Of a stretch of 64,000 nt of DNA, positions 1 through 64,000 are shown piece after piece. Origin of the DNA: Paludibaculum fermentans. GTDB taxonomy: Bacteria > Acidobacteriota > Terriglobia > Bryobacterales > Bryobacteraceae. The translations under genes were made by a program, and so were the position numbers. The stretch spans positions 6,401,501 through 6,465,500 of the forward strand of contig NZ_CP063849.1 in NCBI RefSeq assembly GCF_015277775.1. The letters run 5' to 3'. Each line of letters begins with the position of its first letter. The first letter of the stretch is position 1. The notes under the pieces are model-generated. The model was not told the origin of the DNA and ran no database searches. It saw only the letters and a list, made by a program, of their open reading frames with translations.

Positions 1-1
1 C

Positions 2-67
2 GTGAGATCACCACTTCTCACTCTGCCCGCCACCCCGCTGTCGTGCATTCTGGACATGCACAGGAGG
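2..67 (+). promoter_or_regulatory. Leader with two inverted repeats upstream of ECF sigma gene
   Basis: Two short inverted repeats precede the first gene: GTGAGA (2-7) with TCTCAC (16-21), and GTGCAT (43-48) with ATGCAC (56-61) around a 7-nt loop. The second abuts the ribosome binding site AGGAGG (62-67), so it could be a leader hairpin limiting initiation or an operator. No convincing -35/-10 pair is visible and the window starts here, so the function is inference. Confidence 0.35.
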
Positions 68-75
68 AATCAGTA

Positions 76-681
76 ATGACCACCACGCAAACTACCAGGC
101 TGACCGGAGAGCACGAACTGATCCTCCGCGCACAAAATGGCGACCGCACCGCGTTCGACGAGTTGACGAAAGAGTACTGGCCGCGCATGCTGCGCACCGC
201 CCTCCGCGTCGTTCGCAGCCCCGAAGATGCCGAGGACGCCACTCAGCAGGCCTTTGTCGCCGCCTTCACCAAACTCGACCGTTTCCGCGGCGACGCGTCC
301 TTCTCCACCTGGATCACGCGCATCACCCTCAACGAGTCCCTGACGCTGCTGCGCCGCCGCAAGCACGACTTCCGGCCCATTGAGGACGTGCCTGACAACA
401 ACGGCGAGCCCCTTCGGATCGAACTGCCCGACACCACCAGCAACCCGGAAGAGCTCTACCTGCGCGACGAGACCTCGAACCTCATCCAGATGAGCCTGCG
501 CGCCGTAAAACCGGCCTACCGCAAGGCCATGAAACTGCGCCTCAGTGAGGATCTCAGCATCGAAGAGATCGCCGGACGCCTCAAGATCCCGGTCAACACC
601 ATCAAGGTGCACCTCTACCGCGGCCGCCAGGCCATGAAGAACTTCCTCGAAGAGCGGATGACCCTGCCGCAAGCGGCCTGA
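76..681 (+). CDS. ECF-type RNA polymerase sigma factor
   Basis: Alternative sigma factor of the extracytoplasmic-function class, about 201 residues, which directs RNA polymerase to stress or envelope regulons. Region 2 lies at about residues 20-95 (EDAEDATQQAFVAAF, then FSTWITRITLNESL). Region 4 is at about 140-195, with the helix-turn-helix IEEIAGRLKIPVNTIKVHLYRG. The ATG at 76 is chosen over one 33 bases earlier because AGGAGG sits 8 bases before it. Unlike the other two sigma genes in the window it has no anti-sigma gene beside it; a monocistronic unit is suggested by the strong hairpin 34 bases after the stop. The target regulon cannot be read from the sequence. Confidence 0.93.
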   Translation: MTTTQTTRLTGEHELILRAQNGDRTAFDELTKEYWPRMLRTALRVVRSPEDAEDATQQAFVAAFTKLDRFRGDASFSTWITRITLNESLTLLRRRKHDFRPIEDVPDNNGEPLRIELPDTTSNPEELYLRDETSNLIQMSLRAVKPAYRKAMKLRLSEDLSIEEIAGRLKIPVNTIKVHLYRGRQAMKNFLEERMTLPQAA

Positions 682-714
682 TTCACGCCGCTGGGCGGAT
701 TTCCTGCGAACAAA

Positions 715-750
715 GGGCGGCAGTCCCGAAGAGCTGCCGCCCGCTTCTTT
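715..750. terminator. Bidirectional Rho-independent terminator
   Basis: GGGCGGCAG (715-723) pairs perfectly with CTGCCGCCC (734-742) around a 10-nt loop and is followed by GCTTCTTT. It separates the sigma factor gene (plus) from the convergent oxidoreductase gene (minus) and could serve both. Confidence 0.75.
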
Positions 751-763
751 ACCAACGACCGGA

Positions 764-2131
764 CTAGACCGACGGTTCTTTCCGCGGGCCGCCCGGATTG
801 TTCTTGCCGTCGCCCTCGAACCCTTCCCGCGTCGCGGCCTTCTTGCCCCGCTTCTGCGTGCTGGGATCGAACAGCTTCATCTCGCCCGTCCGCCAGCTCT
901 CACAGCCCAGCATCACCGAGACCATGATCTGGTGCGCCAGTTCCGGTCCAAGCACCGGGGTCTGCCTCGTCCGCATGCACGAGAAGAAGTTGTCGCTATG
1001 CCGCCGCGCCATGTCGCGCACAGCCGTCGGGAAGTCGAAGGTCTTGACCTCCGTGGGCCGGTTCAGGGCCTTGGCGATGCGCTCCGGAGTCACGGTGACC
1101 TTGTCGTTCTCCACCAGGATGGTGCCCGAGTGGCCGTAAACCACCTCTGGCAGGTACTTGTTGGCCGACATGTTCGCCATCGAGCCGGCCACCACGATCA
1201 TGAACTTGCCGTACTCGGCCATGATCCCCAGCGTATCCGGTACTTCGCGGTCTTTCTGTACATAGATGCCGCCCGCGCCCGACACCCGCGTCGGGAACTG
1301 CGCGCCCATCGCAAACAACATCGGACCCACGCGGTGATAGAACAGATCCGACGCGATGCCGTTCGAATACTCCCAATACTTGCGCCACCGGAAGAACCGC
1401 TCGGCGCTGAACGGCCGCTTCTTGGCGGAGCCCAGCCAGCGCGTCCAGTCGATGTTCTCGGGCGTGGCTTCCTCGTCGACGTAGTAGTTCCACTCACCCA
1501 CAATCGAGTTGCGGCTGTAAGTCGTCTGGCCCCAGAGGACCTCGCCGATCGCGCCTTCCCCGATCAACTCCTTCACCTTGTGCCACCGCGCGTCGGACAG
1601 GAACTGGCTGCCCACCTGCAAAACACGCTTGTACTTCGCCGCCGCCGCAATCACCTGCGCCGACTCATCCACCGTCAGCGTGATCGGCTTCTGCAGGTAC
1701 ACGTCCTTGCCCGCCGCAAACGCGTCGATCGCCATCTGCGCATGCCAGTGGTCCGGCGTCGCTATCAGCACGCAATCCACGTCATCGCGCTTCAGCACGT
1801 CGCGGTAGTCCACCACGATGTTCTTGGCGTCGATCTTCGAAATCGCCTGCGCGCGCTCGCGGTGACGCTTGTAAACATCCGAGATCGCGGTGATCTCGAT
1901 ATCTTTATCGGCCTCGGCCTGCCGCGCGAACGCCCGCAGGTGCCCCGTACCCATGATGCCGACACCGATCATGCCGACGCGGATACGGTCGTTGGCGCCC
2001 AGCGTGCGCGAAGCGCTCTTGGCCGTGATTCCGGGCTTGATGTTCTTCTCTGCGCGCGCCGTCATGGCCGACGCGGCAGCCGCCGCGGTAGCCAGGAACG
2101 CACGGCGCGAATTCAATCGATCCTCGGGCAT
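764..2131 (-). CDS. Gfo/Idh/MocA family oxidoreductase, Tat-exported
   Basis: NAD(P)-dependent sugar or polyol dehydrogenase-like protein, 455 residues. The N-terminus carries a twin-arginine signal (SRRAFLATAAAAAS) ending near residue 28, so it is probably exported already folded with cofactor. The Rossmann glycine motif VGMIGVGIMGTGH is at about 51-63. The family signature around the catalytic lysine, AGKDVYLQKPITL, is at about 135-150. An AGAGGA ribosome binding site precedes the ATG. It is the second gene of a pair, 18 bp downstream of another MocA protein, and is probably co-transcribed with it. The substrate is unknown; the family is often linked to glycoside or inositol catabolism. Confidence 0.9.
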   Translation of the reverse strand: MPEDRLNSRRAFLATAAAAASAMTARAEKNIKPGITAKSASRTLGANDRIRVGMIGVGIMGTGHLRAFARQAEADKDIEITAISDVYKRHRERAQAISKIDAKNIVVDYRDVLKRDDVDCVLIATPDHWHAQMAIDAFAAGKDVYLQKPITLTVDESAQVIAAAAKYKRVLQVGSQFLSDARWHKVKELIGEGAIGEVLWGQTTYSRNSIVGEWNYYVDEEATPENIDWTRWLGSAKKRPFSAERFFRWRKYWEYSNGIASDLFYHRVGPMLFAMGAQFPTRVSGAGGIYVQKDREVPDTLGIMAEYGKFMIVVAGSMANMSANKYLPEVVYGHSGTILVENDKVTVTPERIAKALNRPTEVKTFDFPTAVRDMARRHSDNFFSCMRTRQTPVLGPELAHQIMVSVMLGCESWRTGEMKLFDPSTQKRGKKAATREGFEGDGKNNPGGPRKEPSV

Positions 2132-2149
2132 TTCAGAAGTCCTCTCACT

Positions 2150-3334
2150 CTAGGTTTCCACGCGCCGGGTTTCGGCGTTCCACTTCAATCGGCGGCCGCT
2201 CCGCAGGGAGTCCAGGGTCATGCACAGTACGATCGCGGTCGCCAGTCCGGCTTCCACGGGCGCATTCGGGTCCTTACGGCTCTTCGTGCATTCCAGGAAA
2301 TTGCGGATGTGCTGGCGCGTGGCCGGCACGAAGGAACCCGGTTGGATGTCTTCCTTCACCGCCTTCAACTCTAATCCTGTCTGTTCCGGGAACAACCGGA
2401 AGCCTTCCCGGCCTACATCCAGTCTCGCCTTGGAGCCATGGAACTGCTTCATCTGATCCAGCGACGTGGAGTATCGCATGGCCTTGTACCCTAGCGTGAA
2501 GGTGGCCATGTAATTCTCAGGGTACTCGATGATGATGCTGGCCGTCTCCGGGATCTCCGCCCCAGCCAGGTTCACCCGCCCGCCCGAACATGTCACCGCC
2601 GCCGGATGCTTCGAATTCATGAACCACTGGATCGCATCCACCACATGCGCCGCCTGGCCAATCAGCAGCCCGCCGGAGTAATCCCAGTAGTAATACCAGT
2701 TGAAGAACCGCTGCGAGCTCATCTCGCGCGCCGGCGCCGTGCCCAGCCACTGTTTCCAGTCCAGCGGACCCTGCAGCGTCGCGCTGCTCAGGCCGTCCTG
2801 CCGGTTCAGCCACCACGACGTCACCAGCCGCACATCGCCCAGCACGCCGGAGTTCGCCACATTCCTCGCTTCGATGAACAAGGGGGAGCTGCGCCGCTGC
2901 ATGCCCACCTGCACCACTCGCTTCGTGCGCCGCACGGCGTCCACAATCTCGAAGCCTTCGTCGATCTTGTGGCACAGCGGCTTCTCAACGTACACGTCCT
3001 TGCCCGCGTTGACGGCATCGATCACCATCCGCGCATGCCAGTGGTCCGGCGTCGCCACAATCACCGCATCCAGCGACTTGTCCTCCAGCATCCGCCGGTA
3101 GTCGCTATACCCCGTCGCGCCCGTGTTCGCCGCCTTCAGGCCCGCCTCGAGATTCGGCTGGTAGACATCGCACACCGCCGCCATCTCGGCGCCCACTTCC
3201 TTGAACTCCGCCGTCAGCAGCCGCCCGCGCCCGCCGCTGCCGATAATCCCGGCGCGCACGCGGTCGTTCGCGCCCATCGCCGCGCTGGAGGCGGCGGCCG
3301 TACCCGCCGTGAGGACAAAGCTTCTGCGATTCAT
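2150..3334 (-). CDS. Gfo/Idh/MocA family oxidoreductase, Tat-exported
   Basis: Second member of the Gfo/Idh/MocA dehydrogenase family here, 394 residues, and first gene of the pair on the minus strand. The N-terminus has a short twin-arginine signal (NRRSFVLTAGTAAAS). The nucleotide-binding motif AGIIGSGGRGR is at about residues 28-38, and the catalytic-lysine region GKDVYVEKPLCH at about 110-121. It is a diverged paralogue of its neighbour rather than a recent duplicate, since only the family motifs are shared. Paired exported MocA proteins are typical of Acidobacteriota and Planctomycetota, and suggest periplasmic sugar oxidation. The exact substrate is unknown. Confidence 0.9.
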   Translation of the reverse strand: MNRRSFVLTAGTAAASSAAMGANDRVRAGIIGSGGRGRLLTAEFKEVGAEMAAVCDVYQPNLEAGLKAANTGATGYSDYRRMLEDKSLDAVIVATPDHWHARMVIDAVNAGKDVYVEKPLCHKIDEGFEIVDAVRRTKRVVQVGMQRRSSPLFIEARNVANSGVLGDVRLVTSWWLNRQDGLSSATLQGPLDWKQWLGTAPAREMSSQRFFNWYYYWDYSGGLLIGQAAHVVDAIQWFMNSKHPAAVTCSGGRVNLAGAEIPETASIIIEYPENYMATFTLGYKAMRYSTSLDQMKQFHGSKARLDVGREGFRLFPEQTGLELKAVKEDIQPGSFVPATRQHIRNFLECTKSRKDPNAPVEAGLATAIVLCMTLDSLRSGRRLKWNAETRRVET

Positions 3335-3390
3335 CGTGCTGCCAGTCTATGTGACTAGACGATAGGGAGGAAGCCTCTAGTTACCCGCCA

Positions 3391-3427
3391 AAACAAAACG
3401 GCGGCCAGGGAACGCCCCAGCCGCCGT
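3391..3427 (-). terminator. Rho-independent terminator after typA
   Basis: On the minus strand ACGGCGGC (3427-3420) pairs with GCCGCCGT (3405-3398), followed by TTTTGTTTTGG. The perfect 8-bp stem and T-rich tail lie 24 bases after the typA stop codon. Confidence 0.85.
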
Positions 3428-3450
3428 CTTATTCAACCCGTTCGAACCCC

Positions 3451-5244
3451 TTACCGCTGGTTCGCCTTCAGGATCTTCTTCCGCAGGCGGATCGACTTCG
3501 GCGTCACTTCCACCCACTCGTCTTCGTTGATGAACTCAATCGCCTGCTCCAGGTTCAGCAGCCGCGGCGGCACCAGGCGGATCGCTTCATCCGCGCTCGA
3601 CGACCGCATGTTCGTCAGCTTCTTCTCCTTGACGATGTTCACCACCAGGTCGTCCGTGCGCGAATTCTCGCCCACCAGCATGCCCTCATACACGTCGGTG
3701 CCCGGCGCGATGAACATCTCGCCGCGCTCCTGCAGGTTGAAGATCGCATAGCCCGTCGTCGAACCCGCGCGGTCGGCCACCAGCGCGCCCGTCGGACGCA
3801 TCGGGATGTCGCCCTGCCACTCCATGTAGCCCTGGAACAACGAGTTCATGATCGCCGTACCCTTGGTGTCGGTCAGCATCTCGCTGCGCAGCCCGATCAA
3901 GCCTCGCGACGGCACCTGGAACTCCAGCCGCACGCGGCCAGACCCGTGGTTGACCATCTTGGACATCTTGCCCTTGCGCATGCCCATCTTCTCAATCACC
4001 ACGCCCACATACTGCTCGGGCACGTCGACCACGAGCAACTCCAGCGGCTCATGGACCTTGCCGTCGATCTCCTTGGTCAGGATCTGCGGCTTGCCCACCA
4101 TCAGCTCAAACCCTTCACGGCGCATCATCTCGATCAGGATCGCCAGCTGCAGCTCGCCGCGGCCCATCACCTGGAACGCGTCCGGACCGCCTTCCACCTT
4201 CAACGAGACGTTCGTCAGCAGTTCCTTGTCCAGGCGGTCGCGCAGGTTCCGCGACGTCACCCACTGGCCTTCCCGGCCCGCGAATGGTGAAGTGTTGATC
4301 GTGAACACCATGCCGATCGTCGGCTCGTCGATGCGGATCTTCGGCATCGCCTTCGGCGTGTCCGGATGGCTCACCGTCTCACCAATCGTGATACCTTCGA
4401 CACCCGAGATCGCCAGAATGTCGCCCGGCGTCGCCACCGTCTCGTCCACGCGCTTCAGCCCCTCGAAGGAGTACATGCGCGTAATCTTCGTCTTGTGCAC
4501 CTGCCCGTCCAGGCGGCACACGCTCACTTCATCGCCCTGGCGCAGCGTGCCCTGGAAGACACGGCCAATGGCAATGCGCCCCAGATAGTCCGAGTAGTCG
4601 AGATTCGCCACCTGGAACTGCAGAATCCCGTCGGGATCCCCCTCCGGCGGCGGAATGTACTTCACAATCGCCTCGAACAACGGCTCCAGCGTCTCGGAAG
4701 GATCCTCCGGCGATAGCTTCGCGATGCCGTCGCGCGCGATCGTGTACACGATCGGGAACTCCAACTGCTCTTCCGCCGCATCCAGGTCGATGAACAGGTC
4801 GAATACCTCGTTCAGCACTTCCTGGATACGCGCGTCCGGACGGTCGATCTTGTTGATGACGACGATGGGCGTCAGGCCCTGCTCCAGCGCCTTCGACAAC
4901 ACATAGCGCGTCTGCGGCAGCGGACCCTCGCTGGCATCCACCAGCAGCATCACGCCGTCCACCAGTTTCAGTGCACGCTCCACCTCGCCTCCGAAATCGG
5001 AGTGGCCCGGAGTGTCGACAATGTTGATCTTGACGCCGTGATACCGGACGCCGGTGGTCTTCGACAGAATGGTAATGCCGCGTTCGCGTTCCAGCTCGTT
5101 GGAGTCCATCGCGCGGTCTTGAACCGTCTCGTTGCTGCGATAGATGCCGCTCTGCTTGAACATGGAGTCCACCAGCGTCGTCTTGCCATGGTCGACGTGC
5201 GCAATGATGGCGATATTGCGAAGATTTGGGTTCGAAACGTTCAT
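3451..5244 (-). CDS. typA: Ribosome-associated translational GTPase TypA/BipA
   Basis: Translation-factor GTPase that binds the ribosome and supports growth under stress and 50S assembly; about 597 residues, the usual family length. The G1 motif [12 protein letters not shown] is near the N-terminus, followed by RGITI (switch I), [16 protein letters not shown] (G3) and NKIDRPDA (G4). The EF-G-like domains III/V and the TypA-specific C-terminal domain follow. The start [11 protein letters not shown] at 5244 is chosen by family N-terminus; an in-frame extension to TTG at 5358 exists, with ATG at 5349, but adds residues not expected in the family. No strong Shine-Dalgarno is seen before 5244. It is a single-gene unit ended by a strong hairpin, divergent from der. 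Confidence 0.95.
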
Positions 5245-5436
5245 TGGGAAATCGGAAGGGGAACTTTCATTGTCCCATGTATCCCCCTCTTCGCGCTCGG
5301 AATCGCACGACAGGTGTGGTTCTCCCTGGCCTGTCCTACGATCCACCATTGAAATCAATCACTTGCCGCCCGCCTGCCCGCTTCTTCTCCACCCCTTCCA
5401 GAGAAATTAGGACCAGATGCTAAACTATTAAGAGTC

Positions 5437-6768
5437 ATGCCGCAAGCCACTGGGCTCCCCACGGTCGTTATCGTGGGTCGTCCCAACGTGGGTAAATCCA
5501 CTCTCTTCAACGCGATTCTCGGTCAACGCAAGTCGATCACCGGCGACGAGCCCGGCATCACGCGCGACCGCATCATCGGCGACGCCGTTCACTTCAACCG
5601 CCCGTTCCAGCTCATCGACACCGGCGGCATCGTGCCGGAAGACGCCGAGTGGATCCCCGCCCAGATTCTCAAACAGGCCCGCGTCGCCCTCGACGTGGCC
5701 GACCAGATCATCTTCCTCATCGACGGCCGCACCGAAATCACCTCGGCCGATCGCGACCTCGCCCAGATCCTCCGCCGCCTCGGCAAGCCCGTCACCCTGG
5801 CCGTCAACAAGATCGACGTGGCCAAGCGCGAGTCGCTCACCACCGCCTTCTTCGAGCTCGGCTTCAAGGACGTCATGTCCGTCTCCGCCGAACACCGCCT
5901 CGGCCTCGAGGAACTGCTCGATCACGTCACCCGCGACTTCACTGAAGTGGAGCCCGTCGACCCCGAAGAGCAGGCCGGCAAACTCCGCCCCATCCGCGTC
6001 TCCATCATCGGCCGCCCCAACGTGGGCAAGTCCACGCTGCTCAACGCCATGGTCGGCGGCGAACGCGCCATCGTCTCACCCATCGCCGGCACCACCCGCG
6101 ATTCCGTCGACGAACACACCATCATCGAAGGCCGCGAATACGTCTTCGTCGACACCGCCGGCATCCGCCGCAAGGGCAAGACGCATCTCATGGCCGAGAA
6201 GCTCAGCGTCGTCATGGCCCGCCGCAACATCCGCATGGCCCACATCGCCCTGCTGGTCATCGACGCCACGGAAGGCCCCGTCGGCAGCGACGCCACCATC
6301 GGCGGCTATGCCCACGAGGAAGGCCGCGCCCTCGTCATCTGCGTCAACAAGTGGGATCTCCTGCCGGAGAACAAGCGCAAGGAGTTCGAACAGAACATCC
6401 GCGACGAGTTCAAGTTCCTCGACTACGCGCCCATCGTCTTCCTCTCCGCCAAGGAGAAGAAGGGTATCAACAGCCTCTTCCGCCACATCGCCACCGTCTA
6501 CGAGAACTTCGACAAGCGCGTCTCCACCGGAGAACTCAACCGCTTCGTCGACATGCTCAAGCTCGAGCGCGACCGCCGCATCTTCTTCATGACGCAGCCT
6601 TCCGTGCGTCCGCCCACGTTCGTGCTCTTCATGGATCGCGGCGAGCCTCTCCACTTCTCCACGGAACGCCAGGTCATCAACCGCATCCGCAAGAAGTTCG
6701 GCTTCGACGGCACGCCCATCGTACTCAAGATCAAAGCGCGCCGCGGCCCGAAAGACGCCCGCGCTTAG
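5437..6768 (+). CDS. der: Ribosome biogenesis GTPase Der (EngA)
   Basis: Essential GTPase with two tandem G domains that acts in 50S ribosomal subunit maturation; 443 residues. Two Walker-A motifs, GRPNVGKST, are visible at about residues 12-20 and 190-198, each with its own DTGG/DTAG and NKxD motifs (NKID, NKWD). The C-terminal KH-like domain runs from about residue 365 and ends in a basic tail. It is divergent from typA and its stop codon overlaps the convergent neighbour by 4 bases. The 192-bp gap to typA holds the promoter region but no unambiguous -35/-10 pair. Confidence 0.97.
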   Translation: MPQATGLPTVVIVGRPNVGKSTLFNAILGQRKSITGDEPGITRDRIIGDAVHFNRPFQLIDTGGIVPEDAEWIPAQILKQARVALDVADQIIFLIDGRTEITSADRDLAQILRRLGKPVTLAVNKIDVAKRESLTTAFFELGFKDVMSVSAEHRLGLEELLDHVTRDFTEVEPVDPEEQAGKLRPIRVSIIGRPNVGKSTLLNAMVGGERAIVSPIAGTTRDSVDEHTIIEGREYVFVDTAGIRRKGKTHLMAEKLSVVMARRNIRMAHIALLVIDATEGPVGSDATIGGYAHEEGRALVICVNKWDLLPENKRKEFEQNIRDEFKFLDYAPIVFLSAKEKKGINSLFRHIATVYENFDKRVSTGELNRFVDMLKLERDRRIFFMTQPSVRPPTFVLFMDRGEPLHFSTERQVINRIRKKFGFDGTPIVLKIKARRGPKDARA

Positions 6769-7367
6769 TCTTTCACGGCCTCTCGCCCTACCACCCAGTG
6801 GATGTGGTCGAACTCCCGCATCCTGATCTGCTGCTTCAGCCCGTCGAACTTCAGCAGGTCCGTGTCTTTCTTCAACTGCTCACACGCCTCCGCGGAGAGT
6901 TCCACCCGATAGTGGTCCGCCCGGTCGCGATACGAGTAGGTGAGATACCGAGCCTCCCCCGATGCCTCCAGCAGGCACTGCCAGAAGCTGCGCCTGCGCA
7001 GGAACCGCCGCGGCTCCGCTGCTTCCCTTGGTACATCAATGCGCGATGTCGCGCTCGCCAGCGTCGCCTTCCGGCAGCACGCGGCATCCAGGCGCCGGCG
7101 CGGCTCCGGCTTCGGCAGCAGCGCTACCGCGGCCTCTGCATCGGCCTCGTCACAGACCCAACCTTCCCACCGGAACCGGGAGGCTCCGCTCACCAGTGTC
7201 CCGCGCTTCAGAATCTCTCTCACCCGCGTGGCATCGGTACCCGAAGCAGTCGCGACGTGCTGCATCAGCTCCGCGAACGGCAGGTCCTGCACCACCACCG
7301 GCGTCAGCGCGACATACTCCGCCGCCTCACTCGAGAGCTTCACACGAACCTGCTGCGGCAACGCCAT
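6765..7367 (-). CDS. Hypothetical protein, about 200 residues
   Basis: I do not recognise this protein. It has no signal peptide, membrane segment or known catalytic motif. The N-terminal half reads as a small mixed alpha/beta domain and the centre is arginine-rich (PEPRRR, PRRFLRRRSFW). The C-terminal half ends in HIHWVVGREAVKD. It is kept as a gene because it fills the gap between der and the next plus-strand gene with local codon usage and has a good ATG. Its stop overlaps that of der by 4 bases tail to tail. Its start faces the 92-residue gene across 42 bp, so the two may share a divergent promoter. Confidence 0.6.
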   Translation of the reverse strand: MALPQQVRVKLSSEAAEYVALTPVVVQDLPFAELMQHVATASGTDATRVREILKRGTLVSGASRFRWEGWVCDEADAEAAVALLPKPEPRRRLDAACCRKATLASATSRIDVPREAAEPRRFLRRRSFWQCLLEASGEARYLTYSYRDRADHYRVELSAEACEQLKKDTDLLKFDGLKQQIRMREFDHIHWVVGREAVKD

Positions 7368-7409
7368 ACTCCCAGTCTACTGCCCCATTTTGAGTCACAA
7401 TCGGAGGCA

Positions 7410-7688
7410 GTGACTCCCATCGAACGCGTCCGTGCCGAACTCGCGCGCTATCAGCATCTCCTGCTCACCTTCGAAGCCGGGCTCGACTCCTCCGGCGGCG
7501 TCGAACTCGTCATCCGCCTCAAGACCGAAGTGCCCGGCGCTCACGTCTATCACGCCCCCATCCACCCGCGCGACATCCAGCACGCACAGTTCCCCTGGAC
7601 CTTTCAGAAGTACCTCTACGATTGCCTCCACGACTACCTTTGCGAAATGTTCATCTCCAATCCGCAGGAACGGGAGCCGCGCGCATGA
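7410..7688 (+). CDS. Small hypothetical protein coupled to methyltransferase
   Basis: About 92 residues with no recognised domain: a hydrophilic alpha/beta protein containing a predicted two-strand region (VELVIRLKTEVPGAHVY) and an aromatic C-terminal helix. Its stop overlaps the start of the following methyltransferase in an ATGA junction (7685-7688), so the two are translationally coupled and probably work together. The start is uncertain: GTG at 7410 is the only reasonable start codon, but GGAGG (7403-7407) is only 2 bases away, closer than usual. The reading frame is open far upstream, which has no support as coding. Confidence 0.6.
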   Translation: MTPIERVRAELARYQHLLLTFEAGLDSSGGVELVIRLKTEVPGAHVYHAPIHPRDIQHAQFPWTFQKYLYDCLHDYLCEMFISNPQEREPRA

Positions 7689-8686
7689 CCGCCGCCGGTC
7701 ACCTGCTCGCCGCCGGCATCGGCGCTCAAGGTCCCATTCTCTTTTCCCGCTTCATGGAAGTCGCGCTCTACCATCCCGAACACGGCTACTACCGCCGCGC
7801 CCGCCGGGAACAGGGCGCCGATCCCTTCGGCATGCACGGCGACTTCTATACCGCCACACAGCTCCAACCCGTCTTCGGCCGCCTCATTGCCGCGCAGTGC
7901 GCGCACTGGCAACAGCAGCTCGGCGCCGGCGAAGCATTCCATGTCGTGGAATGGGGCGCCGGCCGTGGTGAGATGGCCGAGCACCTGAGCTCCTTCCGCT
8001 ACAGCGCCGTCGATGTCGATGGCGGTGAAGTCCCCGCGGCCTTTGAAGGCGTCATCTTCTGCAACGAGCTCTTCGATGCCTTGCCCGTTGAAGCCGTCCG
8101 CGTGTGCCGTCGTGAGGCGCGCATGATGCGCGTCGGCCTCAGTGACGGCAGGTTCGTATGGGTCGAAGGGGAGCCCCTCACAGGTCCATGGTTGCCCTAT
8201 GCCGTGAATCTGTGTGCCCGCATAGCCGAAATCAGGGAAGAAGAAGAGGTGTGGCTCGAACTGCCCGTGGGCCTCGAATCACTGCTCGCGCGCATGACCC
8301 GGCCGCTCACGCGCGGCTTCGTCCTCGCCATCGACTACGGCTACACCGAGCGTGAGATCATCCGCTTCCCGCGCGGCACGCTCATGGCCTATCGCCGTCA
8401 CCAGGCGCTCGACGATGTGCTGCTCAATCCCGGTGAACAGGACATCACCGCGCATGTGCCCTTCACTCATTTGGAGCACTGCGCGCAAGCCCTGGGCCTC
8501 CTCACCACGCCCCTCCGCTCACTCACTCAACTGCTCATGTCCGCCGGTGAAGCAGACCAGTTCGCCGGGGCTCTCGCAGCCCCCGATGATGCGGCCGCGC
8601 TGCGCCTGCGCATGCAGCTCAAGAGCCTGTTATTCGGGCTCGGCGAGACCTTTCGATGTCTGGTGATGGAGAAGAGAAGCGGGTAG
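7685..8686 (+). CDS. MidA/NDUFAF7-family SAM-dependent methyltransferase
   Basis: Class I SAM-dependent protein arginine methyltransferase-like protein, about 333 residues. The family (DUF185; MidA, human NDUFAF7) methylates a complex I subunit in mitochondria; the bacterial target is not established. Family signatures include FMEVALYHPEHGYY at about 23-36, the motif GDFYTATQL, and the SAM-binding loop VVEWGAGRGEMA at about 88-99. The acidic/aromatic site CNELFDALPVEAV follows. The ATG at 7685 is chosen over an upstream ATG because it aligns with the family N-terminus and overlaps the preceding stop. A GC-rich hairpin follows the gene. Confidence 0.88.
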   Translation: MTAAGHLLAAGIGAQGPILFSRFMEVALYHPEHGYYRRARREQGADPFGMHGDFYTATQLQPVFGRLIAAQCAHWQQQLGAGEAFHVVEWGAGRGEMAEHLSSFRYSAVDVDGGEVPAAFEGVIFCNELFDALPVEAVRVCRREARMMRVGLSDGRFVWVEGEPLTGPWLPYAVNLCARIAEIREEEEVWLELPVGLESLLARMTRPLTRGFVLAIDYGYTEREIIRFPRGTLMAYRRHQALDDVLLNPGEQDITAHVPFTHLEHCAQALGLLTTPLRSLTQLLMSAGEADQFAGALAAPDDAAALRLRMQLKSLLFGLGETFRCLVMEKRSG

Positions 8687-8717
8687 GAAGGAAGCCGGGC
8701 GGGCCCTGAAACACCGA

Positions 8718-8739
8718 CGGCCCCGGTTGCCCGGGGCCG
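8718..8739. terminator. GC-rich hairpin between convergent genes
   Basis: CGGCCCCGG (8718-8726) and CCGGGGCCG (8731-8739) form a perfect 9-bp stem with a TTGC loop, between the methyltransferase gene and the convergent Lys/Ala micro-gene. The following sequence is only mildly T-rich, so this is a probable but not certain terminator. Confidence 0.6.
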
Positions 8740-8782
8740 CTTCGTTGATCCCTGTTGCCGCGTTCGTTGGAACGCTGCGTTC

Positions 8783-8857
8783 TTACTTCTTCTTCGCGGC
8801 CTTCTTGGCGGCTTTCTTTACGGCCTTCTTGGCCGCTTTCTTGGTTGCGTTCTTCAT
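8783..8857 (-). CDS. Lys/Ala-rich 24-residue peptide, histone H1-tail-like
   Basis: Very small gene encoding a 24-residue peptide with 12 lysines and 8 alanines in a KKAAKKA periodicity. This resembles the C-terminal tails of bacterial histone H1-like proteins, so nucleic-acid or polyanion binding is the likely role (inference). Support that it is a real gene: ATG with the binding site GGAG 9 bases upstream, a clean stop after KKK, a good sigma-70 promoter 60-85 bases upstream on the same strand, and a terminator-like hairpin downstream. A 64-residue antisense frame here is its hydrophobic shadow. It could also be the remnant tail of a longer H1-like protein, but nothing upstream supports a larger frame. 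Confidence 0.7.
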   Translation of the reverse strand: MKNATKKAAKKAVKKAAKKAAKKK

Positions 8858-8884
8858 TGATCGATTCTCCGTGACATCAGATTT

Positions 8885-8904
8885 TGCGATCGCATGCGAT
8901 CGCA
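8885..8904. promoter_or_regulatory. Perfect 20-bp palindrome in micro-gene leader
   Basis: TGCGATCGCATGCGATCGCA is identical to its own reverse complement and holds two GCGATCGC octamers separated by AT. It lies between the predicted transcription start (about 8908) and the start codon (8857) of the Lys/Ala micro-gene. It may be a repressor operator or a leader hairpin. No palindrome this long was noticed at other promoters here. Confidence 0.6.
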
Positions 8905-8915
8905 TTGTGATCTCT

Positions 8916-8944
8916 TTATAAACTTGGTCTCTTCCCAAAGTCAA
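8916..8944 (-). promoter_or_regulatory. Sigma-70 promoter of the Lys/Ala micro-gene
   Basis: On the minus strand TTGACT (8944-8939) and TTATAA (8921-8916) are separated by 17 bp; the alternative -10 TATAAA gives 18 bp. This is one of the best vegetative promoter matches in the window and points only at the 24-residue gene. Confidence 0.75.
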
Positions 8945-9079
8945 GGAAAAAAGTGTCCTTACGGCCCTTCGCGTGCAACTCCATCATCATGCCTCTACGA
9001 TTGAAACAATCGCGCGCGGAAACGTTCCTGCTGCCATGCTTGTGGAAACCATCCGCGCATCGATAGCATCATTGTTGTC

Positions 9080-9739
9080 ATGCGCCGCGAAGCTGCTCTC
9101 TTATGCTCCTGCGCACTCCTCGCGCTCGCTGGTTGCTCCAGGCACAAACACACTGCGCGCACGCCGGCCGCGCCCGCTCCAGGCTGGTCCGAGATCGGCA
9201 TCGCCAGCTGGTACGGCAATCCCTATCACGGCCGTCCCACCTCCAGCGGCGAGATCTATGACATGGAGCAGATGACCGCCGCGCATCGCACCCTGCCCTT
9301 CGGCGCCATCGTGCGCGTCACCAATCTCACCAACAACAAGAAGATCGAGGTACGCATCAACGATCGCGGTCCCTTCGCCGCCGGACGCATCGTCGACATC
9401 TCCCGCGCCGCCGCGCGCAACATCAACATGATCGGCCCGGGCACCGCGCGCGTCCGCCTCGAACTCCTCTCGTACGCAGGCACACCCACCACCTCCGCCA
9501 CCTACACCGTGCAGGTGGGCCGCTTCTTCTCTGAACACGAAGGCGCCAGGCTGCGTAAGAACCTCATGAAGAAATACCAATCCGTCGACCTCATCGAACG
9601 GCCCGCCACGCCCGGCAGCTACCTCCTCCGCGTCGGCCGCACCAGCACGCAGGACGAAGCCCAGGTCATCGCTGACGAGATCAGCAAGGATGTCGGCATC
9701 GGCTACGTCGTGCGCCTGGAACTGCGGACCCATCAGTAG
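9080..9739 (+). CDS. rlpA: RlpA-family septal lipoprotein with SPOR domain
   Basis: Outer-membrane lipoprotein related to RlpA, a septal lytic transglycosylase acting on denuded peptidoglycan; 219 residues. The signal peptide ends in the lipobox LALAGC (Cys about 19). The double-psi beta-barrel domain is at about 38-125, with the family motifs SWYGNPYHGRPTSSGE, PFGAIVRVTN and the catalytic-acid region RINDRGPF. A SPOR domain at about 140-215 (YTVQVGRFFSEHEGA) binds glycan strands at the division septum. It is isolated from other division genes. Whether this homologue is catalytically active cannot be read from the sequence alone. Confidence 0.9.
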   Translation: MRREAALLCSCALLALAGCSRHKHTARTPAAPAPGWSEIGIASWYGNPYHGRPTSSGEIYDMEQMTAAHRTLPFGAIVRVTNLTNNKKIEVRINDRGPFAAGRIVDISRAAARNINMIGPGTARVRLELLSYAGTPTTSATYTVQVGRFFSEHEGARLRKNLMKKYQSVDLIERPATPGSYLLRVGRTSTQDEAQVIADEISKDVGIGYVVRLELRTHQ

Positions 9740-9840
9740 AGAGTGCCTTCTCGCTTGGCCGTCCCCGCGTAGAATAATAGATGCCTCGCAATCTAGCGAA
9801 GAGATTTCCCGCTGTGCGGACACTACCTCTATGAGGTCGT

Positions 9841-10901
<1,061 letters not shown>

Positions 10902-10905
<4 letters not shown>

Positions 10906-11936
10906 ACATCGCTCTCGACGCCACCTACAGCCTGGGAGAGAACCTGTCTGGTGTCGGCGTCTATAGCCGCGAGATCCTCTTCGGCCTCGCGGCCAGTCAT
11001 CCGCAACAGCGCTTCGCCTGGTGCTACCGTCTCCACCGCTATCTGCGCGGCCGCCGCGAAGCCCTGCCCCTCAACGTGGCGGCCCGCCCTCTCCTCGACA
11101 CGCTCCCGCTCTTCCGCAACGGCCTCTTCCACGGTCTCAACCAGCGCCTGCCCCACCGCTCCGCCGGCCCGGCCGTCTGCACCTTTCACGATCTCTTTGT
11201 TCTCACCTCGGACTACTCTTCCCCCGACTTTCGCGCCCGCTTCGCCGGACAGGCCCGCCACGCCGCCCAACGTGCCGATCTCATCATCTGTGTCTCGCGC
11301 TTCACCGCCAATCAGGTGCGCGACTTGTTGGGCGTTCCCGAAGCCCGCCTGCGCGTCATCCCCCACGGCACACACCTTCCACCCGCTGCCCCCGCCGCCC
11401 GGCGCGGCCCCGTCATCCTCCACGTCGGTGCCGTTCAACTGCGAAAGAACCTCCTGCGCCTCGTCTCCGCCTTTGAACGCAACGCGCCGCCGCCCTGGCA
11501 GTTGGTACTCGCCGGCTCGGATGGCTATGGCGCTGCCGCCATTCATGAGCGCATTGCCGCCAGCCCCGCTCGCGATCGCATCTCCGTCACCGGTTGGGTC
11601 GACAACCAGCGTCTCGACGCGCTCTACGCTTCGGCCGCCATCTTCGCGTTTCCCTCGCTCGACGAAGGCTTCGGCATTCCGGTCCTGGAGGCCATGGCCC
11701 ACGGCCTGCCCGTCATCTCGTCCAATCGCTCCGCTCTGCCGGAAGCTTGCGGAGACGCGGCTCTCCTGGTGGATCCCACACAGGAAGAGGAGATCGGCCT
11801 CGCCCTGCGCCGCCTCATCCAGGACGAGGACCTGCGGAATATGTTGGTTCGTTTGGGGCACTCGCGCGCCGCGGAGTTCTCATGGCAGCGCGCTGTGGAC
11901 CTTACCTGGAAGGTCTATCAGGAGTTGCGTGCGTAG
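10902..11936 (+). CDS. GT-B glycosyltransferase (group 1/family 4)
   Basis: Retaining glycosyltransferase of the GT4 type, 344 residues, transferring a sugar from a nucleotide donor to a glycan or lipid acceptor in the cytoplasm. The N-terminal domain has SGVGVYSREI and the C-terminal Rossmann domain has HVGAVQLRKNL and LVLAGSDGYGA. The donor-site motif is FPSLDEGFGIPVLEAMAHG, with the two acidic residues expected. The TTG start at 10902 overlaps the stop of the sigma-54 activator (TTGA), so translation is coupled. No other polysaccharide genes follow, so the pathway is unknown. Confidence 0.88.
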
Positions 11937-11972
11937 GCAGGAGTTATGCGGGTAGGGCGCCTGGCCGGCCGC

Positions 11973-12311
11973 TCAGCGGCCGTCTTCGTCCACGGCGATC
12001 TTCAAGGCTCGCAGAAACTTCTGGTCCTGCGAAGTCCACTTCAAACGGGCCGTGTTCTCGTTCTTGCCCGTACTCGTGTACTCTTCCTCGAAATCGGTTT
12101 CCAGCCGTGTTTCCAGTACCGCACCGTCATCTTCCTCACCGTCCGCTTCATCGCGCTTGTTAAACCCGATGGTCGCTTCCAGTACCAGGAACACGTCGTA
12201 CCCCGCTCGCTTGATTTCGCCAATCGCCGCGGCGATCCGATCCGAGTCGGAGAGTGACTCGTTGATCGCATTGCCGAGCTCCTGCATCAGGTCTTTCAGT
12301 CGATCGTCCAA
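11973..12311 (-). CDS. Hypothetical acidic protein, 112 residues
   Basis: Unrecognised small acidic protein. The first 50 residues look helical (DRLKDLMQELGNAINESL, then IAAAIGEIKRAGYDVFLVLE). A charged stretch with DEADGEEDDG follows, then a basic C-terminal part (KWTSQDQKFLRALKIAVDED). There is no signal peptide or membrane segment. It is likely a real gene: a single ATG frame filling an otherwise empty gap, with an organised amphipathic N-terminus. It converges with the glycosyltransferase gene 36 bp away. Confidence 0.65.
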   Translation of the reverse strand: MDDRLKDLMQELGNAINESLSDSDRIAAAIGEIKRAGYDVFLVLEATIGFNKRDEADGEEDDGAVLETRLETDFEEEYTSTGKNENTARLKWTSQDQKFLRALKIAVDEDGR

Positions 12312-12487
12312 GGTAAGCCTCGTGTGCGGCCACTTTCAGAATACCATCCGGATGCATTCGCGGCTCCGGACCGCTTCCATTCCCTTTATCGGCCGTTTCC
12401 CGCCCCCGCTTGAGTCATCCCACCCACGGGATCCCGTTTCGCCCGCCTGATACTATGTGTAGGGACCCGCGCCGTCCAACTCGAGTA

Positions 12488-12742
12488 ATGTTCAAAAAGT
12501 TCCTGCAAGCCTTCCTGCCCGGCATCGTCAAACCCCTCCACTCGCTGTGGAACGAGATCCTCGGCTTCCTGTTCATCGCCATCGCGGTCCTCATGATCCG
12601 CGCTCTCTGGCGCGGCTACACCGAGATCGGTCTCGGGTTTGCCCACATGGTCAAGTTCGCCCTCGGCGCCTTCTTCTTCGCCGTCATGCTCGGCTTCGGC
12701 ATCCATGCCTTCTGGCGCGCCCGCCGCATCTCGAAATCCTGA
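12488..12742 (+). CDS. Small two-helix membrane protein
   Basis: 84-residue hydrophobic protein with two probable transmembrane helices at about 22-42 (WNEILGFLFIAIAVLMIRAL) and 52-76 (MVKFALGAFFFAVMLGFGIH). It has a short amphipathic N-terminus and a basic cytoplasmic tail (WRARRISKS), and no known family. The ATG at 12488 is preferred to earlier in-frame ATGs because the upstream residues are hydrophilic and proline-rich. The ribosome binding site is weak. A bidirectional terminator follows it. Confidence 0.6.
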   Translation: MFKKFLQAFLPGIVKPLHSLWNEILGFLFIAIAVLMIRALWRGYTEIGLGFAHMVKFALGAFFFAVMLGFGIHAFWRARRISKS

Positions 12743-12764
12743 ACCCTGCCCGCCCGAAAACAGA

Positions 12765-12797
12765 AAGAGCGCCCGGCCACCTGGCCCTGACGCTCTT
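12765..12797. terminator. Bidirectional terminator
   Basis: AAGAGCG (12765-12771) pairs with CGCTCTT (12791-12797), with an inner GGCC/GGCC stem. A-rich sequence lies on the left and the stem ends in CTCTT on the right, between two convergent genes. Confidence 0.65.
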
Positions 12798-12821
12798 GTC
12801 ATCCATCCTGCCTAAGCGGAT

Positions 12822-14135
12822 CTACTGCTTCTCCGGCGCCGGCGTTGTCGACGCACCCTGGGCCGTCGACTTCACACCCGTCACCCGCTCCAGTTCCGCC
12901 ACCTGCTTCCGCACCGACTCCACATCCGGAGCGTTCGGAGCAAAGCTCAAATACCCCTTCATCTGCTCCAGCGCCCCCGGATAGTCGCCTTTGTCCGCCA
13001 GGATCGCGCCCAACAACTGCGCCGACCTGGGATTGCGGTGGTCCGGATCCAGCTTCACCGCTTCCCGCGCGCTCTTTTCCGCCTCGTCCATCTTCTTCAG
13101 GTTGTACTTGGCGGCGGCGTTGATGAACCACGCCTGCGAGTAGGAATACGGGTCCAGCTTCAGGACCGTGTCGCTACGGCTCGCAATCAGGCCCCAGTCC
13201 TTGCTCGACAGCGATAGCTGCATCAGTTGCAGATGCGGCTTCACGAACTTCGCATCCGCCCCAACCGACTGCTCCCATGCCTTTTGCGCTTCGTCCGCCT
13301 TCTTCTGGCCCATTAGGCTGTTGCCCAGCTCAAACCAGGCCAGGGCGTACTTCGGATAGATCTCCACTGCCTTCTGCAGTTGAACTTCGGCTTCCGGATA
13401 CTTCTTCTTCTTCACCAGGTCCAGGCCCTTTTCGTACGCCTTCTTCGCGTCCTTCGGAGCCAGGCCCGTCGTCGCACTGAAGACGAAGCCTTCCACGTTG
13501 GCCATTCTGTGCAGCACCAGCGTCCCCACTTCCGGGTTGTCCAGCAGCCGCCGGCCCGAGAGTTGGATCACGTCGCTGCGGAACCCCGGCAGGTCCGCCT
13601 TGAACTCGCAGCCCATCATCTCTCGCTCCGTCATGCCATTCCGGCCCATGCCCGGAGCGCTCGACTTCGACACCGAGCCTGTGCTGAACGGTTCGTTCGG
13701 GTTGCCGATGCTCGCGTCCGCGAACACCCCCTGGTTTTGTCCCAGACTGATGCTGAAACGCCCCTTCATGTCTGCGTAGCCCTGCGGACGCGGCTGCCCA
13801 TTGCACACCAGCAGCATCACTACGGGCTCCGGCGGCGCCGAGCCGTCATCCATCATCAGGCGGCCGCTTAGATAGATTGGCCGCTGGATGTCCATCATCG
13901 ACGGGGTCGTGTTCTGCTGGCCGGTGGTGCCTGTCGAGGTGCCCGTCGAAGGACGGGTTGGCGTGGTTGGCGTACCCGACCCGCCGCCCGCGGAACCGCC
14001 GCCGCCGGTGGATCCACCACCACCTCCGCCGCCTGCCGGTGTCTGCGCGAACGCGCCAAACGCTCCACAGGCTGCCAAAACACCCACCATTGCGGCCTTG
14101 GTCCACCCGGCCGGAAGCATTTGTTTAGGACTCAT
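12822..14135 (-). CDS. Secreted TPR-repeat protein with Gly-rich linker
   Basis: Exported protein of about 437 residues. The signal peptide (KAAMVGVLAACGAFGAFAQ) is followed by a glycine/serine/threonine-rich linker of about 60 residues. Next comes a beta-sandwich-like segment (about 75-190) resembling carboxypeptidase-regulatory domains, then four or more TPR units (about 205-400; for example AWFELGNSLMGQKKADEAQK). Such proteins scaffold complexes at the cell surface. The ATG at 14135 has GGAGG 5 bases upstream and is preferred to the longer frame to 14276. A -10-like element (14175-14180, minus) and a 10-bp palindrome CTGAGCTCAG (14156-14165) lie in the leader. The function is unknown. Confidence 0.82.
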   Translation of the reverse strand: MSPKQMLPAGWTKAAMVGVLAACGAFGAFAQTPAGGGGGGGSTGGGGSAGGGSGTPTTPTRPSTGTSTGTTGQQNTTPSMMDIQRPIYLSGRLMMDDGSAPPEPVVMLLVCNGQPRPQGYADMKGRFSISLGQNQGVFADASIGNPNEPFSTGSVSKSSAPGMGRNGMTEREMMGCEFKADLPGFRSDVIQLSGRRLLDNPEVGTLVLHRMANVEGFVFSATTGLAPKDAKKAYEKGLDLVKKKKYPEAEVQLQKAVEIYPKYALAWFELGNSLMGQKKADEAQKAWEQSVGADAKFVKPHLQLMQLSLSSKDWGLIASRSDTVLKLDPYSYSQAWFINAAAKYNLKKMDEAEKSAREAVKLDPDHRNPRSAQLLGAILADKGDYPGALEQMKGYLSFAPNAPDVESVRKQVAELERVTGVKSTAQGASTTPAPEKQ

Positions 14136-14364
14136 ATCACCCTCCGCTGGTGTAACTGAGCTCAGAGTGTAGGTATTATGGCACAGGAACCCTCCGGCAG
14201 CGCTCCTCGATTTGTTCCCCTTCTTCGCCTCTCCTTCAGCAGTTCCTGAATCCCCGCCACCAGCCGGCCCCACCACCCGCCTGCTCCACGGCTCACCAGC
14301 GCCGGCGCTCTCGCCCGTCCGGTCTTTACTGAACTATGATGATTACTAGAGACGCAAAAACCAC

Positions 14365-15006
14365 ATGAATCGCACCTTTTTATCCATTTCCGCCCTGGGC
14401 CTGCTTGTTGTGGCTCTCACAGGCTGCTCTGACTCAGCTCCGCCGCCCAAGCAGGCCGAAGTCGCCAAAAAGCCTGTCGAACCGGTCTCCGGTCAATCCG
14501 GACTGTTTCAGATGTTTCAGATCGCCCGCCCTTGGGCCTCCGACGTCATGATTCTCAAGCTGGAAAACGGCGACATCCCCGAAGCCAAGGCCCAGCCCGG
14601 CAAGTACGGCCTCTGGCGAGCCACCTTCGTATCTCCGTCCAAGAAGACCAAACGCGAGTATTCCTTCGCCGTGTCCGACTCTGACGGCGGCGTCATCAAA
14701 GGCGCCCGCGCCGGAGCCGAATCCCCTTACTCCGTCAGCCCGCTCGTCCACCCCATCGCCATCCAGGACGTGCACACCGACACGACCGCCGCGCTCGAAA
14801 CTGCACTCAAGGAAGTAGCCAAGGATAAGGTGATGTCGAAAGCCCTGGCCGACAACAAGGATCTACCAGTCCAGTACATTCTTGACTGGACCGGCACCAA
14901 TCCCAAGCCCTACTGGCGCGTTGTCTTCGGAGCCTCGGTCTCGCAGAGCCTGTTTTCCATCCTGATCGACGCCGGCACCGGCGAGTTCGTCAAGAAAATG
15001 CACTAA
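14365..15006 (+). CDS. Hypothetical lipoprotein
   Basis: 213-residue predicted lipoprotein with signal peptide and lipobox VALTGC (Cys about 21), then a Pro/Lys-rich spacer. The mature part shows two repeats reminiscent of PepSY-type folds: WRATFVSPSKKTKREYSF at about 90-107 and WRVVFGASVSQSLFSILID near the end. The family is not certain. It converges with hspR, the stop codons overlapping by 4 bases, so read-through of either affects the other. No operon partner is seen. Confidence 0.75.
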   Translation: MNRTFLSISALGLLVVALTGCSDSAPPPKQAEVAKKPVEPVSGQSGLFQMFQIARPWASDVMILKLENGDIPEAKAQPGKYGLWRATFVSPSKKTKREYSFAVSDSDGGVIKGARAGAESPYSVSPLVHPIAIQDVHTDTTAALETALKEVAKDKVMSKALADNKDLPVQYILDWTGTNPKPYWRVVFGASVSQSLFSILIDAGTGEFVKKMH

Positions 15007-15413
15007 ACGCCGCGGCTTCGTTTCTTCACAGGTGCGGGTGGAGCCGGCTCCACTCGCACTACCCGCATCAGCATGTTCTTCTGCTCCGGCTCCACCGGCC
15101 GCATGTTGCGCGTAATCTCCACATTCAACGACGCCACAAACTGCTCGATCTGTGTCTGCATCGCCGACATCTTCTCGCGCATGTTCAGGATGATCTCGAC
15201 CCCCGCCAGATTCACACCCAGCTCCCGGGTCAGCTCCAGAATCACTTCCAGCCGCACCAGGTCGTCGTCCGTGTACAACCGTGTGTTCCCGTCGGAACGC
15301 GACGGCTTCAGCAGGCCTTCCCGTTCATACATCCGCAGGGTCTGCGGATGTACGCCGTACTTATCGGCGACGGCTGAGATCATGTAAGCGGCTTTGGATC
15401 GTTGCTTCGACAC
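15003..15413 (-). CDS. hspR: MerR-family heat-shock repressor HspR
   Basis: Transcriptional repressor of the dnaK operon, 136 residues. The winged helix-turn-helix spans about 10-80: AYMISAVADKYGVHPQTLRM is the recognition helix region and YEREGLLKPSR with NTRLYTDDDLVRL follows. A coiled-coil dimerisation helix and a basic tail complete it. It sits 3 bases after dnaJ in the order dnaK-dnaJ-hspR, the arrangement known from Streptomyces and other bacteria, where DnaK acts as co-repressor. Autoregulation is therefore expected. grpE is not present in this cluster. Confidence 0.9.
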   Translation of the reverse strand: MSKQRSKAAYMISAVADKYGVHPQTLRMYEREGLLKPSRSDGNTRLYTDDDLVRLEVILELTRELGVNLAGVEIILNMREKMSAMQTQIEQFVASLNVEITRNMRPVEPEQKNMLMRVVRVEPAPPAPVKKRSRGV

Positions 15414-15416
15414 TTC

Positions 15417-16586
15417 TCACACCTTCGACCACAGCTCCGACCGCGGATCCCGCGGGTCCAGCCTGGATAGCTCCTTCAACAACTCGCGCGTCTTCTCATC
15501 GCGAATGTCCGGCGCTTGAATGGAAATCTCCACAATCTGGTCGCCGCGCGAGTTCTTTCTAGAATTGTAAACGCCCTTCTCGCGCAAACGGAACTTCTGC
15601 CCATTTTGTGTGCCCTGCGGGATCTTCAGCAGCGCCCGCCCATCCACAGTGGGCACCTCGATCTTCGCCCCCAGCCCCGCTTCCCACACCGTCACCGGCA
15701 GCACAATCGACACATCGTCGCCCTCTCGCGAGAACACCGGATGCGGCTCTACCCGCACCGTGATGTATAGATCGCCCGCCGCCGCACCCATCGTGCCCGA
15801 ATTGCCCTTGCCGCCCACCCGCAGCCGCGAACCCGTCGCCGCGCCCGGAGGGATCCTCACTTCCACTGACTCGCTCTTCTGCGACCGCCCCTCGCCATGG
15901 CACACCGGACACGCATTCCTCAGCCGGCCCGTACCCTGGCACTGCGGGCACGTCAGCGAGAACTTCATCGCCCCCGCCATCTGGTTCACATTGCCCGTAC
16001 CCTGGCATTGCGGACACGTCACCGACGCTCCGCCGCCCTGGCCCGACCCGTGACACGCCCCGCACTGGTCCAGGCGCGTAATGTTCAGGCGGACCTGTGT
16101 CCCCTTGATCGCCTGCCAGAAATCGATGCCCAGCGAGTACTCGAGATCGCTGCCCTTCTCCGCCGGCGCATGCTGCTGCTCCCCGCGCTTGTTCCCAAAG
16201 AACTGGCTGAACAGGTCCGAGAAACTGCCGCCGCCGAAGCCGCCCGCACCCGGCCCGCCAGCCGCGCCGGCTCCCGCATTCCCCGCTTCCGTGAAATCGA
16301 AGCCGCCGAAGCCAAACCCGGCGTTGGCGCCCGGTTGCGGACCCCCGCCCGGATAGCCGTTCTCCGAATAGAACCCATACTGGTCGAACATCTTGCGCTT
16401 CTTCGCGTCCGACAGAATATCGTACGACTCCTGCACCTGCTTGAAGCGCTCTTCCGCCGCCTTGTCGCCTGGATTCAGATCCGGATGGTATTTGCGGGCG
16501 AGGCGACGGTACGCCTTGCGGACTTCATCCGCCGATGCGTCCCGTTTGACTCCGAGTGTTTGATAGTAATCTTTCGTCGAAGGCAT
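15417..16586 (-). CDS. dnaJ: Chaperone DnaJ
   Basis: Hsp40 co-chaperone, 389 residues. The J domain (1-70) has the HPD triad in [16 protein letters not shown], which stimulates DnaK ATPase. A Gly/Phe/Pro-rich linker runs to about 130. The zinc region has four repeats ([32 protein letters not shown]). Two C-terminal substrate-binding beta domains follow. It lies between dnaK and hspR. The leader between dnaK and dnaJ holds a strong hairpin (16611-16633) that may lower dnaJ and hspR expression relative to dnaK. Confidence 0.96.
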
Positions 16587-16610
16587 TCTTCACCCGCCTC
16601 ATTTCAGGAA

Positions 16611-16633
16611 AGCCCCTCCATGACGGAGGGGCT
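16611..16633 (-). terminator. Intercistronic hairpin between dnaK and dnaJ
   Basis: AGCCCCTCC (16611-16619) and GGAGGGGCT (16625-16633) form a perfect 9-bp stem with a 5-nt loop. There is no run of T after it on the minus strand, so partial attenuation or mRNA processing is more likely than full termination. Confidence 0.55.
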
Positions 16634-16659
16634 CCCAGTTCCATCAGACTCAGGCGTGC

Positions 16660-18591
16660 TTAGGCGCCCGGCTTCTTATCGTCGACGTCCACGAACTCGG
16701 CATCCACCACATCGTCTTTCTTCGACTCCGTGTGGCCCGCCGAAGCACCAGGACCGGCGGCGTCGCCACCCTGAGGAGGCTGTTGCGCGCCCGCTGCCTT
16801 GTACATCGCCTCGGCCAGCTTGTGGCTGGACGTCAGCAGCTTCTCCTGCGCGGCCTTCATGGCCTCCAGGTTGCCGCCTTCCACCGCCTTCTTCGCTTCC
16901 GCGATCGCCTCTTCCACGGCCTTCGCGTCCGCTTCCGAAACCTTATCGCGATGATCCTTCAGCGTCTTCTCGGCGCTGTAGACCGCACTGTCGAGATGGT
17001 TCTTCACCTCGATCTCTTCCCGCCGCTTCTCGTCTTCCGCCTTGTGCGAATCGGCGTCCCGAGCCATCTTCTCAACCTCTTCCTTCGACAGTCCGGAGGA
17101 AGACGTGATCGTGATCTTCTGCTCGTTGCTCGTCGCCCGGTCCTTCGCCGTCACATGCAGAATGCCGTTCGCGTCGATGTCGAACGTCACTTCCACCTGC
17201 GGCACCCCGCGCGGAGCCGGCGGAATCCCCACCAGCTGGAACACACCCAGCATCCGGTTGTCCCGCGCCAGCGAACGCTCACCCTGGTAAACCTTGATCT
17301 CCACGCTCGTCTGGCTGTCGCTCGCCGTCGAGAAGACCTCAGACTTGCGCGTCGGAATCGTCGTGTTGCGCTCAATCAGCTTCGTGAACACGCCGCCCAG
17401 GGTCTCAATGCCCAGCGACAGCGGAGTCACGTCCAGCAGCAGCACATCCTTCACTTCGCCGCCCAGCACGCCGCCCTGCACCGCCGCACCCACCGCGACA
17501 ACTTCATCCGGATTGACGGTCTTGTTCGGATCCTTGCCGAACAGCTCCTTCACGATCTGCGTCACTCGCGGGATACGCGTCGAGCCGCCCACCATCACCA
17601 CTTCGTCGATCTGCGACGTGGACATGCCGGCATCCGTCAAAGCCTGCTTGCACGGACCCACCGAACGCTGCAGGATGTCTTCGATCATCTGCTCGAACCG
17701 CGCACGCGTCAGCGTCTTGACCAGGTGCTTCGGCCCGGTCTGCGGATCGCCGTAGATGAACGGCAGGTTGATCTCCGTCTCCATCGCCGAAGACAGCTCG
17801 ATTTTGGCCTTCTCCGCCGATTCCTTCAGGCGCTGCAACGCCATCCGGTCCTTCGAGAGATCGACCGACTCTTCCTTCTTGAACTCCTCGATGAGCCAGT
17901 CCACCAGCCGCTGGTCGATGTTGTCGCCGCCCAGGTGCGTATCGCCATTCGTCGACTTCACTTCCACCACGCCGTCGCCCACTTCGAGGATCGAAATGTC
18001 GAACGTGCCGCCGCCGAAGTCGTAAACCGCGATCCGCTCTTCCTTCTTCTTGTCCAGCCCGTACGCCAGCGCGGCCGCCGTCGGCTCATTAATGATACGC
18101 AGCACTTCCAGGCCGGCCACCTGGCCCGCATCCTTCGTCGCCTGGCGCTGGGCATCGTTGAAGTACGCGGGCACCGTGATCACGGCCTGCTTCACCGTCT
18201 CGCCCAGGTAAGCCTCGGCGGCTTCCTTCAGCTTCGTCAGGATCATCGCCGAAATCTCCGGCGCCGACATCTTCTTGCCGCCCGACTCCACACGCGCATC
18301 GCCCGAATCGCCGCGTACCACGTGATACGGCACCAGCTTCATCTCTTGCGAGACTTCGTCAAAACGCCGACCCATGAACCGCTTGATCGAGTAAATGGTA
18401 TTTTCAGGATTGGTGACAGCCTGGCGCTTGGCCACCTGTCCAACTAACCGGTCGCCCGACTTCGCGAAACCGACCACGGAGGGGGTTGTCCGCCCACCCT
18501 CCTGGTTCGGGATCACAACCGGTTGCCCGCCTTCCATGACCGCCACTACAGAGTTGGTGGTCCCAAGGTCGATGCCAATGATTTTGCTCAT
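16660..18591 (-). CDS. dnaK: Chaperone DnaK (Hsp70)
   Basis: ATP-dependent Hsp70 chaperone, about 643 residues. The nucleotide-binding domain starts [19 protein letters not shown] and contains [34 protein letters not shown] and [10 protein letters not shown]. The linker [15 protein letters not shown] leads to the substrate-binding domain. The C-terminus has a helical lid and ends in an acidic [13 protein letters not shown] tail. The start MSKIIG at 18591 is chosen by homology and a GGGAG site 4 bases upstream; the longer open frame to 18726 is not coding. A near-consensus promoter lies 80-107 bases upstream. Confidence 0.97.
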
Positions 18592-19399
18592 GTCGCTCCC
18601 ATCCTTCCAGGGTTTAAATCTCGCGGCGTTCCAGGCGTCCATCCGCTCGCCTTTACTGCGCCTGTTCGTATTATGTAAGTTTAGTGTGTTGCTGTCAAGT
18701 TCTATTGCAGCGCAAAACTTGACCATCGCCGCCGCAGCCGACCTAACGCCCCTCGAATCTGCTCTTTCCGCTCAATCCTCCACTCCCGTCACCTGGTCCT
18801 TCGGTTCCTCCGGCCTCTTAGCCCGCCAAATCCGCGCCGGAGCCCCATTTGACCTCTATCTCTCTGCAAATGAAGCCTTTGTCCAGGATTTAGCGAAATC
18901 AGACCTGCTACTGCCCGGCTCAGTCCGCACCTACGCCACCGGCCGCCTCGGCCTCTGGTCGCTCTCCGGTCACATCAGGACGCTCAAGGACCTCACCCTC
19001 CCCGAAGTCCGCCACATCGCACTGCCCAACCCTCAACACGCCCCCTATGGAGCCGCCGCCCGCGAGCTCCTGGAGAAGGCCGGCCTTTGGAAACAGCTCC
19101 AGTCCAAGATCGTCCTGGCCGAAAACGTCCGCCAGGCCTACGAGTTCGGCCGCACCGGCAACGCCGACGCCGTCCTCACCTCCTGGACCCTCCTCCACGA
19201 TCAGGGCGGCCTCCTCCTCAATGACAAGGACCACGCCCCCATCCGCCAATCCGGAGGAGTCGTCAAAGGAGCCAAAAACACGAAAGCGGCCCAAGCCTTT
19301 CTGGACTTCCTACTAAGTCCCGCCGGCCAAAAAATCCTCCTCCGCTTCGGCCTAACCCCAGCCGCCGCCACCCCGCCATTACCGCCCCACCACCCCTAA
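18590..19399 (+). CDS. modA: Molybdate ABC transporter substrate-binding protein
   Basis: Periplasmic oxyanion-binding protein of the ModA family (molybdate or tungstate). Coding is certain from about 18700: [17 protein letters not shown] at the mature N-terminus, [23 protein letters not shown] lining the oxyanion site (split here by the usual insertion), and [20 protein letters not shown] and [10 protein letters not shown] as family motifs. The start is unresolved. The ATG at 18590 gives a long signal peptide ([19 protein letters not shown] core) but overlaps the dnaK start. GTG at 18686 would leave no usable signal. No modB or modC genes follow, so the permease must be elsewhere. Confidence 0.8.
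18670..18698 (-). promoter_or_regulatory. Sigma-70 promoter of dnaK
   Basis: On the minus strand TTGACA (18698-18693) and CATAAT (18675-18670) are separated by exactly 17 bp, with a predicted start near 18663 and a leader of about 70 bases before dnaK. The -35 hexamer lies in one arm of an inverted repeat. Confidence 0.8.
18694..18723. promoter_or_regulatory. Inverted repeat at dnaK -35, candidate repressor site
   Basis: GTCAAGTT (18694-18701) and AACTTGAC (18716-18723) are perfect 8-base inverted arms 22 bp apart centre to centre, covering the dnaK -35. The core TCAAG/CTTGA is related to the HspR operator HAIR (CTTGAGT-N7-ACTCAAG), but the half-sites have the opposite polarity and wider spacing. 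It may be a variant HspR site or coincidence. Confidence 0.4.
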
Positions 19400-19405
19400 A
19401 CCCCC

Positions 19406-19600
19406 CAGCGCCGTCCCCCCAGCGCCGTCAAAGTTCCCCCCAAGCATTCCCCCCGGCATCGCCGGGGGCCCGCCGCAACCCGCCAAAGGCCCGCAGGCCA
19501 ATCGACACCCCCACCCCAAGCTCACCGCCCCAGCGCCGTAACCCCTCCCCCCCCAGCATTACCCCCGGCGCCAGCCGGGGGCCCGCCGCAACCCGCCAAA
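19406..19600. repeat. Pair of REP-like GC hairpins in 325-bp gap
   Basis: The gap between modA and the next sigma gene holds no gene but two related elements 112 bp apart. Each has a perfect hairpin CCCCCGGC...GCCGGGGG (19450-19468 and 19562-19581) followed by the same tail, CCCGCCGCAACCCGCCAAA. Copies of CCCCAGCGCCGT are also present near 19408, 19421 and 19528. This looks like a REP/BIME-type intergenic repeat; the first hairpin could also terminate modA. Confidence 0.65.
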
Positions 19601-19725
19601 CTCCACCAGGACGACCGACATCTCGCAACCTCAAAGCCCCCACCTCCGCCAACCCTCCCCCCCACCCCCACAAAAAATCCACCTCACCCCCTAACACCGC
19701 GTTGAAAACACGGTCCAATGGGCAG

Positions 19726-20313
19726 ATGAAAGAAAGTGATGGCGCAGCCATCCAGCGGGTTCTCGCTGGTGACGGCGACGGGTTCCAAGTACTCGTCGAA
19801 CGCTACAGCCATGCCCTCTTTCGTCTGGCGTACCGCATGACCGGCAATGAAGCGGACGCCGATGACGTAGTCCAGGAGACATTCTTGAGAGCCTATCGCA
19901 GCCTCGCCAATTACGACGGTCGAGCCGCCTTCAGCACCTGGCTCTATCGCATCGCCTCCAACTACACCCTGGACCGCATCGCTGCCACCAAACGCCGCGC
20001 CGAAATCCTCCACCCCCTCGACCAGAAACCCGAAGGCGAGGAAGACGGCCGCGCCTGGCAGCCCGTCGAGCAGGCCCCCGGCCCCGATCGCCTCCTGCTC
20101 AGCGGAGAAATTCAGGTCCGCCTCGCGGCAGCCATGGAAGAGCTCACCCCCCAGGAACGCACAGCCTTCACGCTCCGCCACTTCGAGGACCTCTCCATCG
20201 AGGAAATCGGCGCCGCCCTCCAACTGGGCTCCAACGCCACTCGCAACAGCATCTTCCGCGCAGTCCAGAAACTGCGCCGCAACCTGGCCGGCTGGGCCGG
20301 AGTCGCATCATGA
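19726..20313 (+). CDS. ECF-type RNA polymerase sigma factor
   Basis: Alternative sigma factor, about 195 residues. Region 2 is at about 20-90 (LVERYSHALFRLAYRMTGNE, then ADDVVQETFLRAYRSL and AFSTWLYRIASNYTLDRI). Region 4 is at about 125-185 (LTPQERTAFTLRHFEDLSIE, EIGAALQLGSNATRNSIFRA). ATG at 19726 is preferred to an in-frame TTG at 19702. The gene overlaps the following zinc-finger anti-sigma factor by ATGA, the classical coupled pair, and heads a four-gene operon with two exported HEAT-repeat proteins. Confidence 0.93.
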   Translation: MKESDGAAIQRVLAGDGDGFQVLVERYSHALFRLAYRMTGNEADADDVVQETFLRAYRSLANYDGRAAFSTWLYRIASNYTLDRIAATKRRAEILHPLDQKPEGEEDGRAWQPVEQAPGPDRLLLSGEIQVRLAAAMEELTPQERTAFTLRHFEDLSIEEIGAALQLGSNATRNSIFRAVQKLRRNLAGWAGVAS

Positions 20314-21044
20314 CGCATCTGACTGAAGAACAACTCGTCCTCTACTACCTGGGTGAATCCGAAGATCTCAAGGATGCCCGCGCCCATCTCGATGACTGTG
20401 CCGCCTGCCGCGCCGATCTTGCCGCCGTGCAGCGCACCCTCAACCTGATGAACACCTGGGAAACCCCCGAGCGCGGCCCCGAATACGGCACCCAGGTCTG
20501 GAATCAGCTCCGCCCGCGCCTGGGCCTCCGCGCTCGCTTCTTCTCCTTCCAGTGGTTCAGCTGGGCCCGCGCCGCCTCCACCGCCGCCGTCGCCCTGCTC
20601 GTCATCGGAGCCTACTTCCTCGGTCGCGTCTCCCCCCGGCCCACCCCGGGGCCCCGCACCGTCGCCCACAACCAGTTGACCGATGGCGCCGACCGTATGC
20701 TCCTCGTCAGCGTCGGCGACCACCTCGAACAGTCCCAGCGCGTACTCCTCGAACTGGCCAACACCGGCACCGACGAACTCCCCATGGAGCGCGACTCCGC
20801 TGAACAGCTTCTGCTCGACAACCGTCTCATGCGCCAGTCGCTCCAACGCGCCGGCGATCGCAACATGGCCTCCGTCCTCGAAAAACTGGAACGCTTCCTC
20901 ACAGAAGCCGCCAACGCCAGGCCGGAAGAGCTCCCCGAAATCCAACGCCGCATGGCCGACGAAGGAGTACTGTTCCAGCTCCGTGTCGCCAACGCGAAAA
21001 TCCGCGAACGGCAGCGCAAATTCTTGCCTACCGCCAGCAATTAG
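20310..21044 (+). CDS. Transmembrane anti-sigma factor (zf-HC2)
   Basis: Anti-sigma factor, 244 residues, predicted to hold the preceding sigma factor at the inner membrane. The N-terminal zinc-binding motif is AHLDDCAACRADL (HxxxCxxC) at about 26-38. One transmembrane helix lies at about 88-110 (ASTAAVALLVIGAYFLG). The periplasmic part of about 130 residues is mostly helical (SAEQLLLDNRLMRQSL, VLEKLERFLTEA) and could sense signals or dock the HEAT-repeat proteins encoded next. Start overlaps the sigma stop (ATGA). Confidence 0.9.
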   Translation: MTHLTEEQLVLYYLGESEDLKDARAHLDDCAACRADLAAVQRTLNLMNTWETPERGPEYGTQVWNQLRPRLGLRARFFSFQWFSWARAASTAAVALLVIGAYFLGRVSPRPTPGPRTVAHNQLTDGADRMLLVSVGDHLEQSQRVLLELANTGTDELPMERDSAEQLLLDNRLMRQSLQRAGDRNMASVLEKLERFLTEAANARPEELPEIQRRMADEGVLFQLRVANAKIRERQRKFLPTASN

Positions 21045-21115
21045 CCGGAGCCCCCGCCGGCATGCGGCCCGGTCTTTCCATTAACGAACTGATTACACGA
21101 AGGGATGAACTACCT

Positions 21116-22666
21116 ATGAGTCCGAAACGCTATTGCTCCGTCCTGGCGCTGCTGCTCTGCGCCGCCGTCCCGGGACGCGCCCAATCCCCCGCCTCTGCCA
21201 CAAGCTCCATCGACGCCATTGAGGCCAAGGCCCCGCGCGGCGAAGCCAGCGCCCCACTGGAACAGATAAAGGCCAAAGCCGCCGCCATGGCCTACGCCTT
21301 CGATGCCATGGAAGCCAAATCCCTGGCCGCCGACCCTGCCCAACTCGAAAACCTCAAGGCGCTCTCCGGCATGGACGCCATGGGTAGCAAACTACAGGAC
21401 CTGGCCGAGCGCTTCCAGTACAGCGGTGACTTTGCCGCCGCCAAAGCCTTTAGCCCCATGGCCAAGATGATGCCGATGGGCGACGGCTTCTACGCCATGG
21501 GCATGGCTCAGGCCGCAGCCAGCAGCTCCAACTTCAATCAGAACATGAAGAACGCCAAACTCGATCGTGCCTACTCCCAGGCCCAGCGCGCCCTCGACCA
21601 GCGCAAGTGGGAAGAAGCCGTCAACGAGTTCCGCACCGCTTCCAACGACCCCGCCCGCGCCGACGCCTGCCTCTACTGGATTGCCTACGCCCAGGGCAAG
21701 CTCGGCCATCGCGACGAAGCCCTTGGCACCCTCGGCGAACTCAAAAAGGCCCATCCCAACAGCCGCTGGAACAATGACGCCCGCGCCCTCGAAGTCGAAC
21801 TCCGCCAGGCCTCCGGCCAGTCCGTCTCGCCCGACCTCGGCGACGACGAGATCAAGCTGATGGCCATCAACGGCCTCATGCACAGCGACCCGGAACGCGC
21901 TCTCCCCATCCTCCAGAAGATCCTCACCGGCAGCGCCAGCCCGAGGCTCAAAGAGCGCGCCCTCTTCGTCCTCAGCCAGAGCGACTCGCCCAAGGCCCGC
22001 GAAATCTCACTCCAACTCGCCAAGGGCGCCGGCAACCCCGACATCCAGCGCATGGCCATCCGCAATCTGGCCATCCGCGGCGGCGCCGACAACCTCAAGG
22101 TGCTCTCTGAGGTCTACGCCTCCAGCCCCGACCTCTCCGTCCGCCGCGAAGTCCTTCGCAGCTACATGATCAGCGGAGCCAAGGATCAGATCGCCGCCGC
22201 GGCCAAGGGCGAGAAAGACGCCACCCTGCGCCGCGAAGCCATCCGCCAACTGGGCGCCCTGGGCGACCAGAAGCTGCTCGGTGAACTCTACGGCCTGGAA
22301 AGCGATGCCCCCATGCGCGGCGAGATCCTCAGCTCCCTCATGGTCTCCGGAGCCACCGGCAAGCTCATCGAACTCGCCAACACCGAGAAGGATCCCACCG
22401 CCCGCCGCAAGGCCATCCAGCTTCTGGGCGTGATGGATCGCGAAAAGACCGGCCCGGCCCTGCTCGAGCTCTACAACAAGGAGTCCGAGAAGGATCTCAA
22501 GAAGAAGATCGTCTCCGCCCTCTTCACCCAGGGCAATGTGAAGCCCCTCATCGACCTGGCCCGTGCGGAGAAAGACCCCGAGTTGAAGCGCGAAGCGGTC
22601 CGCATGCTCTCGATGATGAAGTCCAAGGAAGCGTCCGACTACATGCTCGAGGTGCTGAACCAGTGA
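21116..22666 (+). CDS. Exported HEAT-repeat/TPR-like protein
   Basis: Secreted scaffold protein of about 516 residues with an N-terminal signal peptide (YCSVLALLLCAAVPGRAQ). It has an alanine-rich helical segment and a TPR-like pair at about 160-235 (AYSQAQRALDQRKWEEAVNE). About nine HEAT-like repeats follow from about 260 to the end (for example ARREVLRS-type and ATLRREAIRQLGALGD). The ATG at 21116 is chosen for the signal peptide. It follows the anti-sigma gene by 71 bp and its stop overlaps the next gene by 4 bases, so the sigma factor probably controls it. The ligand is unknown. Confidence 0.82.
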   Translation: MSPKRYCSVLALLLCAAVPGRAQSPASATSSIDAIEAKAPRGEASAPLEQIKAKAAAMAYAFDAMEAKSLAADPAQLENLKALSGMDAMGSKLQDLAERFQYSGDFAAAKAFSPMAKMMPMGDGFYAMGMAQAAASSSNFNQNMKNAKLDRAYSQAQRALDQRKWEEAVNEFRTASNDPARADACLYWIAYAQGKLGHRDEALGTLGELKKAHPNSRWNNDARALEVELRQASGQSVSPDLGDDEIKLMAINGLMHSDPERALPILQKILTGSASPRLKERALFVLSQSDSPKAREISLQLAKGAGNPDIQRMAIRNLAIRGGADNLKVLSEVYASSPDLSVRREVLRSYMISGAKDQIAAAAKGEKDATLRREAIRQLGALGDQKLLGELYGLESDAPMRGEILSSLMVSGATGKLIELANTEKDPTARRKAIQLLGVMDREKTGPALLELYNKESEKDLKKKIVSALFTQGNVKPLIDLARAEKDPELKREAVRMLSMMKSKEASDYMLEVLNQ

Positions 22667-23703
22667 AACCCTTCATCCTCCTCTTAGCCACCCTGCCGCT
22701 GCTGGCCCAGCAGCCCCGGATCGTCAACGCCAAGTTCGAGAACAAGGCATCCTCTAACCTGAAGGCGGACGTGGATGCCGCCACGGCCCGAGGCGGCCCG
22801 CTCTGGATCGGCTGGTCTGTCCCGCAGGTCGCCGGAGCCGGCAACTCCTGCTGCAGCACCTCCCGCGACGGCCAGGTCATCACCCAGGGCTGCGCGCTGG
22901 AACCGAACACCAACGTGACGCAGGTCTCTTCCGGCCCCATCCATCTGGAAGGCGCCAGCCACTCGGCCATCCTGCTGCGCGTGGAAGGCGGCACCCTCGA
23001 CAAGGTGCGCCTCTTCGGCTCCGACTGCAGCCTGGATGCCGGCGGCCTGCCCGTCGTCTGGCTGACCGGAGTGAAGCCCGCCGATAGCGTCAACTTCCTC
23101 GCGGCCTACACCAGGCAGCACTTCGAGGAGCACCGCAAAGGCGGAGCCATCGCGGCCATAGCCGTGCACGACGACCCCCAGGCCGACCGCGTCCTGAACG
23201 AATTCGTCCAGCCCAGCCAGCCCGAGGAGCTCCGCCGCAGCACGGTCTTCTGGCTCGGCAACACGAGAGGCAAATCCGGCTTCGAGACCCTGCAGCGCCT
23301 CCTGAAAGACGACCCCAGCCCAGGGGTGAAGGAGCAGGTGGTCTTCGCCCTGACATTGACGAAGGACCCGCGCGGCATGGACACCATCATCCAGGCCGCG
23401 AAATCGGATCCCAACCCGGAAGTCCGCTCGAAAGCGCTCTTCTGGATGGCGCAAAAGGCGGGTCGCAAGGCCTTGGGCCCCATCACCAGCGCGGTCGAAA
23501 ACGACCCCGACACCAAGGTAAAGCGCCAGGCCGTCTTCGCCCTGACGCAGATGCCCTCCAACGAAGGCGTTCCGGCCCTGATCGAGGTAGCAAAGAACAA
23601 CAAGAACCAGGCCGTCCGCAAGCAGGCCTTCTTCTGGCTGGGCCAGAGCAAGGACGAACGCGCCACCCGCTTCCTGGAGCAGGTCCTGACGGCCAAGCAG
23701 TAG
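22663..23703 (+). CDS. Exported HEAT-repeat protein
   Basis: 346-residue secreted protein starting with GTG inside the previous stop (GTGA overlap). The signal peptide is short (PFILLLATLPLLAQ). An N-terminal domain of about 150 residues has two cysteines in NSCCSTSRDG and others at GCALE and GSDCSLD, so disulfides are likely. HEAT repeats (about 165-345) carry the signature RRSTVFWLGNTRGKSG, VKEQVVFALTLTKDPRG and VRSKALFWMAQKAGRKA. It is closely related in repeat sequence to its operon partner, suggesting the two assemble together in the periplasm. Confidence 0.82.
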   Translation: MKPFILLLATLPLLAQQPRIVNAKFENKASSNLKADVDAATARGGPLWIGWSVPQVAGAGNSCCSTSRDGQVITQGCALEPNTNVTQVSSGPIHLEGASHSAILLRVEGGTLDKVRLFGSDCSLDAGGLPVVWLTGVKPADSVNFLAAYTRQHFEEHRKGGAIAAIAVHDDPQADRVLNEFVQPSQPEELRRSTVFWLGNTRGKSGFETLQRLLKDDPSPGVKEQVVFALTLTKDPRGMDTIIQAAKSDPNPEVRSKALFWMAQKAGRKALGPITSAVENDPDTKVKRQAVFALTQMPSNEGVPALIEVAKNNKNQAVRKQAFFWLGQSKDERATRFLEQVLTAKQ

Positions 23704-23742
23704 CCGCACCACGAACTGGGATCCTCGATGCTAGGGGAGGAT

Positions 23743-24177
23743 CCCAGTCCCAGAGCGTAAGCGACGGGCTAAGCGGAAACCCAGTCCCAGAGCGTAAGCG
23801 ACGGGCTAAGCGGAACCCCAGTCCCAGAGCGTAAGCGACGGGCTAAGCGGAAGCCCAGTCCCAGAGCGTAAGCGACGGGCTAAGCGGAACCCCAGTCCCA
23901 GAGCGTGAGCGACGGGCTAAGCGGAACCCCAGTCCCAGAGCGTAAGCGACGGGCTAAGCGGAACCCCAGTCCCAGAGCGTGAGCGACGGGCTAAGCGGAA
24001 ACCCAGTCGCAGAGCGTAAGTGACGGGCTAAGCGGAAGCCCAGTCCCAGAGCGTAAGCGACGGGCTAAGCGGAAACCCAGTCGCAGAGCGTAAGTGACGG
24101 GCTAAGCGGAAGCCCAGTCCCAGAGCGTAAGCGACGGGCTAAGCGGAAATCCAGTCCCAGAGCGTAAGCGACGGGCT
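23743..24177. repeat. Twelve-copy 37-bp tandem repeat array
   Basis: Twelve copies in exact 37-bp register fill most of the 523-bp gap between the HEAT operon and the RAYT gene. Each copy begins CCCAGTCCCAGAGCGTAAGC and continues GACGGGCTAAGCGGAA plus one variable base. Only a few positions vary (C/G at the eighth base, A/G in GTAAGC or GTGAGC, C/T in AAGCGA or AAGTGA); the last copy is truncated. Copies 8 and 10 share the same two changes, implying expansion of a two-unit block. There are no spacers, so it is not a CRISPR array. The same core occurs at the transposase 3' end. Confidence 0.95.
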
Positions 24178-24226
24178 GCCCGCCAATAGGCAGAGAGAAA
24201 CCGCTACTCCACCACACTGCAATCCC

Positions 24227-24682
24227 GTGATTTGGTTTTTGACTTGGCACACGTACGGAACCTACTACGAGGGTCCACCGCCTCTGAAAACCTGGAGGCA
24301 AGCAGCTACGCTCGACCCTCCCTACGTGATGGACGGACCCAGGCGCCGGATTGTGCTGGAAGCCGTAAAAGAAGGTTGCGCCACAAGAGGCTGGGAACTG
24401 ACCGCGGTGCATGTTCGAACCAACCATGTCCACGCGATGGTGGCAGGTACAGCCGAGGCACTCGGAATGCTACGCGATCTAAAGGGAGTGGCGACACGCA
24501 ATCTCCGGGCCGCCGGGCTAGGCGCGGAGCGCATCTGGGCGCACCGCGGAAGCTACCGCCGTGTACCGGAAGAGGCCATGAGACAGCAAATCATCAACTA
24601 CATCATGGAAGGCCAAGGGGAAGCCATGGAAGTCTGGGTAAGCGACGGGCCAGCCCGGCCAATCCCCAGTCCCGGAGCGTAA
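24227..24682 (+). CDS. REP-associated tyrosine transposase (RAYT, Y1/IS200-like)
   Basis: Single-domain Y1 HUH transposase, about 151 residues, of the kind that mobilises REP elements. The N-terminal signature is FLTWHTYGTYYEG, the metal-binding HUH motif is TNHVHAMV at about 65-72, and the candidate catalytic tyrosine is in QIINYIMEGQ at about 125. It starts with GTG at 24227, 50 bp after the repeat array. Its last codons (PSPGA-stop) are supplied by a copy of the 37-bp repeat, and a partial copy lies within the coding region at 24639-24650. No other IS ends are seen. It appears intact and may be domesticated. Confidence 0.8.
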   Translation: MIWFLTWHTYGTYYEGPPPLKTWRQAATLDPPYVMDGPRRRIVLEAVKEGCATRGWELTAVHVRTNHVHAMVAGTAEALGMLRDLKGVATRNLRAAGLGAERIWAHRGSYRRVPEEAMRQQIINYIMEGQGEAMEVWVSDGPARPIPSPGA

Positions 24683-24696
24683 GCGACGGGCTAAGC
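24665..24696. repeat. Repeat copy spanning RAYT stop codon
   Basis: A variant copy of the 37-bp unit (CCCAGTCCCGGAGCGTAAGC then GACGGGCTAAGC) spans the RAYT stop codon TAA (24680-24682). Together with the array on the 5' side it brackets the transposase gene. Confidence 0.85.
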
Positions 24697-24777
24697 CCGG
24701 CCCCGCGCGCCCTACCCAAGTCGCCCTAAGCATCGAACGCGAGAAGCGCTCACACTCCCCCTGGCCGGCTCCGCCCC

Positions 24778-27429
24778 TCACTCATACCGGATCGAGCGCA
24801 CCGCATCCATGCCCGCCGCCCGTCGCGCCGGCAGCAGCACCGCCGCCATCGCCACACCGAACAGCAGCACCGAAACGCCCGCGAACGTCAGCCCGTCCCG
24901 CGCACTCACTCCATACAGAAAGGCCGTCGCCACCCGGCTGACGGAATACGCCAGCCCCAGTCCAATCACCAGCCCCACACCCACCAGCCAGGCGCCCTGG
25001 CGCACCAGCATCCGCAGCACATCGCCCGGCCGGGCGCCGATCGCCAGGCGAATGCCAATCTCCCTCGTCCGCTGCCGCACGGAATAGCTCATCACTCCAT
25101 ACAGGCCCACCGCCGCCAGCGCGAGCGCAATCCCGCCAAAAACGCCGAACAGCGCGCCGCACACGCGCGGCAGCAGCAGCGCCCGGTCCACGTGGTCGGC
25201 CATGGTCTCCACCTCATAAACCGGCAGGGCCGGATCCATCTCGCGCAGCAGGCCGCGAACCGGCTCCGCCAGCCCGGTGGCCGCGCCGTCGCTCTTCACG
25301 CTCAGCACCACGCCCGCCATGCCCCAGAAGTAGGAGTACTCTTTCTCCAACGACACAAAGATCTGCGGCCGCGGCTTCTCCGCCAGCGTTCTCGACTTTG
25401 CGTTCCGGGTGATGCCGATCACCTGGTGCGGCATACCCTCCCAGTTCACCGTATGGCCCACCGGATCCACGCCTGGGAAGACTCGCTCCGCCAGCGCCTC
25501 GTTCACAATAGCCGCCGGCAGCCCGGCCGGCTCGCTACGCGCGAAGTCCCGGCCACGCGTCAGTCCGATCCCCAGCGTGCCGAAGTACTGCGACGTCACT
25601 CCATAGATATCCGCCAGCACCGCAGCCCGCTCACCAGGCTGGGACACGCCAACCGCATTCGGAGCCAGGCTCAGCGGCGGCGTATCCACCAGCCCGGCGG
25701 ACCTCACATGCGGTAGCGCCCGCACCCCCTCCAACACCCTGCCAAACAGGACCTCCGCCCGCTCATTCGTGTAGCCCGCAGCGCGCGGATCGAAGCTCAC
25801 CAGCAGCACGTCCTTCGGGTCCATCCCCAGCGGAACCGAGGCCGCATTGCGCAGGCTCCGCAGAAACAACCCCGAGGCCACCAGCAACACCAGGGACAAG
25901 GCCACCTGCGCCACCACCAGGCTGTTCTTCAATCCAAAGCGGCGCAGCGCCGCAAAACCAGACCCGTCGCCCTTCAGCGCGAAGCTCAACCCGGCGCGCG
26001 TGCCCTTCAGGGCCGGAGCCAATCCAAACACCAGCGCCGTGACGATCGCCAGCGCCGCCGTAAACAGCAGCACCCGCCCATCCAGCGTGAGATCCAGGGC
26101 AATCGGATACGGCACGCTGCTCTGCAACCGGCCCAGCGTGTTCGTCGCCAGCCAGGCCAGCACGGCGCCCAGCAAAGCGCCCGCCATCGAGAGGAAGAGG
26201 CTCTCCGTCAGCAACTGCCGCACCAGCCTCGACCGGCCGGCCCCGATCGCCAACCGGATGCCGAACTCCTGCTGCCGCGCCGCCGCGCGCGCCAACAACA
26301 GATTGGCCACATTTGCGCACGCCACCAGCAGCACCAGCGCCACCACCACCATCAGCGTGCTCAACAACGATTTCGCCTGGGGCAGGCCCATTGCCAGCGC
26401 ATCCGCCGCTTCCAGCCGCAACCGCCGCTTCTCCCGCCCTCTGGGATACGCCTCATCCAGGCGGCCCGCCACTGCCTGCAGCGCGGCCTCGGCGCTCGCG
26501 GGCGACAACCCTTCTTTCAACCGGGCCGTCACATACAGCCAGCGCTGATTCCGATCCTGCTCCAACCGCCCCCGAGCGCCCTGCTGCAACTGCGGCACCG
26601 CTTGCTCATGCAGCCCAAGTGGGATCCAGAAGTCCGTCACCAGCCCCCGGATATGGCCCGAGAAACGCGGCGGCGCCACACCCACCACCACATAGCCCTG
26701 CCCGCCCAACCGGATCGTCCTGCCCACAATCCCCCGGTCTGCTCCGAACCGCCGCTTCCAGATCGAGTCCGAGATCACCACCACGGCGGAGTGGAACTCT
26801 TCGGTCGTGAAGCCACGGCCCAACGGCGGTTCCGCGCCCAGCACAGGGAAGTAGTTCGTGGTCACCAGTTGGCCCCACAGCCGCTCCGCGTCATCCTGCG
26901 CGTTCAGCGACCGCGGCACGGCCGGATACGCCGCCGCGACATCTTCAAAGGACGTCACCTGCCGCCGATAGTCTTCATAGTCCGGATAAGACAGGCGCGC
27001 CGCCCCGCTCGGTTGATGCAGCGAGACCAGGCGGGCCGGAGCCCGCACTGGCAAACCACCCAGCAGGATCGCCTTCACCAGGCTGAACACCGTCGTGTTG
27101 GCGCCGATCCCCAGCGCCAGCGAGACAATCGCCGCGGCCGCAAAACCCGGGCTGCGCCGGAACGCCCGGCCGCAGTAGCGGACATCCCGAGCGAGATCTT
27201 CCACCCACCCGAACTGCCAGGCCGCCCGAGTCTCCTCTTTCGCGCGGGCACCGGATCCGAACTCGCGCCGAGCCCGGGCCAGGGCCTCTGCCCGCACCAG
27301 GCCGCCCGCCTCCAACTCATCCGCTCGTGTCTCGATGTGGAACTCGATCTCCTCATCCAGTTCCCTGTCGAATTGGCCGCGCCGCAGCAGGTAGGAAAGC
27401 CTGTTCAGCAATTCACTTTTGAGCGACAT
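24778..27429 (-). CDS. ADOP-type ABC transporter permease (MacB/FtsX-like)
   Basis: 883-residue membrane protein of the acidobacterial duplicated orphan permease type. A cytoplasmic prefix domain (about 1-75, ELDEEIEFHIETRADEL) precedes the first helix (AAAAIVSLALGIGANTTVFS). A MacB-like periplasmic domain follows (about 115-335), then the first FtsX module (three helices, about 360-480), a second periplasmic domain and the second FtsX module ending ARRAAGMDAVRSIRYE. Homologous pairs transmit force to periplasmic partners using an ATPase, but no ATPase gene is adjacent, as is usual for this family. The upstream PadR regulator, 10 bp away, probably controls it. Confidence 0.9.
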   Translation of the reverse strand: MSLKSELLNRLSYLLRRGQFDRELDEEIEFHIETRADELEAGGLVRAEALARARREFGSGARAKEETRAAWQFGWVEDLARDVRYCGRAFRRSPGFAAAAIVSLALGIGANTTVFSLVKAILLGGLPVRAPARLVSLHQPSGAARLSYPDYEDYRRQVTSFEDVAAAYPAVPRSLNAQDDAERLWGQLVTTNYFPVLGAEPPLGRGFTTEEFHSAVVVISDSIWKRRFGADRGIVGRTIRLGGQGYVVVGVAPPRFSGHIRGLVTDFWIPLGLHEQAVPQLQQGARGRLEQDRNQRWLYVTARLKEGLSPASAEAALQAVAGRLDEAYPRGREKRRLRLEAADALAMGLPQAKSLLSTLMVVVALVLLVACANVANLLLARAAARQQEFGIRLAIGAGRSRLVRQLLTESLFLSMAGALLGAVLAWLATNTLGRLQSSVPYPIALDLTLDGRVLLFTAALAIVTALVFGLAPALKGTRAGLSFALKGDGSGFAALRRFGLKNSLVVAQVALSLVLLVASGLFLRSLRNAASVPLGMDPKDVLLVSFDPRAAGYTNERAEVLFGRVLEGVRALPHVRSAGLVDTPPLSLAPNAVGVSQPGERAAVLADIYGVTSQYFGTLGIGLTRGRDFARSEPAGLPAAIVNEALAERVFPGVDPVGHTVNWEGMPHQVIGITRNAKSRTLAEKPRPQIFVSLEKEYSYFWGMAGVVLSVKSDGAATGLAEPVRGLLREMDPALPVYEVETMADHVDRALLLPRVCGALFGVFGGIALALAAVGLYGVMSYSVRQRTREIGIRLAIGARPGDVLRMLVRQGAWLVGVGLVIGLGLAYSVSRVATAFLYGVSARDGLTFAGVSVLLFGVAMAAVLLPARRAAGMDAVRSIRYE

Positions 27430-27439
27430 GGAGTACTCC

Positions 27440-27775
27440 TCACGCCGACTTCATGACTAATTGGATGGCCCGCACCAGCCGGTCAAACTCGCCCGCCTCC
27501 CGCTCCAGTTGCTTGGCCCCCTCGGTAGTCAACTGGTAGAAGCGTGCCTTCCGGTTGTTCTCCGAAACACCCCACTCCGCTGTCAGCCAGCCCTTGACCA
27601 CCATCCGGTTCAAGGCCGGATACAGCGAGCCCTCTTCCACTACCAGGCCTTCCCTGGAAGCTTCCTTGATCCGCTTAGCGATCGCATAGCCGTGCAGCGG
27701 ACCACGCGTCAGAGTCCGCAGCACCATCATGTAGAGCGTGCCGGGCAGCAGTTCCGGATATTCCGGTTGTTTCAT
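27440..27775 (-). CDS. PadR-family transcriptional regulator
   Basis: Winged helix repressor, 111 residues, with the family signature LPGTLYMMVLRTLTRGPLHG (about 10-29) and the wing region VEEGSLYPALNRMVVKGWL (about 46-64). A C-terminal dimerisation helix ends the protein. It is first in a two-gene unit with the ADOP permease (10-bp gap), a recurrent arrangement in Acidobacteriota. Autoregulation is likely, but the 119-bp upstream gap shows no long palindrome. The inducing ligand is unknown. Confidence 0.92.
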   Translation of the reverse strand: MKQPEYPELLPGTLYMMVLRTLTRGPLHGYAIAKRIKEASREGLVVEEGSLYPALNRMVVKGWLTAEWGVSENNRKARFYQLTTEGAKQLEREAGEFDRLVRAIQLVMKSA

Positions 27776-27894
27776 GCGATTCTTCCCTTGTCCAAGCTAT
27801 GCATAGCATGGAACAGGGAGACGGGCAAGGAAAATTTGAGTTGTGGCGGGCGGAAATCGAGACTGAGTCTGGGCGGAAGTCCGCGTGGGTTCCG

Positions 27895-28833
27895 CTACAG
27901 CCCCAACTCCCACGTCTCCGAAATCATCGATTGCCCGAAGCTCTCATGCGCCTCCTGGCCCACCTTCTGATACCCGGCCTTGGCGTAAATATGCCTGGCC
28001 GCCAATAAAACATTGTTGGTCCAGAGCGTGATCTTGGTATACCCGGCCTGCCGCGCAAACTTCGTGCACTCATCCACCAGCCGCTGTCCCAACCCCAACC
28101 CGCGCGCCGACGGCTCGATCAACAACAGCCGCAGCTTCGCCACGCCCACCTGTTCCGGATCCTGCACCAGAAACACCGACCCCACGGTCTCCCCAGCCCG
28201 CTCCGCAATCCAACAGCGCTCTTTCTTGGGTTGGAAGTGGTCGATGAAGTCCGCCGCGATGCGCGCCACCAGCGCCTCGAACCGCTCGTCCCACCCATAC
28301 TCCTGCGCGTACAGCACCCCATGCCGGTGCACCACCCAGCCCATATCGCCGGGCTGATGATTCCGCAACAAATAGGGCTCTTTCTGTTCCGGCACCGATT
28401 CCAGCACGGCCTCGATGTTTCGCATCGAATCCACCAGCAGCCGCTGCTTCTGCTCATTCAACCGGCTCAACATCGTGCCCACCTCGGCGTTTGCCAGAAA
28501 CGTCAGGTTGGTGAACTCCGTCCGCCCGGCCGGCGTCAGCCGCAGATGACTTGCCCGGCCATCCTCCTCCGAGGTCATCCGCTCAATCATGCCGGCCTTG
28601 TCCAGTTTGACCAGCAGCCGGCTCAGATACCCCGGATCCATCCTCAGCTCCCGCCCGATTTCGGTCGCCGTCGGGCTCTCCCGGTTCGCGACCTCGTACA
28701 GAATTCGAACCTCGGTCAACGAAAATTTACTCTTCAGTAGACCTTGTTGGAGCGTGCCAATTTCGCGCGTGTAAAACCGGTTAAACCGACGGACGGCCGC
28801 CACGCGATGATCCAGAATCGACGGTGTACGCAT
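27895..28833 (-). CDS. MarR regulator fused to GNAT acetyltransferase
   Basis: 312-residue two-domain protein. The N-terminal MarR winged helix domain spans about 10-145, with LTEVRILYEVANRESPTATE, the recognition region MDPGYLSRLLVKLDKAGMIE, and the wing SHLRLTPAGR. The GNAT domain (about 155-305) carries the acetyl-CoA loop SARGLGLGQRLVDECTKFAR. The fusion is a known bifunctional family; the acetylated substrate is unidentified. It is divergent from the sulfite/nitrite reductase gene with two inverted repeats in the shared gap, so it probably regulates that operon and itself. Confidence 0.9.
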   Translation of the reverse strand: MRTPSILDHRVAAVRRFNRFYTREIGTLQQGLLKSKFSLTEVRILYEVANRESPTATEIGRELRMDPGYLSRLLVKLDKAGMIERMTSEEDGRASHLRLTPAGRTEFTNLTFLANAEVGTMLSRLNEQKQRLLVDSMRNIEAVLESVPEQKEPYLLRNHQPGDMGWVVHRHGVLYAQEYGWDERFEALVARIAADFIDHFQPKKERCWIAERAGETVGSVFLVQDPEQVGVAKLRLLLIEPSARGLGLGQRLVDECTKFARQAGYTKITLWTNNVLLAARHIYAKAGYQKVGQEAHESFGQSMISETWELGL

Positions 28834-28845
28834 AGCTAAAATTAT

Positions 28846-28884
28846 TTGACAGTGTCAATTATATTACTTGCTTCTGTCAAGTAA
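28846..28884. promoter_or_regulatory. Two candidate MarR operators and minus-strand promoter
   Basis: The AT-rich divergent region holds TTGACA-G-TGTCAA (28846-28858, perfect) and TTACTTG-N7-CAAGTAA (28864-28884, perfect arms). They flank and overlap a minus-strand promoter, TTTACT (28885-28880), 16 bp, TATAAT (28863-28858), which would start just before the MarR-GNAT ATG. A weaker plus-strand promoter (TTGAAA at 28920, TATGGT at 28944) could serve the reductase. The binding assignments are inference. Confidence 0.55.
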
Positions 28885-28971
28885 ATAGCCGTCGCGAATC
28901 TCCACGAGGCTGCAGGGGCTTGAAATATCAGCCCTGAACTCGATATGGTTATAGGTGTTTCCTCTCTTCCT

Positions 28972-31221
28972 ATGAAAGCCAGCAACAGCCAGTGGAAAGA
29001 CCACCTCGTCGGCAAGATTGAGCCGGGCTTGGCGAGCGAGATTGACGCCTTCGACAGCGAGATCGCCCTCAAGAAGCAGGGCAAGATGGAAGACAAGGTC
29101 TTCGCCGAGACGCGCCTGCGCCGCGGAGCCTATGGTCAGCGCTACGACAATGGCCAGCGCCACGACGGTTTGGAAAGCCGCAGACTCGCCTACGCCAACC
29201 CCAACACCAAGGGCCCCACCACCCTCTGGGACGCGCCCGGCATGCAGCGCATCAAGATCCCCTTCGGCGGCCTGAATGCCACGCAACTCGAAGTAATGGC
29301 GGAACTTGCGGAAGAGTACTCAGACGGCATCGCGCACGTCACCACACGCCAGGACATCCAGCTCCACTTCATCCATATTGAGGACACGCCGGCCATCATG
29401 CGGCGGCTGGGCGCGGCCGGCATCACTACCCGCGAAGCCTGCGGCAACACCGTCCGCAACGTCACCGCCTGCCCCCTCAGCGGCGTCTGCCGCGACCAGG
29501 CCTTCGACGTCACCCCCTACGCCAAAGCCGCGGCCTATTTCCTTCTGGGTCATCCGGATACGCAGGATTTCGGCCGCAAGTTCAAGATCGCCTTCTCCGG
29601 TTGCGGCGACAATCCCTGCGCCCTGGTCCGCATTCACGACCTGGGCTGCGTGGCCAAGGTCAAAGACGGTCAGCGTGGCTTCGAAGTCTATGTAGGCGGA
29701 GGACTTGGCACCGTTCCCTACGTCGCCAAGCTGTACACTGATTTCCTGCCCCAGGAAGAACTGCTGCCCCTGGCCCAGGCCATGACGCGCGTCTTTGCGC
29801 GCCTCGGCGAGAAGAAGAACCGCAACACGGCGCGCATGAAGTTCCTGGTCGTGAAGCTCGGCCTGGACGAGTTCAAGCGCCTGGTGGAGGAGGAGCGCAA
29901 GCTGCTAACTCCCGATCCCCGTTGGACTTCCTACCTCGACGGCATCGAGAACGAGCAGGAGACGCCGCTCCGCGATCCGGGCCTGCTGCAGATCGAAAAC
30001 GCCCAGCCGGAAGACTTCCGCGCGTGGCGCGAAACCAACGTCTATGCCCAGCGCCAGGCGGGCTATGCCACTGTTACCGTGGCACTTCCGCTCGGCGACC
30101 TGACGGCCGACCAGCTCCGCGCCCTGGCCGACATCGCCCGCAACTACGTCAACGAAACCGTCCGCACAACGGTGGAGCAGAACATCGTCCTGCGCTGGGT
30201 GAGCGAGAGCGATCTGCCCTCTGTTTACAATGACTTGAAGGCAGTCGGCCTGCATCATGCCGGCGCCGGCACCATCACCGACACGGTTGCGTGCCCCGGC
30301 ACCGACACCTGCAAACTGGGCATCTCCTCCTCGCGCGGCCTGGCCGGCGAACTGCGGATGCACATGGCCGAGAACGGAGCCGCCGGCAACGAGGCGATCA
30401 AGAACCTCCGGATTAAGGTCAGCGGCTGCTTTAACTCCTGTGGACAGCACCACATAGCGGACCTGGGCTTCTACGGAGTCAGCCGCAACAAGGGCGGTTT
30501 CGCGGCCCCCCACTTCCAGGTGGTCCTGGGTGGACAGTGGACCGAAAACGCCGGCTCCTACGGCCTGGCGATCGGCGCGGTCCCCTCCAAGCGGGTGCCC
30601 GAAGCGGCCGACCGCATCCTCGCCCGCTATACCAAGGAGCGCACGGAAGGCGAGAGTTTTCAGGCATTTATCCGCCGCATCGGCAAGGCCGAGTGCAAGA
30701 AGATGTTGGAAGACCTGATGGTGATGCCGCTGCACAGCGAGGACACTTCGCTCTATTCGGACTGGCATGACCCGAGGGAATACACCACCGGCGACATGGG
30801 CATCGGCGAGTGCGCCGGCGAGGTAGTCTCCCCGCTCGAGTTCCAGATGACGGCCAGCGAACGCGAGGTCTTCGAAGCCCAACTGGCCTTTGAAGCCGGC
30901 GACATTCCCAAGGCTTCGAAACTGGCTTACGATTCCATGGCGCGCGCCGCCACGGCCCTGCTCGTGTGGCACAAGTCGTTCTATATCAACAGCCCGGACG
31001 GGGTGGTGGAGGCTTTCCGCAAGGAGTTCCACGACACCCAGTTGTTCTTCGATCCGTTCGCGGGCGGCAAGTTCGCCCACTACTACTTCCACGCCCACGA
31101 GCTGCTGGGCCAGGAGCGGACCGCCGAGTCGGCCCACCGCCTGATCGAGGAAGCGCAGTTGTTCATCGAAGCCTGCCATAGCTGCGTGGGCCGCATGACA
31201 GCCGCTCCGGTGAAGGGATAA
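28972..31221 (+). CDS. Sirohaem [4Fe-4S] nitrite/sulfite reductase with C-terminal extension
   Basis: Assimilatory reductase of about 749 residues, reducing sulfite to sulfide or nitrite to ammonia by six electrons. The active-site cysteines are in the second half: ACPGTDTCKLGIS (C-x5-C) and SGCFNSCGQHH (C-x3-C), ligating [4Fe-4S] and sirohaem. The first half carries the pseudo-repeat GNTVRNVTACPLSGVC and SGCGDNPC, itself cysteine-bearing. The last 120 residues (from about 625) form an extra helical domain resembling HEPN-like modules (FEAGDIPKASKLAYDSMARA). The ATG at 28972 is preferred over 28945. The cysteine synthase downstream favours sulfite as substrate. Confidence 0.88.
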   Translation: MKASNSQWKDHLVGKIEPGLASEIDAFDSEIALKKQGKMEDKVFAETRLRRGAYGQRYDNGQRHDGLESRRLAYANPNTKGPTTLWDAPGMQRIKIPFGGLNATQLEVMAELAEEYSDGIAHVTTRQDIQLHFIHIEDTPAIMRRLGAAGITTREACGNTVRNVTACPLSGVCRDQAFDVTPYAKAAAYFLLGHPDTQDFGRKFKIAFSGCGDNPCALVRIHDLGCVAKVKDGQRGFEVYVGGGLGTVPYVAKLYTDFLPQEELLPLAQAMTRVFARLGEKKNRNTARMKFLVVKLGLDEFKRLVEEERKLLTPDPRWTSYLDGIENEQETPLRDPGLLQIENAQPEDFRAWRETNVYAQRQAGYATVTVALPLGDLTADQLRALADIARNYVNETVRTTVEQNIVLRWVSESDLPSVYNDLKAVGLHHAGAGTITDTVACPGTDTCKLGISSSRGLAGELRMHMAENGAAGNEAIKNLRIKVSGCFNSCGQHHIADLGFYGVSRNKGGFAAPHFQVVLGGQWTENAGSYGLAIGAVPSKRVPEAADRILARYTKERTEGESFQAFIRRIGKAECKKMLEDLMVMPLHSEDTSLYSDWHDPREYTTGDMGIGECAGEVVSPLEFQMTASEREVFEAQLAFEAGDIPKASKLAYDSMARAATALLVWHKSFYINSPDGVVEAFRKEFHDTQLFFDPFAGGKFAHYYFHAHELLGQERTAESAHRLIEEAQLFIEACHSCVGRMTAAPVKG

Positions 31222-31225
31222 CCAG

Positions 31226-31744
31226 ATGGAGCACGTAAACATCAAGATTTTCGCCGAGCCCGGCGCCCAGATCTCCCTGGATGAAGCCATTCCCGTGTTT
31301 CACCGCTGGATTCAGAAGCGCGACCTGCCGGAATTGCTGATCGACGTGACGGATTATTCGCATGTGATCGCAGGGCCGGGCGTACTGCTGATCGGGCACG
31401 AGGCGAACTACAGTTTGGACAATGCCCGCAACGAGTTAGGTGTTCTCTACAACCGTAAAGCCAAGGTCGAGGGCGACAGCCTGAAGCAGGCCTACGACGC
31501 GGCGCTGACGGCTGCTCAGCGCCTGGAGCAGGAGTTCGACGGCAAGCTGAAGTTCCGCCACGACGAAGTGGAAGTGACGCTCAACGACAGGATGCTCCAC
31601 CCCAACACGGAAGCGGGCTGGAATGCAGTCCGCGGCGAGTTGGAGCAGTTCTTCGACGGCCTGTTCGAGGCCGGGCACTACAGCGTCCAGCGACCCACCG
31701 ATCCGCGCGAACGGCTGTGGGTTCGAGCTCGCCGAACCAATTGA
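31226..31744 (+). CDS. Conserved hypothetical protein in sulfur operon
   Basis: 172-residue soluble protein, 4 bp after the reductase gene, so co-transcribed and probably coupled. No catalytic motif or signal is recognised. The first 80 residues are alpha/beta (VNIKIFAEPGAQISLDEAIP, then VIAGPGVLLIGHEANYSLD). The middle is a long helix (LKQAYDAALTAAQRLEQEF) and the end is basic. Position suggests an accessory role for the reductase, for example electron delivery or cofactor handling, but this is inference. Confidence 0.75.
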   Translation: MEHVNIKIFAEPGAQISLDEAIPVFHRWIQKRDLPELLIDVTDYSHVIAGPGVLLIGHEANYSLDNARNELGVLYNRKAKVEGDSLKQAYDAALTAAQRLEQEFDGKLKFRHDEVEVTLNDRMLHPNTEAGWNAVRGELEQFFDGLFEAGHYSVQRPTDPRERLWVRARRTN

Positions 31745-31834
31745 TTTTACTGGGCTTACAATGCGCTGGGGCTTGCGCCGCGGCGTTGATCGGGGCTGAA
31801 GTACAACCTGCCGGGATGCACGGAGACGGCCACC

Positions 31835-32785
31835 ATGCTTGCCAGTCCAGCCATACTGCCGCCCTTGCGCGGCCAACACCTTCTGGCTTTGATCGGCCAT
31901 ACGCCGCTGGTGCGCCTGGACCAGTCGACGGCCGATTTGCCGGGCATCGAGATCTGGCTGAAGCTCGAATTCGTCAATCCAGGCGGCTCCGTTAAGGATA
32001 GGCCGGCCCGCAATATCATCCTGGATGGCGAGCGGACTGGTCGCCTGAATCCGGATAAGATCATCCTGGATGCAACCAGCGGGAATACCGGCATCGCCTA
32101 CGCCATGATCGGTGCGGCGCGGGGCTACAAAGTGAAACTGTGCCTGCCCGCGAACGCCAGTGAAGAGCGGAAACGCATCCTGAATGTCCTGGGCGCCGAG
32201 CTGGTGCTGACCGATCCGGGCGAGGGCTCGGACGGCGCGTTCCGCAAGGTTCGCGAGCTGTATGCTGCTGATCCTGAACGGTATTTCTATGCCGACCAGT
32301 ACAACAACGACGCCAACTGGAAGGCCCATTTCCACACCACGGCGCCCGAGATCATGGAGCAGACCCACGGCCGATTGACCCACTTCGTCGCCCTGCTCGG
32401 CACGACCGGGACCTTCACCGGCACGTCCAGAAGGCTCAAGCGCGACCTGCCGCATGTGGAGTGCTGGTCGGCCCAACCAGCGACTCCGTTTCATGGCGTG
32501 GAAGGCACGAAGCACCTGCCTTCCGCGATCGTGCCGGGCATCTATGACGAAACCGTAGCGGATGGCAACCTGTGGATTGAGACCGAGGACGCTTACGCGA
32601 TGGCGCGCAAGATGGCTCGGGAAGAAGGCCTGCTACTGGGCATCTCGGCCGCCGGTAACATTGTGGCAGCACGCAAGTTAGGCCAGCGCCTGGTGCAAGA
32701 AGGCAAACGCGGCGTGATCGTGACCATAGCCTGTGACGGCGCTTCGAAGTATCTAAGCGACGGCTTCTGGAACGAAAATGATTAA
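31835..32785 (+). CDS. O-acetylserine sulfhydrylase (cysteine synthase, CysM-like)
   Basis: PLP-dependent cysteine synthase, 316 residues, making cysteine from O-acetylserine and sulfide. The PLP lysine is in FVNPGGSVKDRPA at about 48-60. The substrate loop is DATSGNTGIAYA, and the phosphate loop is LLGTTGTFTGTSR. Sequence and length are closer to CysM than CysK. It follows the reductase operon and would use its sulfide, completing assimilation. GGAG lies about 10 bases before the ATG. The next gene begins directly after its stop. Confidence 0.9.
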   Translation: MLASPAILPPLRGQHLLALIGHTPLVRLDQSTADLPGIEIWLKLEFVNPGGSVKDRPARNIILDGERTGRLNPDKIILDATSGNTGIAYAMIGAARGYKVKLCLPANASEERKRILNVLGAELVLTDPGEGSDGAFRKVRELYAADPERYFYADQYNNDANWKAHFHTTAPEIMEQTHGRLTHFVALLGTTGTFTGTSRRLKRDLPHVECWSAQPATPFHGVEGTKHLPSAIVPGIYDETVADGNLWIETEDAYAMARKMAREEGLLLGISAAGNIVAARKLGQRLVQEGKRGVIVTIACDGASKYLSDGFWNEND

Positions 32786-33787
32786 ATGCCGCGAGTACCG
32801 TTCCAGGAGCTGCACGAGACGCTCACCCGGGTCCTGCTGAATCAGGGGTTCACGCCGGAGCGAGCCGAGCTGTGCGCCCGCATCTTCGCCGAGACGACCC
32901 GGGATGGCGTGTACACGCACGGCCTGAATCGCTTCCCCCGCTTTATCAATAACATACGAGATGGGATCGTGCGCGTGCACGAATCGCCGGAACGCCTGAG
33001 TGCGTTCGGCGTGCTGGAGCGTTGGAGCGGCCGGCGCGGTCCGGGGATCCTGAATGCCTATGCCTCGATGGGCCGCGCGATCGAGATCGCACGCGAGCAC
33101 GGGGTCGGCTGTGTCGCGCTATCTCAAACAAATCATTGGATGAGGGCTGGGACGTACGGCTGGCAGGCCGCCGAAGCTGGCATGATTGGGCTGTGCTGGA
33201 CGAACACCATGCCGAACCTGCCGCCCTGGGGCAGCAAGGTCCGGAAGCTGGGCAACAACCCGCTGGTGATCGCCGTGCCGAGAGCCGGCGGGCATGTGGT
33301 GCTGGACATGGCGATGTCCCAGTTTTCCTATGGCACGCTCGCAGCTTATAGAAAACGCAATGAGTTACTGCCCGTGGACGGCGGCTTCGATAGCGAGGGC
33401 CAGTTGACGAGGGACCCGGCGGCGATCGAGCAGTCCTGGCGTCCGCTCCCGATCGGGTATTGGAAGGGATCGGGCCTGTCGATGGTGTTGGACCTGATGG
33501 CGGCCCTGTTATCGGGCGGCCTGGCGACGCACCAGATCAGCGACAGCATGGACAGGGAGACAGGCATCTCCCAGGTTTTCTTAGCCTTACACCCCGGAGG
33601 CCTAGCCGCGGCGGAAGAGCTGACGAGGATGGCCGACGGCGTAGTGGAGTCGCTGCGAATGGGCGAAGAGGGCGCCGTCCGGTATCCCGGGGAGCAGACC
33701 TTACGCATCCGGGAGGAGAACCTGAAGCTTGGGGTGCCGGTGGAGGAGGATGTGTGGGCCGCCGTTCGGGCGCTGGACGCCGCTTGA
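32786..33787 (+). CDS. Malate/L-lactate dehydrogenase family (YiaK-like) oxidoreductase
   Basis: NAD(P)H-dependent oxidoreductase of the LDH2/MDH2 fold, 333 residues, closest in motifs to 2,3-diketo-L-gulonate reductase YiaK. The catalytic histidine region is TRDGVYTHGLNRFPRF at about 33-48. The nucleotide-binding segments are VALSQTNHWMRAGTYGW and GNNPLVIAVP, and the C-terminal signature is IGYWKGSGLSMVLDLMAA. The ATG is immediately after the cysteine synthase stop, so it is in the same transcript, although no direct metabolic link is evident. Substrate is uncertain among 2-oxo acids. Confidence 0.85.
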   Translation: MPRVPFQELHETLTRVLLNQGFTPERAELCARIFAETTRDGVYTHGLNRFPRFINNIRDGIVRVHESPERLSAFGVLERWSGRRGPGILNAYASMGRAIEIAREHGVGCVALSQTNHWMRAGTYGWQAAEAGMIGLCWTNTMPNLPPWGSKVRKLGNNPLVIAVPRAGGHVVLDMAMSQFSYGTLAAYRKRNELLPVDGGFDSEGQLTRDPAAIEQSWRPLPIGYWKGSGLSMVLDLMAALLSGGLATHQISDSMDRETGISQVFLALHPGGLAAAEELTRMADGVVESLRMGEEGAVRYPGEQTLRIREENLKLGVPVEEDVWAAVRALDAA

Positions 33788-33823
33788 TTCATATGCATCA
33801 GGCATGCATACTGATGCATATGA
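33784..33823. promoter_or_regulatory. vapBC promoter and perfect 13-bp inverted repeat operator
   Basis: TCATATGCATCAG (33789-33801) and CTGATGCATATGA (33811-33823) are perfect inverted arms with a 9-nt loop. TTGATT (33784-33789) and CATACT (33807-33812), 17 bp apart, form a promoter inside it. The predicted start falls at about 33819-33820, on the A of the vapB ATG, which itself lies in the right arm. A leaderless, autorepressed transcript is inferred. Confidence 0.75.
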
Positions 33824-34011
33824 GAACCACTCTGATCATTGATGATCACCTGTTGGAGCGCGCCCGGGAGCTGACCGGTATTGAGGAAAAGACCGCCCTG
33901 GTGCGGGCTGGCCTGGAGGCACTGATCGCGCGTGAAGCCGGCAGGCGGCTCGCAGCGCTCGGGGGATCTCAACCCAAACTGGCCAGTATTCCGCGGCGGC
34001 GTTCCTCATAA
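33820..34011 (+). CDS. vapB: Type II antitoxin, VapB family
   Basis: 63-residue antitoxin with an N-terminal ribbon-helix-helix (MRTTLIIDDHLLERARELTG, then EEKTALVRAGLEALI) that binds the operator. Its C-terminal tail (SQPKLASIPRRRSS) would wrap around the toxin. Start at 33820 lies in the operator arm and no ribosome binding site precedes it; an in-frame ATG 6 bases earlier is also possible. The stop overlaps the vapC ATG by one base (TAATG), ensuring coupled synthesis. Confidence 0.88.
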   Translation: MRTTLIIDDHLLERARELTGIEEKTALVRAGLEALIAREAGRRLAALGGSQPKLASIPRRRSS

Positions 34012-34367
34012 TGGTCCTGGTTGATACGTCGGTGTGGATTCAGCACCTCCGCGCCGGCGAACCCAAACTATCAGCGTTGCTGGCCGACGGGCTCGTGGTC
34101 ATGCATCCGTTCGTGCTTGGCGAATTGGCGTGTGGAAACCTCAAGGATCGGGCAACGATCCTCTCCAGCCTGGGCTCCCTACCAGCGGCGCAACTGGCAA
34201 CGCACGCGGAAGTGCTTTGGTTAATTGAAGATAGCAAGCTCTCCGGCCGGGGGCTCGGGTGGACCGATGTTCATCTCCTGGCTTCATCGCTGCTTTCACC
34301 TTGCGAGTTCTGGACGTTGGACAAGCGGCTCTTTGCTGCTGCCTCGGAGTTGGGTCTGACCCGCTAA
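34011..34367 (+). CDS. vapC: PIN-domain ribonuclease toxin VapC
   Basis: 118-residue PIN-domain toxin, an Mg-dependent RNase that in characterised cases cuts tRNA or rRNA. The four acidic residues of the active site are visible: Asp5 in VLVDTSVWI, Glu in VLGELACGN (about 42), Asp in GWTDVHLLAS (about 86), and Asp in TLDKRLF (about 104). No frameshift or missing residue is seen, so the toxin should be active and is likely held by VapB. A strong terminator follows. Confidence 0.92.
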   Translation: MVLVDTSVWIQHLRAGEPKLSALLADGLVVMHPFVLGELACGNLKDRATILSSLGSLPAAQLATHAEVLWLIEDSKLSGRGLGWTDVHLLASSLLSPCEFWTLDKRLFAAASELGLTR

Positions 34368-34390
34368 GAGCGCCTAAGCATTCGTCAAAA

Positions 34391-34430
34391 CAAAAAGGCC
34401 CACCGGCTGCGGGAGCCGGCGGGCCTTTTC
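34391..34430. terminator. Strong bidirectional terminator after vapBC
   Basis: AAAAAGGCCC-A-CCGGCT pairs with AGCCGG-C-GGGCCTTTT around a 5-nt loop, flanked by A-run and T-run. It ends both vapBC and the convergent sigma operon. Confidence 0.9.
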
Positions 34431-34447
34431 TCTTTGTGGGTCTGGGT

Positions 34448-35482
34448 TTACTGGTTTTCCGGGGCCGCTTCGCGCATCTTGATGGTCATCTTTTTGCGCA
34501 TGTTGTCGCCGCTGAAGTCGTTCAGCTTGTAGTCGGCTGGGACTTCGAAGAGCGAGCGGGGCTGCTCGCCTCTTACGATGTTCGTCAGCTTGTAGGTCGT
34601 TTCGCCGTTGCGCGGGTCGGAGTGTTTGCGGAGGACGTCGAAGCCGAGGTCGGGGGAACTCCAGCGCTCGGTCACCATCTCCAGGGGGCGTTCGTTGCCG
34701 ATCTGGCCGGCCGAGATCGTGACGGTGGTGCGGATGCCTATGCATTCCACACCTTCCACCACCTGCTTGCCCAACTCTTCTGTTTTCACATTGTTGCCAG
34801 TATCCGGGCGGGCCGTGGCCAGGCCATCGACGCGGCGTTCGAAGGTCATGAGGGCCGGGCCCTCGGCGGCGGCATCGCTGGTGATCATGGCTCCGGAGAC
34901 ACCCGCTCCACTCGCGGCGCTGCCGGACTCAAAGTGGACCGTGGTGGAGGCTTCGTGAGTGCGCATCATCTTGCCCATCGCCATCCCCATCTTCGGAATG
35001 CTCATTTTCGTGGCGACCTTCTCCGCGGAATTGAGCGTATAGGATTCTCCACTCACGGGATCCATGATGTTGATGAAGGTCATGCTCTTGTTTTCCGGGA
35101 CCCACATGGCGTTGGCGGCCATGGTGGTCTCTGTCCGGGTGCGGCCTTCGCTGTCGCGGTACTGCTTGCTGGACTGCCTGCTGGTGATGCGGTTGCCGTC
35201 AGCGAGTGTCTGCACGCTTTCCGTCACGGCTTCGGCTGAGTAGGGTGCGCCCTTCATCGCCTTATCGGCCAGGAACTGGGTGGCCACCAGCGGCCCTGGG
35301 CCGTTCATGACGAAGACATGGTCACTGGTGGGTGCGGCCATGGCGACGCCGCCCACGACGGCTTGCGGTTCGTCTGAAGTGAGAACCAGGTCGACGCTGG
35401 CGGACGGTTGCCTGTGTTTCACTTCCTGGGCGAAGGCGAGCGTAGCGGCTGCCGCTGCCAGGATGATGAGTTTGCTGTTCAT
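34448..35482 (-). CDS. Secreted hypothetical protein of sigma operon
   Basis: 344-residue exported protein of unknown function with a clear signal peptide (KLIILAAAAATLAFAQ). The mature part is mainly beta-strand, with methionine-rich stretches (KMGMAMGKMMRT at about 165) and a C-terminal positively charged end (NMRKKMTIKMRE). There are no cysteines for disulfides, apart from one in VECIGI. The ATG at 35482 has GAGG 5 bases upstream and is preferred to the frame start at 35521. It is the third gene after an ECF sigma factor and its membrane partner, and is probably a target of that system. Confidence 0.75.
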   Translation of the reverse strand: MNSKLIILAAAAATLAFAQEVKHRQPSASVDLVLTSDEPQAVVGGVAMAAPTSDHVFVMNGPGPLVATQFLADKAMKGAPYSAEAVTESVQTLADGNRITSRQSSKQYRDSEGRTRTETTMAANAMWVPENKSMTFINIMDPVSGESYTLNSAEKVATKMSIPKMGMAMGKMMRTHEASTTVHFESGSAASGAGVSGAMITSDAAAEGPALMTFERRVDGLATARPDTGNNVKTEELGKQVVEGVECIGIRTTVTISAGQIGNERPLEMVTERWSSPDLGFDVLRKHSDPRNGETTYKLTNIVRGEQPRSLFEVPADYKLNDFSGDNMRKKMTIKMREAAPENQ

Positions 35483-35545
35483 GGTCACCTCTTCTATTTT
35501 CTGAAAATTCGGCCGTCGCAACGGCGCGGCTGGTACGAGAGCTGG

Positions 35546-36166
35546 TTAACGAATGAAGCGGATGGCGCGGGCTACGCCGTCATCGCCGATGAAGACCTGA
35601 GCGGGGACCGCATTGGATTCGGCCACAATGCCGAACTGGGCGGCGGTCTCATTGCTGACGCGGATGCGGACGACCTGGCCGCGTGTGGAGACGGGCAGTC
35701 CGGTGTAGAAATACCAGGGCGTCAACGGGCGGACCGTGCCGGAAACGGGCTGTTCTTCGGCGGGCTCCGGAGTCTGGCGGACCCGTGGAGGACGGGCGTA
35801 TGCGGCGGTGGCGCGGGTGACGGCCGGAGTGGGCGCAGGCTGCGAGATTTCGCGGTCGGTGCCGATCTCGGGGGCGCGCGGCTGGGCGGGTTCCGGATCG
35901 GTCACGGCGACGAGGGGCGGCTGATGCTGCACCGCTTTGCGCGGCATACCCAGCCAGATTCCGATGATGAGGGCTGCGGCGGCCGCGGCCGGCCACCATG
36001 TGGAGATGCGGCGGCGGCGGGCCCGGGACCGGAGTTCGGCGCGGAGCGCGTCGCGGACGTGGGCCGACGCCTGGGCTCCGCTGGTTTCGCCGGCCAGCGT
36101 CTTGAGCGCGGTTTGCAGGTTGTCGTTTTCGCCACTCATGCCGGGCATCCTTTCTCTGAAATTCAT
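35546..36166 (-). CDS. Putative membrane anti-sigma factor
   Basis: About 206 residues, with no recognised zinc motif. The cytoplasmic N-terminus of about 55 residues is helical (LQTALKTLAGETSGAQASAH, DALRAELRSRARRRR). One transmembrane helix lies at about 58-75 (WWPAAAAAALIIGIWLG). The periplasmic part is a Pro-rich linker and a small C-terminal beta domain (VVRIRVSNETAAQFGIVAES). The ATG at 36166 overlaps the sigma-factor stop (ATGA), the normal arrangement for an anti-sigma factor. This role is inferred from position and topology. Confidence 0.7.
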   Translation of the reverse strand: MNFRERMPGMSGENDNLQTALKTLAGETSGAQASAHVRDALRAELRSRARRRRISTWWPAAAAAALIIGIWLGMPRKAVQHQPPLVAVTDPEPAQPRAPEIGTDREISQPAPTPAVTRATAAYARPPRVRQTPEPAEEQPVSGTVRPLTPWYFYTGLPVSTRGQVVRIRVSNETAAQFGIVAESNAVPAQVFIGDDGVARAIRFIR

Positions 36167-36864
36167 GCGCCGCACCGTTCCTGGCTGAGCCGTTCGAGCA
36201 GGAGTCCGCGGGCCCGGTGGAGGCGGGAGCGGACCGTGCCTACGGCGACGCCGAGCAGTTCAGCGACGGCGGAATAACTCATCTCTTCCATGTCACAGAG
36301 GACGACGGCCTCGCGGTAGTGGGCCGGCATGGCGGCCAGGGCCTGGCGGACGCGCTCGATCTGTTCGGAGCGGGCCAGGCCGTCGAGGGGGTCGTGTTCC
36401 GTGATCATGGAATCTTCTTCCAACTCCTCCATGGGTTTCGCGCCGAGCTGGCGGAAGAGCAGGTTGCGCGCCATGCCATAGAGATAACTGCCCAGCGGAC
36501 CAGCGGCTGGATCGTAGCCGCGGGCTCCGCGGATGAGGCCGAGAAAGACCTCCTGGACGATGTCGTCGGCCAATTCGCGCGAGCTGGACATGCGCAAGGC
36601 ATAACGGAAAATGCGCGGCTGATAGCGCTCATAGAGCAACTCGAAGGCGAGGTCTTCACCGGCCTGCAGCCGGCGCAAGAGCGAAGCTTCATTCAAAGTG
36701 CTGGAAGGGCTCAGCAACGTGTCTCCGTTTGGAATTGCGGCTGGCTGGGTGGATAGTTCCAATTTCTTTTCGCGCGGTGGACGGGCACCCCTAGGATAGA
36801 CGGGGTTGGGGTGGGTTTCGATGGGGTAGCAGTGGTTGGGGCCTTTCGGGTGGGGGACGTTCAC
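36163..36864 (-). CDS. ECF-type RNA polymerase sigma factor
   Basis: Alternative sigma factor. Region 2 lies at about 65-135 (FELLYERYQPRIFRYALRMS, ADDIVQEVFLGLIRGARG, LGSYLYGMARNLLFRQL). Region 4 is at about 170-225 (MPAHYREAVVLCDMEEMSYS, VAELLGVAVGTVRSRLHRAR). The N-terminal 55 residues are unusual (HPKGPNHCYPIETHPN) and the GTG at 36864 lies inside an inverted repeat, so the true start may be further downstream. First gene of a sigma, anti-sigma, secreted-protein operon. Confidence 0.88.
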   Translation of the reverse strand: MNVPHPKGPNHCYPIETHPNPVYPRGARPPREKKLELSTQPAAIPNGDTLLSPSSTLNEASLLRRLQAGEDLAFELLYERYQPRIFRYALRMSSSRELADDIVQEVFLGLIRGARGYDPAAGPLGSYLYGMARNLLFRQLGAKPMEELEEDSMITEHDPLDGLARSEQIERVRQALAAMPAHYREAVVLCDMEEMSYSAVAELLGVAVGTVRSRLHRARGLLLERLSQERCGA

Positions 36865-36933
36865 GCTCTGTCAACCTGGGGGCGCTCCTTCGTTGGGGTT
36901 TGACGTTGTCTTGTGACAGAGATGAACGTCCCC
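36853..36933. repeat. Imperfect inverted repeat of about 20-bp arms
   Basis: The left arm (36853-36873) reads GGGGACGTTCA, two mismatched bases, CTCTGTCA. The right arm (36914-36933) is its reverse complement with one base fewer at the mismatch. They lie 40 bp apart between the sigma gene and gatB. The structure resembles a BIME or MITE of intergenic repeats, and the left arm covers the annotated GTG start of the sigma factor. Confidence 0.7.
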
Positions 36934-36988
36934 ATGCGGTGGCGTCCCATGACAGGGGCACCGCGCTGGGGGATTACAATGATTGTTT

Positions 36989-38470
36989 ATGGCTGCTGTC
37001 GCACCCGCCCTGGGCACTCCTGAACAGATCGCGAAATATGAGCCGGTGATCGGGCTCGAGGTTCACGTTCAACTTGGTACCAATACCAAGATCTTCTGCT
37101 CCTGCCCGAATGAGTTCGGCTCGGCGCCGAATACCAATGTGTGCCCGGTTTGCCTGGGCATGCCGGGGGCGCTGCCGGTGCTCAACCACCACGCTGTCGA
37201 GCTGGCCATCCAGGCGTCGTATGCGCTGCACTGCGAGGTTCGCAATAAGTCGATCTTCGCGCGGAAGAATTACTTCTACCCGGATCTGCCCAAGGGCTAC
37301 CAGATCTCGCAGTTCGATAAGCCGCTGTCCGAGTTCGGCTGGGTCGACATCGTGCTGGAAGACGGGTCGGCCAAGCGGATCGGGATCACGCGCATCCACA
37401 TGGAAGACGACGCCGGGAAGAATACGCATGACGGGTATAAAGACAGCGATACCTACTCGTATGTCGATTTGAACCGGTGCGGGTCGCCGCTGACCGAGAT
37501 CGTGAGCGAGCCGGATATGCGGAGCTCGGAAGAGGCATTCCAGTATCTGACGGAGTTGAAGCTGGCGCTGCAGTTTGTCGGGGTGTCGAGCTGTGACATG
37601 GAGAAGGGCCACCTGCGCTGCGACGCCAATGTGAGCGTGCGGCTGAAGGGGACTGAGCCGTTCGGGACGAAGGTCGAGATCAAGAACCTGAACTCGTTCC
37701 GGTTCCTGCGGCAGGCGATCGATTTCGAGATTGCGCGGCAGGTGGGGGTGCTGGAGTCGGGCGGCCGGATTCTCCAGGAGACGCGGCTGTATAACGCCGA
37801 CCTGGGGGAGACGTTCGGGATGCGCAGCAAGGAACAGGCGCACGATTACCGGTATTTCCCTGAGCCGGACCTGGTGCCGCTGCAGATCAGTGAAGAGTGG
37901 AAGGCGCGGGTGAAGGCGGCCATGCCGGAGCTGCCGGCGAACATGCGGAAGCGGTTCATCCAGGATTACGGCCTGAAGAAGTATGACGCCGAGGTGTTGA
38001 CGGCGACGCGGGCGGTGGCTGAGTTCTACGAGGCGGCGGCAGCCGCTTCCGGTGATCCCAAGCTGGCGGCGAACTGGGTGACCAGCGATCTGTTTGGGCT
38101 GCTGAAGGCCGATGGGAAAGAAATTGAAGAATCGCCGGTGACGGGTGAGCGGCTGGGCGAACTGGTGGCGCTGGTGGCCAAAGGTGAGCTGACGGGTAAG
38201 CTGGCCAAGGAAGTTCTGCCGAAGATGTTCACGACGGGGGATTCCGCGCGGGCCATCATGGAGCGCGAGGGTCTGAAGGCGATGAACGATACGGGCGAGA
38301 TTGAGCGGATCATCGACCAGATTGTGGCCGCGAATCCGAAGCAGGTGGAGCAGTATAAGGGCGGCAAGACGACGGTGATCGGGTTCTTCGTGGGCCAGGT
38401 GATGAAGGCGTCGCGGGGGCAGGCGAATCCGGCTACCGTGACGGAGATTTTGTCGAAGAAGCTGGCCTGA
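36989..38470 (+). CDS. gatB: Asp-tRNA(Asn)/Glu-tRNA(Gln) amidotransferase subunit B
   Basis: Amidotransferase subunit of GatCAB that binds misacylated tRNA and channels ammonia to form Gln-tRNA or Asn-tRNA; about 493 residues. The cradle domain has EPVIGLEVHVQLGTNTKIFC and the zinc site CSC...CPVC within the first 60 residues. RIHMEDDAGKNTHD is at about 130, followed by VDLNRCGSPLTEIVSEPD. The helical and YqeY domains complete it. ATG at 36989 fits the family; a TTG 6 bases upstream is in frame. gatA and gatC are not adjacent. Confidence 0.95.
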   Translation: MAAVAPALGTPEQIAKYEPVIGLEVHVQLGTNTKIFCSCPNEFGSAPNTNVCPVCLGMPGALPVLNHHAVELAIQASYALHCEVRNKSIFARKNYFYPDLPKGYQISQFDKPLSEFGWVDIVLEDGSAKRIGITRIHMEDDAGKNTHDGYKDSDTYSYVDLNRCGSPLTEIVSEPDMRSSEEAFQYLTELKLALQFVGVSSCDMEKGHLRCDANVSVRLKGTEPFGTKVEIKNLNSFRFLRQAIDFEIARQVGVLESGGRILQETRLYNADLGETFGMRSKEQAHDYRYFPEPDLVPLQISEEWKARVKAAMPELPANMRKRFIQDYGLKKYDAEVLTATRAVAEFYEAAAAASGDPKLAANWVTSDLFGLLKADGKEIEESPVTGERLGELVALVAKGELTGKLAKEVLPKMFTTGDSARAIMEREGLKAMNDTGEIERIIDQIVAANPKQVEQYKGGKTTVIGFFVGQVMKASRGQANPATVTEILSKKLA

Positions 38471-38525
38471 GGGGGTTGAGAGGAGCCTTCCGGTGACTCC
38501 CCCGCTCCTTTTAGTCGCGGCTCTG

Positions 38526-39416
38526 TTACTTTGCGGCGGATTTGGCGGTGGTGAAGTGGGTCCAGGCTAAGCGGGCGAAGGCGGCTATGGCGCGCTCGCG
38601 GGTGTCCTGGGAGAGCGGCGAGTCCATGACGAAGACCGCGATCGCCAGGTGCTGGCCGTTGGGGAGTGTAATGAGGCCTACATCGTTGGTGGCCACCGTG
38701 ACTCCGTTCACCGTGTATGAGGTCCCGGTTTTGTGGGCGACTACCGTACCCGGCGGCAGGTTGCCCTTCAGGCGTTTCAGGCCGGTTTCGGTTTCTGTCA
38801 TCCACTGCATGAGCAGGGCGCGGCTGGACTTCGAGAGGCCCTGGCCCTGTTGGAAGAGTTTCAACAGGCGGACCATTGCTTCCGGCTGAGCCCAGTTGCG
38901 GTATTGGACCTGGTTGTCACCGCCGATGGATTTTTCCGTGTCCACCACCTTGATGCCCTGAATGCCCAGGCGCTTGAGCATGGCCTGGACCTTGGAGGGC
39001 CCGCCGACGACTCGCAACAGGACGTCCGAGGCTGAGCCATCACTTTCCGAGACCGCGTAGCGGAGCAGCTCGCGGAGCGGCATGTTGAAACCGCCATCGG
39101 GGTGCATGTCGCGGATGGGGCTGCGCTGGCGGCCGCCGACGAGGTCGGACTTTTCCACCCGGATTGTCTGGTCGAGGCGGAGTTTGCCCTGGTCCACCAA
39201 TTGGAGCGCGGCCATGGCGATGGGGAACTTGTAGACGCTCTGCATGGGAAAACGGTCGGCCGGATGGAAGTCGAGGCGTGCTCCGGTTTCGACGACTTCG
39301 GCGGACATGCCGATCTTTCCCTCTGTTTGCCGGGTAATGTGCTCGAAGTCAGAGGGACTCTGCAGCATTAGCAGGAACAGCAGCAAACCCATGTGCATCA
39401 CTCGCGAGAGTAGCAT
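38526..39416 (-). CDS. Class A beta-lactamase, A2 (PER/CfxA-like) subclass
   Basis: Serine beta-lactamase, about 296 residues including an N-terminal hydrophobic signal (LLSRVMHMGLLLFLLMLQ). Active-site motifs: SVYK (S70-x-x-K73), SDG in place of SDN (130-132), an omega-loop glutamate in DTEKSIGGDNQVQYRNW aligned by the QVQY-NW signature, and HKTGTS (K234-T-G). The QVQY and KGNLPPGTVVAHKTGTS features match subclass A2 such as PER and VEB. N132 to G is a deviation that could change the spectrum. The start is uncertain (39416, 39398 or 39392); 39416 gives the only charged signal n-region. Divergent from and touching the next gene. Confidence 0.85.
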   Translation of the reverse strand: MLLSRVMHMGLLLFLLMLQSPSDFEHITRQTEGKIGMSAEVVETGARLDFHPADRFPMQSVYKFPIAMAALQLVDQGKLRLDQTIRVEKSDLVGGRQRSPIRDMHPDGGFNMPLRELLRYAVSESDGSASDVLLRVVGGPSKVQAMLKRLGIQGIKVVDTEKSIGGDNQVQYRNWAQPEAMVRLLKLFQQGQGLSKSSRALLMQWMTETETGLKRLKGNLPPGTVVAHKTGTSYTVNGVTVATNDVGLITLPNGQHLAIAVFVMDSPLSQDTRERAIAAFARLAWTHFTTAKSAAK

Positions 39417-40107
39417 GGGGCAAGTGACTAGTCGAATTCTAGTACTGCTACTTGCCGCGGCGGCGGGCGCGCAGACGATGCCGGAGATCCGGTGGTCGTT
39501 TGGGCCGGCTCCGGTGGTGCTGGGCGGGGTGGCGAGCATTCGGGCCGGGAAGGATCAGATCTACGTTCAGGGTGCGGAGCTGGGGCGGTTCCTGGAGGCG
39601 AGCGGAAATCCGCCCACGGGGCACGAGTTGGCGGTGGTGGGGCCGGCGGACCTGCACTGGTTCGCGGTGCTTGGACGGGAGGACCGGATTGGCGTGGAGG
39701 AGTTGCGGAAGGCGATCGTGGATGGGACCGACGCGGCGAACCTGATCCGGGCGCGGCAGGGGCGGGCGACGCTGGATGTGCTGGGATACCGCGAGCGGCC
39801 GCGGTTTGATGCGGAGCGGCAGGTGCTGGGCTGGAGCCTGGATTCGGCGGAGAGCGGCGGGCGGGCGGTGGTCAACCGGTTTGTGTACTTTATGGGGCGG
39901 GATGCCGTGATCGGCGTGGAGATGGTGACGGAACGGGCTGGAGCCGAGGCGGCGCAAAGGGAGTTCGACTCGTGGGTGACGGAGTTCCGGTTCGCGGCCG
40001 GGCACGAGCCGGCGCCTCCCACGGACTGGGGGCTGTGGGTGGTGTTGGGCGTGTCGGGGTTGTCGGCGGCGGTATTGATGTGGAGATGGAGGCGGAGACG
40101 GGCGTGA
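39415..40107 (+). CDS. DUF2167-like membrane-anchored protein
   Basis: About 230 residues. An N-terminal signal (RILVLLLAAAAGAQ) and a C-terminal transmembrane helix with stop-transfer arginines (LWVVLGVSGLSAAVLMW, then RWRRRRA) give a type I topology. The middle resembles DUF2167 proteins: ADLHWFAVLGREDRIGVEEL, LDVLGYRERPRFDAERQVLG, and FMGRDAVIGVEMVTE. Function of that family is not established. The ATG at 39415 overlaps the divergent beta-lactamase start by two bases; if both starts are right, the genes share one promoter region inside each other's 5' ends. Confidence 0.65.
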   Translation: MGQVTSRILVLLLAAAAGAQTMPEIRWSFGPAPVVLGGVASIRAGKDQIYVQGAELGRFLEASGNPPTGHELAVVGPADLHWFAVLGREDRIGVEELRKAIVDGTDAANLIRARQGRATLDVLGYRERPRFDAERQVLGWSLDSAESGGRAVVNRFVYFMGRDAVIGVEMVTERAGAEAAQREFDSWVTEFRFAAGHEPAPPTDWGLWVVLGVSGLSAAVLMWRWRRRRA

Positions 40108-40238
40108 CCGGGGGCGTCGTTTGAAGGCAGCCCGGCCAATTTACCCAGATTTGTAACCCGTTTGGGCTTGGGCGGCGTCAACTTCAGTACGGCCGCTGCG
40201 TGCTTTCCGCCGCGGAGGGTCTGAGGAGGTTTTCCAGA

Positions 40239-40751
40239 ATGTCAGTTTTTTCCACCCGCAAGGCCTTCGGACGCCTGGCCATGATCGTGTTGGTTGGCGC
40301 GCTTGCCGCCCCGCTCACGTTTGCCGATACGGCCTGTGACGCCACGTCCCTGAAGGGCGCCTTTTCCTTCCGCCTGAGCGGGACGAATTTTGATAGCCAG
40401 GGGTATCTGTACTTCCACAACGTGGTGGGCCGGCTGGTGAGCGACGGTACCGGCGCCCTGACCGGTAGCGACACGTATAACTACGACGGCCAGATCTTCC
40501 GGCAGACGCTGACGGGTTCTTATACGGTCAGCGACGACTGCACCGGCACGATTACGATCACCGGCGCTTCGTCGGGCACGAGCCACTTCGACATCGTCAT
40601 CAACAACAACGGGTTGGAAGCGGATATCGTGCAGACCGATTCCGGGGTTTCGCTGAGCGGCAGCATGAAGATGCAGAAGCCGCCGGTGGCGGCCACCACG
40701 ACCACGACGCCCACGACCCCGACGGATCCCGCCGCGCAGAACAAGAGGTAG
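40239..40751 (+). CDS. Small secreted hypothetical protein with Thr-rich tail
   Basis: About 170 residues. A basic n-region and signal peptide (LAMIVLVGALAAPLTFA) is followed by a beta-rich domain of about 115 residues with three lipocalin-like strands (GAFSFRLSGTNFDSQGYLYF, GRLVSDGTGALTGSDTYNYD, QTLTGSYTVSDDCTGTITIT). It has two cysteines that may pair. The C-terminal tail is a disordered Thr/Pro stretch. Proteins of this pattern occur as many paralogues in Acidobacteriota; no function is known. GGAGG lies 9 bases before the ATG at 40239. Confidence 0.72.
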   Translation: MSVFSTRKAFGRLAMIVLVGALAAPLTFADTACDATSLKGAFSFRLSGTNFDSQGYLYFHNVVGRLVSDGTGALTGSDTYNYDGQIFRQTLTGSYTVSDDCTGTITITGASSGTSHFDIVINNNGLEADIVQTDSGVSLSGSMKMQKPPVAATTTTTPTTPTDPAAQNKR

Positions 40752-40835
40752 CTTTCCCGGCACTCGCGCGGCGCCGGGCGGGCGCGGTTTGTCCCCGTAT
40801 GGTCCAGGCTCATGAGCCATACTGGAAGCTCATCC

Positions 40836-41789
40836 ATGCGAGTTTTAGTCACTGGCGGGGCCGGCTTTATCGGCTCCCACCTCTGTTCCCGGCTGCTGCG
40901 CGGCGGTCACGCGGCCGCTATTCTCGACGACCTCAACGACTACTATGACCCGGCGCTGAAGCAGCGCAATCTGGAAGAGGTGCGGGCCTGCGGGCCGGTG
41001 CTGTTCCAGGCCGGGGAGATCTGCGATCTGGCGGCGGTCGAGCGGCTGATGGGCGAATTCCGGCCGGAGGCGGTGGTCCACCTGGCGGCCCGGGTGGGCG
41101 TGCGGCCTTCGTTGACTGAGCCTTTGCTGTACCAGCGAGTGAATGTAGAAGGCACGGCGGTGGTGCTGGAGTGCGCGCGGCGGTGCGGTGTCGAACGTTT
41201 CATCTTTGCGTCGTCGAGTTCGGTGTACGGGACGGCCAACCGAGTGCCTTTCTCGGAAGACGACACGCTGCTGCGGCCGATGTCACCTTACGCGGCTACC
41301 AAGATCGCGGGCGAAGCGTTGTGCCACTCCTACGCGCACCTTTACGGGCTGAAGACGACGTGCCTGCGGTTCTTTACCGTCTATGGACCCCGGCAGCGGC
41401 CCGACCTGGCGATCCGGCGGTTTGTGGAGAACATCTCGGCGGGGCGGCCGATACCTGTATTTGGCGATGGCGGCACGGGGCGCGACTACACGTATGTCGA
41501 TGACATTGTCGACGGGATTGTGCGGGCGCTGGGTCACGATCACGGGTTCGAGATCTACAACCTGGGGAACTCGCAGCCGGTGCTGCTGCGGGACATGATT
41601 GCGACGTTGGAGCGCGTGCTGGGGCGTGAGGCCTTGATCGACCGGCAGCCGATGCAGCCGGGGGACATGCTGGTGACGTGCGCGTCGATTGAAAAGGCGC
41701 GGCGCGACCTGGGGTATGAGCCGGCGACGACGTTTGAGGCAGGGATTCGGGCTACGGCCGAGTGGTTGTGCGGCGCTTCAGCATCGTGA
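40836..41789 (+). CDS. NAD-dependent sugar-nucleotide epimerase (UDP-glucuronate 4-epimerase-like)
   Basis: Extended short-chain dehydrogenase, about 317 residues, acting on nucleotide sugars. The Rossmann motif TGGAGFIGSHLCSRLL is at the N-terminus. NDYYDPALKQRNL is characteristic of UDP-glucuronate 4-epimerases. The catalytic Ser/Tyr/Lys appear in FASSSSVYG and YAATKIAGE, and PRQRPDLAIRRF follows. ATG at 40836 is chosen to place the glycine motif near residue 5. Its 3' end overlaps the convergent methyltransferase gene by 38 bases; together with the neighbouring glycosyltransferases it should supply sugar donors. Confidence 0.87.
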   Translation: MRVLVTGGAGFIGSHLCSRLLRGGHAAAILDDLNDYYDPALKQRNLEEVRACGPVLFQAGEICDLAAVERLMGEFRPEAVVHLAARVGVRPSLTEPLLYQRVNVEGTAVVLECARRCGVERFIFASSSSVYGTANRVPFSEDDTLLRPMSPYAATKIAGEALCHSYAHLYGLKTTCLRFFTVYGPRQRPDLAIRRFVENISAGRPIPVFGDGGTGRDYTYVDDIVDGIVRALGHDHGFEIYNLGNSQPVLLRDMIATLERVLGREALIDRQPMQPGDMLVTCASIEKARRDLGYEPATTFEAGIRATAEWLCGASAS

Positions 41790-42333
41790 GCACGGGCGGA
41801 ACAAAGCGGCCTGAGGATTGCAGGTAGGCGTCGTAGCCGCGCAGGCTGCTTCTGAGCAGCGCCTCTTCCTGGGCAGCTTTCCGCAACACGAACCCGATCA
41901 AGGGAAGCACCAGGAGTACGCCCCAGGAGTTGAGGGCGAGCTCATAGCCCGCTACCAGCAGGATGTCGCCGAGGTAGATGGGGTGGCGGACGTAGCGGTA
42001 GAGGCCCTGGGCGACGAGTTCCTGTTGGGGCAGGACCGTGGCCGATTCCACATCCGACCAATTGCGGCCGAGCTGGAAGCGGGCGGCTACGGCGACCGCG
42101 AGTCCCATGGTAAAGAGGCAGAGGCCGGCGGCCTGGAGCGGGAAGGGATCCGCCGCGATGGGCAGGATCTCGGGCAGGAAGCACTGAAGCAGCAGCCCGG
42201 CGAGGACCGCGATCTTGACCGCCTTGATCAGGCGGAAGGGTGGGCGGGGTCCGCTGCCGGCGTGGCGTTTGAGCACTTCCCACACCAGTTTGTGGGCCAC
42301 CATGCCCGTCAGGAGGTAAGCCCGCAGCAGCAT
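41752..42333 (-). CDS. ICMT-like integral membrane methyltransferase
   Basis: 193-residue polytopic membrane protein of the isoprenylcysteine carboxyl methyltransferase/phospholipid methyltransferase fold. Four or five hydrophobic helices are present (IAVLAGLLLQCFLPEILPIA, LCLFTMGLAVAVAA, DILLVAGYELALNSW, VLLVLPLIGFVL). The SAM-binding signature is GLYRYVRHPIYLGD at about 110-123, with RKAAQEEALLRSSL near the end. It is the last gene of the minus-strand cluster, its ATG overlapping the previous stop (TAATG). In a glycolipid pathway it might methylate a lipid or polyprenyl carrier (inference). Confidence 0.82.
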   Translation of the reverse strand: MLLRAYLLTGMVAHKLVWEVLKRHAGSGPRPPFRLIKAVKIAVLAGLLLQCFLPEILPIAADPFPLQAAGLCLFTMGLAVAVAARFQLGRNWSDVESATVLPQQELVAQGLYRYVRHPIYLGDILLVAGYELALNSWGVLLVLPLIGFVLRKAAQEEALLRSSLRGYDAYLQSSGRFVPPVLTMLKRRTTTRP

Positions 42334-43247
42334 TATTTCTCGGGGCCGCCGAGCTCTTCCACCGTGACGCTGCTGGGCGCGGCCTGGCTCATGCGGCCGA
42401 GGCGGGTGGCGATGGCGTCGCCCACCATGCCGATGAGCAGGATCTGGAGGGCGGAGACGAAGGCGAGCAGGGCCGAGGCGGAGATGTTGGGCTGGTGCGT
42501 GAGGTCGATGGACATCTTCACGATGCCGTAGACGAGGCAGAGCAGGACGATGGGCAGGAAGACGCGCAGGGGCCGGAAGAGCATGGCGGTGCGGAGGATG
42601 AGCACGAGGAAGCTGGCCGCGTCCCAGGGCACGATTTTGGATTTGCCTTTGCGGGGCAGGTAGTCGATGGGCAGGTAGACGACGGAGTACTTGTCGCAGT
42701 GCATCGCCAGCGTGATGGTGGTGGTGAAGCTGAACTGGTTGGGGAGGATGCCGAAGTACTGGGCGGCGATTTCGCGGCGGAAGGCGCGGAGGCCGCTGTT
42801 GAGGTCGGGGATCTTTGAGGTGGAGAGGTAGTTGGCCAGGCGGTTGAGGACCCACTTGGCGGGGCGGCGGACGAGGGGGATGTTGACGTTGGCTCCGGTG
42901 CGGGCGCCCACGGCCATGTCGGCGCGTTCGAGCATGCGGAGGAGCTCGGGGATATAGACGGCGGGGTAAGTGCCGTCGGCATCGATGATGACGATGAACG
43001 AGTGTTTGGCGGCGACGATGCCGGTTTTGAGGGCGGCGCCGTAGCCGCGGTTGCTGCGATGGCGCAGGACGCGGGCTCCGGTGGTGGCGGCGGCTTCGGC
43101 GGAACCGTCGGAGGAGCCGTCGTCGACCACCAGGATTTCGCCTTCGATCGCGTTGTGTGCAAGCACCGCGCGGATCTCTTCCACCACAGCGCGGATCCCG
43201 TTGACCTCGTTGTAGCAGGGGATGATGACTGTTGCCGGATTCGCCAT
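42333..43247 (-). CDS. GT2 glycosyltransferase with two C-terminal membrane helices
   Basis: Inverting GT-A glycosyltransferase, 304 residues, resembling dolichyl- or polyprenyl-phosphate mannosyltransferases. The catalytic domain starts TVIIPCYNEVNGIRAVVEEI, with VVDDGSSDGSAEAA and the DXD motif IIDADGTYP at about 90. Two transmembrane helices at about 225-285 (VFLPIVLLCLVYGIVKM, LLAFVSALQILLIGMVGDAI) anchor it. A product of polyprenyl-phosphate-sugar type would feed the GT-C-like protein of this cluster. It lies 3 bases after the radical SAM gene. Confidence 0.88.
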   Translation of the reverse strand: MANPATVIIPCYNEVNGIRAVVEEIRAVLAHNAIEGEILVVDDGSSDGSAEAAATTGARVLRHRSNRGYGAALKTGIVAAKHSFIVIIDADGTYPAVYIPELLRMLERADMAVGARTGANVNIPLVRRPAKWVLNRLANYLSTSKIPDLNSGLRAFRREIAAQYFGILPNQFSFTTTITLAMHCDKYSVVYLPIDYLPRKGKSKIVPWDAASFLVLILRTAMLFRPLRVFLPIVLLCLVYGIVKMSIDLTHQPNISASALLAFVSALQILLIGMVGDAIATRLGRMSQAAPSSVTVEELGGPEK

Positions 43248-43250
43248 GAC

Positions 43251-44615
43251 TCAGGTTCGGACAAACTGCAAAAACAGCCAGAACTGGCTGGCCAGCGGCC
43301 GGATTTCCCCCTTCATGAGGCGGGCCCAGACGTAGGAGGGCCTCAGGTAGTAAGACAGGTAAGCCTTGCGCGTCATGGCCTTGAGTTCCGGCAGGGTAAA
43401 GCGGCCTTCGATGGCCTCGGGGAAGAGGGAGCCGTCGCTGAAGCGGATGTTGGGGTCGTTCTTCACCTGCTCATAGAGGCGGGTGCCGGGGTAGGGCGCG
43501 GCGATGTGGAAGAGGGCGTATGTGGGACTGAGGCGTTTGGCGAGGCTGACGATGTTGCCCATCTCGTCCTTGCCGGATTCGGGGAAGCCCATGATGAAGA
43601 AACAGGCGGTCTCGATGCCGGCCTGGTGGATGAGGCGCATGCCCTTTTCGATCTGGGGCATGGTGATGCCTTTGTCGACGATGCGCAGCACCTCTTCGCT
43701 GCCGGCTTCGACGCCGGTGTGGATGAGGCGGCAGCCGGCCTTCTTCATGAGGGCCAGCAGTTCTTCGTCGACGAGGTCGAGGCGGGTCTGGCAGCACCAG
43801 GTGAAGTCGAGCTTCTTCTCGATCAGGATCTTGCAGAACTCGACCACCTGCTTGCGCAGGACAGTGAACTCGAGATCCATGAAGTAGGCGGTTTTGATGC
43901 CGAAGTTCTTTACGCCGTACTCGACTTCGGCCACCAGGCGTTCGACGCTCTTCTTGCGGACGCCGACGCCGTAGGTCTTGAGCAGGCAGAAGGTGCACTT
44001 GGAGGCGCAGCCGCGGGACATCTCGAAGAGGGTGAAATTGCCGCCCAGCATCTCGTAGTGGTACTGGTGCATGGGGAGCAGGTGGAAGGCCGGCATGGGG
44101 AGCTGTTCCATCTGCACGGGCTTCTGGTCCTGGTTGTGGACGACCTTGCCGCCGTCGCGCCAGGTGATGCCGCGGACCTCGCTGAAGGGCAGGCCGGCGC
44201 AGAGCTCGCGGACCGTGGTTTCGGGTTCACCGCGGAGGACGGCGCGGGCGCGGGTCTCTTCCAGCATCTCCTCGGGTTTGACGGTGCCGTGGCTGCCCAT
44301 CACATAGACTTCGGGCACGACGGCGTTGAGGGCGTGGACAGTTTTGAGGAAGGGGTGGATGTCCAGATGGGGGCACTGCCAGCGATCGAGGCTGGTGGAG
44401 GTGATGAACACCTTGTCGTAGCCTTTGGCCCGGGCGGCCACTTCCTGCGGGCCGAGCTGTTCGGCGTTGGCGTCGAGGATGGCGACTTCGATGCCGTCCT
44501 GCTCGAGGATGGCGCCGCAGTAGGCGAGATCGAGCGGGGTCCAGGTACGGTTGTAGATCCGGCCCTTCTTCTGGACCAGGTCGACCTGGAATGGATTGAC
44601 GAGCAAGACCTTCAC
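43251..44615 (-). CDS. B12-binding domain radical SAM protein
   Basis: 454-residue class B-type radical SAM enzyme. The N-terminal cobalamin-binding-like domain (about 1-140) begins KVLLVNPFQVDL, but the usual DxHxxG is not obvious. The radical SAM core has the cluster ligands in SRGCASKCTFCLLK (C-x3-C-x2-C) at about 205. The helix-strand repeats follow, with TGVEAGSEEVLRIVDKGI and MGFPESGKDEM as family motifs. Such enzymes methylate unactivated carbon or rearrange substrates. It overlaps the preceding glycosyltransferase by 4 bases, so its substrate is probably a lipid or sugar of the same pathway. Confidence 0.88.
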   Translation of the reverse strand: MKVLLVNPFQVDLVQKKGRIYNRTWTPLDLAYCGAILEQDGIEVAILDANAEQLGPQEVAARAKGYDKVFITSTSLDRWQCPHLDIHPFLKTVHALNAVVPEVYVMGSHGTVKPEEMLEETRARAVLRGEPETTVRELCAGLPFSEVRGITWRDGGKVVHNQDQKPVQMEQLPMPAFHLLPMHQYHYEMLGGNFTLFEMSRGCASKCTFCLLKTYGVGVRKKSVERLVAEVEYGVKNFGIKTAYFMDLEFTVLRKQVVEFCKILIEKKLDFTWCCQTRLDLVDEELLALMKKAGCRLIHTGVEAGSEEVLRIVDKGITMPQIEKGMRLIHQAGIETACFFIMGFPESGKDEMGNIVSLAKRLSPTYALFHIAAPYPGTRLYEQVKNDPNIRFSDGSLFPEAIEGRFTLPELKAMTRKAYLSYYLRPSYVWARLMKGEIRPLASQFWLFLQFVRT

Positions 44616-45367
44616 GGACGCCTCCCTGCGCTCAGGGCCGAGACTTCCGGCCGGACTTGTCTAAGAACTTTCCGCACGCGCCAGATGCCCTTGATGTCAT
44701 CCCAGGCGGTACGGAGGATTTTCACACGGCTGTCGTCGTCCTCGTTCCACTCCACCGGGATGTCGGCGATGCGGAGGCCCTGCTTTTCAGCGAGGGTGAG
44801 CATCTCGGTGTCGAAGAACCAGGATTCGTCGCGGACCTGCGGCACGATGGCCTGGACGGCGGCGCGGCTCATGGCTTTGAAGCCGCACTGGGCGTCGCTG
44901 AACTGCGTGCCGAGAGCGGTGCGGACGAGGAGATTGTAGATGCGCGAGACGGTCTCGCGGAAGAAAGAGCGGCGAGTCCGGGAGTCCGGCAGCAGGCGGG
45001 AGCCGGTGGCGACGTCGTAGCCGTGTTTCAGGATGGAGTCGATGAGCAGGTTCAAATAGCGGAGTTCGGTACTGAGGTCGACATCCATGTAGCAGACGGC
45101 GTCGGCGTCGCTCTGCATCCAGCACTGGCGGAGGGCGCGTCCGCGGCCCTTCTGGCGCAGGCTCATGCAACGGACGTCGGAGTGAGCGTCACAGAGTTCG
45201 CGGGCGACCACGCCGGTGCCGTCGATGGAGCCATTGTCGACAATGACGATGCGCCAGTCGTAGTCGAGGTTCGCCTGCAGATAGGCGCGGACGGTGGACA
45301 CGCTGCGCGCCAGGACATGCGCCTCGTTGAGGACAGGAATGACGATGTCGACGCGGGCTGAACTCAT
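44612..45367 (-). CDS. GT2 glycosyltransferase (polyprenyl-phosphate glucosyltransferase-like)
   Basis: 251-residue GT-A enzyme without membrane helices. Motifs: VDIVIPVLNEAHVLARSV, VIVDNGSIDGTG, the DXD site CYMDVDLST at about 95, and GFKAMSRAAVQAIVP. Pattern and length resemble dolichyl-phosphate beta-glucosyltransferases, which use UDP-glucose and a polyprenyl phosphate. ATG at 45367 lies in the ATGA overlap with the preceding epimerase gene, and its own stop overlaps the radical SAM start. A longer upstream open frame is noncoding. Confidence 0.86.
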   Translation of the reverse strand: MSSARVDIVIPVLNEAHVLARSVSTVRAYLQANLDYDWRIVIVDNGSIDGTGVVARELCDAHSDVRCMSLRQKGRGRALRQCWMQSDADAVCYMDVDLSTELRYLNLLIDSILKHGYDVATGSRLLPDSRTRRSFFRETVSRIYNLLVRTALGTQFSDAQCGFKAMSRAAVQAIVPQVRDESWFFDTEMLTLAEKQGLRIADIPVEWNEDDDSRVKILRTAWDDIKGIWRVRKVLRQVRPEVSALSAGRRP

Positions 45368-46341
45368 CCCGCCACCTGGCCGGCCAGCAGGGATTGACGG
45401 ATGCGTTCGAGGGTTTCGTCCAGGCCGATTTGCGGGCGGCAGCCGGTGAGGGCGACCACCTTGCTGATGTCGGGGACGCGGCGGGCGATGTCCTCGAAGC
45501 CGTGCTCGTAGGCCTGCGTGTAAGGGACGTACTCGATTTCGGACCGGGAGCCGGTGATGGCGAGGACGCGCTGGGCGAGTTCGGTGATCGAGATCTCGAC
45601 GATGTTGCCGAGGTTGATGACCTGGCCGACGGCGGCGTCGATGGTGATGAGGCGGGTGAGCCACTCGACGACATCGTTGACGTCGGTGAATGAGCGGGAC
45701 TGCTGGCCGTTGCCGAACACCTGGAGGGGCTGGCTCCTGAGCGCCTGTTTGACGAAGCGCGGGACGACCATGCCGTACTCGCCGGTTTGGCGGGGTCCGA
45801 TGGTGTTGAAGAGACGGGTGACGACGGTGGGTACACCGAATTCCCGCCAGAAGGCGAGGGCGAGGAACTCGTCGATGATCTTGCTGGCGGCATAGCTCCA
45901 GCGGCCTTTGCTGGTGGGGCCGAGGACGAGGTCGTCGTCTTCGGCGAAAGGAGCGTGCTCGCTCTTGCCGTAGACCTCGGAGGTCGACGTGAGCAGGACC
46001 TTGGTTTTGTTGGCCGCGGCGGCGCGCAGGACGGCCTGGGTGCCGTCGATGTTGTTGCCGATGGTCTCGACGGGGCTCCTGATGATGTTGAAGACGCCGA
46101 CGGTGGCGGCCAGGTGGAAGACGGCATCGGCGGAGGCGACGAGTTCACCGAGCGCGGCGCACTGGAGTACGGACGACTCGACAAAGCGGAAGCGGCTCTC
46201 ATCGAGCAGGTGCGCGATGTTGAGGCGCGACCCGCTGGAGAGGTCGTCCAGCGCCGTTACCGTGTGTCCCGCGGCCAGTAGTTTCTCGGAGAGATGCGAG
46301 CCTATAAAGCCCGCACCGCCGGTGATGAGATAGTTTGCCAT
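45364..46341 (-). CDS. NAD-dependent epimerase/dehydratase
   Basis: Extended short-chain dehydrogenase on nucleotide sugars, about 325 residues. The N-terminus reads NYLITGGAGFIGSHLSEKLL; LLTSTSEVYGKSEHAPFAED holds the catalytic Ser/Thr, and YAASKIIDEFLALAF holds Tyr-x3-Lys. GPRQTGEYGMVVPRFV is typical of UDP-glucuronate decarboxylase and GDP-sugar epimerase relatives. Start ATG 46341 gives the canonical N-terminus and overlaps the 3' end of the previous gene by 40 bases. Paired with the divergent epimerase at 40.8 kb, two activated sugars may be made. Confidence 0.88.
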   Translation of the reverse strand: MANYLITGGAGFIGSHLSEKLLAAGHTVTALDDLSSGSRLNIAHLLDESRFRFVESSVLQCAALGELVASADAVFHLAATVGVFNIIRSPVETIGNNIDGTQAVLRAAAANKTKVLLTSTSEVYGKSEHAPFAEDDDLVLGPTSKGRWSYAASKIIDEFLALAFWREFGVPTVVTRLFNTIGPRQTGEYGMVVPRFVKQALRSQPLQVFGNGQQSRSFTDVNDVVEWLTRLITIDAAVGQVINLGNIVEISITELAQRVLAITGSRSEIEYVPYTQAYEHGFEDIARRVPDISKVVALTGCRPQIGLDETLERIRQSLLAGQVAG

Positions 46342-47573
46342 TCTTCCCTGGTTCCGTATCTTCTTCGACGGGCTTCCGCGATGAAGGCGAAGTACCGCTC
46401 GAAGTGCGCTGGCCGGGTCCATTGCCGGACAAACGCCTCATATCCACGAGCTCCCAAATCCGCGCTGAGGCCGGGGCTGGAGCCCATTCTGCGAACCGCG
46501 GCCAGCAGTTCCTCGTTGTCGCGATAGATCATGCCGCCGCCGGAATCGGCTACGACCTCCGGCAGGGCGCCCAGGTCCCTGACAATGACGGGCCGCTGGC
46601 GCGCGAAGGATTCGATGATGATGATGCCGAAGGTCTCATACGTCACGGAAGGCACGATGGTGGCGACGGCGTGCGCGTAGAGTCCGGCGAGTTGCTCTTG
46701 TGACTGGCAGCCGACGAAGCGGATGCGCGGGTTGGCGGCCGCCTGGGCGCGGAGCTGCGCCTCTTCGGCTCCGGTGCCGGCGACGATGAGATCCCAGTCG
46801 CGCACCTTGGCCCAGGCGTCGATCAGGGTGTGGAGGCCCTTGATGCGCTCCAGGCGTCCGACGAAGAGGAAGTAAGGACGTTCCTGCGGACGGGGCGAGG
46901 GGGTTTGCCAGTCGGCGTCCTGGCGCTCCATGAAATAGGGGAGGTGCTCGACCGGGTAAGGAAAGCCGCGATCGGCGTGCATCTGCCCACAGAAGCGGCT
47001 GGGGCTGAGGAACTGGTCGACGTGGCGGGCGGCCTTTTCGAGATAGCCGGTGTAGCGCCAGAGCTGGGGCGGACGGTGGCCGCGGACGGTGCACTTCAGG
47101 CAGTCGGCCGATTCGCAGGCGTGGGAGTCGAACTTCCACAGGACGTGCATGGGGCAGACGAGCCAGTGTTCGTGGGCGGTGTAGAGCTTGACGAAGTCTT
47201 TGCCGGCGGGGTCGAGTTCGAGGACTCCGGGCCCCAGCAGCGAGATGTTGTGGTAGTGGACGACGTCGAAGGGCTTCGATTTGGCGATATCGTTCAGCCG
47301 CTTCATCGTCAGCAACGGGCGGCCGGTCTGGTGCGTCACCAGGGGGGAGAGCCAGCCGAACGGGCTGCGGAGTTCGTGGCGGGTGACGTTGGGATGTTCG
47401 GCCCAGCGGACCTCGGGTTCAGCCGGGTGTTGCAGATGATACGAGTCGACACAATGGACGACATCCACCGTATGACCGGCGTCACCAAGGGCATGTGCCA
47501 TGCGGTGCAGGTACACCGCATCGCCTCCGAAGCTATAGGGCGGGTAAAAGGTCGTGAAATAGAGGAACTTCAA
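46302..47573 (-). CDS. GT4-family glycosyltransferase
   Basis: GT-B glycosyltransferase, about 423 residues. The N-terminal domain begins KFLYFTTFYPPYSFGGDAVY and contains a cysteine-rich insertion (HEHWLVCPMHVLW, then C-x4-C-x2-C in CESADCLKC) seen in a subset of GT4 enzymes. The C-terminal domain has FVGRLERIKGLHTLIDAW and the donor motif TYETFGIIIIESFARQRPV. The start is ambiguous: TTG at 47573 gives the expected N-terminus and GTG at 47597 is 8 codons earlier. It heads the tightly overlapping six-gene part of the cluster. Confidence 0.86.
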   Translation of the reverse strand: MKFLYFTTFYPPYSFGGDAVYLHRMAHALGDAGHTVDVVHCVDSYHLQHPAEPEVRWAEHPNVTRHELRSPFGWLSPLVTHQTGRPLLTMKRLNDIAKSKPFDVVHYHNISLLGPGVLELDPAGKDFVKLYTAHEHWLVCPMHVLWKFDSHACESADCLKCTVRGHRPPQLWRYTGYLEKAARHVDQFLSPSRFCGQMHADRGFPYPVEHLPYFMERQDADWQTPSPRPQERPYFLFVGRLERIKGLHTLIDAWAKVRDWDLIVAGTGAEEAQLRAQAAANPRIRFVGCQSQEQLAGLYAHAVATIVPSVTYETFGIIIIESFARQRPVIVRDLGALPEVVADSGGGMIYRDNEELLAAVRRMGSSPGLSADLGARGYEAFVRQWTRPAHFERYFAFIAEARRRRYGTREEWQTISSPAVRAL

Positions 47574-47625
47574 GGCGCAAGTCCCCCCGATGACCACGAT
47601 CTTGAACCCACCGACTGAGCCGCCA

Positions 47626-47642
47626 GCCTTCCGAGGGAAGGC
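47626..47642. promoter_or_regulatory. Leader hairpin before the GT4 gene
   Basis: GCCTTCC (47626-47632) and GGAAGGC (47636-47642) form a 7-bp stem with a 3-nt loop, in the only sizeable gap (154 bp) of the minus-strand glycan cluster. It may mark an internal promoter or leader; no confident promoter hexamers were found. Confidence 0.35.
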
Positions 47643-47727
47643 CGGAGAACAGGCACCAGCACGGCCTCCTCCAATACAAACCTGTTACGGTTGAATCCAG
47701 TATTTTAGCATGTGGCTCAAGGGATTC

Positions 47728-49119
47728 TTACGCGCGGCGTCGCTTTGGGTACCATACCAGCATTAAAAATACTACAGATGTAAATGCGAGGGCGAAGGGG
47801 AGCCAAAAGGACTGGGTGGCCCAGCCCATGTAGCGGAGGCGGTCGAGCCAGGCGAGGCTCGGTCCGTTGGTGAGGATGGCGAGCGGGGCTTTGAGGGCGT
47901 GCAGTTCGTAGGACGCGGCGATGGACCAGCTATGGGCGGCGCTGAGGGCGAGGAGGGTCCAGGCGAGCCAGCGGGGCCAGGTCTGGAGGACCTGGAGGCT
48001 GAGGAGGAGCAGTCCGGGGACGACGGGCACGAGGTAGCGCATGCCGGTATTCCACTGGAGCCAGGAGTATTGATTGGCCGCGCAGAAGAGGACGAAGGCC
48101 GCGAAGTAGGCGTAGATCCACTTGGCCAGGACGGCCGGGACGCGCCATTTTCCGGACTGGACGAAGGGGGCGGCGCAGGCGAGCAGCAGCAGGGGGCAAT
48201 AGGCAAAGAGGCCGAAGGACGGGTGGAAGAAGTTCGCCCAGGCGAGGTCGGGAGAGGGCCAACTGAAGCCGCGGTAACCCTGCGACGTGGGTCCGGTGGG
48301 CGGCATGTAGTGCTGGGAGGGCAGCAGGGGGTTGCCGAAGGAAAGTGCCTGGTAGGCGGCGAGGCCAAGGACTCCGGGCAGGGTGCCTAGTGTAAAGGGG
48401 ATGGCCGATTGCCAGCGCGTGGTGAGCAGGTAGAGGCCGGCGATGCCGGCGAGCAGGAGTCCGGTGAAGTCGCAGAGCACGGCGTAACCGCTGAGGAGGC
48501 CGGCGAGCAGCAGGCGGTTGCGGGTCCAGGTTCGATTCCAGAGTAAGAGCGCCACGAAGAGGCCCAGGTGGCCGACCAGCAGGTTGTGGTTGAGGTAGAG
48601 GGTGCGGAAGAAGACGGGCGTGCCGAAGGCGAGGGTGAGGGCGGCGGTGGCGGCGTATGTGGTCTCGATGCCGGCTTCCGCCAGCCGGCGCGCGAGCAGG
48701 GCGGCGGCCAGGGCGGAGACGGGCGCCATGACTCCGGCGACGGTGAGGAAGGCGGCGACGAGGAGGTAAGCGAGCAGGCCCTGGCGGGCGGCGATCACCT
48801 CCGCCTTTTCATCGGTCCGGATGCGCGGGGTGGGCAGGTGTTTTTCCCACTCGATGGCCTGATGCAGGAGGGGCCGGCCGAGCAGAAGGGGCAAGGCTCC
48901 GGCGATGGAGGCGCCCGGATTGTTGTTGATGTAGGCGCCGCCGTGCGGTCCGCGAAAGATGTCCTCGATGAAGCCGTCAAAGCGGGCCACATTGAGTGTG
49001 CCTTCCTCAGCGAGGGAGAGGGCTGGAAACTGCTCGCGGATGATCCAGGGGGCCCAATAGACCGTGTAGACGATCCAGCAGGTGAAGAAGATCCGCCAGG
49101 CGAGGGCCTTCGGGGTCAT
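47728..49119 (-). CDS. Polytopic GT-C-like membrane protein
   Basis: 463-residue membrane protein with about ten to eleven hydrophobic helices. A first loop has acidic and aromatic residues (FDGFIEDIFRGPHGGAYINN) as in the catalytic loop of GT-C enzymes that use polyprenyl-phosphate sugars. Later helices include LLAYLLVAAFLTVAGVMAPV and GTLPGVLGLAAYQALSFGNP. Membership of GT39/ArnT-type families is suggested but not certain. It follows the FAD oxidoreductase by 6 bp and precedes the GT4 gene, and it could flip or add sugars on the periplasmic side. Confidence 0.7.
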   Translation of the reverse strand: MTPKALAWRIFFTCWIVYTVYWAPWIIREQFPALSLAEEGTLNVARFDGFIEDIFRGPHGGAYINNNPGASIAGALPLLLGRPLLHQAIEWEKHLPTPRIRTDEKAEVIAARQGLLAYLLVAAFLTVAGVMAPVSALAAALLARRLAEAGIETTYAATAALTLAFGTPVFFRTLYLNHNLLVGHLGLFVALLLWNRTWTRNRLLLAGLLSGYAVLCDFTGLLLAGIAGLYLLTTRWQSAIPFTLGTLPGVLGLAAYQALSFGNPLLPSQHYMPPTGPTSQGYRGFSWPSPDLAWANFFHPSFGLFAYCPLLLLACAAPFVQSGKWRVPAVLAKWIYAYFAAFVLFCAANQYSWLQWNTGMRYLVPVVPGLLLLSLQVLQTWPRWLAWTLLALSAAHSWSIAASYELHALKAPLAILTNGPSLAWLDRLRYMGWATQSFWLPFALAFTSVVFLMLVWYPKRRRA

Positions 49120-49125
49120 GGCCGG

Positions 49126-50529
49126 TTAGTCCTCAACCACGAACTCTTCGAACGCGCGGCGGTGCTGCTGCCAGCGATCGAGATCGACGCGGCCGGCGGG
49201 GTCGATGCACTCGGCGGCGGCGTAGGCCATGGCCAGGGTGTGGTGGGTGTTGTCGTGGGCGAAGAGGCCCTGGCGGCCGAGGGTCAGGATGCCGTCGAGC
49301 TGGCTGACCCATTCGTCCAACGGGTCGAAGTGGCGGCGGAAGCCGGTTTCGTAGACGGGGTAGGCCTGGCCGAGGCGGCGGGCGGTGGTGCCCAGGACGC
49401 GGCCTTCATAGGGGATGCCGGCTTGGCGGAGGGCATCCAGGACCAGCTTCTGCAGATCCGTGTCGGAGGCTTGCCAGACGGGATCGGCGGGATCGCAGGG
49501 GAGTTCGGCGCAGAGGACGGTGGTGGCGGCGGGGCCGTGGAGGCCGTAGTTCTTGGGTTCGGAGAGGCGGGTGATGGCGATGTGGGCGGCGGGGAAGTAG
49601 TGGGCGTCGTACTCAGTGAACTGCGGGGTGTCGAGGGTGACGTAGATGAGGATCATGGCGCGATAGCGCAGGGCGCCACCGGCGGTGAGGATCGCCCCTG
49701 GCGCGGCTGGCTGCAGCATGCGGGCGAGTTGGGGGATGGGGATGGTGGAGAGGACGAGACCGGGCTCCAGGGTGCGTTCGCCGGCAGCGTCGCGCACCTC
49801 GACGGCGGCGCGGCTGTTGCCCTGGAGGGCGATGCCGGTGACGGAGGTGTTGAGGAGGATTTGCGCTCCGGCCTGTTCCGCGGCGGCGGCGTAGGCTTCA
49901 CTGATCTGACCGAAGCCCTGGCGGGGGTAGTAGAAGCGGCCCTTTTTCGACGGCGCGAGCACCTTGCGGACCATCTTGGTGAGGGAACCGGCGGAGACGC
50001 GGCGGCGGGCCTGCTCGGCGTCGAGGCGCTGGGGGTCCATGCCCCAGATTTTGACGGCGTAGGGGAAGTAGAAGTCGTGGCAGATGGTGGGGCCGAGTCC
50101 GGCGGCCAGGACGGAGGCGAAGTTCTCCGGGCCGTGGGGGGTGGGTTTCCAGAGGGCGTCGCGGAGGACTCCGGCGGCAAAGGCGGGCGGCGCGTGGAGG
50201 ACGAGGTCAGCGGGCTTGAGGGGGAAGTGGAGCCAGCGTCCGCAGAGGTGGATGCGGCCGTGGCGCGGGCGGTCGAGGAGGTCGTCGCCGAGGAAGTTGC
50301 GGATGTCGGACAGGATGCCGGGGTCGCAGGAGGGGTGCAGGCGATGGCTGCCGAAGTCGACGCGCTGGCCATCGACGGTGAGGCTGCCGGCGTTGCCGCC
50401 GACGGCGGGGCCGCGTTCGACGACGGTGACGGCGAAGCCCCGGCGGGCCAGTTGCCAGGCGGCGCCCAGGCCGGCGGGTCCGCCGCCCAAGACGATGACG
50501 GAGGTCCGGCGGGTAGACAAATCAGACAT
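49126..50529 (-). CDS. FAD-dependent amine-oxidase-fold oxidoreductase
   Basis: Flavoprotein of about 467 residues related to protoporphyrinogen oxidases, phytoene desaturases and UDP-galactopyranose mutases. The FAD motif is SVIVLGGGPAGLGAAWQLAR with the following acidic VVERGPAVGGNAG. GRFYYPRQGFGQISEAYA is a conserved substrate-domain segment, and ILTLGRQGLFAHDNTHHTLA is the C-terminal FAD-contact motif. ATG at 50529 positions the GxGxxG near residue 16. The glycosyltransferase context suggests a sugar- or lipid-modifying role. First gene of the cluster, divergent from a secreted protein. Confidence 0.86.
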   Translation of the reverse strand: MSDLSTRRTSVIVLGGGPAGLGAAWQLARRGFAVTVVERGPAVGGNAGSLTVDGQRVDFGSHRLHPSCDPGILSDIRNFLGDDLLDRPRHGRIHLCGRWLHFPLKPADLVLHAPPAFAAGVLRDALWKPTPHGPENFASVLAAGLGPTICHDFYFPYAVKIWGMDPQRLDAEQARRRVSAGSLTKMVRKVLAPSKKGRFYYPRQGFGQISEAYAAAAEQAGAQILLNTSVTGIALQGNSRAAVEVRDAAGERTLEPGLVLSTIPIPQLARMLQPAAPGAILTAGGALRYRAMILIYVTLDTPQFTEYDAHYFPAAHIAITRLSEPKNYGLHGPAATTVLCAELPCDPADPVWQASDTDLQKLVLDALRQAGIPYEGRVLGTTARRLGQAYPVYETGFRRHFDPLDEWVSQLDGILTLGRQGLFAHDNTHHTLAMAYAAAECIDPAGRVDLDRWQQHRRAFEEFVVED

Positions 50530-50636
50530 CCCGACTATTGTCGCGCGGCGGCGGTATGTGTCCCCTGCGGCGCCGATGAATTTTCTGGCCGAGTTTGCGA
50601 GATTATTACGCAACTACCAGTAAAAGGAGTCCTGCA

Positions 50637-52625
50637 ATGCCGTCCCCATGGAAACCTCTCAGCGCGGTGGTCTTTCTCTGCGCGATGTCTCTGCCCCAGT
50701 TGTTGGCCGCCGACGTGCCTCTGAAGGTGTTCTGGCGGCGCGACAGCAAAACGACGAGCGCAGAGTCCGGAGACCCGAAGCAACCCGGGTTCCTGATTCT
50801 GGTGCCGACGGATAAAGGGGCGAAACTCTCGGTAGTGCCCGGGCAACTACGGGCGACGCTCATGTTCCCCAAGGCGAACCGCCGGCAGCTCGACGGCCGC
50901 CCGGTGCAGGTGCGCCTGGTGAACAAGAACGCCATCATCTCCACCACGCACTTCCAGATCGATCTCACTCCCGAGGATGAGCTCGAGATTGACGAGTATC
51001 TGGACACCCTCCCCGAGGGGCACCGATTTGAACCCGCTTTGGAGATCCGAGGCTTCAAGGTCGGGGAAGCTCCTTCCACGGCGGCTGTCATTGTCCCGAC
51101 GATGCTTGACTTGGAGATCGACAGCAAAGCGACAGACACGGAAGAGGATTCCGTTGTCTTCCGCGCCATCTATCTGCCCAACGAGCTTCGGATTCACATT
51201 GTAGAGCCGGGCTTATGGGCTACCAAGCCGGTGGTCGACCCTCCGCCGATGAAGCCGTGCCAGATTGCGCTGAACCCGAAGACCGATACCTTGACCTTCC
51301 ACTTCCTGAATCGCCTGAATCTCACCAACGTTCTGCAAAGCAAGGAAGTGGAGGATAAAGGCCTGCAGTTCGAGTTCACTCCTCCACAGGCACCGAAGAC
51401 GTCATCCGAAATGAGTTCCATGCAGTCGAAGAACCGCACGGGAGACCTCAGTTCGAAAGAGAAGGCCGAGTACCGGATGTTGCAGCGCCTGCCCCTGGAA
51501 CGGCGCACCACCCGGGACGATAGCGGGCGGCCGGCGGCTGGCCAACCGGTGACGAAGTATGCGGCCGTTGCCCGGCCCAGGGAGTTGCCGGCCCCTGCGA
51601 AACCCTATAACCGCCGGTTCAGCTACTTTGCTCCGGCGAGCAACCGCGAGATGCCGCTTTACCTTTCTGGCAGTTTTACACACAGTTCCACTGCTGCCGG
51701 AAAGTCCAAGGACATTGCCAACTTCGAGGTCAGCTTCAATCCCGACAGCAAGATCTGGAACGGCCTGAACTTCCTCCATCTCGGATCGTTCACCAGCATC
51801 GCTCCGTCCCTGTACGCCAAGATGAACACCAACGGTGTCGTGAACGACGAAAACGTCTTCCGTTACCAGCTCCCAATCCGCCTCGATTACTACAAGCCGG
51901 CGTGCTGCCAAAAGGACGACGACGGCCTGGACAAGATCTTCCACCTCTCCACACTCCGCCGGATCTCCTGGTACACGGGCTTCCTCGGCGAAGCAACGCG
52001 CATCACCAACAAACGCACCTACGGCGGCGTCTCCGAGTTCCGTTTCTTCTTCAGCAAGGTCAAGTCGGACGACTTCTCTTACACACTGCAGCCCTTGCTC
52101 GGCTACGAGGTGGGCCGGTATCGCGAGCAGACCTCGAACACCTTCACCGAAGCCGATGCGACTGGCGTGATCAAGGGTGCCGACGGCAAGCCCGTCTCTG
52201 AGATTCAACTGGTCGAACGGAGGGGCACGTTCTCGCGCCTGCACGGCTCGGTGCACTCAACGCTCACCATCGCTTCGAAGTCCTCGCTGAACATCAACTA
52301 CGACATGTTCCGGCTGCTGCGGCCGGAGAGCTACTTCGATGACAAGGCCAGCGCCGCCGGGTACTTCACGCCTTACAAGAGCGGAACGCTGCCTGCCACC
52401 TATGCCGCGGTCGACACCACGTATTCGTTCATCGCGGCAGGACGGTTGGAAAAGGGGACGCGGCGCTACCTGGAGATCACCTACAACCAGGAGTTCACGA
52501 AGTTCTTTGATGTGAAGTTCTCGTATACGCGCGGGGAACTGGCTCCGGCGTTCCAGTTTGTGAACAAGTTCGAGGTCGGTCTTGCCCTCAAGATTCTGGG
52601 CAAGGATTCGGCCAATCCACGCTAA
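50637..52625 (+). CDS. Large secreted protein of unknown function
   Basis: 662 residues with a signal peptide (LSAVVFLCAMSLPQLLAA). It has no recognised domain. Residues 25-250 look like two beta-sandwich units (GFLILVPTDKGAKLSVVPG, FKVGEAPSTAAVIVPTMLD). A charged disordered middle is at about 250-320. The C-terminal 330 residues have alternating amphipathic strands and aromatic ends (KWNGL-type, FSYTLQPLLGYEVGRYREQT), ending FVNKFEVGLALKILG, which suggests an outer-membrane beta-barrel. AGGAG lies 8 bases before the ATG at 50637. It stands alone between the glycan cluster and sodC. Confidence 0.72.
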   Translation: MPSPWKPLSAVVFLCAMSLPQLLAADVPLKVFWRRDSKTTSAESGDPKQPGFLILVPTDKGAKLSVVPGQLRATLMFPKANRRQLDGRPVQVRLVNKNAIISTTHFQIDLTPEDELEIDEYLDTLPEGHRFEPALEIRGFKVGEAPSTAAVIVPTMLDLEIDSKATDTEEDSVVFRAIYLPNELRIHIVEPGLWATKPVVDPPPMKPCQIALNPKTDTLTFHFLNRLNLTNVLQSKEVEDKGLQFEFTPPQAPKTSSEMSSMQSKNRTGDLSSKEKAEYRMLQRLPLERRTTRDDSGRPAAGQPVTKYAAVARPRELPAPAKPYNRRFSYFAPASNREMPLYLSGSFTHSSTAAGKSKDIANFEVSFNPDSKIWNGLNFLHLGSFTSIAPSLYAKMNTNGVVNDENVFRYQLPIRLDYYKPACCQKDDDGLDKIFHLSTLRRISWYTGFLGEATRITNKRTYGGVSEFRFFFSKVKSDDFSYTLQPLLGYEVGRYREQTSNTFTEADATGVIKGADGKPVSEIQLVERRGTFSRLHGSVHSTLTIASKSSLNINYDMFRLLRPESYFDDKASAAGYFTPYKSGTLPATYAAVDTTYSFIAAGRLEKGTRRYLEITYNQEFTKFFDVKFSYTRGELAPAFQFVNKFEVGLALKILGKDSANPR

Positions 52626-52700
52626 AGCAGGTGAGCCGCCGGGTGAGGATGCTGCATGCCCCGCCAATTCCCGTAGAATTGGACCAAGGAGATCCTATCG

Positions 52701-53228
52701 ATGACAACTCGTTCCATCCTGGCCGCTACGACGGCCCTGGCGCTCTCCGCATTCACCCTGGCCGGGGCTCAGGGCGATCGGAAGGCCGCCACCGCGGAAG
52801 TCAAAGACGCGCAAGGCAAGGTAGTTGCCACCGCGAAGTTCAAGCAGGTGAAGGGCGGCGTGCAGCTCGCCGTCAAGGCCACCGGACTGCCGGCTGGATC
52901 CCATGCGATCCACGTCCACACGGTGGGCAAGTGCGAAGGCCCCGGCTTCACGACGGCCGGCGGCCACTTCAATCCGGCTCACAAACAGCACGGCATTATG
53001 AACCCCGAAGGCCACCACGCTGGCGATATGCCCAATTTCACCATCAACGCCAAGGGCGCGGGTACGTTCAAGACCATCATCCAAGGCATCACGCTGGTAG
53101 GGGACGGCGAGACCTCGCTGTTCCATGCGGGCGGCACGGCCCTGGTCATCCATGAGAAGGCAGACGACATGAAGAGCGATCCGGCGGGCAATGCCGGTGC
53201 GCGGCTGGCTTGTGGCGTAGTTCAGTAG
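52701..53228 (+). CDS. sodC: Exported Cu/Zn superoxide dismutase
   Basis: 175-residue Cu/Zn superoxide dismutase with a signal peptide (ALALSAFTLAGAQ), acting in the periplasm. Metal ligands are visible: HAIHVH (Cu), GGHFNP (bridging), HHAGDMPN (Zn, with Asp), and the final histidine in LVIHEKADD. The disulfide pair is GKCEGPG with RLACGVVQ. Complete and about the usual length. A GC-rich terminator follows directly. Upstream, the gap of 75 bp from the secreted protein contains the binding site AAGGAG 6-12 bases before the ATG. Confidence 0.94.
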   Translation: MTTRSILAATTALALSAFTLAGAQGDRKAATAEVKDAQGKVVATAKFKQVKGGVQLAVKATGLPAGSHAIHVHTVGKCEGPGFTTAGGHFNPAHKQHGIMNPEGHHAGDMPNFTINAKGAGTFKTIIQGITLVGDGETSLFHAGGTALVIHEKADDMKSDPAGNAGARLACGVVQ

Positions 53229-53238
53229 TTTGTATTCC

Positions 53239-53270
53239 GGGGCCGTGCTTACGGGCGCGGCCCCGCGTTT
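53239..53270 (+). terminator. Terminator after sodC
   Basis: GGGGCCG (53239-53245) pairs with CGGCCCC (53258-53264) around a 12-nt loop, followed by GCGTTTC. The remaining 238 bp before the LysR gene show no gene or clear promoter. Confidence 0.65.
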
Positions 53271-53508
53271 CTCCTGCCTGCCTGGTACTCCTTCCCGCTT
53301 GTCTCCCACCGGGCCCGCTCCGCCGCCCGTCCCTACAGAATTCGACTCCCTTCGGAGCGGCTTCGAAATCACCCTTGAGGGTCCATTCCATCAGCCAGCG
53401 GCGGCGCGAACGCGGTGGTGCGGCTTTTGTCGCGGGCTGCCAGGTTGACGCGCTGGCCGCTTGGCCCGGTGCGGTGATCTGTTGCATTCTGGGCGTGACC
53501 CCTCGCGC

Positions 53509-54408
53509 ATGGAACTCAAACAGATCGCCTCCTTCGTTGCTGTCGCGGAACGGCTGAGCTTCGTGCGTGCGGCTGAGGCGCTGCATCTCTCGCAACCCGC
53601 GCTCTCGGCGCAGATTCAGCAACTGGAGGAGGATCTCGGGGTGCGGCTGCTGGAGCGGAACCGGCGGGTAGTGCGGCTGACGGACGCGGGGTCTGTCTTC
53701 CTGCTGGAAGCGCGCGACCTGCTGGCTCGGGCCCAGGCGGCGGGCGACCGGGCGCGCAAAGCCGCCCACGGCGAGGTGGGCCGGCTGCGCATCGCGTTTG
53801 TCTTCTCCGCCGCGCTGGAAGTGGTGCCGCAGATCGTGGCCGAGTTCCGGAAGAAGCATCCCGGCGTGCGCCTGGATCTGGTGAACCTGCGCACGGTGAA
53901 CCAGGTGCAAGGGCTGCTGGATGAGTCGCTGGATATCGGTTTCCTGCGGCTGCCGACGTCGCACCCGCAGCTCAAAATCACGATTATTCATCGGGAGCCG
54001 TTTGCGGCGATCCTGCCGCCCGGGCATCCGCTGGGCGCGGTGCGGCGGTTCTCCCTGGCGCGGCTGCGGGACGAGCCGTTCGTGTCGTATGGGCGGGAGT
54101 GGGCTCCGGGGTACTTCGACGCCACGATGCGCATGTGCGCGCAGGCCGGGTTCAGCCCGCATGTCGTGCAGGAGACCAGCGAGATGTACACGGCCATTGC
54201 GCTGACGGCGGTGGGCGTCGGAGTGGCGATTGTGCCGCGGTCGGTGCTCTCGGCGCATGCGCACAACGTGGTGGTGCGGCCGCTGCCTCCGTCGCTGGGC
54301 GTTTCGGAGATCGGGGTGGCGACGCGCGCGGCCGAGCCGTCCGCGCTGGTGCGCGCCTTCGTGGAACTGGCCCAGGCTCACGGCGGGTTGGGCGGCTCCG
54401 GTCAGTAA
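53509..54408 (+). CDS. LysR-family transcriptional regulator
   Basis: 299-residue LysR regulator. The winged helix-turn-helix spans residues 1-60 (IASFVAVAERLSFVRAAEAL, HLSQPALSAQIQQLEEDLGV, RLLERNRRVVRLTDAG). The linker helix is followed by a periplasmic-binding-protein-like effector domain (GRLRIAFVFSAALEVVPQIV). Close in pattern to regulators of aromatic catabolism. It is followed 97 bp downstream, in the same direction, by a TauE/SafE exporter and DUF1634 protein, which may be its targets. ATG at 53509 is fixed by the conserved N-terminus. Confidence 0.93.
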   Translation: MELKQIASFVAVAERLSFVRAAEALHLSQPALSAQIQQLEEDLGVRLLERNRRVVRLTDAGSVFLLEARDLLARAQAAGDRARKAAHGEVGRLRIAFVFSAALEVVPQIVAEFRKKHPGVRLDLVNLRTVNQVQGLLDESLDIGFLRLPTSHPQLKITIIHREPFAAILPPGHPLGAVRRFSLARLRDEPFVSYGREWAPGYFDATMRMCAQAGFSPHVVQETSEMYTAIALTAVGVGVAIVPRSVLSAHAHNVVVRPLPPSLGVSEIGVATRAAEPSALVRAFVELAQAHGGLGGSGQ

Positions 54409-54504
54409 TCGAAGATTTCGATCACAGAGTGCCAATCATACGATTGGACAACATACAGAGTGGGGCCCTTTACTGGAAGTAGAGGACGGAAGGCTCTCTC
54501 CCGC

Positions 54505-55341
54505 ATGCCAGCCCCAGAGTTCACATTGACGGTGTTCCTGATCTCGATCGCAGCCGGTCTCATCGGCGCCCTGACGGGGCTGGGCGGCGGCATTGTCGTA
54601 ACCCCGGCCCTCACGCTGCTGCTGGGCGTGGACCTGCGTTACGCCATCGGCGCCAGCCTGGTTTCCGTCATCGCGACGTCGTCGGGCGCGGCAGCGGCCT
54701 ATGTGCGCGACGGGCTGTCCAACATCCGGATCGCGATGTTCCTGGAGATCGCCACGACCATCGGAGCGATCTGCGGAGCGCTGCTGGCGGGCAGGACACC
54801 GACGCAGGCATTGGCGCTGCTGTTTGGCGTGGTGCTGCTGCACTCGGCCTGGCAGGTGACCCGGATTCAGGGCGACCACGCGTCGACGGCGGCTCCGGAC
54901 TCCTTCTCGGCGCGCCTGCGCCTGGGCGGCGTCTATCACGCCAGGGAAGGCTCCATCTCCTATGAGGTGGGCCGCGCCAAACTGGGCTTCGCGCTGATGT
55001 ACGTGGCCGGGGCGCTCTCGGGGCTGCTGGGGATCGGCTCGGGCGCTTTGAAGGTCATCGCGATGGACCGGATCATGGGGATTCCGTTCAAGGTCTCCAC
55101 GGCGACCAGCAGCTTCATGATCGGCGTCACGGCGGTGGCCAGTGCGGCCATCTACCTGAAGCGCGGGTACATTCAGCCGGCGATCGCCCTGCCGGTGATG
55201 CTGGGCGTGTTGAGCGGATCCCTGTTGGGCGCGCGTTTGCTGCCGCGCCTGCCGGTGCTCACGTTGCGCCGGATCTTCGCCGTCGTTGTCGCGGTGATCG
55301 CCCTGGAAATGATTCGCAGCGCCCTGTCGGGGAGGATTTAA
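54505..55341 (+). CDS. TauE/SafE-family sulfite or organosulfonate exporter
   Basis: 278-residue polytopic transporter with about eight helices. The family's paired glycine-rich motif occurs at each half: FLISIAAGLIGALTGLGGGI near the start and YVAGALSGLLGIGSGALKVI at about 165-185. Members export sulfite, sulfoacetate or related anions. ATG at 54505 is chosen over GTG 54460; GGAAGG lies about 11 bases upstream. Three bases separate it from the DUF1634 gene, its usual partner. The sulfite reductase at 29 kb makes sulfite efflux plausible. Confidence 0.88.
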   Translation: MPAPEFTLTVFLISIAAGLIGALTGLGGGIVVTPALTLLLGVDLRYAIGASLVSVIATSSGAAAAYVRDGLSNIRIAMFLEIATTIGAICGALLAGRTPTQALALLFGVVLLHSAWQVTRIQGDHASTAAPDSFSARLRLGGVYHAREGSISYEVGRAKLGFALMYVAGALSGLLGIGSGALKVIAMDRIMGIPFKVSTATSSFMIGVTAVASAAIYLKRGYIQPAIALPVMLGVLSGSLLGARLLPRLPVLTLRRIFAVVVAVIALEMIRSALSGRI

Positions 55342-55344
55342 GCC

Positions 55345-55731
55345 ATGGCCCCTTCTGACCACAAACTCCAACAGATCATCTCCACCACCCTGCGCGGAGG
55401 CGTCATCGTGGCGGCCGCCGTCGGGCTGACCGGTGGAGCGCTTTACCTGTTCTCGCAGCCGCCGGTGCCGACGTTTGCGGTTTTCGGGGGCTCGGGCACG
55501 CCGTATGCCTCCCCTACGCAGGTGATGCGGCTGGCGTTCGCGGCGCATGGGGAAGGGCTGCAGGCGCGCGGCCTGGCGATCGCGCAGTTGGGGATCCTCT
55601 GCCTGCTGCTCACACCCATCCTGCGGGTGGCGTTTTCCATCGTCGGTTTCGCGCTGGAGCGGGACTGGGCCTACGTGATGATCACGGCGGCTGTGCTGCT
55701 GGCGCTGACCGGCAGCATCCTGCTGCGCTAA
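55345..55731 (+). CDS. DUF1634 small membrane protein
   Basis: 128-residue membrane protein with three helices: about 18-36 (GGVIVAAAVGLTGGALYLF), about 76-98 (LAIAQLGILCLLLTPILRVA), and about 107-127 (WAYVMITAAVLLALTGSILL). The conserved PILRVAFSIVGFALERDW loop is characteristic of DUF1634. The family is nearly always encoded with TauE/SafE exporters and is thought to be an accessory subunit. It starts 3 bases after that gene's stop. The convergent ApbE gene begins 6 bases after its stop. Confidence 0.88.
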   Translation: MAPSDHKLQQIISTTLRGGVIVAAAVGLTGGALYLFSQPPVPTFAVFGGSGTPYASPTQVMRLAFAAHGEGLQARGLAIAQLGILCLLLTPILRVAFSIVGFALERDWAYVMITAAVLLALTGSILLR

Positions 55732-55737
55732 CGGCCG

Positions 55738-56466
55738 TCAGGCGACGCGCCGGAACCAGGCTTTCACGTGGCGGGCCGCGGCCAGTTTGCGGCCTTCCTC
55801 CTCGCCGATGATGCGCAGGGCGGTGTCCAGGCCGTCGGCCTCGAGACCCGTTTTGGCCAGGACCGAAACCAGCCAGACCTGCTCCACCAGTTGGCCCGTG
55901 CGGGCGTCGCGGATGTGGCGGCGGCCGGTGTCACCGGCGGTGGAGACGGCGGAGTTCTTCAGCTTGAAGGTCTGCTGGGCGGCCTCGATCATGACGTGCC
56001 AGGCGCCTTCGCCGACGACGATGTCGCCACTGAGGGCGACCATCGAATGGGGACAGCCGTGGGCGCGCAGGACGCGCAGCATCTCGTCGCCGGCGTAGCC
56101 TTTGCCGATCGCTCCTAAATCCAGCTTCATGTTGGGTTTACGTAGGGTGACGGTGCGGGTTTTGGCGTCCAGCTCGACATCGCGGAAGGTGGACGAGCGG
56201 GTGCGGTCGCCGATGGTGATGTCGAAGGCTCCGTGGGTGGCGACGGCGAGGCTTTGGGCGGCTTCGATATTGCGGAAGAGGTCGACGGAGACCTGGGCGC
56301 TGCCGGCGCGGCAGAGACGGTTTAGCTCGCTGTCGGGCTTGTAGTCAGAGAGGGTCGCGTCGAGTTCGCGGAGCCGGCCGAAGGCGGCGCGCAGGGCGTG
56401 GTCGGCCCGGTCCCGTTCGCGGGTTTCGATGACCACGCGAACGAGGGTGCCCATGGAGGGCTCCAC
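55738..56466 (-). CDS. apbE: FAD:protein FMN transferase (ApbE)
   Basis: Transfers FMN from FAD to a threonine or serine of target flavoproteins; 242 residues, shorter than typical because it lacks an export signal. Motifs: EPSMGTLVRVV near the start, ATHGAFDITIGDRTR, the FAD/Mg site KLDLGAIGKGYAGDEML at about 115-131, and SAVSTAGDTGRRHIRDARTG. The frame is closed 16 codons upstream, so the start must be GTG 56466 or ATG 56454. Third gene of an operon after the MocA and SUMF1-like genes, probably maturing a flavoprotein of the pathway. Confidence 0.86.
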   Translation of the reverse strand: MEPSMGTLVRVVIETRERDRADHALRAAFGRLRELDATLSDYKPDSELNRLCRAGSAQVSVDLFRNIEAAQSLAVATHGAFDITIGDRTRSSTFRDVELDAKTRTVTLRKPNMKLDLGAIGKGYAGDEMLRVLRAHGCPHSMVALSGDIVVGEGAWHVMIEAAQQTFKLKNSAVSTAGDTGRRHIRDARTGQLVEQVWLVSVLAKTGLEADGLDTALRIIGEEEGRKLAAARHVKAWFRRVA

Positions 56467-56485
56467 GAGCTCGAAGCGTTCGGGT

Positions 56486-57490
56486 TTACGGATCGACTTC
56501 TACTCCATTGTTCCAGAAGGAGTTCATCTCGACCACCGAGGGCACCTTCAGGGGCCGCACCAGGCGGAAGCCGAGCCACTGGGCATCGGTGAGGTACCAG
56601 ATGCTCTTGGGGAGTTGAGGATCCTGCTGTTTCCAACTGGCGTCGGAGGCGACGCGGGCTCCGCAGCGGAGGCTGGACGCGGGGTCGTTCCAGGAGCCGC
56701 CGCGGGCGACCTGCGGGTAGGAGGTCTTGGACTTCACCCAGGGATTGACGGCATCGCCGGCCGGGTAAGGGGCGTATGCGTCAAGGGTCCACTCCATGAC
56801 GTTGCCCAGCATGTCATAGAGCCCCCAGGCATTAGGCTTCTTCGTGCCCACCAGTTGATACTTGCCGTTGGCGTTGGCGTCGTACCAGGCCGAGGCGGCG
56901 AGATCGACCGGGGCGTTGCCGGCGCGGCAGGCGTACTCCCACTCTGCTTCGGTAGGCAGGCGGTAGAACTGGCCGGTTTTGGCGCTGAGCCACTGGGCGT
57001 ACTTGTTGGCCGCGTGCTGGGTCATGCTGATGGCCGGAAAGCCGTTCAGGCCCATGCCGAAGCTCATTTCGACGTAGGGCCGGGTCGGGTGGGACACGGC
57101 GTCGACGTCCGGCATTTTGCCCTCGACATGGGAGAACTGGAAGAGACGGTACTCGTCCCAGGTGACTTCGCGGGCGGCCATCCAGAAGGGATCGAGCCGG
57201 ACCTTGTGCTGGGGGCCCTCGTCCTTCTGGCGGCCGGCTTCCCCCGCGGGGGTACCCATGGTGAATTCGCCGCCCGGGATGGGGACCATCTCGAAGCTGA
57301 CATCGGTGCCGGGGATGGTGGATTTGTAGGGCTTCATGTCGGAAGCCTTCTTTTCCTTGGTCCCGGAGGCGATGCGGCGCTGCAGGCCCTGGACGAGTTT
57401 GAGGTCGTCGGCGGGCGGTTTGGCCGGGGCCGCTGTTTGGGCGGCCGCCGGCAGAGCTAATAGAAAGAAGAACTTACGCAATTTCCGCAT
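56486..57490 (-). CDS. SUMF1/FGE-fold exported protein, one Cys of pair missing
   Basis: 334-residue secreted protein with signal peptide (KFFFLLALPAAAQ) and a formylglycine-generating-enzyme-sulfatase fold. Motifs: PGGEFTMGTPAGEAG, REVTWDEYRLFQFS, RLPTEAEWEYACRAGN, MLGNVMEWTLDAY, and VARGGSWNDPASSLRCGARV. True FGE needs two cysteines in that last segment (around GGSxMCHxSYC); only the second is present, so oxidation of sulfatase cysteine is unlikely. Related proteins bind or modify other substrates. Located 8 bp after the MocA gene and 19 bp before apbE. Confidence 0.85.
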   Translation of the reverse strand: MRKLRKFFFLLALPAAAQTAAPAKPPADDLKLVQGLQRRIASGTKEKKASDMKPYKSTIPGTDVSFEMVPIPGGEFTMGTPAGEAGRQKDEGPQHKVRLDPFWMAAREVTWDEYRLFQFSHVEGKMPDVDAVSHPTRPYVEMSFGMGLNGFPAISMTQHAANKYAQWLSAKTGQFYRLPTEAEWEYACRAGNAPVDLAASAWYDANANGKYQLVGTKKPNAWGLYDMLGNVMEWTLDAYAPYPAGDAVNPWVKSKTSYPQVARGGSWNDPASSLRCGARVASDASWKQQDPQLPKSIWYLTDAQWLGFRLVRPLKVPSVVEMNSFWNNGVEVDP

Positions 57491-57498
57491 GGTTCGGG

Positions 57499-58773
57499 CT
57501 AAATGAACTTGGTCTTGCCCGGCAGCGGCAGCGGCGGAACGGCGAGGCTGCCCTTCCAGTCGATGGTGTCGGGGACAAGGCGTTCCTGGGAGTTGAGAGC
57601 CTGTTCCCAGGTGATCTGCTGGCCGGTGTAGGCGGCCATGCGGCCCATCATGGCGAGCAGCGTGGAGGTGGCCATGCGCTTGCCGTCGTTGATCGGCTGG
57701 CCCTTGCGGATGGAGGCGAACAGCACGTCGTGCTCGTGCTGGTACATGTCGTTCTTCTGGCCTTCAAAGCTCCAGGGATTCTGGCCTTCGATGCGCGGAT
57801 TGGGGCCGCGGCCGATGGTGCAGGTACCCTTGGTGCCGAGGATGTAGTCGGAGTTCTCGTTGTAGCAGTTCTCGGTCTGGCGGTTGGCTACGAAGGCACG
57901 GACGCCGTTGGGATACAGGTAGTTGACGGCGAAGTGGTCGTAGATATTGCCGCCGTTGGCGGGGATCTGGCGGCCGCCGACAGCCACGCAACTGATGGGG
58001 GGCTGGTCCTTCATGGCCCAGGCCACCTTGTCGACGCTATGCACGGCCTGTTCCACCAGGCTGTCGCCGCAGAGCCACTGGAAGTTGTACCAGTTACGGA
58101 TCTGCCATTCCGTGTCGCTCATGCCGGCCGGGCGGGTGCTCTCGGGGGGCATGGGCTTGACGGGGCTGGTGTAGTAGGTGGCGTAGTAGGCGACGATGTC
58201 ACCGATGGCGCCGCTACCGATCTTGTCGAACGTCTCCGCAATGTAGTTGGAATAACGCCAGCAGAAGCCGGCGACGAGCGAGACGTTCTTCTTGGTGGCG
58301 ATGTCGACGGTCTCCAGGACGTGGCGGACGCCGGGTCCGTCGGTGGCCACGGGCTTCTCGCAGAAGACGTGCTTGCCGGCCTCGATGGCGTAGCGCAGGT
58401 GCTGCGGGCGGAAGCCGGGCGGTGTGGCCAGCAGGACCACGTCCACGCCGCTGTCGATCACCTTCTGGAAGGCGTCGAGGCCGATGAATTTCTTATCGCT
58501 GGCGACCTTGATCTTGGGGCCGGCCGCACGTTGGAGGCGGGCCAGGCTCTTGTCGATCGTATCCATGTCGATGTCGGCAACGGCCGTCAGTTCGGCGTAG
58601 TCGTCAGCCTTGAGGGCCTGGGCGGCTGCACCGCTGCCACGGCCGCCTGCACCGACGAGTCCAACCTTGATTGCATTCGCGCTCTGCGCGGCGGAAAGTA
58701 TGGCGGGGAAACCCACGGCGCCGGCTTTTAGGAAGCCGCGGCGGCCGGGCAGCCCCTCAGCTGATTGGTTCAT
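57499..58773 (-). CDS. Gfo/Idh/MocA family oxidoreductase, Tat-exported
   Basis: 424-residue NAD(P)-dependent dehydrogenase-like protein with a twin-arginine signal (GRRGFLKAGAVGFPAILSAA). The Rossmann motif is VGLVGAGGRGSGAAAQAL at about 33-50. The catalytic-lysine segment is AGKHVFCEKPVATDGPGVRH at about 132-151. YYATYYTSPVKPMPPESTRP resembles members with an inserted loop. First gene of the MocA/SUMF1/ApbE operon, divergent from the multihaem operon across a 153-bp region that contains a palindromic promoter. Substrate unknown. Confidence 0.9.
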   Translation of the reverse strand: MNQSAEGLPGRRGFLKAGAVGFPAILSAAQSANAIKVGLVGAGGRGSGAAAQALKADDYAELTAVADIDMDTIDKSLARLQRAAGPKIKVASDKKFIGLDAFQKVIDSGVDVVLLATPPGFRPQHLRYAIEAGKHVFCEKPVATDGPGVRHVLETVDIATKKNVSLVAGFCWRYSNYIAETFDKIGSGAIGDIVAYYATYYTSPVKPMPPESTRPAGMSDTEWQIRNWYNFQWLCGDSLVEQAVHSVDKVAWAMKDQPPISCVAVGGRQIPANGGNIYDHFAVNYLYPNGVRAFVANRQTENCYNENSDYILGTKGTCTIGRGPNPRIEGQNPWSFEGQKNDMYQHEHDVLFASIRKGQPINDGKRMATSTLLAMMGRMAAYTGQQITWEQALNSQERLVPDTIDWKGSLAVPPLPLPGKTKFI

Positions 58774-58849
58774 GTGGCTATTTTACAGCCGCAGGCGCAG
58801 GACGGTAGAGAAGTAAATCTAATAAGAACCAAGTAGTGTGATTTAGATA

Positions 58850-58878
58850 TTGGCAAACGGATCCGTTTACCCTAGACT
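58850..58878 (+). promoter_or_regulatory. Promoter with palindromic operator in its spacer
   Basis: TTGGCA (58850-58855) and TAGACT (58873-58878), 17 bp apart, face the haem propeller operon. The spacer contains the perfect palindrome AAACGGATCCGTTT (58855-58868), a typical placement for a LacI- or GntR-type repressor. The region is shared with the divergent MocA gene. Confidence 0.6.
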
Positions 58879-58926
58879 GGCTTAGGTTTGCTAGCTTCAG
58901 GTTCTATACTCCTTAATCCGGTAAGT

Positions 58927-60213
58927 ATGATTGTGCGCGGCATGGTGCTCACCGCGGCCATGACGGCTGCGTGGGGCGCTGATGGCGCCCTGGCGGCGGC
59001 TGGAGCGATGGCTCCAGGGTCGGCCGGACTGGTGGTGACGCAGGCCCGGGCGGGCCACGGCGAACGGCTCTACCTGCTGGAATGGACGGGCCGGGGGCGT
59101 GTCCTGAGCGACGGATTCGCGGCGGCGGCCGATCCGGACGTATCTTTCGACGGAAAGCGCATTTTATTTGCGGGCCGGCGCGCGGCGGGCGAGCCCTGGC
59201 AGGTGTTCGAAATGAACGCGGACGGCGGCGGCGTGCGGCAGATCAGCCACGAGAAGGGCGGGTGCCGCCAGCCGGTGTATCAGTCGCGGATCTTTTCGCT
59301 GGATATTCCCGAGCCCTGGCCGCAGGTGGCGTTTGTATGCGGCGGGGCCCTGTATTCGTCGAAGCTGGACGGCTCGGATGTCCAGCGGCTGACGTATGCG
59401 GGGCAGAGCGACACGGGTCCGGCGATGCTGCCGGAAGGCCGGATGATCTACTCGTCGGGCGGCCGGCTGTTTGGAATCAACCTGGACGGGACGGATTACG
59501 CGTTGTTCACCGGTGGGCTGAATGCGCGCACGGCGGCGGCGGTGGGCCGGAAAGTCGTGTTTGTGGAAGCGGCCGGGCAGTTGTCGATGGTCACGCAGGA
59601 GCGGCCGCTCCACTCCCATTCCGCGCTGACGGCGGCGGCCGACGGCGTGTTCGCAGCCCCCGCGGCGTTGGGCGAAGGCTCCGTGGTGGTGGCGAAGAAG
59701 GGCCCGGCGGGCTGGGGGCTCTGGCGGCTGGAGCTGGCGACGCGGAAGCAGACTCCGCTGTACGACAGTCCGGAGTTTGATGAGCTCCAGGCGAAGGTGG
59801 TGGGTCCGCATGAGCAGCCGGATGGGCGCGGCACGGTGGTGGAGACCGAGGCGCCGAGCGGCCATTTGTACTGCCTCAGCGTATATACCAGCGACCGGCC
59901 GGCCGCGGCGGGCTCGATCCGGAAGGTCCGGGTTTTGACGGGACCCGAGGCGGCTCCGGTGCGGCTGGGCGAGTTGGCGGTGGAGGCGGACGGGTCGTTC
60001 CACCTCGAAATTCCGGCCAACACGAAAGTGAAGCTGCAGACGCTGGATGCGGCTGGGCAGGTGATGCGCAGCAGCGGCTGGGTGTGGGTGCGGAACAAGG
60101 AAAACCGGGGCTGCATCGGCTGCCACGAGGATCCCGAACTCGCGCCGGAGAACGTGGAAGCGCAGGCCGTGATCAAAAAGCCCGTGCGGTTGGGATTGGG
60201 GGACAAGAAATGA
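58927..60213 (+). CDS. Exported beta-propeller with C-terminal haem c site
   Basis: About 428 residues. A signal peptide (GMVLTAAMTAAWGADG) is followed by TolB/WD40-like repeats (about 60-300: ADPDVSFDGKRILFAGRRA, AFVCGGALYSSKLDGSDVQR, MIYSSGGRLFGINLDGTDYA). A beta-sandwich segment (about 310-385) follows, and a single c-type haem motif GCIGCHED lies at about 400. The layout resembles the hydrazine-synthase alpha-subunit-like family, but I cannot prove membership. ATG at 58927 is preferred to the upstream in-frame start because of the signal. Its stop overlaps the next gene (ATGA). Confidence 0.78.
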   Translation: MIVRGMVLTAAMTAAWGADGALAAAGAMAPGSAGLVVTQARAGHGERLYLLEWTGRGRVLSDGFAAAADPDVSFDGKRILFAGRRAAGEPWQVFEMNADGGGVRQISHEKGGCRQPVYQSRIFSLDIPEPWPQVAFVCGGALYSSKLDGSDVQRLTYAGQSDTGPAMLPEGRMIYSSGGRLFGINLDGTDYALFTGGLNARTAAAVGRKVVFVEAAGQLSMVTQERPLHSHSALTAAADGVFAAPAALGEGSVVVAKKGPAGWGLWRLELATRKQTPLYDSPEFDELQAKVVGPHEQPDGRGTVVETEAPSGHLYCLSVYTSDRPAAAGSIRKVRVLTGPEAAPVRLGELAVEADGSFHLEIPANTKVKLQTLDAAGQVMRSSGWVWVRNKENRGCIGCHEDPELAPENVEAQAVIKKPVRLGLGDKK

Positions 60214-61853
60214 AGCTCGGCCGGCTGGTGATTCTGATGGCGGCGACCGTGTGGGCGGCCGACGAAGGCACGCTGCCGGTATTCACGGACATCACCAAGG
60301 CGGCGGGCATCACGTTCCGGCACAGCTACGGCGACCACCACCTGGACAACATCGTGGAAGGCACGGGCGCCGGCGCCTGTTTCTTCGACTACAACAACGA
60401 CGGCTTCCAGGACATCTACTTCGTCACCGGCGTGTGGACCAAGAGCGTCAGCGACAACGAGGGCCGCGAGCTGCGCGGCAAGCTGTCGGGCAAGCTCTAC
60501 AGGAACAACGGCAACGGCACGTTTACCGATGTGACGGCGCAGGCGGGCGTGGCCAGCATGACCTTCGGGTCGGGCTGTTCGGCCGCGGATTACGACAATG
60601 ATGGCCGGGTCGACCTCTACCTGCTGAACTACGGCGCGAATACGCTGTATCACAACAACGGCGACGGAACGTTCACCGATGTCTCCGAGAAGTCCGGTCT
60701 GGCGGATCCGCGCTGGAGCGTGTCGGCCGTGTGGCTCGACTACAACAACGACGGCTGGCTGGATGTCTTCGTCGGAAACTACCTGCACTATGACGACGGC
60801 AAGTTCCGCGACTTCTATCCGGCCCAGGGGTATCCGGGGCCGCTCAGCTATAGCGGGCAGGCGAATGCGCTCTACCGGAACAATGGCGACGGCACCTTCA
60901 CGGAAGTGACGAAGGAAGCCGGCGTCTACAAGCCCAACGGGCGGGCGATGAGCGTCACCGGGGCCGACTTCAACAACGACGGCTTCCTCGACATCTTCGT
61001 GGCGAACGACGCCATGGAGAACTACTTCTTCGAAAACACCGGCAAAGGCACGTTCGTGGAGAAGGCCCTGGACCTCGACATTGCCTACAGCGAGCACGGG
61101 CAGGGCGTGTCGTCGATGGGCCCGTTCTTTGGCGATGTGAACCGTGACGGCTGGCTGGACATCTTCGTGCCGAACCTGAACTACGTCAGCCTGTTCGTCT
61201 ACAACCCGAAGGAAAAGCACTTCGACAACCAGGCAAATGCGGCCGGCCTGTCCGCGATGCTGGGGCAGTATGCGGGCTGGGGTTCGGTGGTCTTCGACTA
61301 CGACCACGACGGCTGGCCGGACCTGTTCACGGTGCATGGCAATGCGCACCACGAGTACGTCCAGGAAGACACGCTGGTGCGGAACAGGCATGACGGCACG
61401 TTTGAGGACGTGTCGCGGCGCTCGGGCAGCTATTTCAACGAAAAATACGTGGGCCGCGGTGCGGCGTGGGCGGATATCGACAACGACGGCGACATCGACC
61501 TGCTGGTGGTGAACCTGAACGACGCGGCGAAGCTGCTGCGGAATGACGGCGGCAATGCAAAGCCCTGGCTGATGGTGGATGCGCGGCTGAAGTTCCCCAC
61601 CGGGTCGCGCACCGCGATTGGCGCGCGCGTGACCGTGACGGCCGCCGGGCTGAAGATGATCGACGACGTGAATCCGGTGCGGGGCTACCTGTCGCAGGGC
61701 GATGCGCGGCTGCACTTCGGGCTGGCCGGCGCGAAGGAAGCCGACACGGTGGAGATCCGCTGGCCGGACGGTCAGGTGGAGCGGCTGGAACACGTGAAGG
61801 CCAACCAGATTCTGAAGCTGGAACACGCGGCCACGGCAAAGGCGGCACGCTGA
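60210..61853 (+). CDS. FG-GAP/ASPIC-UnbV repeat secreted protein
   Basis: About 547 residues, related to CRTAC1. The signal peptide is short (LVILMAATVWA). At least seven FG-GAP/VCBS propeller blades carry calcium-binding DxNxDGxxD loops: DYNNDGFQD, DYDNDGRVD, DYNNDGWLD, DFNNDGFLD, DVNRDGWLD, DYDHDGWPD, and DIDNDGDID. The C-terminal UnbV domain has ARVTVTAAGLKMIDDVNPVR and LHFGLAGAKEADTVEIRWPD. It likely folds as an extracellular calcium-stabilised propeller that binds protein or carbohydrate partners. It overlaps the preceding stop (ATGA), and the next gene starts 3 bases after its stop. Confidence 0.9.
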   Translation: MKLGRLVILMAATVWAADEGTLPVFTDITKAAGITFRHSYGDHHLDNIVEGTGAGACFFDYNNDGFQDIYFVTGVWTKSVSDNEGRELRGKLSGKLYRNNGNGTFTDVTAQAGVASMTFGSGCSAADYDNDGRVDLYLLNYGANTLYHNNGDGTFTDVSEKSGLADPRWSVSAVWLDYNNDGWLDVFVGNYLHYDDGKFRDFYPAQGYPGPLSYSGQANALYRNNGDGTFTEVTKEAGVYKPNGRAMSVTGADFNNDGFLDIFVANDAMENYFFENTGKGTFVEKALDLDIAYSEHGQGVSSMGPFFGDVNRDGWLDIFVPNLNYVSLFVYNPKEKHFDNQANAAGLSAMLGQYAGWGSVVFDYDHDGWPDLFTVHGNAHHEYVQEDTLVRNRHDGTFEDVSRRSGSYFNEKYVGRGAAWADIDNDGDIDLLVVNLNDAAKLLRNDGGNAKPWLMVDARLKFPTGSRTAIGARVTVTAAGLKMIDDVNPVRGYLSQGDARLHFGLAGAKEADTVEIRWPDGQVERLEHVKANQILKLEHAATAKAAR

Positions 61854-61856
61854 GCG

Positions 61857-64000
61857 ATGAGACCACGGACCATTGCGGTGTTGGCGGCCGGGCTGGTGGC
61901 CCTGCTCGGCATGGGCGGCGCGGCTCCGAAGAAGCCGGTGTATGTGGGCGCGCGGGCCTGTGGCCAGTGCCACGACGGCGCCGGCATGGGCAACCAGTAC
62001 AGCAAGTGGCTCACGACGAAGCACTCCAAGGCCTATGCGGTGCTGTCGCTGCCGGAGTCGGTGGAGATCACCAAGCGCAGCGGCCTGCGCGGGCAGCCGT
62101 GGAAAGAGCCCATCTGCCTGGGGTGCCATTCGACGGCCTCGACGGCGGAAGACTGGGAAAAGGACGACGCGTTCCGGCCGGAAGACGGGCTGCAGTGCGA
62201 GTCGTGCCACGGTCCGGGCAGCGAGTACATGAGCGAAGAGGTGATGCGCAACCGGGCCGAAGCGATGAAGGCCGGGCTGCGGCTGCCCAACGAGGATACC
62301 TGCCTGGGCTGCCATATGGAGAAGGGGTCGCACACGGCGGTGAACCCGAACTCGACCGTGGACATCAAGCAGGCGATTCCACGCATTGCGCATCCGCTGA
62401 TGAAGCCGTCGCAGTTGCGCGCCGCGCCGGCTCCGCGGGGCGGCGATTTCATCGGCTCATCGGCGTGCGGCGCGTGCCACAAGGGTCCGGAGTCCGGCCA
62501 TCAATGGGACGTGTGGCGGCGCAGCGATCATGCGCGGGCCTGGGCTGTGCTGTCGACGGCGGATGGGCGGCGGATCGCGGATGAGATGAAGGTGACGGGC
62601 GATCCGCAGTTGAGCAAGCAGTGCCTGGGCTGCCATGCGGTGGGCGCTGAAGCCAATGAGGGCGTGGGCTGCGAAGCGTGTCACGGCGCGGGCAAGAAGT
62701 ACGCGACCGAGGCCGTGATGAAGGACCCGGCGGCGGCGAAGGCCGCGGGCTTGCGGATTCCGTCCACTACGGGCTGCAATCACTGCCATCGGGAGACACA
62801 TGGCAAGACCTTCGACGCGGCCAAGGCGTGGACGAAGATCGCGCACCCCACGAAGGTGCCGCCGCCTCCGGCCGAGATCCGGTACAAGACCCCGCTGAAC
62901 CTGACGTTCCGGCCGCATACGGCGGAGCTCTGGGTGACCTGCGAGTCCGGCAACGTGGTGGCGATTGTCGACACGGTGTCACGGCAGAAGCAGGCGGAGA
63001 TCGTGGTGGGCAATGCGCCCACGGATGTGGCGTTTACTCCGGACGGCAAGCGGGCGTTCGTTTCGAATCGCGAAAGCGACACGGTGAGCGTCATCGATAC
63101 CGAGACGCGCAAGGTGACGTCGACGCTGAAGGTGGGCGACGAGCCGCATGGCGTGCTGACCGATGCCCAGGGGCGGCGTCTGTACGTGTTGAACACTTCG
63201 TCGAACGACATCTGGGTGTTTGACGTGGCCACGCTGCAGTTTGTGAAGACGCTCTCGGGTGGCGTCGGGCCGTGGTCGCTGGCCTTGTCTCCGAATGGCA
63301 AGTCCATCGCGGTCACCAGCACGTTCTCGAACCTGACGGGCTTCCGCAAGCCGCTGAAGTCGGAGATCACGCTGATCGACACAGAGCGGGCCGCCGTCGT
63401 CGATCGCCCCATGGTGCCCGGTACGAATTTGATGGCGGGCATCGCGTGGCATCCCAGCGGCCGCTTTGCCCTGGCCACGATGAACCGGACGAAGAACCTG
63501 GTTCCGATGACGCGCCTGATGCAGGGTTGGACCATTACGAACGGGCTGGCCGTGCTCTGGGCGGACGGCACGGTGGACCAGGTGATGCTGGACCAGCCGG
63601 GCTCCGGCTTCTCGGATGCGACCGATGTGGCCATCACGAACGATGGGCGCTACGCGCTGGTGACGAGCTCGGGCACAGACCGTGTGGCGGTGGTCGACTG
63701 CGCCAAACTCGAGCGGATGCTGAAGGCGGCCACGCCGAAAGACCGCGAGACCGTGATCCCGAATCATCTGGGCAAGTCAGCCGAATTCCTGGCCGGGTTT
63801 GTACCCACGTCGACCAGTCCGCGCGGTGTGACGATGGGGCCGGACGGGCGGTATGCCTATGTGGCCGGATCCCTGGACGATGAGTTGACGGTGATCGATC
63901 TCAAGACACTGCAGCCGGCCGGCCGCATCAGCCTGGGCGGGCCGAAAGAGATCACACTGCAGCGCAAGGGCGAGCGGCTGTTCCACAACGCGAAGATCTC
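61857..64000 (+). CDS. Octahaem cytochrome c fused to YVTN beta-propeller (3' end cut)
   Basis: Open from ATG 61857 to the window edge, at least 714 residues, so the C-terminus is missing. The signal peptide (TIAVLAAGLVALLGMGGAA) is followed by eight CxxCH sites in two tetrahaem sets. Set one: ACGQCH, CLGCH, CESCH, CLGCH (about residues 35-160). Set two: ACGACH, CLGCH, CEACH, CNHCH (about 200-310). Each resembles cytochrome c554. From about 365 on are YVTN-type propeller blades (VGNAPTDVAFTPDGKRAFVS, VGDEPHGVLTDAQGRRLYVL). Likely an extracellular or periplasmic electron carrier or redox enzyme. The last gene of the three-gene operon. Confidence 0.88.
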   Translation, partial: MRPRTIAVLAAGLVALLGMGGAAPKKPVYVGARACGQCHDGAGMGNQYSKWLTTKHSKAYAVLSLPESVEITKRSGLRGQPWKEPICLGCHSTASTAEDWEKDDAFRPEDGLQCESCHGPGSEYMSEEVMRNRAEAMKAGLRLPNEDTCLGCHMEKGSHTAVNPNSTVDIKQAIPRIAHPLMKPSQLRAAPAPRGGDFIGSSACGACHKGPESGHQWDVWRRSDHARAWAVLSTADGRRIADEMKVTGDPQLSKQCLGCHAVGAEANEGVGCEACHGAGKKYATEAVMKDPAAAKAAGLRIPSTTGCNHCHRETHGKTFDAAKAWTKIAHPTKVPPPPAEIRYKTPLNLTFRPHTAELWVTCESGNVVAIVDTVSRQKQAEIVVGNAPTDVAFTPDGKRAFVSNRESDTVSVIDTETRKVTSTLKVGDEPHGVLTDAQGRRLYVLNTSSNDIWVFDVATLQFVKTLSGGVGPWSLALSPNGKSIAVTSTFSNLTGFRKPLKSEITLIDTERAAVVDRPMVPGTNLMAGIAWHPSGRFALATMNRTKNLVPMTRLMQGWTITNGLAVLWADGTVDQVMLDQPGSGFSDATDVAITNDGRYALVTSSGTDRVAVVDCAKLERMLKAATPKDRETVIPNHLGKSAEFLAGFVPTSTSPRGVTMGPDGRYAYVAGSLDDELTVIDLKTLQPAGRISLGGPKEITLQRKGERLFHNAKI

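Follow-up and report, generated by a model that had tools for sequence, protein, structure and literature searches.

An operon of Paludibaculum fermentans encodes homologues of all three hydrazine synthase subunits and may be tied to a chorismate-derived aromatic

Results

An operon of seven tightly packed genes starts near the end of the window, the 64,000-nucleotide stretch of Paludibaculum fermentans DNA that was analysed. Judged by sequence, its genes 1 and 3 are homologous to all three subunits of hydrazine synthase (HZS; chains A, B and C of 5c2v). Their products very probably form an HZS-like alpha/beta-gamma complex, and this complex is almost certainly not a hydrazine synthase. On balance, we lean towards an HZS-like haem enzyme with two sites, located in the periplasm, which does not produce free hydrazine and is perhaps tied to a chorismate-derived aromatic.

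The first three genes lie on the + strand: gene 1, HZS-alpha-like (58927..60213, 428 aa); gene 2, FG-GAP plus UnbV (60210..61853, 547 aa), which shares 4 bases with gene 1; and gene 3, a decahaem beta-gamma fusion (61857..64655, of which 61857..64000 in the window; 932 aa), which begins 3 bases past gene 2. All three N-termini resemble signal peptides by eye. A sequence-only reading of the window had proposed three exported, overlapping or nearly overlapping genes, and this stands. It had also called gene 3 octahaem and counted nine haems in the set. The former was an artefact, since gene 3 runs past the window: its full-length product has ten CxxCH, and the three genes carry eleven haem motifs. 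As to the proposed three-gene operon, the three genes are real, but the operon continues with four more: gene 4, a Reg_prop propeller (64652-65803); genes 5 and 6, both Peripla_BP_6 (65800-67242 and 67245-68291), the first of amino-acid type; and gene 7, Rid-type (68288-68776). These four are joined by 4-base ATGA overlaps or a 2-base gap. Coordinates beyond 64000 extend the window count (locus L002 + 56500; genes 4-7 with the gene 3 overlap are L002 8152-12276). No permease accompanies the two Peripla_BP_6 proteins in the operon, and an Rfam search of the window returned no matches.

The same neighbours are found in many genera of the phylum, which argues that the arrangement exceeds chance. 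Among 396 Acidobacteriota genomes, beta-gamma occurred in 20, with alpha in 19 of them. In the 25 loci with enough flank, alpha and UnbV were each present in 24, the first binding protein in 23, Reg_prop in 22, a Rid-slot protein in 20 and DAHP synthase in 10, L104 and L105 being counted as misses. The remaining 16 of the 41 loci were excluded because their flank was too short or beta-gamma was not matched (L026, L027, L028, L036, L038, L082, L087, L089, L090, L095, L096, L097, L100, L101, L106 and L107). The Reg_prop, binding-protein and Rid genes thus recur across the phylum. A contig scan with gene 1 gave a single relative, L022; the breadth reported here comes from the wider genome search. 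The genes are packed and co-conserved, and between them genes 1 and 3 have matches to all three subunits of a single solved complex (5c2v); one exported redox assembly, much as suggested from sequence, therefore remains the best reading.

The cluster type itself is already published. The main text of PMC12758564 (Hagglund et al., Dec 2025) describes alpha / FG-GAP / beta-gamma-fusion clusters and gives no function for them; the three-gene combination, which the sequence-only reading had not recognised as a described system, is therefore not new, and the system it matches is described rather than characterised. Clade I of that text, to which Paludibaculum fermentans and Syntrophobacter fumaroxidans belong, carries eight additional c554 haems. 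It shares with the present operon the gene order, the two c554 modules, a Cys at gamma-165, a Trp for gamma-His144 and the lack of alpha-Tyr591. In contrast, the alpha of the window, at 428 aa, is short, and it has no alpha-II haem motif, which the same text gives for clade I except Opitutus terrae. ABC binding proteins are noted there for clade III; the main text makes no mention of RidA, chorism-, phosphoheptul- or regulator. A similar arrangement appears in Phycisphaerae UBA1845, where, according to an excerpt of PMC10732223, an hzsA-like gene lies directly upstream of a fused hzsBC-like gene, though with no gene between the two; its authors considered these genomes possible novel anammox bacteria. 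What we add is the set of recurring extra genes, some of which point to an aromatic (chorismate) pathway.

Gene 1 consists of an N-terminal propeller and part of the HZS_alpha middle domain. It matched PF18582 (5.7e-17), NCBIfam hydrazine_alpha (5.9e-23, 80.7 bits, below the cut-off of 800) and 5c2v_A (1.3e-17 as a single sequence, 9.7e-52 as a 17-row profile). Its predicted fold was not usable (mean pLDDT 40.4). As the sequence-only reading had it, this propeller protein carries one CxxCH, a CIGCH at residues 396-400 (60112..60126, + strand), which falls at the position of haem alpha-I and has Glu, not Tyr, at His+4. Seventeen alpha sequences out of 19 matches were aligned; L036, which is partial, and L019, which lies at a contig end, were omitted. 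The CxxCH is kept in all 17, and His+4 is Glu in 15 and Ala in two. Tyr591, the proximal ligand of haem alpha-I (PMC12607021, in excerpt), is thus kept in none of them. With its one motif, the alpha of the window has no second haem alpha-II; among the 17, a CX4CH motif occurs in L029-L032 alone, and three extra CxxCH in L035.

Gene 3 joins, in order, two c554-like modules, an HZS-beta-like propeller and an HZS-gamma-like dihaem domain of the MauG/CCP type, with CxxCH at residues 35, 87, 114, 149, 204, 256, 272, 307, 722 and 846. The whole protein matched NCBIfam hydrazine_BC (1.5e-54, 185.3 bits, below the cut-off of 1250) and, as a single sequence, 5c2v_B (3.1e-37) and 5c2v_C (3.6e-15). The first tetrahaem module (residues about 34-155; 61956..62321, +) was placed by two stretches of PF13435 (best 34-119, 1.5e-25) and the CxxCH positions, and the second (residues about 203-310; 62463..62786, +) by the CxxCH positions; the second is missing from some relatives, whose proteins have fewer motifs. 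For the propeller (residues 345-680; 62889..63896, +), identified by profile and fold, the sequence profile ranked the surface-layer YVTN propeller 1l0q first (2e-68) and 5c2v_B second (1.6e-63), whereas the predicted fold of the L022 homologue ranked 5c2v_B first (E 1.2e-28) and 1l0q next (7.7e-21). That comparison used the propeller alone, which was well predicted, the gamma domain scoring below 50. The dihaem domain (residues 696-932; + strand, 63942..64000 in the window and to 64652 overall) matched 5c2v_C by profile (2.9e-34). The resemblance to HZS-alpha, previously thought only suggestive, is thus a clear homology that extends across alpha, beta and gamma.

We considered the possibility that the operon encodes a true hydrazine synthase, hence an unrecognised anammox capacity. 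Like HZS of the anammox bacterium Kuenenia stuttgartiensis (5c2v), it has an alpha propeller with a haem domain, a beta propeller and a gamma dihaem domain. It also retains, by alignment, the extra Cys of HZS: Cys775 aligns with gamma-Cys165 (numbering by an inferred offset of 39), and Cys is found there in 14 of 15 aligned beta-gamma proteins (L036, L019 and L028, which are cut, and L038, in which beta-gamma was not found, were left out). By sequence, gene 3 thus ends in a dihaem domain of the CCP/MauG type, in which a Cys stands where HZS has its extra haem-linking Cys. Yet gamma-His144 is not kept: Trp764 is invariant (15 of 15), and its correspondence to His144 is taken from the main text of PMC12758564, which places a Trp at this position. 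Nor, by alignment, is gamma-Asp168 near haem gamma-I (CGRDP versus CGPRL with a one-residue gap; Arg778 is invariant). The layout also differs from that of HZS: alpha lies upstream of a fused beta-gamma, an FG-GAP gene lies between them, and an octahaem arm is present. The missing Tyr591 and gamma-His144 argue against an anammox HZS, as do NCBIfam scores of a tenth to a seventh of the cut-off, and PMC12758564 concludes likewise for its clades. PF13447 (HAO family, hydrazine dehydrogenase) had no match in the genome, although it had none in 14 controls either; an NrfA-type search for nitrogen-cycle partners gave one match, below cut-off. We regard a true hydrazine synthase as extremely improbable.

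Trp764, a residue that the PMC12758564 main text relates to CCP/MauG, and the weak matches of the C-terminal domain to the CCP_MauG and MauG models (2.4e-4 each) are also what would be expected of a peroxidase or electron-transfer module. In such a module, gamma would reduce peroxide or accept electrons, the octahaem arm and propellers would wire or hold it, and alpha, as a structural remnant, would provide no second active site. If so, alpha should hardly accompany beta-gamma in 19 of 20 genomes and keep its CxxCH in every aligned copy; nor would the Cys165 equivalent be so widely kept, and there is no obvious need for binding proteins or for Rid and DAHP synthase genes. This alternative appears unlikely, though by no means negligible.

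Gene 7 (162 aa) scored 52.1 bits with the RutC model, 50.1 with the Rid model and 31.1 with the chorismatase model (cut-off 325). All 19 of its matches in the PDB (E of 1e-5 or less) were Rid-type, and none was a chorismatase. In a tree read solely for how the slot proteins group (16 of 23 comparison rows kept, one of them, L161, mis-framed), the Rid-slot proteins formed one group, separate from the 16 other Rids compared. All 25 carry the motif CR.(D/E)(L/W)L.E. In 22, LPAS(T/V)GI replaces the region of RidA Arg105, which is thus absent by motif, and visual inspection of the alignment shows no Arg there in the other three. The slot of L088 is occupied by a chorismatase-like protein of 394 aa (TIGR04444 1e-15, 57.8 bits, cut-off 325; FkbO 6.4e-9). 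Through this protein the slot motif was aligned with 5ag3, which we take to be Hyg5, as fits the Glu334 numbering; Cys327 presumably has a role in this chorismatase. Like the chorismatases FkbO and Hyg5 (4bps, 5ag3), gene 7 has SGTAS and H.GD motifs, and its Cys and Glu are spaced as Cys327 and Glu334 of 5ag3. Glu334 belongs to the Hyg5 active site (PMC7170507, in excerpt). In contrast to them, gene 7 has the length of the C-terminal half alone and, from its sequence, scores better as a Rid; it reaches neither full chorismatase length nor the family cut-off, and the L088 protein also falls below that cut-off.

These scores could also mean that gene 7 is an ordinary imine/enamine deaminase, that the Peripla_BP_6 proteins bind an amine or amino acid for the operon to oxidise, and that DAHP synthase is incidental. 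The Pfam and NCBIfam calls of Rid/RutC, the PDB matches and the amino-acid type of the first binding protein are all consistent with this. The loss of Arg105 is not, since this residue is essential for imine hydrolysis in RidA, although about 10% of RidA proteins have Ser there (both from an excerpt of PMC4433059). The distribution of DAHP synthase also argues against it. The gene occurred in 11 of the 41 loci, and in three of these its ORF and the ORF of gene 1 share 4 bases. All 11 proteins scored above the family cut-off, and each of the 11 genomes has another passing copy. The cluster copies do not form one clade (p-AU 7e-5; L126 and L136, which lacked a clean frame, were left out, and the branches of L134 and L137 are long), which is most simply explained by more than one recruitment. 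We therefore consider an ordinary deaminase rather unlikely.

DAHP synthase is absent from the window's own operon and from all 12 ten-haem loci fetched, and the case for an aromatic link is accordingly built on relatives and the Rid gene. A chorismate-derived aromatic is suggested by the chorismatase C-terminal motifs of the Rid gene and by the frequent addition of DAHP synthase in relatives. We hold this link tentatively, having lowered our estimate slightly because gene 7 scores better as a Rid than as a chorismatase.

The aromatic genes of relatives would also suit an extracellular electron conduit, in which the multihaem arm exchanges electrons with an aromatic shuttle that the Rid and DAHP synthase genes make for export. 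The eight c554 haems favour this, and the arm differs in haem number between relatives, as a wiring module would. However, no outer-membrane porin is found among the seven genes, loci without the haem arm retain the other operon genes, and DAHP synthase is confined to versions whose arm is incomplete or absent. A conduit is therefore improbable.

Discussion

In the reading that we favour, that of an HZS-like two-site haem enzyme, the complex would reside in the periplasm or at the surface, with gene 1 as the alpha-like subunit and gene 3 as a beta-gamma fusion bearing an octahaem electron-transfer arm. Electrons would pass between a periplasmic partner and this arm, and from it to the dihaem centre of the gamma-like domain. 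At haem gamma-I a small intermediate would be made, which would then follow the beta-like propeller until it reached the alpha haem, the site of a second half-reaction; no free hydrazine would be made for anammox. The two Peripla_BP_6 proteins might capture or present a small molecule, and the FG-GAP/UnbV and Reg_prop propellers might serve in assembly or ligand sensing. The reaction partner or product could, more weakly, be a chorismate-derived aromatic. The details of this two-site chemistry are put forward with little confidence.

These results bear on the origin of hydrazine synthase: the main text of PMC12758564 placed homologous clusters outside anammox and named no substrate for them. 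The recurring extra genes, in operons scattered through many Acidobacteriota families, provide a concrete lead to that substrate, in chorismate metabolism. It is conceivable, though doubtful, that the non-anammox HZS family consists of exported haem enzymes that handle chorismate-derived aromatics, their operons carrying a chorismatase-like enzyme of their own and a DAHP synthase recruited repeatedly and independently. If so, the ancestor of HZS would have been an aromatic-chemistry enzyme in which an intermediate passed between two haem sites.

Gene 2, read from sequence as FG-GAP/UnbV, indeed matched both domains in Pfam: FG-GAP repeats (PF13517, 2.5e-64) followed by a C-terminal UnbV/ASPIC domain (PF07593, 6.6e-24), of the CRTAC1 type. 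A second UnbV-Rid pair lies elsewhere in the genome, there without HZS-like genes, so the partner of the Rid protein may be UnbV and not the haem enzyme.

A seven-gene operon with hydrazine-synthase-like genes

Genes 1 to 3 are real, share one direction and are almost contiguous, in agreement with the sequence-only reading of three touching genes. Gene 1 (58927-60213, + strand) encodes a protein resembling the alpha subunit of hydrazine synthase (HZS), gene 2 (60210-61853, +) an FG-GAP/UnbV protein, and gene 3 (61857-64655, +, ending beyond the window) a beta-gamma fusion with c554 modules. We read the sequence 12.5 kb beyond the window end (positions past 64000 are those of locus L002 plus 56500; the genome comprises 9.53 Mb in two contigs). 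The operon proved to extend beyond the three genes first proposed, as four more follow with the same tight packing. Gene 4 (64652-65803; ATGA overlap with gene 3) encodes a Reg_prop propeller (Pfam, 1.6e-5; sensor-kinase propeller 4a2l, 7.8e-26) and gene 5 (65800-67242; ATGA overlap with gene 4) a Peripla_BP_6 binding protein (branched-chain amino-acid type 4gnr, 1.3e-21). After a 2-base gap, gene 6 (67245-68291) encodes a second Peripla_BP_6 protein, whose start is twin-arginine-like. Gene 7 (68288-68776; ATGA overlap with gene 6) encodes a Rid-type protein without signal peptide. The third gene is multihaem, as proposed, but its count of eight haems gave way to ten CxxCH motifs, the final two lying beyond the window end.

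A 3-keto-disaccharide-hydrolase-type gene begins 66 bases past gene 7; among the loci compared, it recurs only in L023 and L024. Upstream (55738-58773, - strand), GFO/IDH oxidoreductase, FGE-sulfatase-type and, by eye, ApbE-like genes point away from the operon, and these families again stand beside it in L023-L027.

The likeness to HZS, earlier called only suggestive, extends to all three subunits: profiles built on 17 sequences for alpha and 15 for beta-gamma matched the HZS chains at 9.7e-52 (alpha), 1.6e-63 (beta) and 2.9e-34 (gamma). Gene 1 itself matches the HZS alpha middle domain (Pfam, 5.7e-17) and chain A of the HZS structure 5c2v. In gene 3, two c554 modules are followed by a propeller matching HZS beta (3.1e-37) and a dihaem domain matching HZS gamma (3.6e-15); in NCBIfam the model for the HZS beta-gamma fusion ranks first (1.5e-54), with a score far under its cut-off. 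By sequence, the propeller matches the surface-layer YVTN propeller 1l0q slightly better than HZS beta (8.7e-46; profile 2e-68). The predicted model of the beta-gamma part from a close relative (L022), confident for the propeller alone, had HZS beta as its top solved-structure match (E 1.2e-28), with 1l0q behind (7.7e-21); the TM score to HZS beta was 0.88 by target length and 0.53 by query, half of which is disordered.

Conservation and variation of the operon

Gene 1 was found (E up to 1e-20) in 17 of the 61 genomes covered by this search, among them 7 of the 9 from its genus, its own included. In a phylum-wide sample of 396 genomes, alpha (E up to 1e-30) occurred in at least 21, beta-gamma (E up to 1e-100) in at least 20 and both in at least 19, these being lower bounds because scoring covered just two or three candidates in each genome. 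We tabulated 41 loci, 25 of which contain beta-gamma flanked by 4 kb or more before it and 4.5 kb or more after it. In these well-flanked loci the genes are conserved as neighbours: alpha and UnbV each accompany beta-gamma in 24, Reg_prop in 22, the first binding protein in 23, the second in 11 (an undercount, because in L034, L035 and L098 the second copy matches the first protein best), 3-deoxy-7-phosphoheptulonate (DAHP) synthase in 10, and a protein in the position of gene 7, the Rid slot, in 20, three of them (L088, L099, L105) longer proteins with a Rid domain; the slot gene is missing from the other five. Alpha is present by construction in the 12 loci found through alpha; among the remaining 13, each of which matched beta-gamma in the 396-genome sample, 12 contain it. 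The operon is real, conserved, exported and HZS-like.

The haem arm is movable: beta-gamma genes contain ten, six, three or two CxxCH motifs in total, with different counts in a few ORFs that are cut or extended. UnbV precedes alpha in some loci (e.g. L098, L099, L102), the order given for clade III in passages of PMC12758564. In L095, L097 and L098, UnbV precedes alpha and beta-gamma has six CxxCH, four beyond the gamma pair; the part of that text available does not give this combination. At L035 7382-9181 (G060), the alpha-like protein has three extra CxxCH at its C-terminus. In L034 (6373-7074) and L035 (6458-7147), a gene for a Crp/Fnr-type regulator precedes the alpha-like gene by a few hundred bases; FNR-like cysteines near the regulator's N-terminus are a hint of control by oxygen or NO in these two genomes. 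L105 (9164-17657; G070) lacks alpha, and its beta-gamma-like gene is followed by one for a 1059-aa protein matching the HZS beta-gamma model and by a GldK/EgtB-type gene; its longer slot protein carries a chorismatase-like Rid domain.

Residues of hydrazine synthase kept and lost

Tyr591 is a ligand of HZS haem alpha-I, where zinc is bound by the His of the haem motif (passages of PMC12607021), and haem gamma-I has an additional bond to Cys165 (passages of PMC12758564). Four positions after the alpha His, our alignment has Glu in 15 of 17 sequences, Ala in two and Tyr in none. In the beta-gamma alignment, 14 of 15 sequences have Cys at the position of Cys165 and L034 has Asp, gamma-Asp168 is not conserved, and Trp764 is invariant (15/15), which agrees with the Trp reported in place of gamma-His144 in HZS homologues (PMC12758564, same passages). 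Genes 1 and 3 thus belong to the wider HZS superfamily and do not encode a hydrazine synthase, because the alpha Tyr, gamma-His144 and Asp168 are lost, though the Cys165 equivalent is mostly kept; PMC12758564, in the part available, holds the same view of its clades I-III.

The core cluster is already known, contrary to the earlier impression of an undescribed combination. Passages of PMC12758564 (December 2025) report alpha - FG-GAP - beta-gamma clusters outside anammox. Clade I, to which Paludibaculum fermentans belongs, has eight extra c554 haems there, and clade III has ABC binding proteins; our operon has the clade I gene order and two c554 modules. For Phycisphaerae, excerpts of PMC10732223 describe hzsA-like genes followed by fused hzsBC-like ones, and they suggest a wider family with other substrates. 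The available main text of PMC12758564 does not mention Acidobacteria, UnbV, RidA, chorismate, DAHP synthase or shikimate, although its Fig. 4c may show more genes. The extra operon genes make the substrate of the HZS-like complex testable.

The Rid-slot protein and chorismatase

Arg105 of RidA is required for imine hydrolysis, and about 10% of RidA proteins carry Ser there (passages of PMC4433059). LPAS(T/V)GI occupies this region in 22 of 25 slot proteins, and alignment by eye showed no Arg at the position in the other three. All 25 share CR.(D/E)(L/W)L.E, its Cys and last Glu spaced as Cys327 and Glu334 in 5ag3, which we take to be Hyg5 and whose Cys327 presumably has a role in chorismatase. 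Glu334 is the active-site residue of the chorismatase Hyg5 (PMC7170507, in the part available). The slot proteins form one group (99/96), separate from 16 other Rids (a subset of the Rid matches from ten genomes, one mis-framed), and in L088 the slot is occupied by a protein of 394 aa that resembles chorismatases (TIGR04444 1e-15, scoring 57.8 bits where the cut-off is 325; FkbO 6.4e-9). From its residues, the Rid gene may fit a chorismate lead.

Other observations speak against this lead. Gene 7 is about half the length of a chorismatase; the chorismatase model gives it 31.1 bits, fewer than RutC and Rid do (52.1 and 50.1), and none of its PDB matches is a chorismatase. Five of the 25 well-flanked loci, moreover, have no gene in the Rid slot. 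Its own genome also holds, behind TPR genes, a second UnbV-Rid pair (L170 7723-9949; G000:C1 about 4487723-4489949), whose Rid is 78% identical to gene 7 and which lies away from HZS-like genes. The lack of Arg at position 105 in turn argues against an ordinary imine deaminase.

DAHP synthase in related operons

Clustering of non-operon neighbours revealed a DAHP synthase family at ten loci; searching ORFs for motifs added L099 as an eleventh. In L092, L093 and L094 the DAHP synthase ORF and that of gene 1 share 4 bases. The gene lies between the Rid gene and a binding protein in L034 and L035, in L099 the two binding proteins flank it, and in the remaining loci it is placed at an operon end. 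All 11 cluster copies passed the TIGR01361 cut-off (that of G131 has a TAG within the match), and all 11 genomes carry at least one further copy above it. By a rough estimate, DAHP synthase would lie within 5 kb of a random place about 1 time in 100. On a 40-row tree, no fewer than four label changes are required for the eleven cluster copies, and a single clade was rejected (p-AU 7e-5); most simply, therefore, DAHP synthase joined the operon more than once. One copy labelled 'other', G262:C52, was placed among the cluster copies.

Neither the operon in the window nor any of the 12 further ten-haem loci fetched contains DAHP synthase. With this, and with gene 7 scoring better as a Rid, the aromatic link is an inference from neighbours and residues; that the operon is tied to a chorismate-derived aromatic is possible but somewhat doubtful. 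The wider proposal, that the non-anammox HZS family would be an exported haem enzyme for such aromatics with its own chorismatase-like enzyme and recruited DAHP synthase, we consider rather unlikely. An HZS-chorismate link did not emerge from the searches made of open-licence literature, in which two papers matched both subjects: a review whose available part has them in unrelated passages (PMC11705231), and an anammox reactor study (PMC6982389).

At L169 9535-10937 (G093:C22), a Rid-type gene overlaps a DAHP synthase gene, followed by that of a 761-aa TPR protein. The 20 kb fetched around this pair hold no HZS-like gene, and the pair, standing without one adjoining, supports a joint role of Rid and DAHP synthase.
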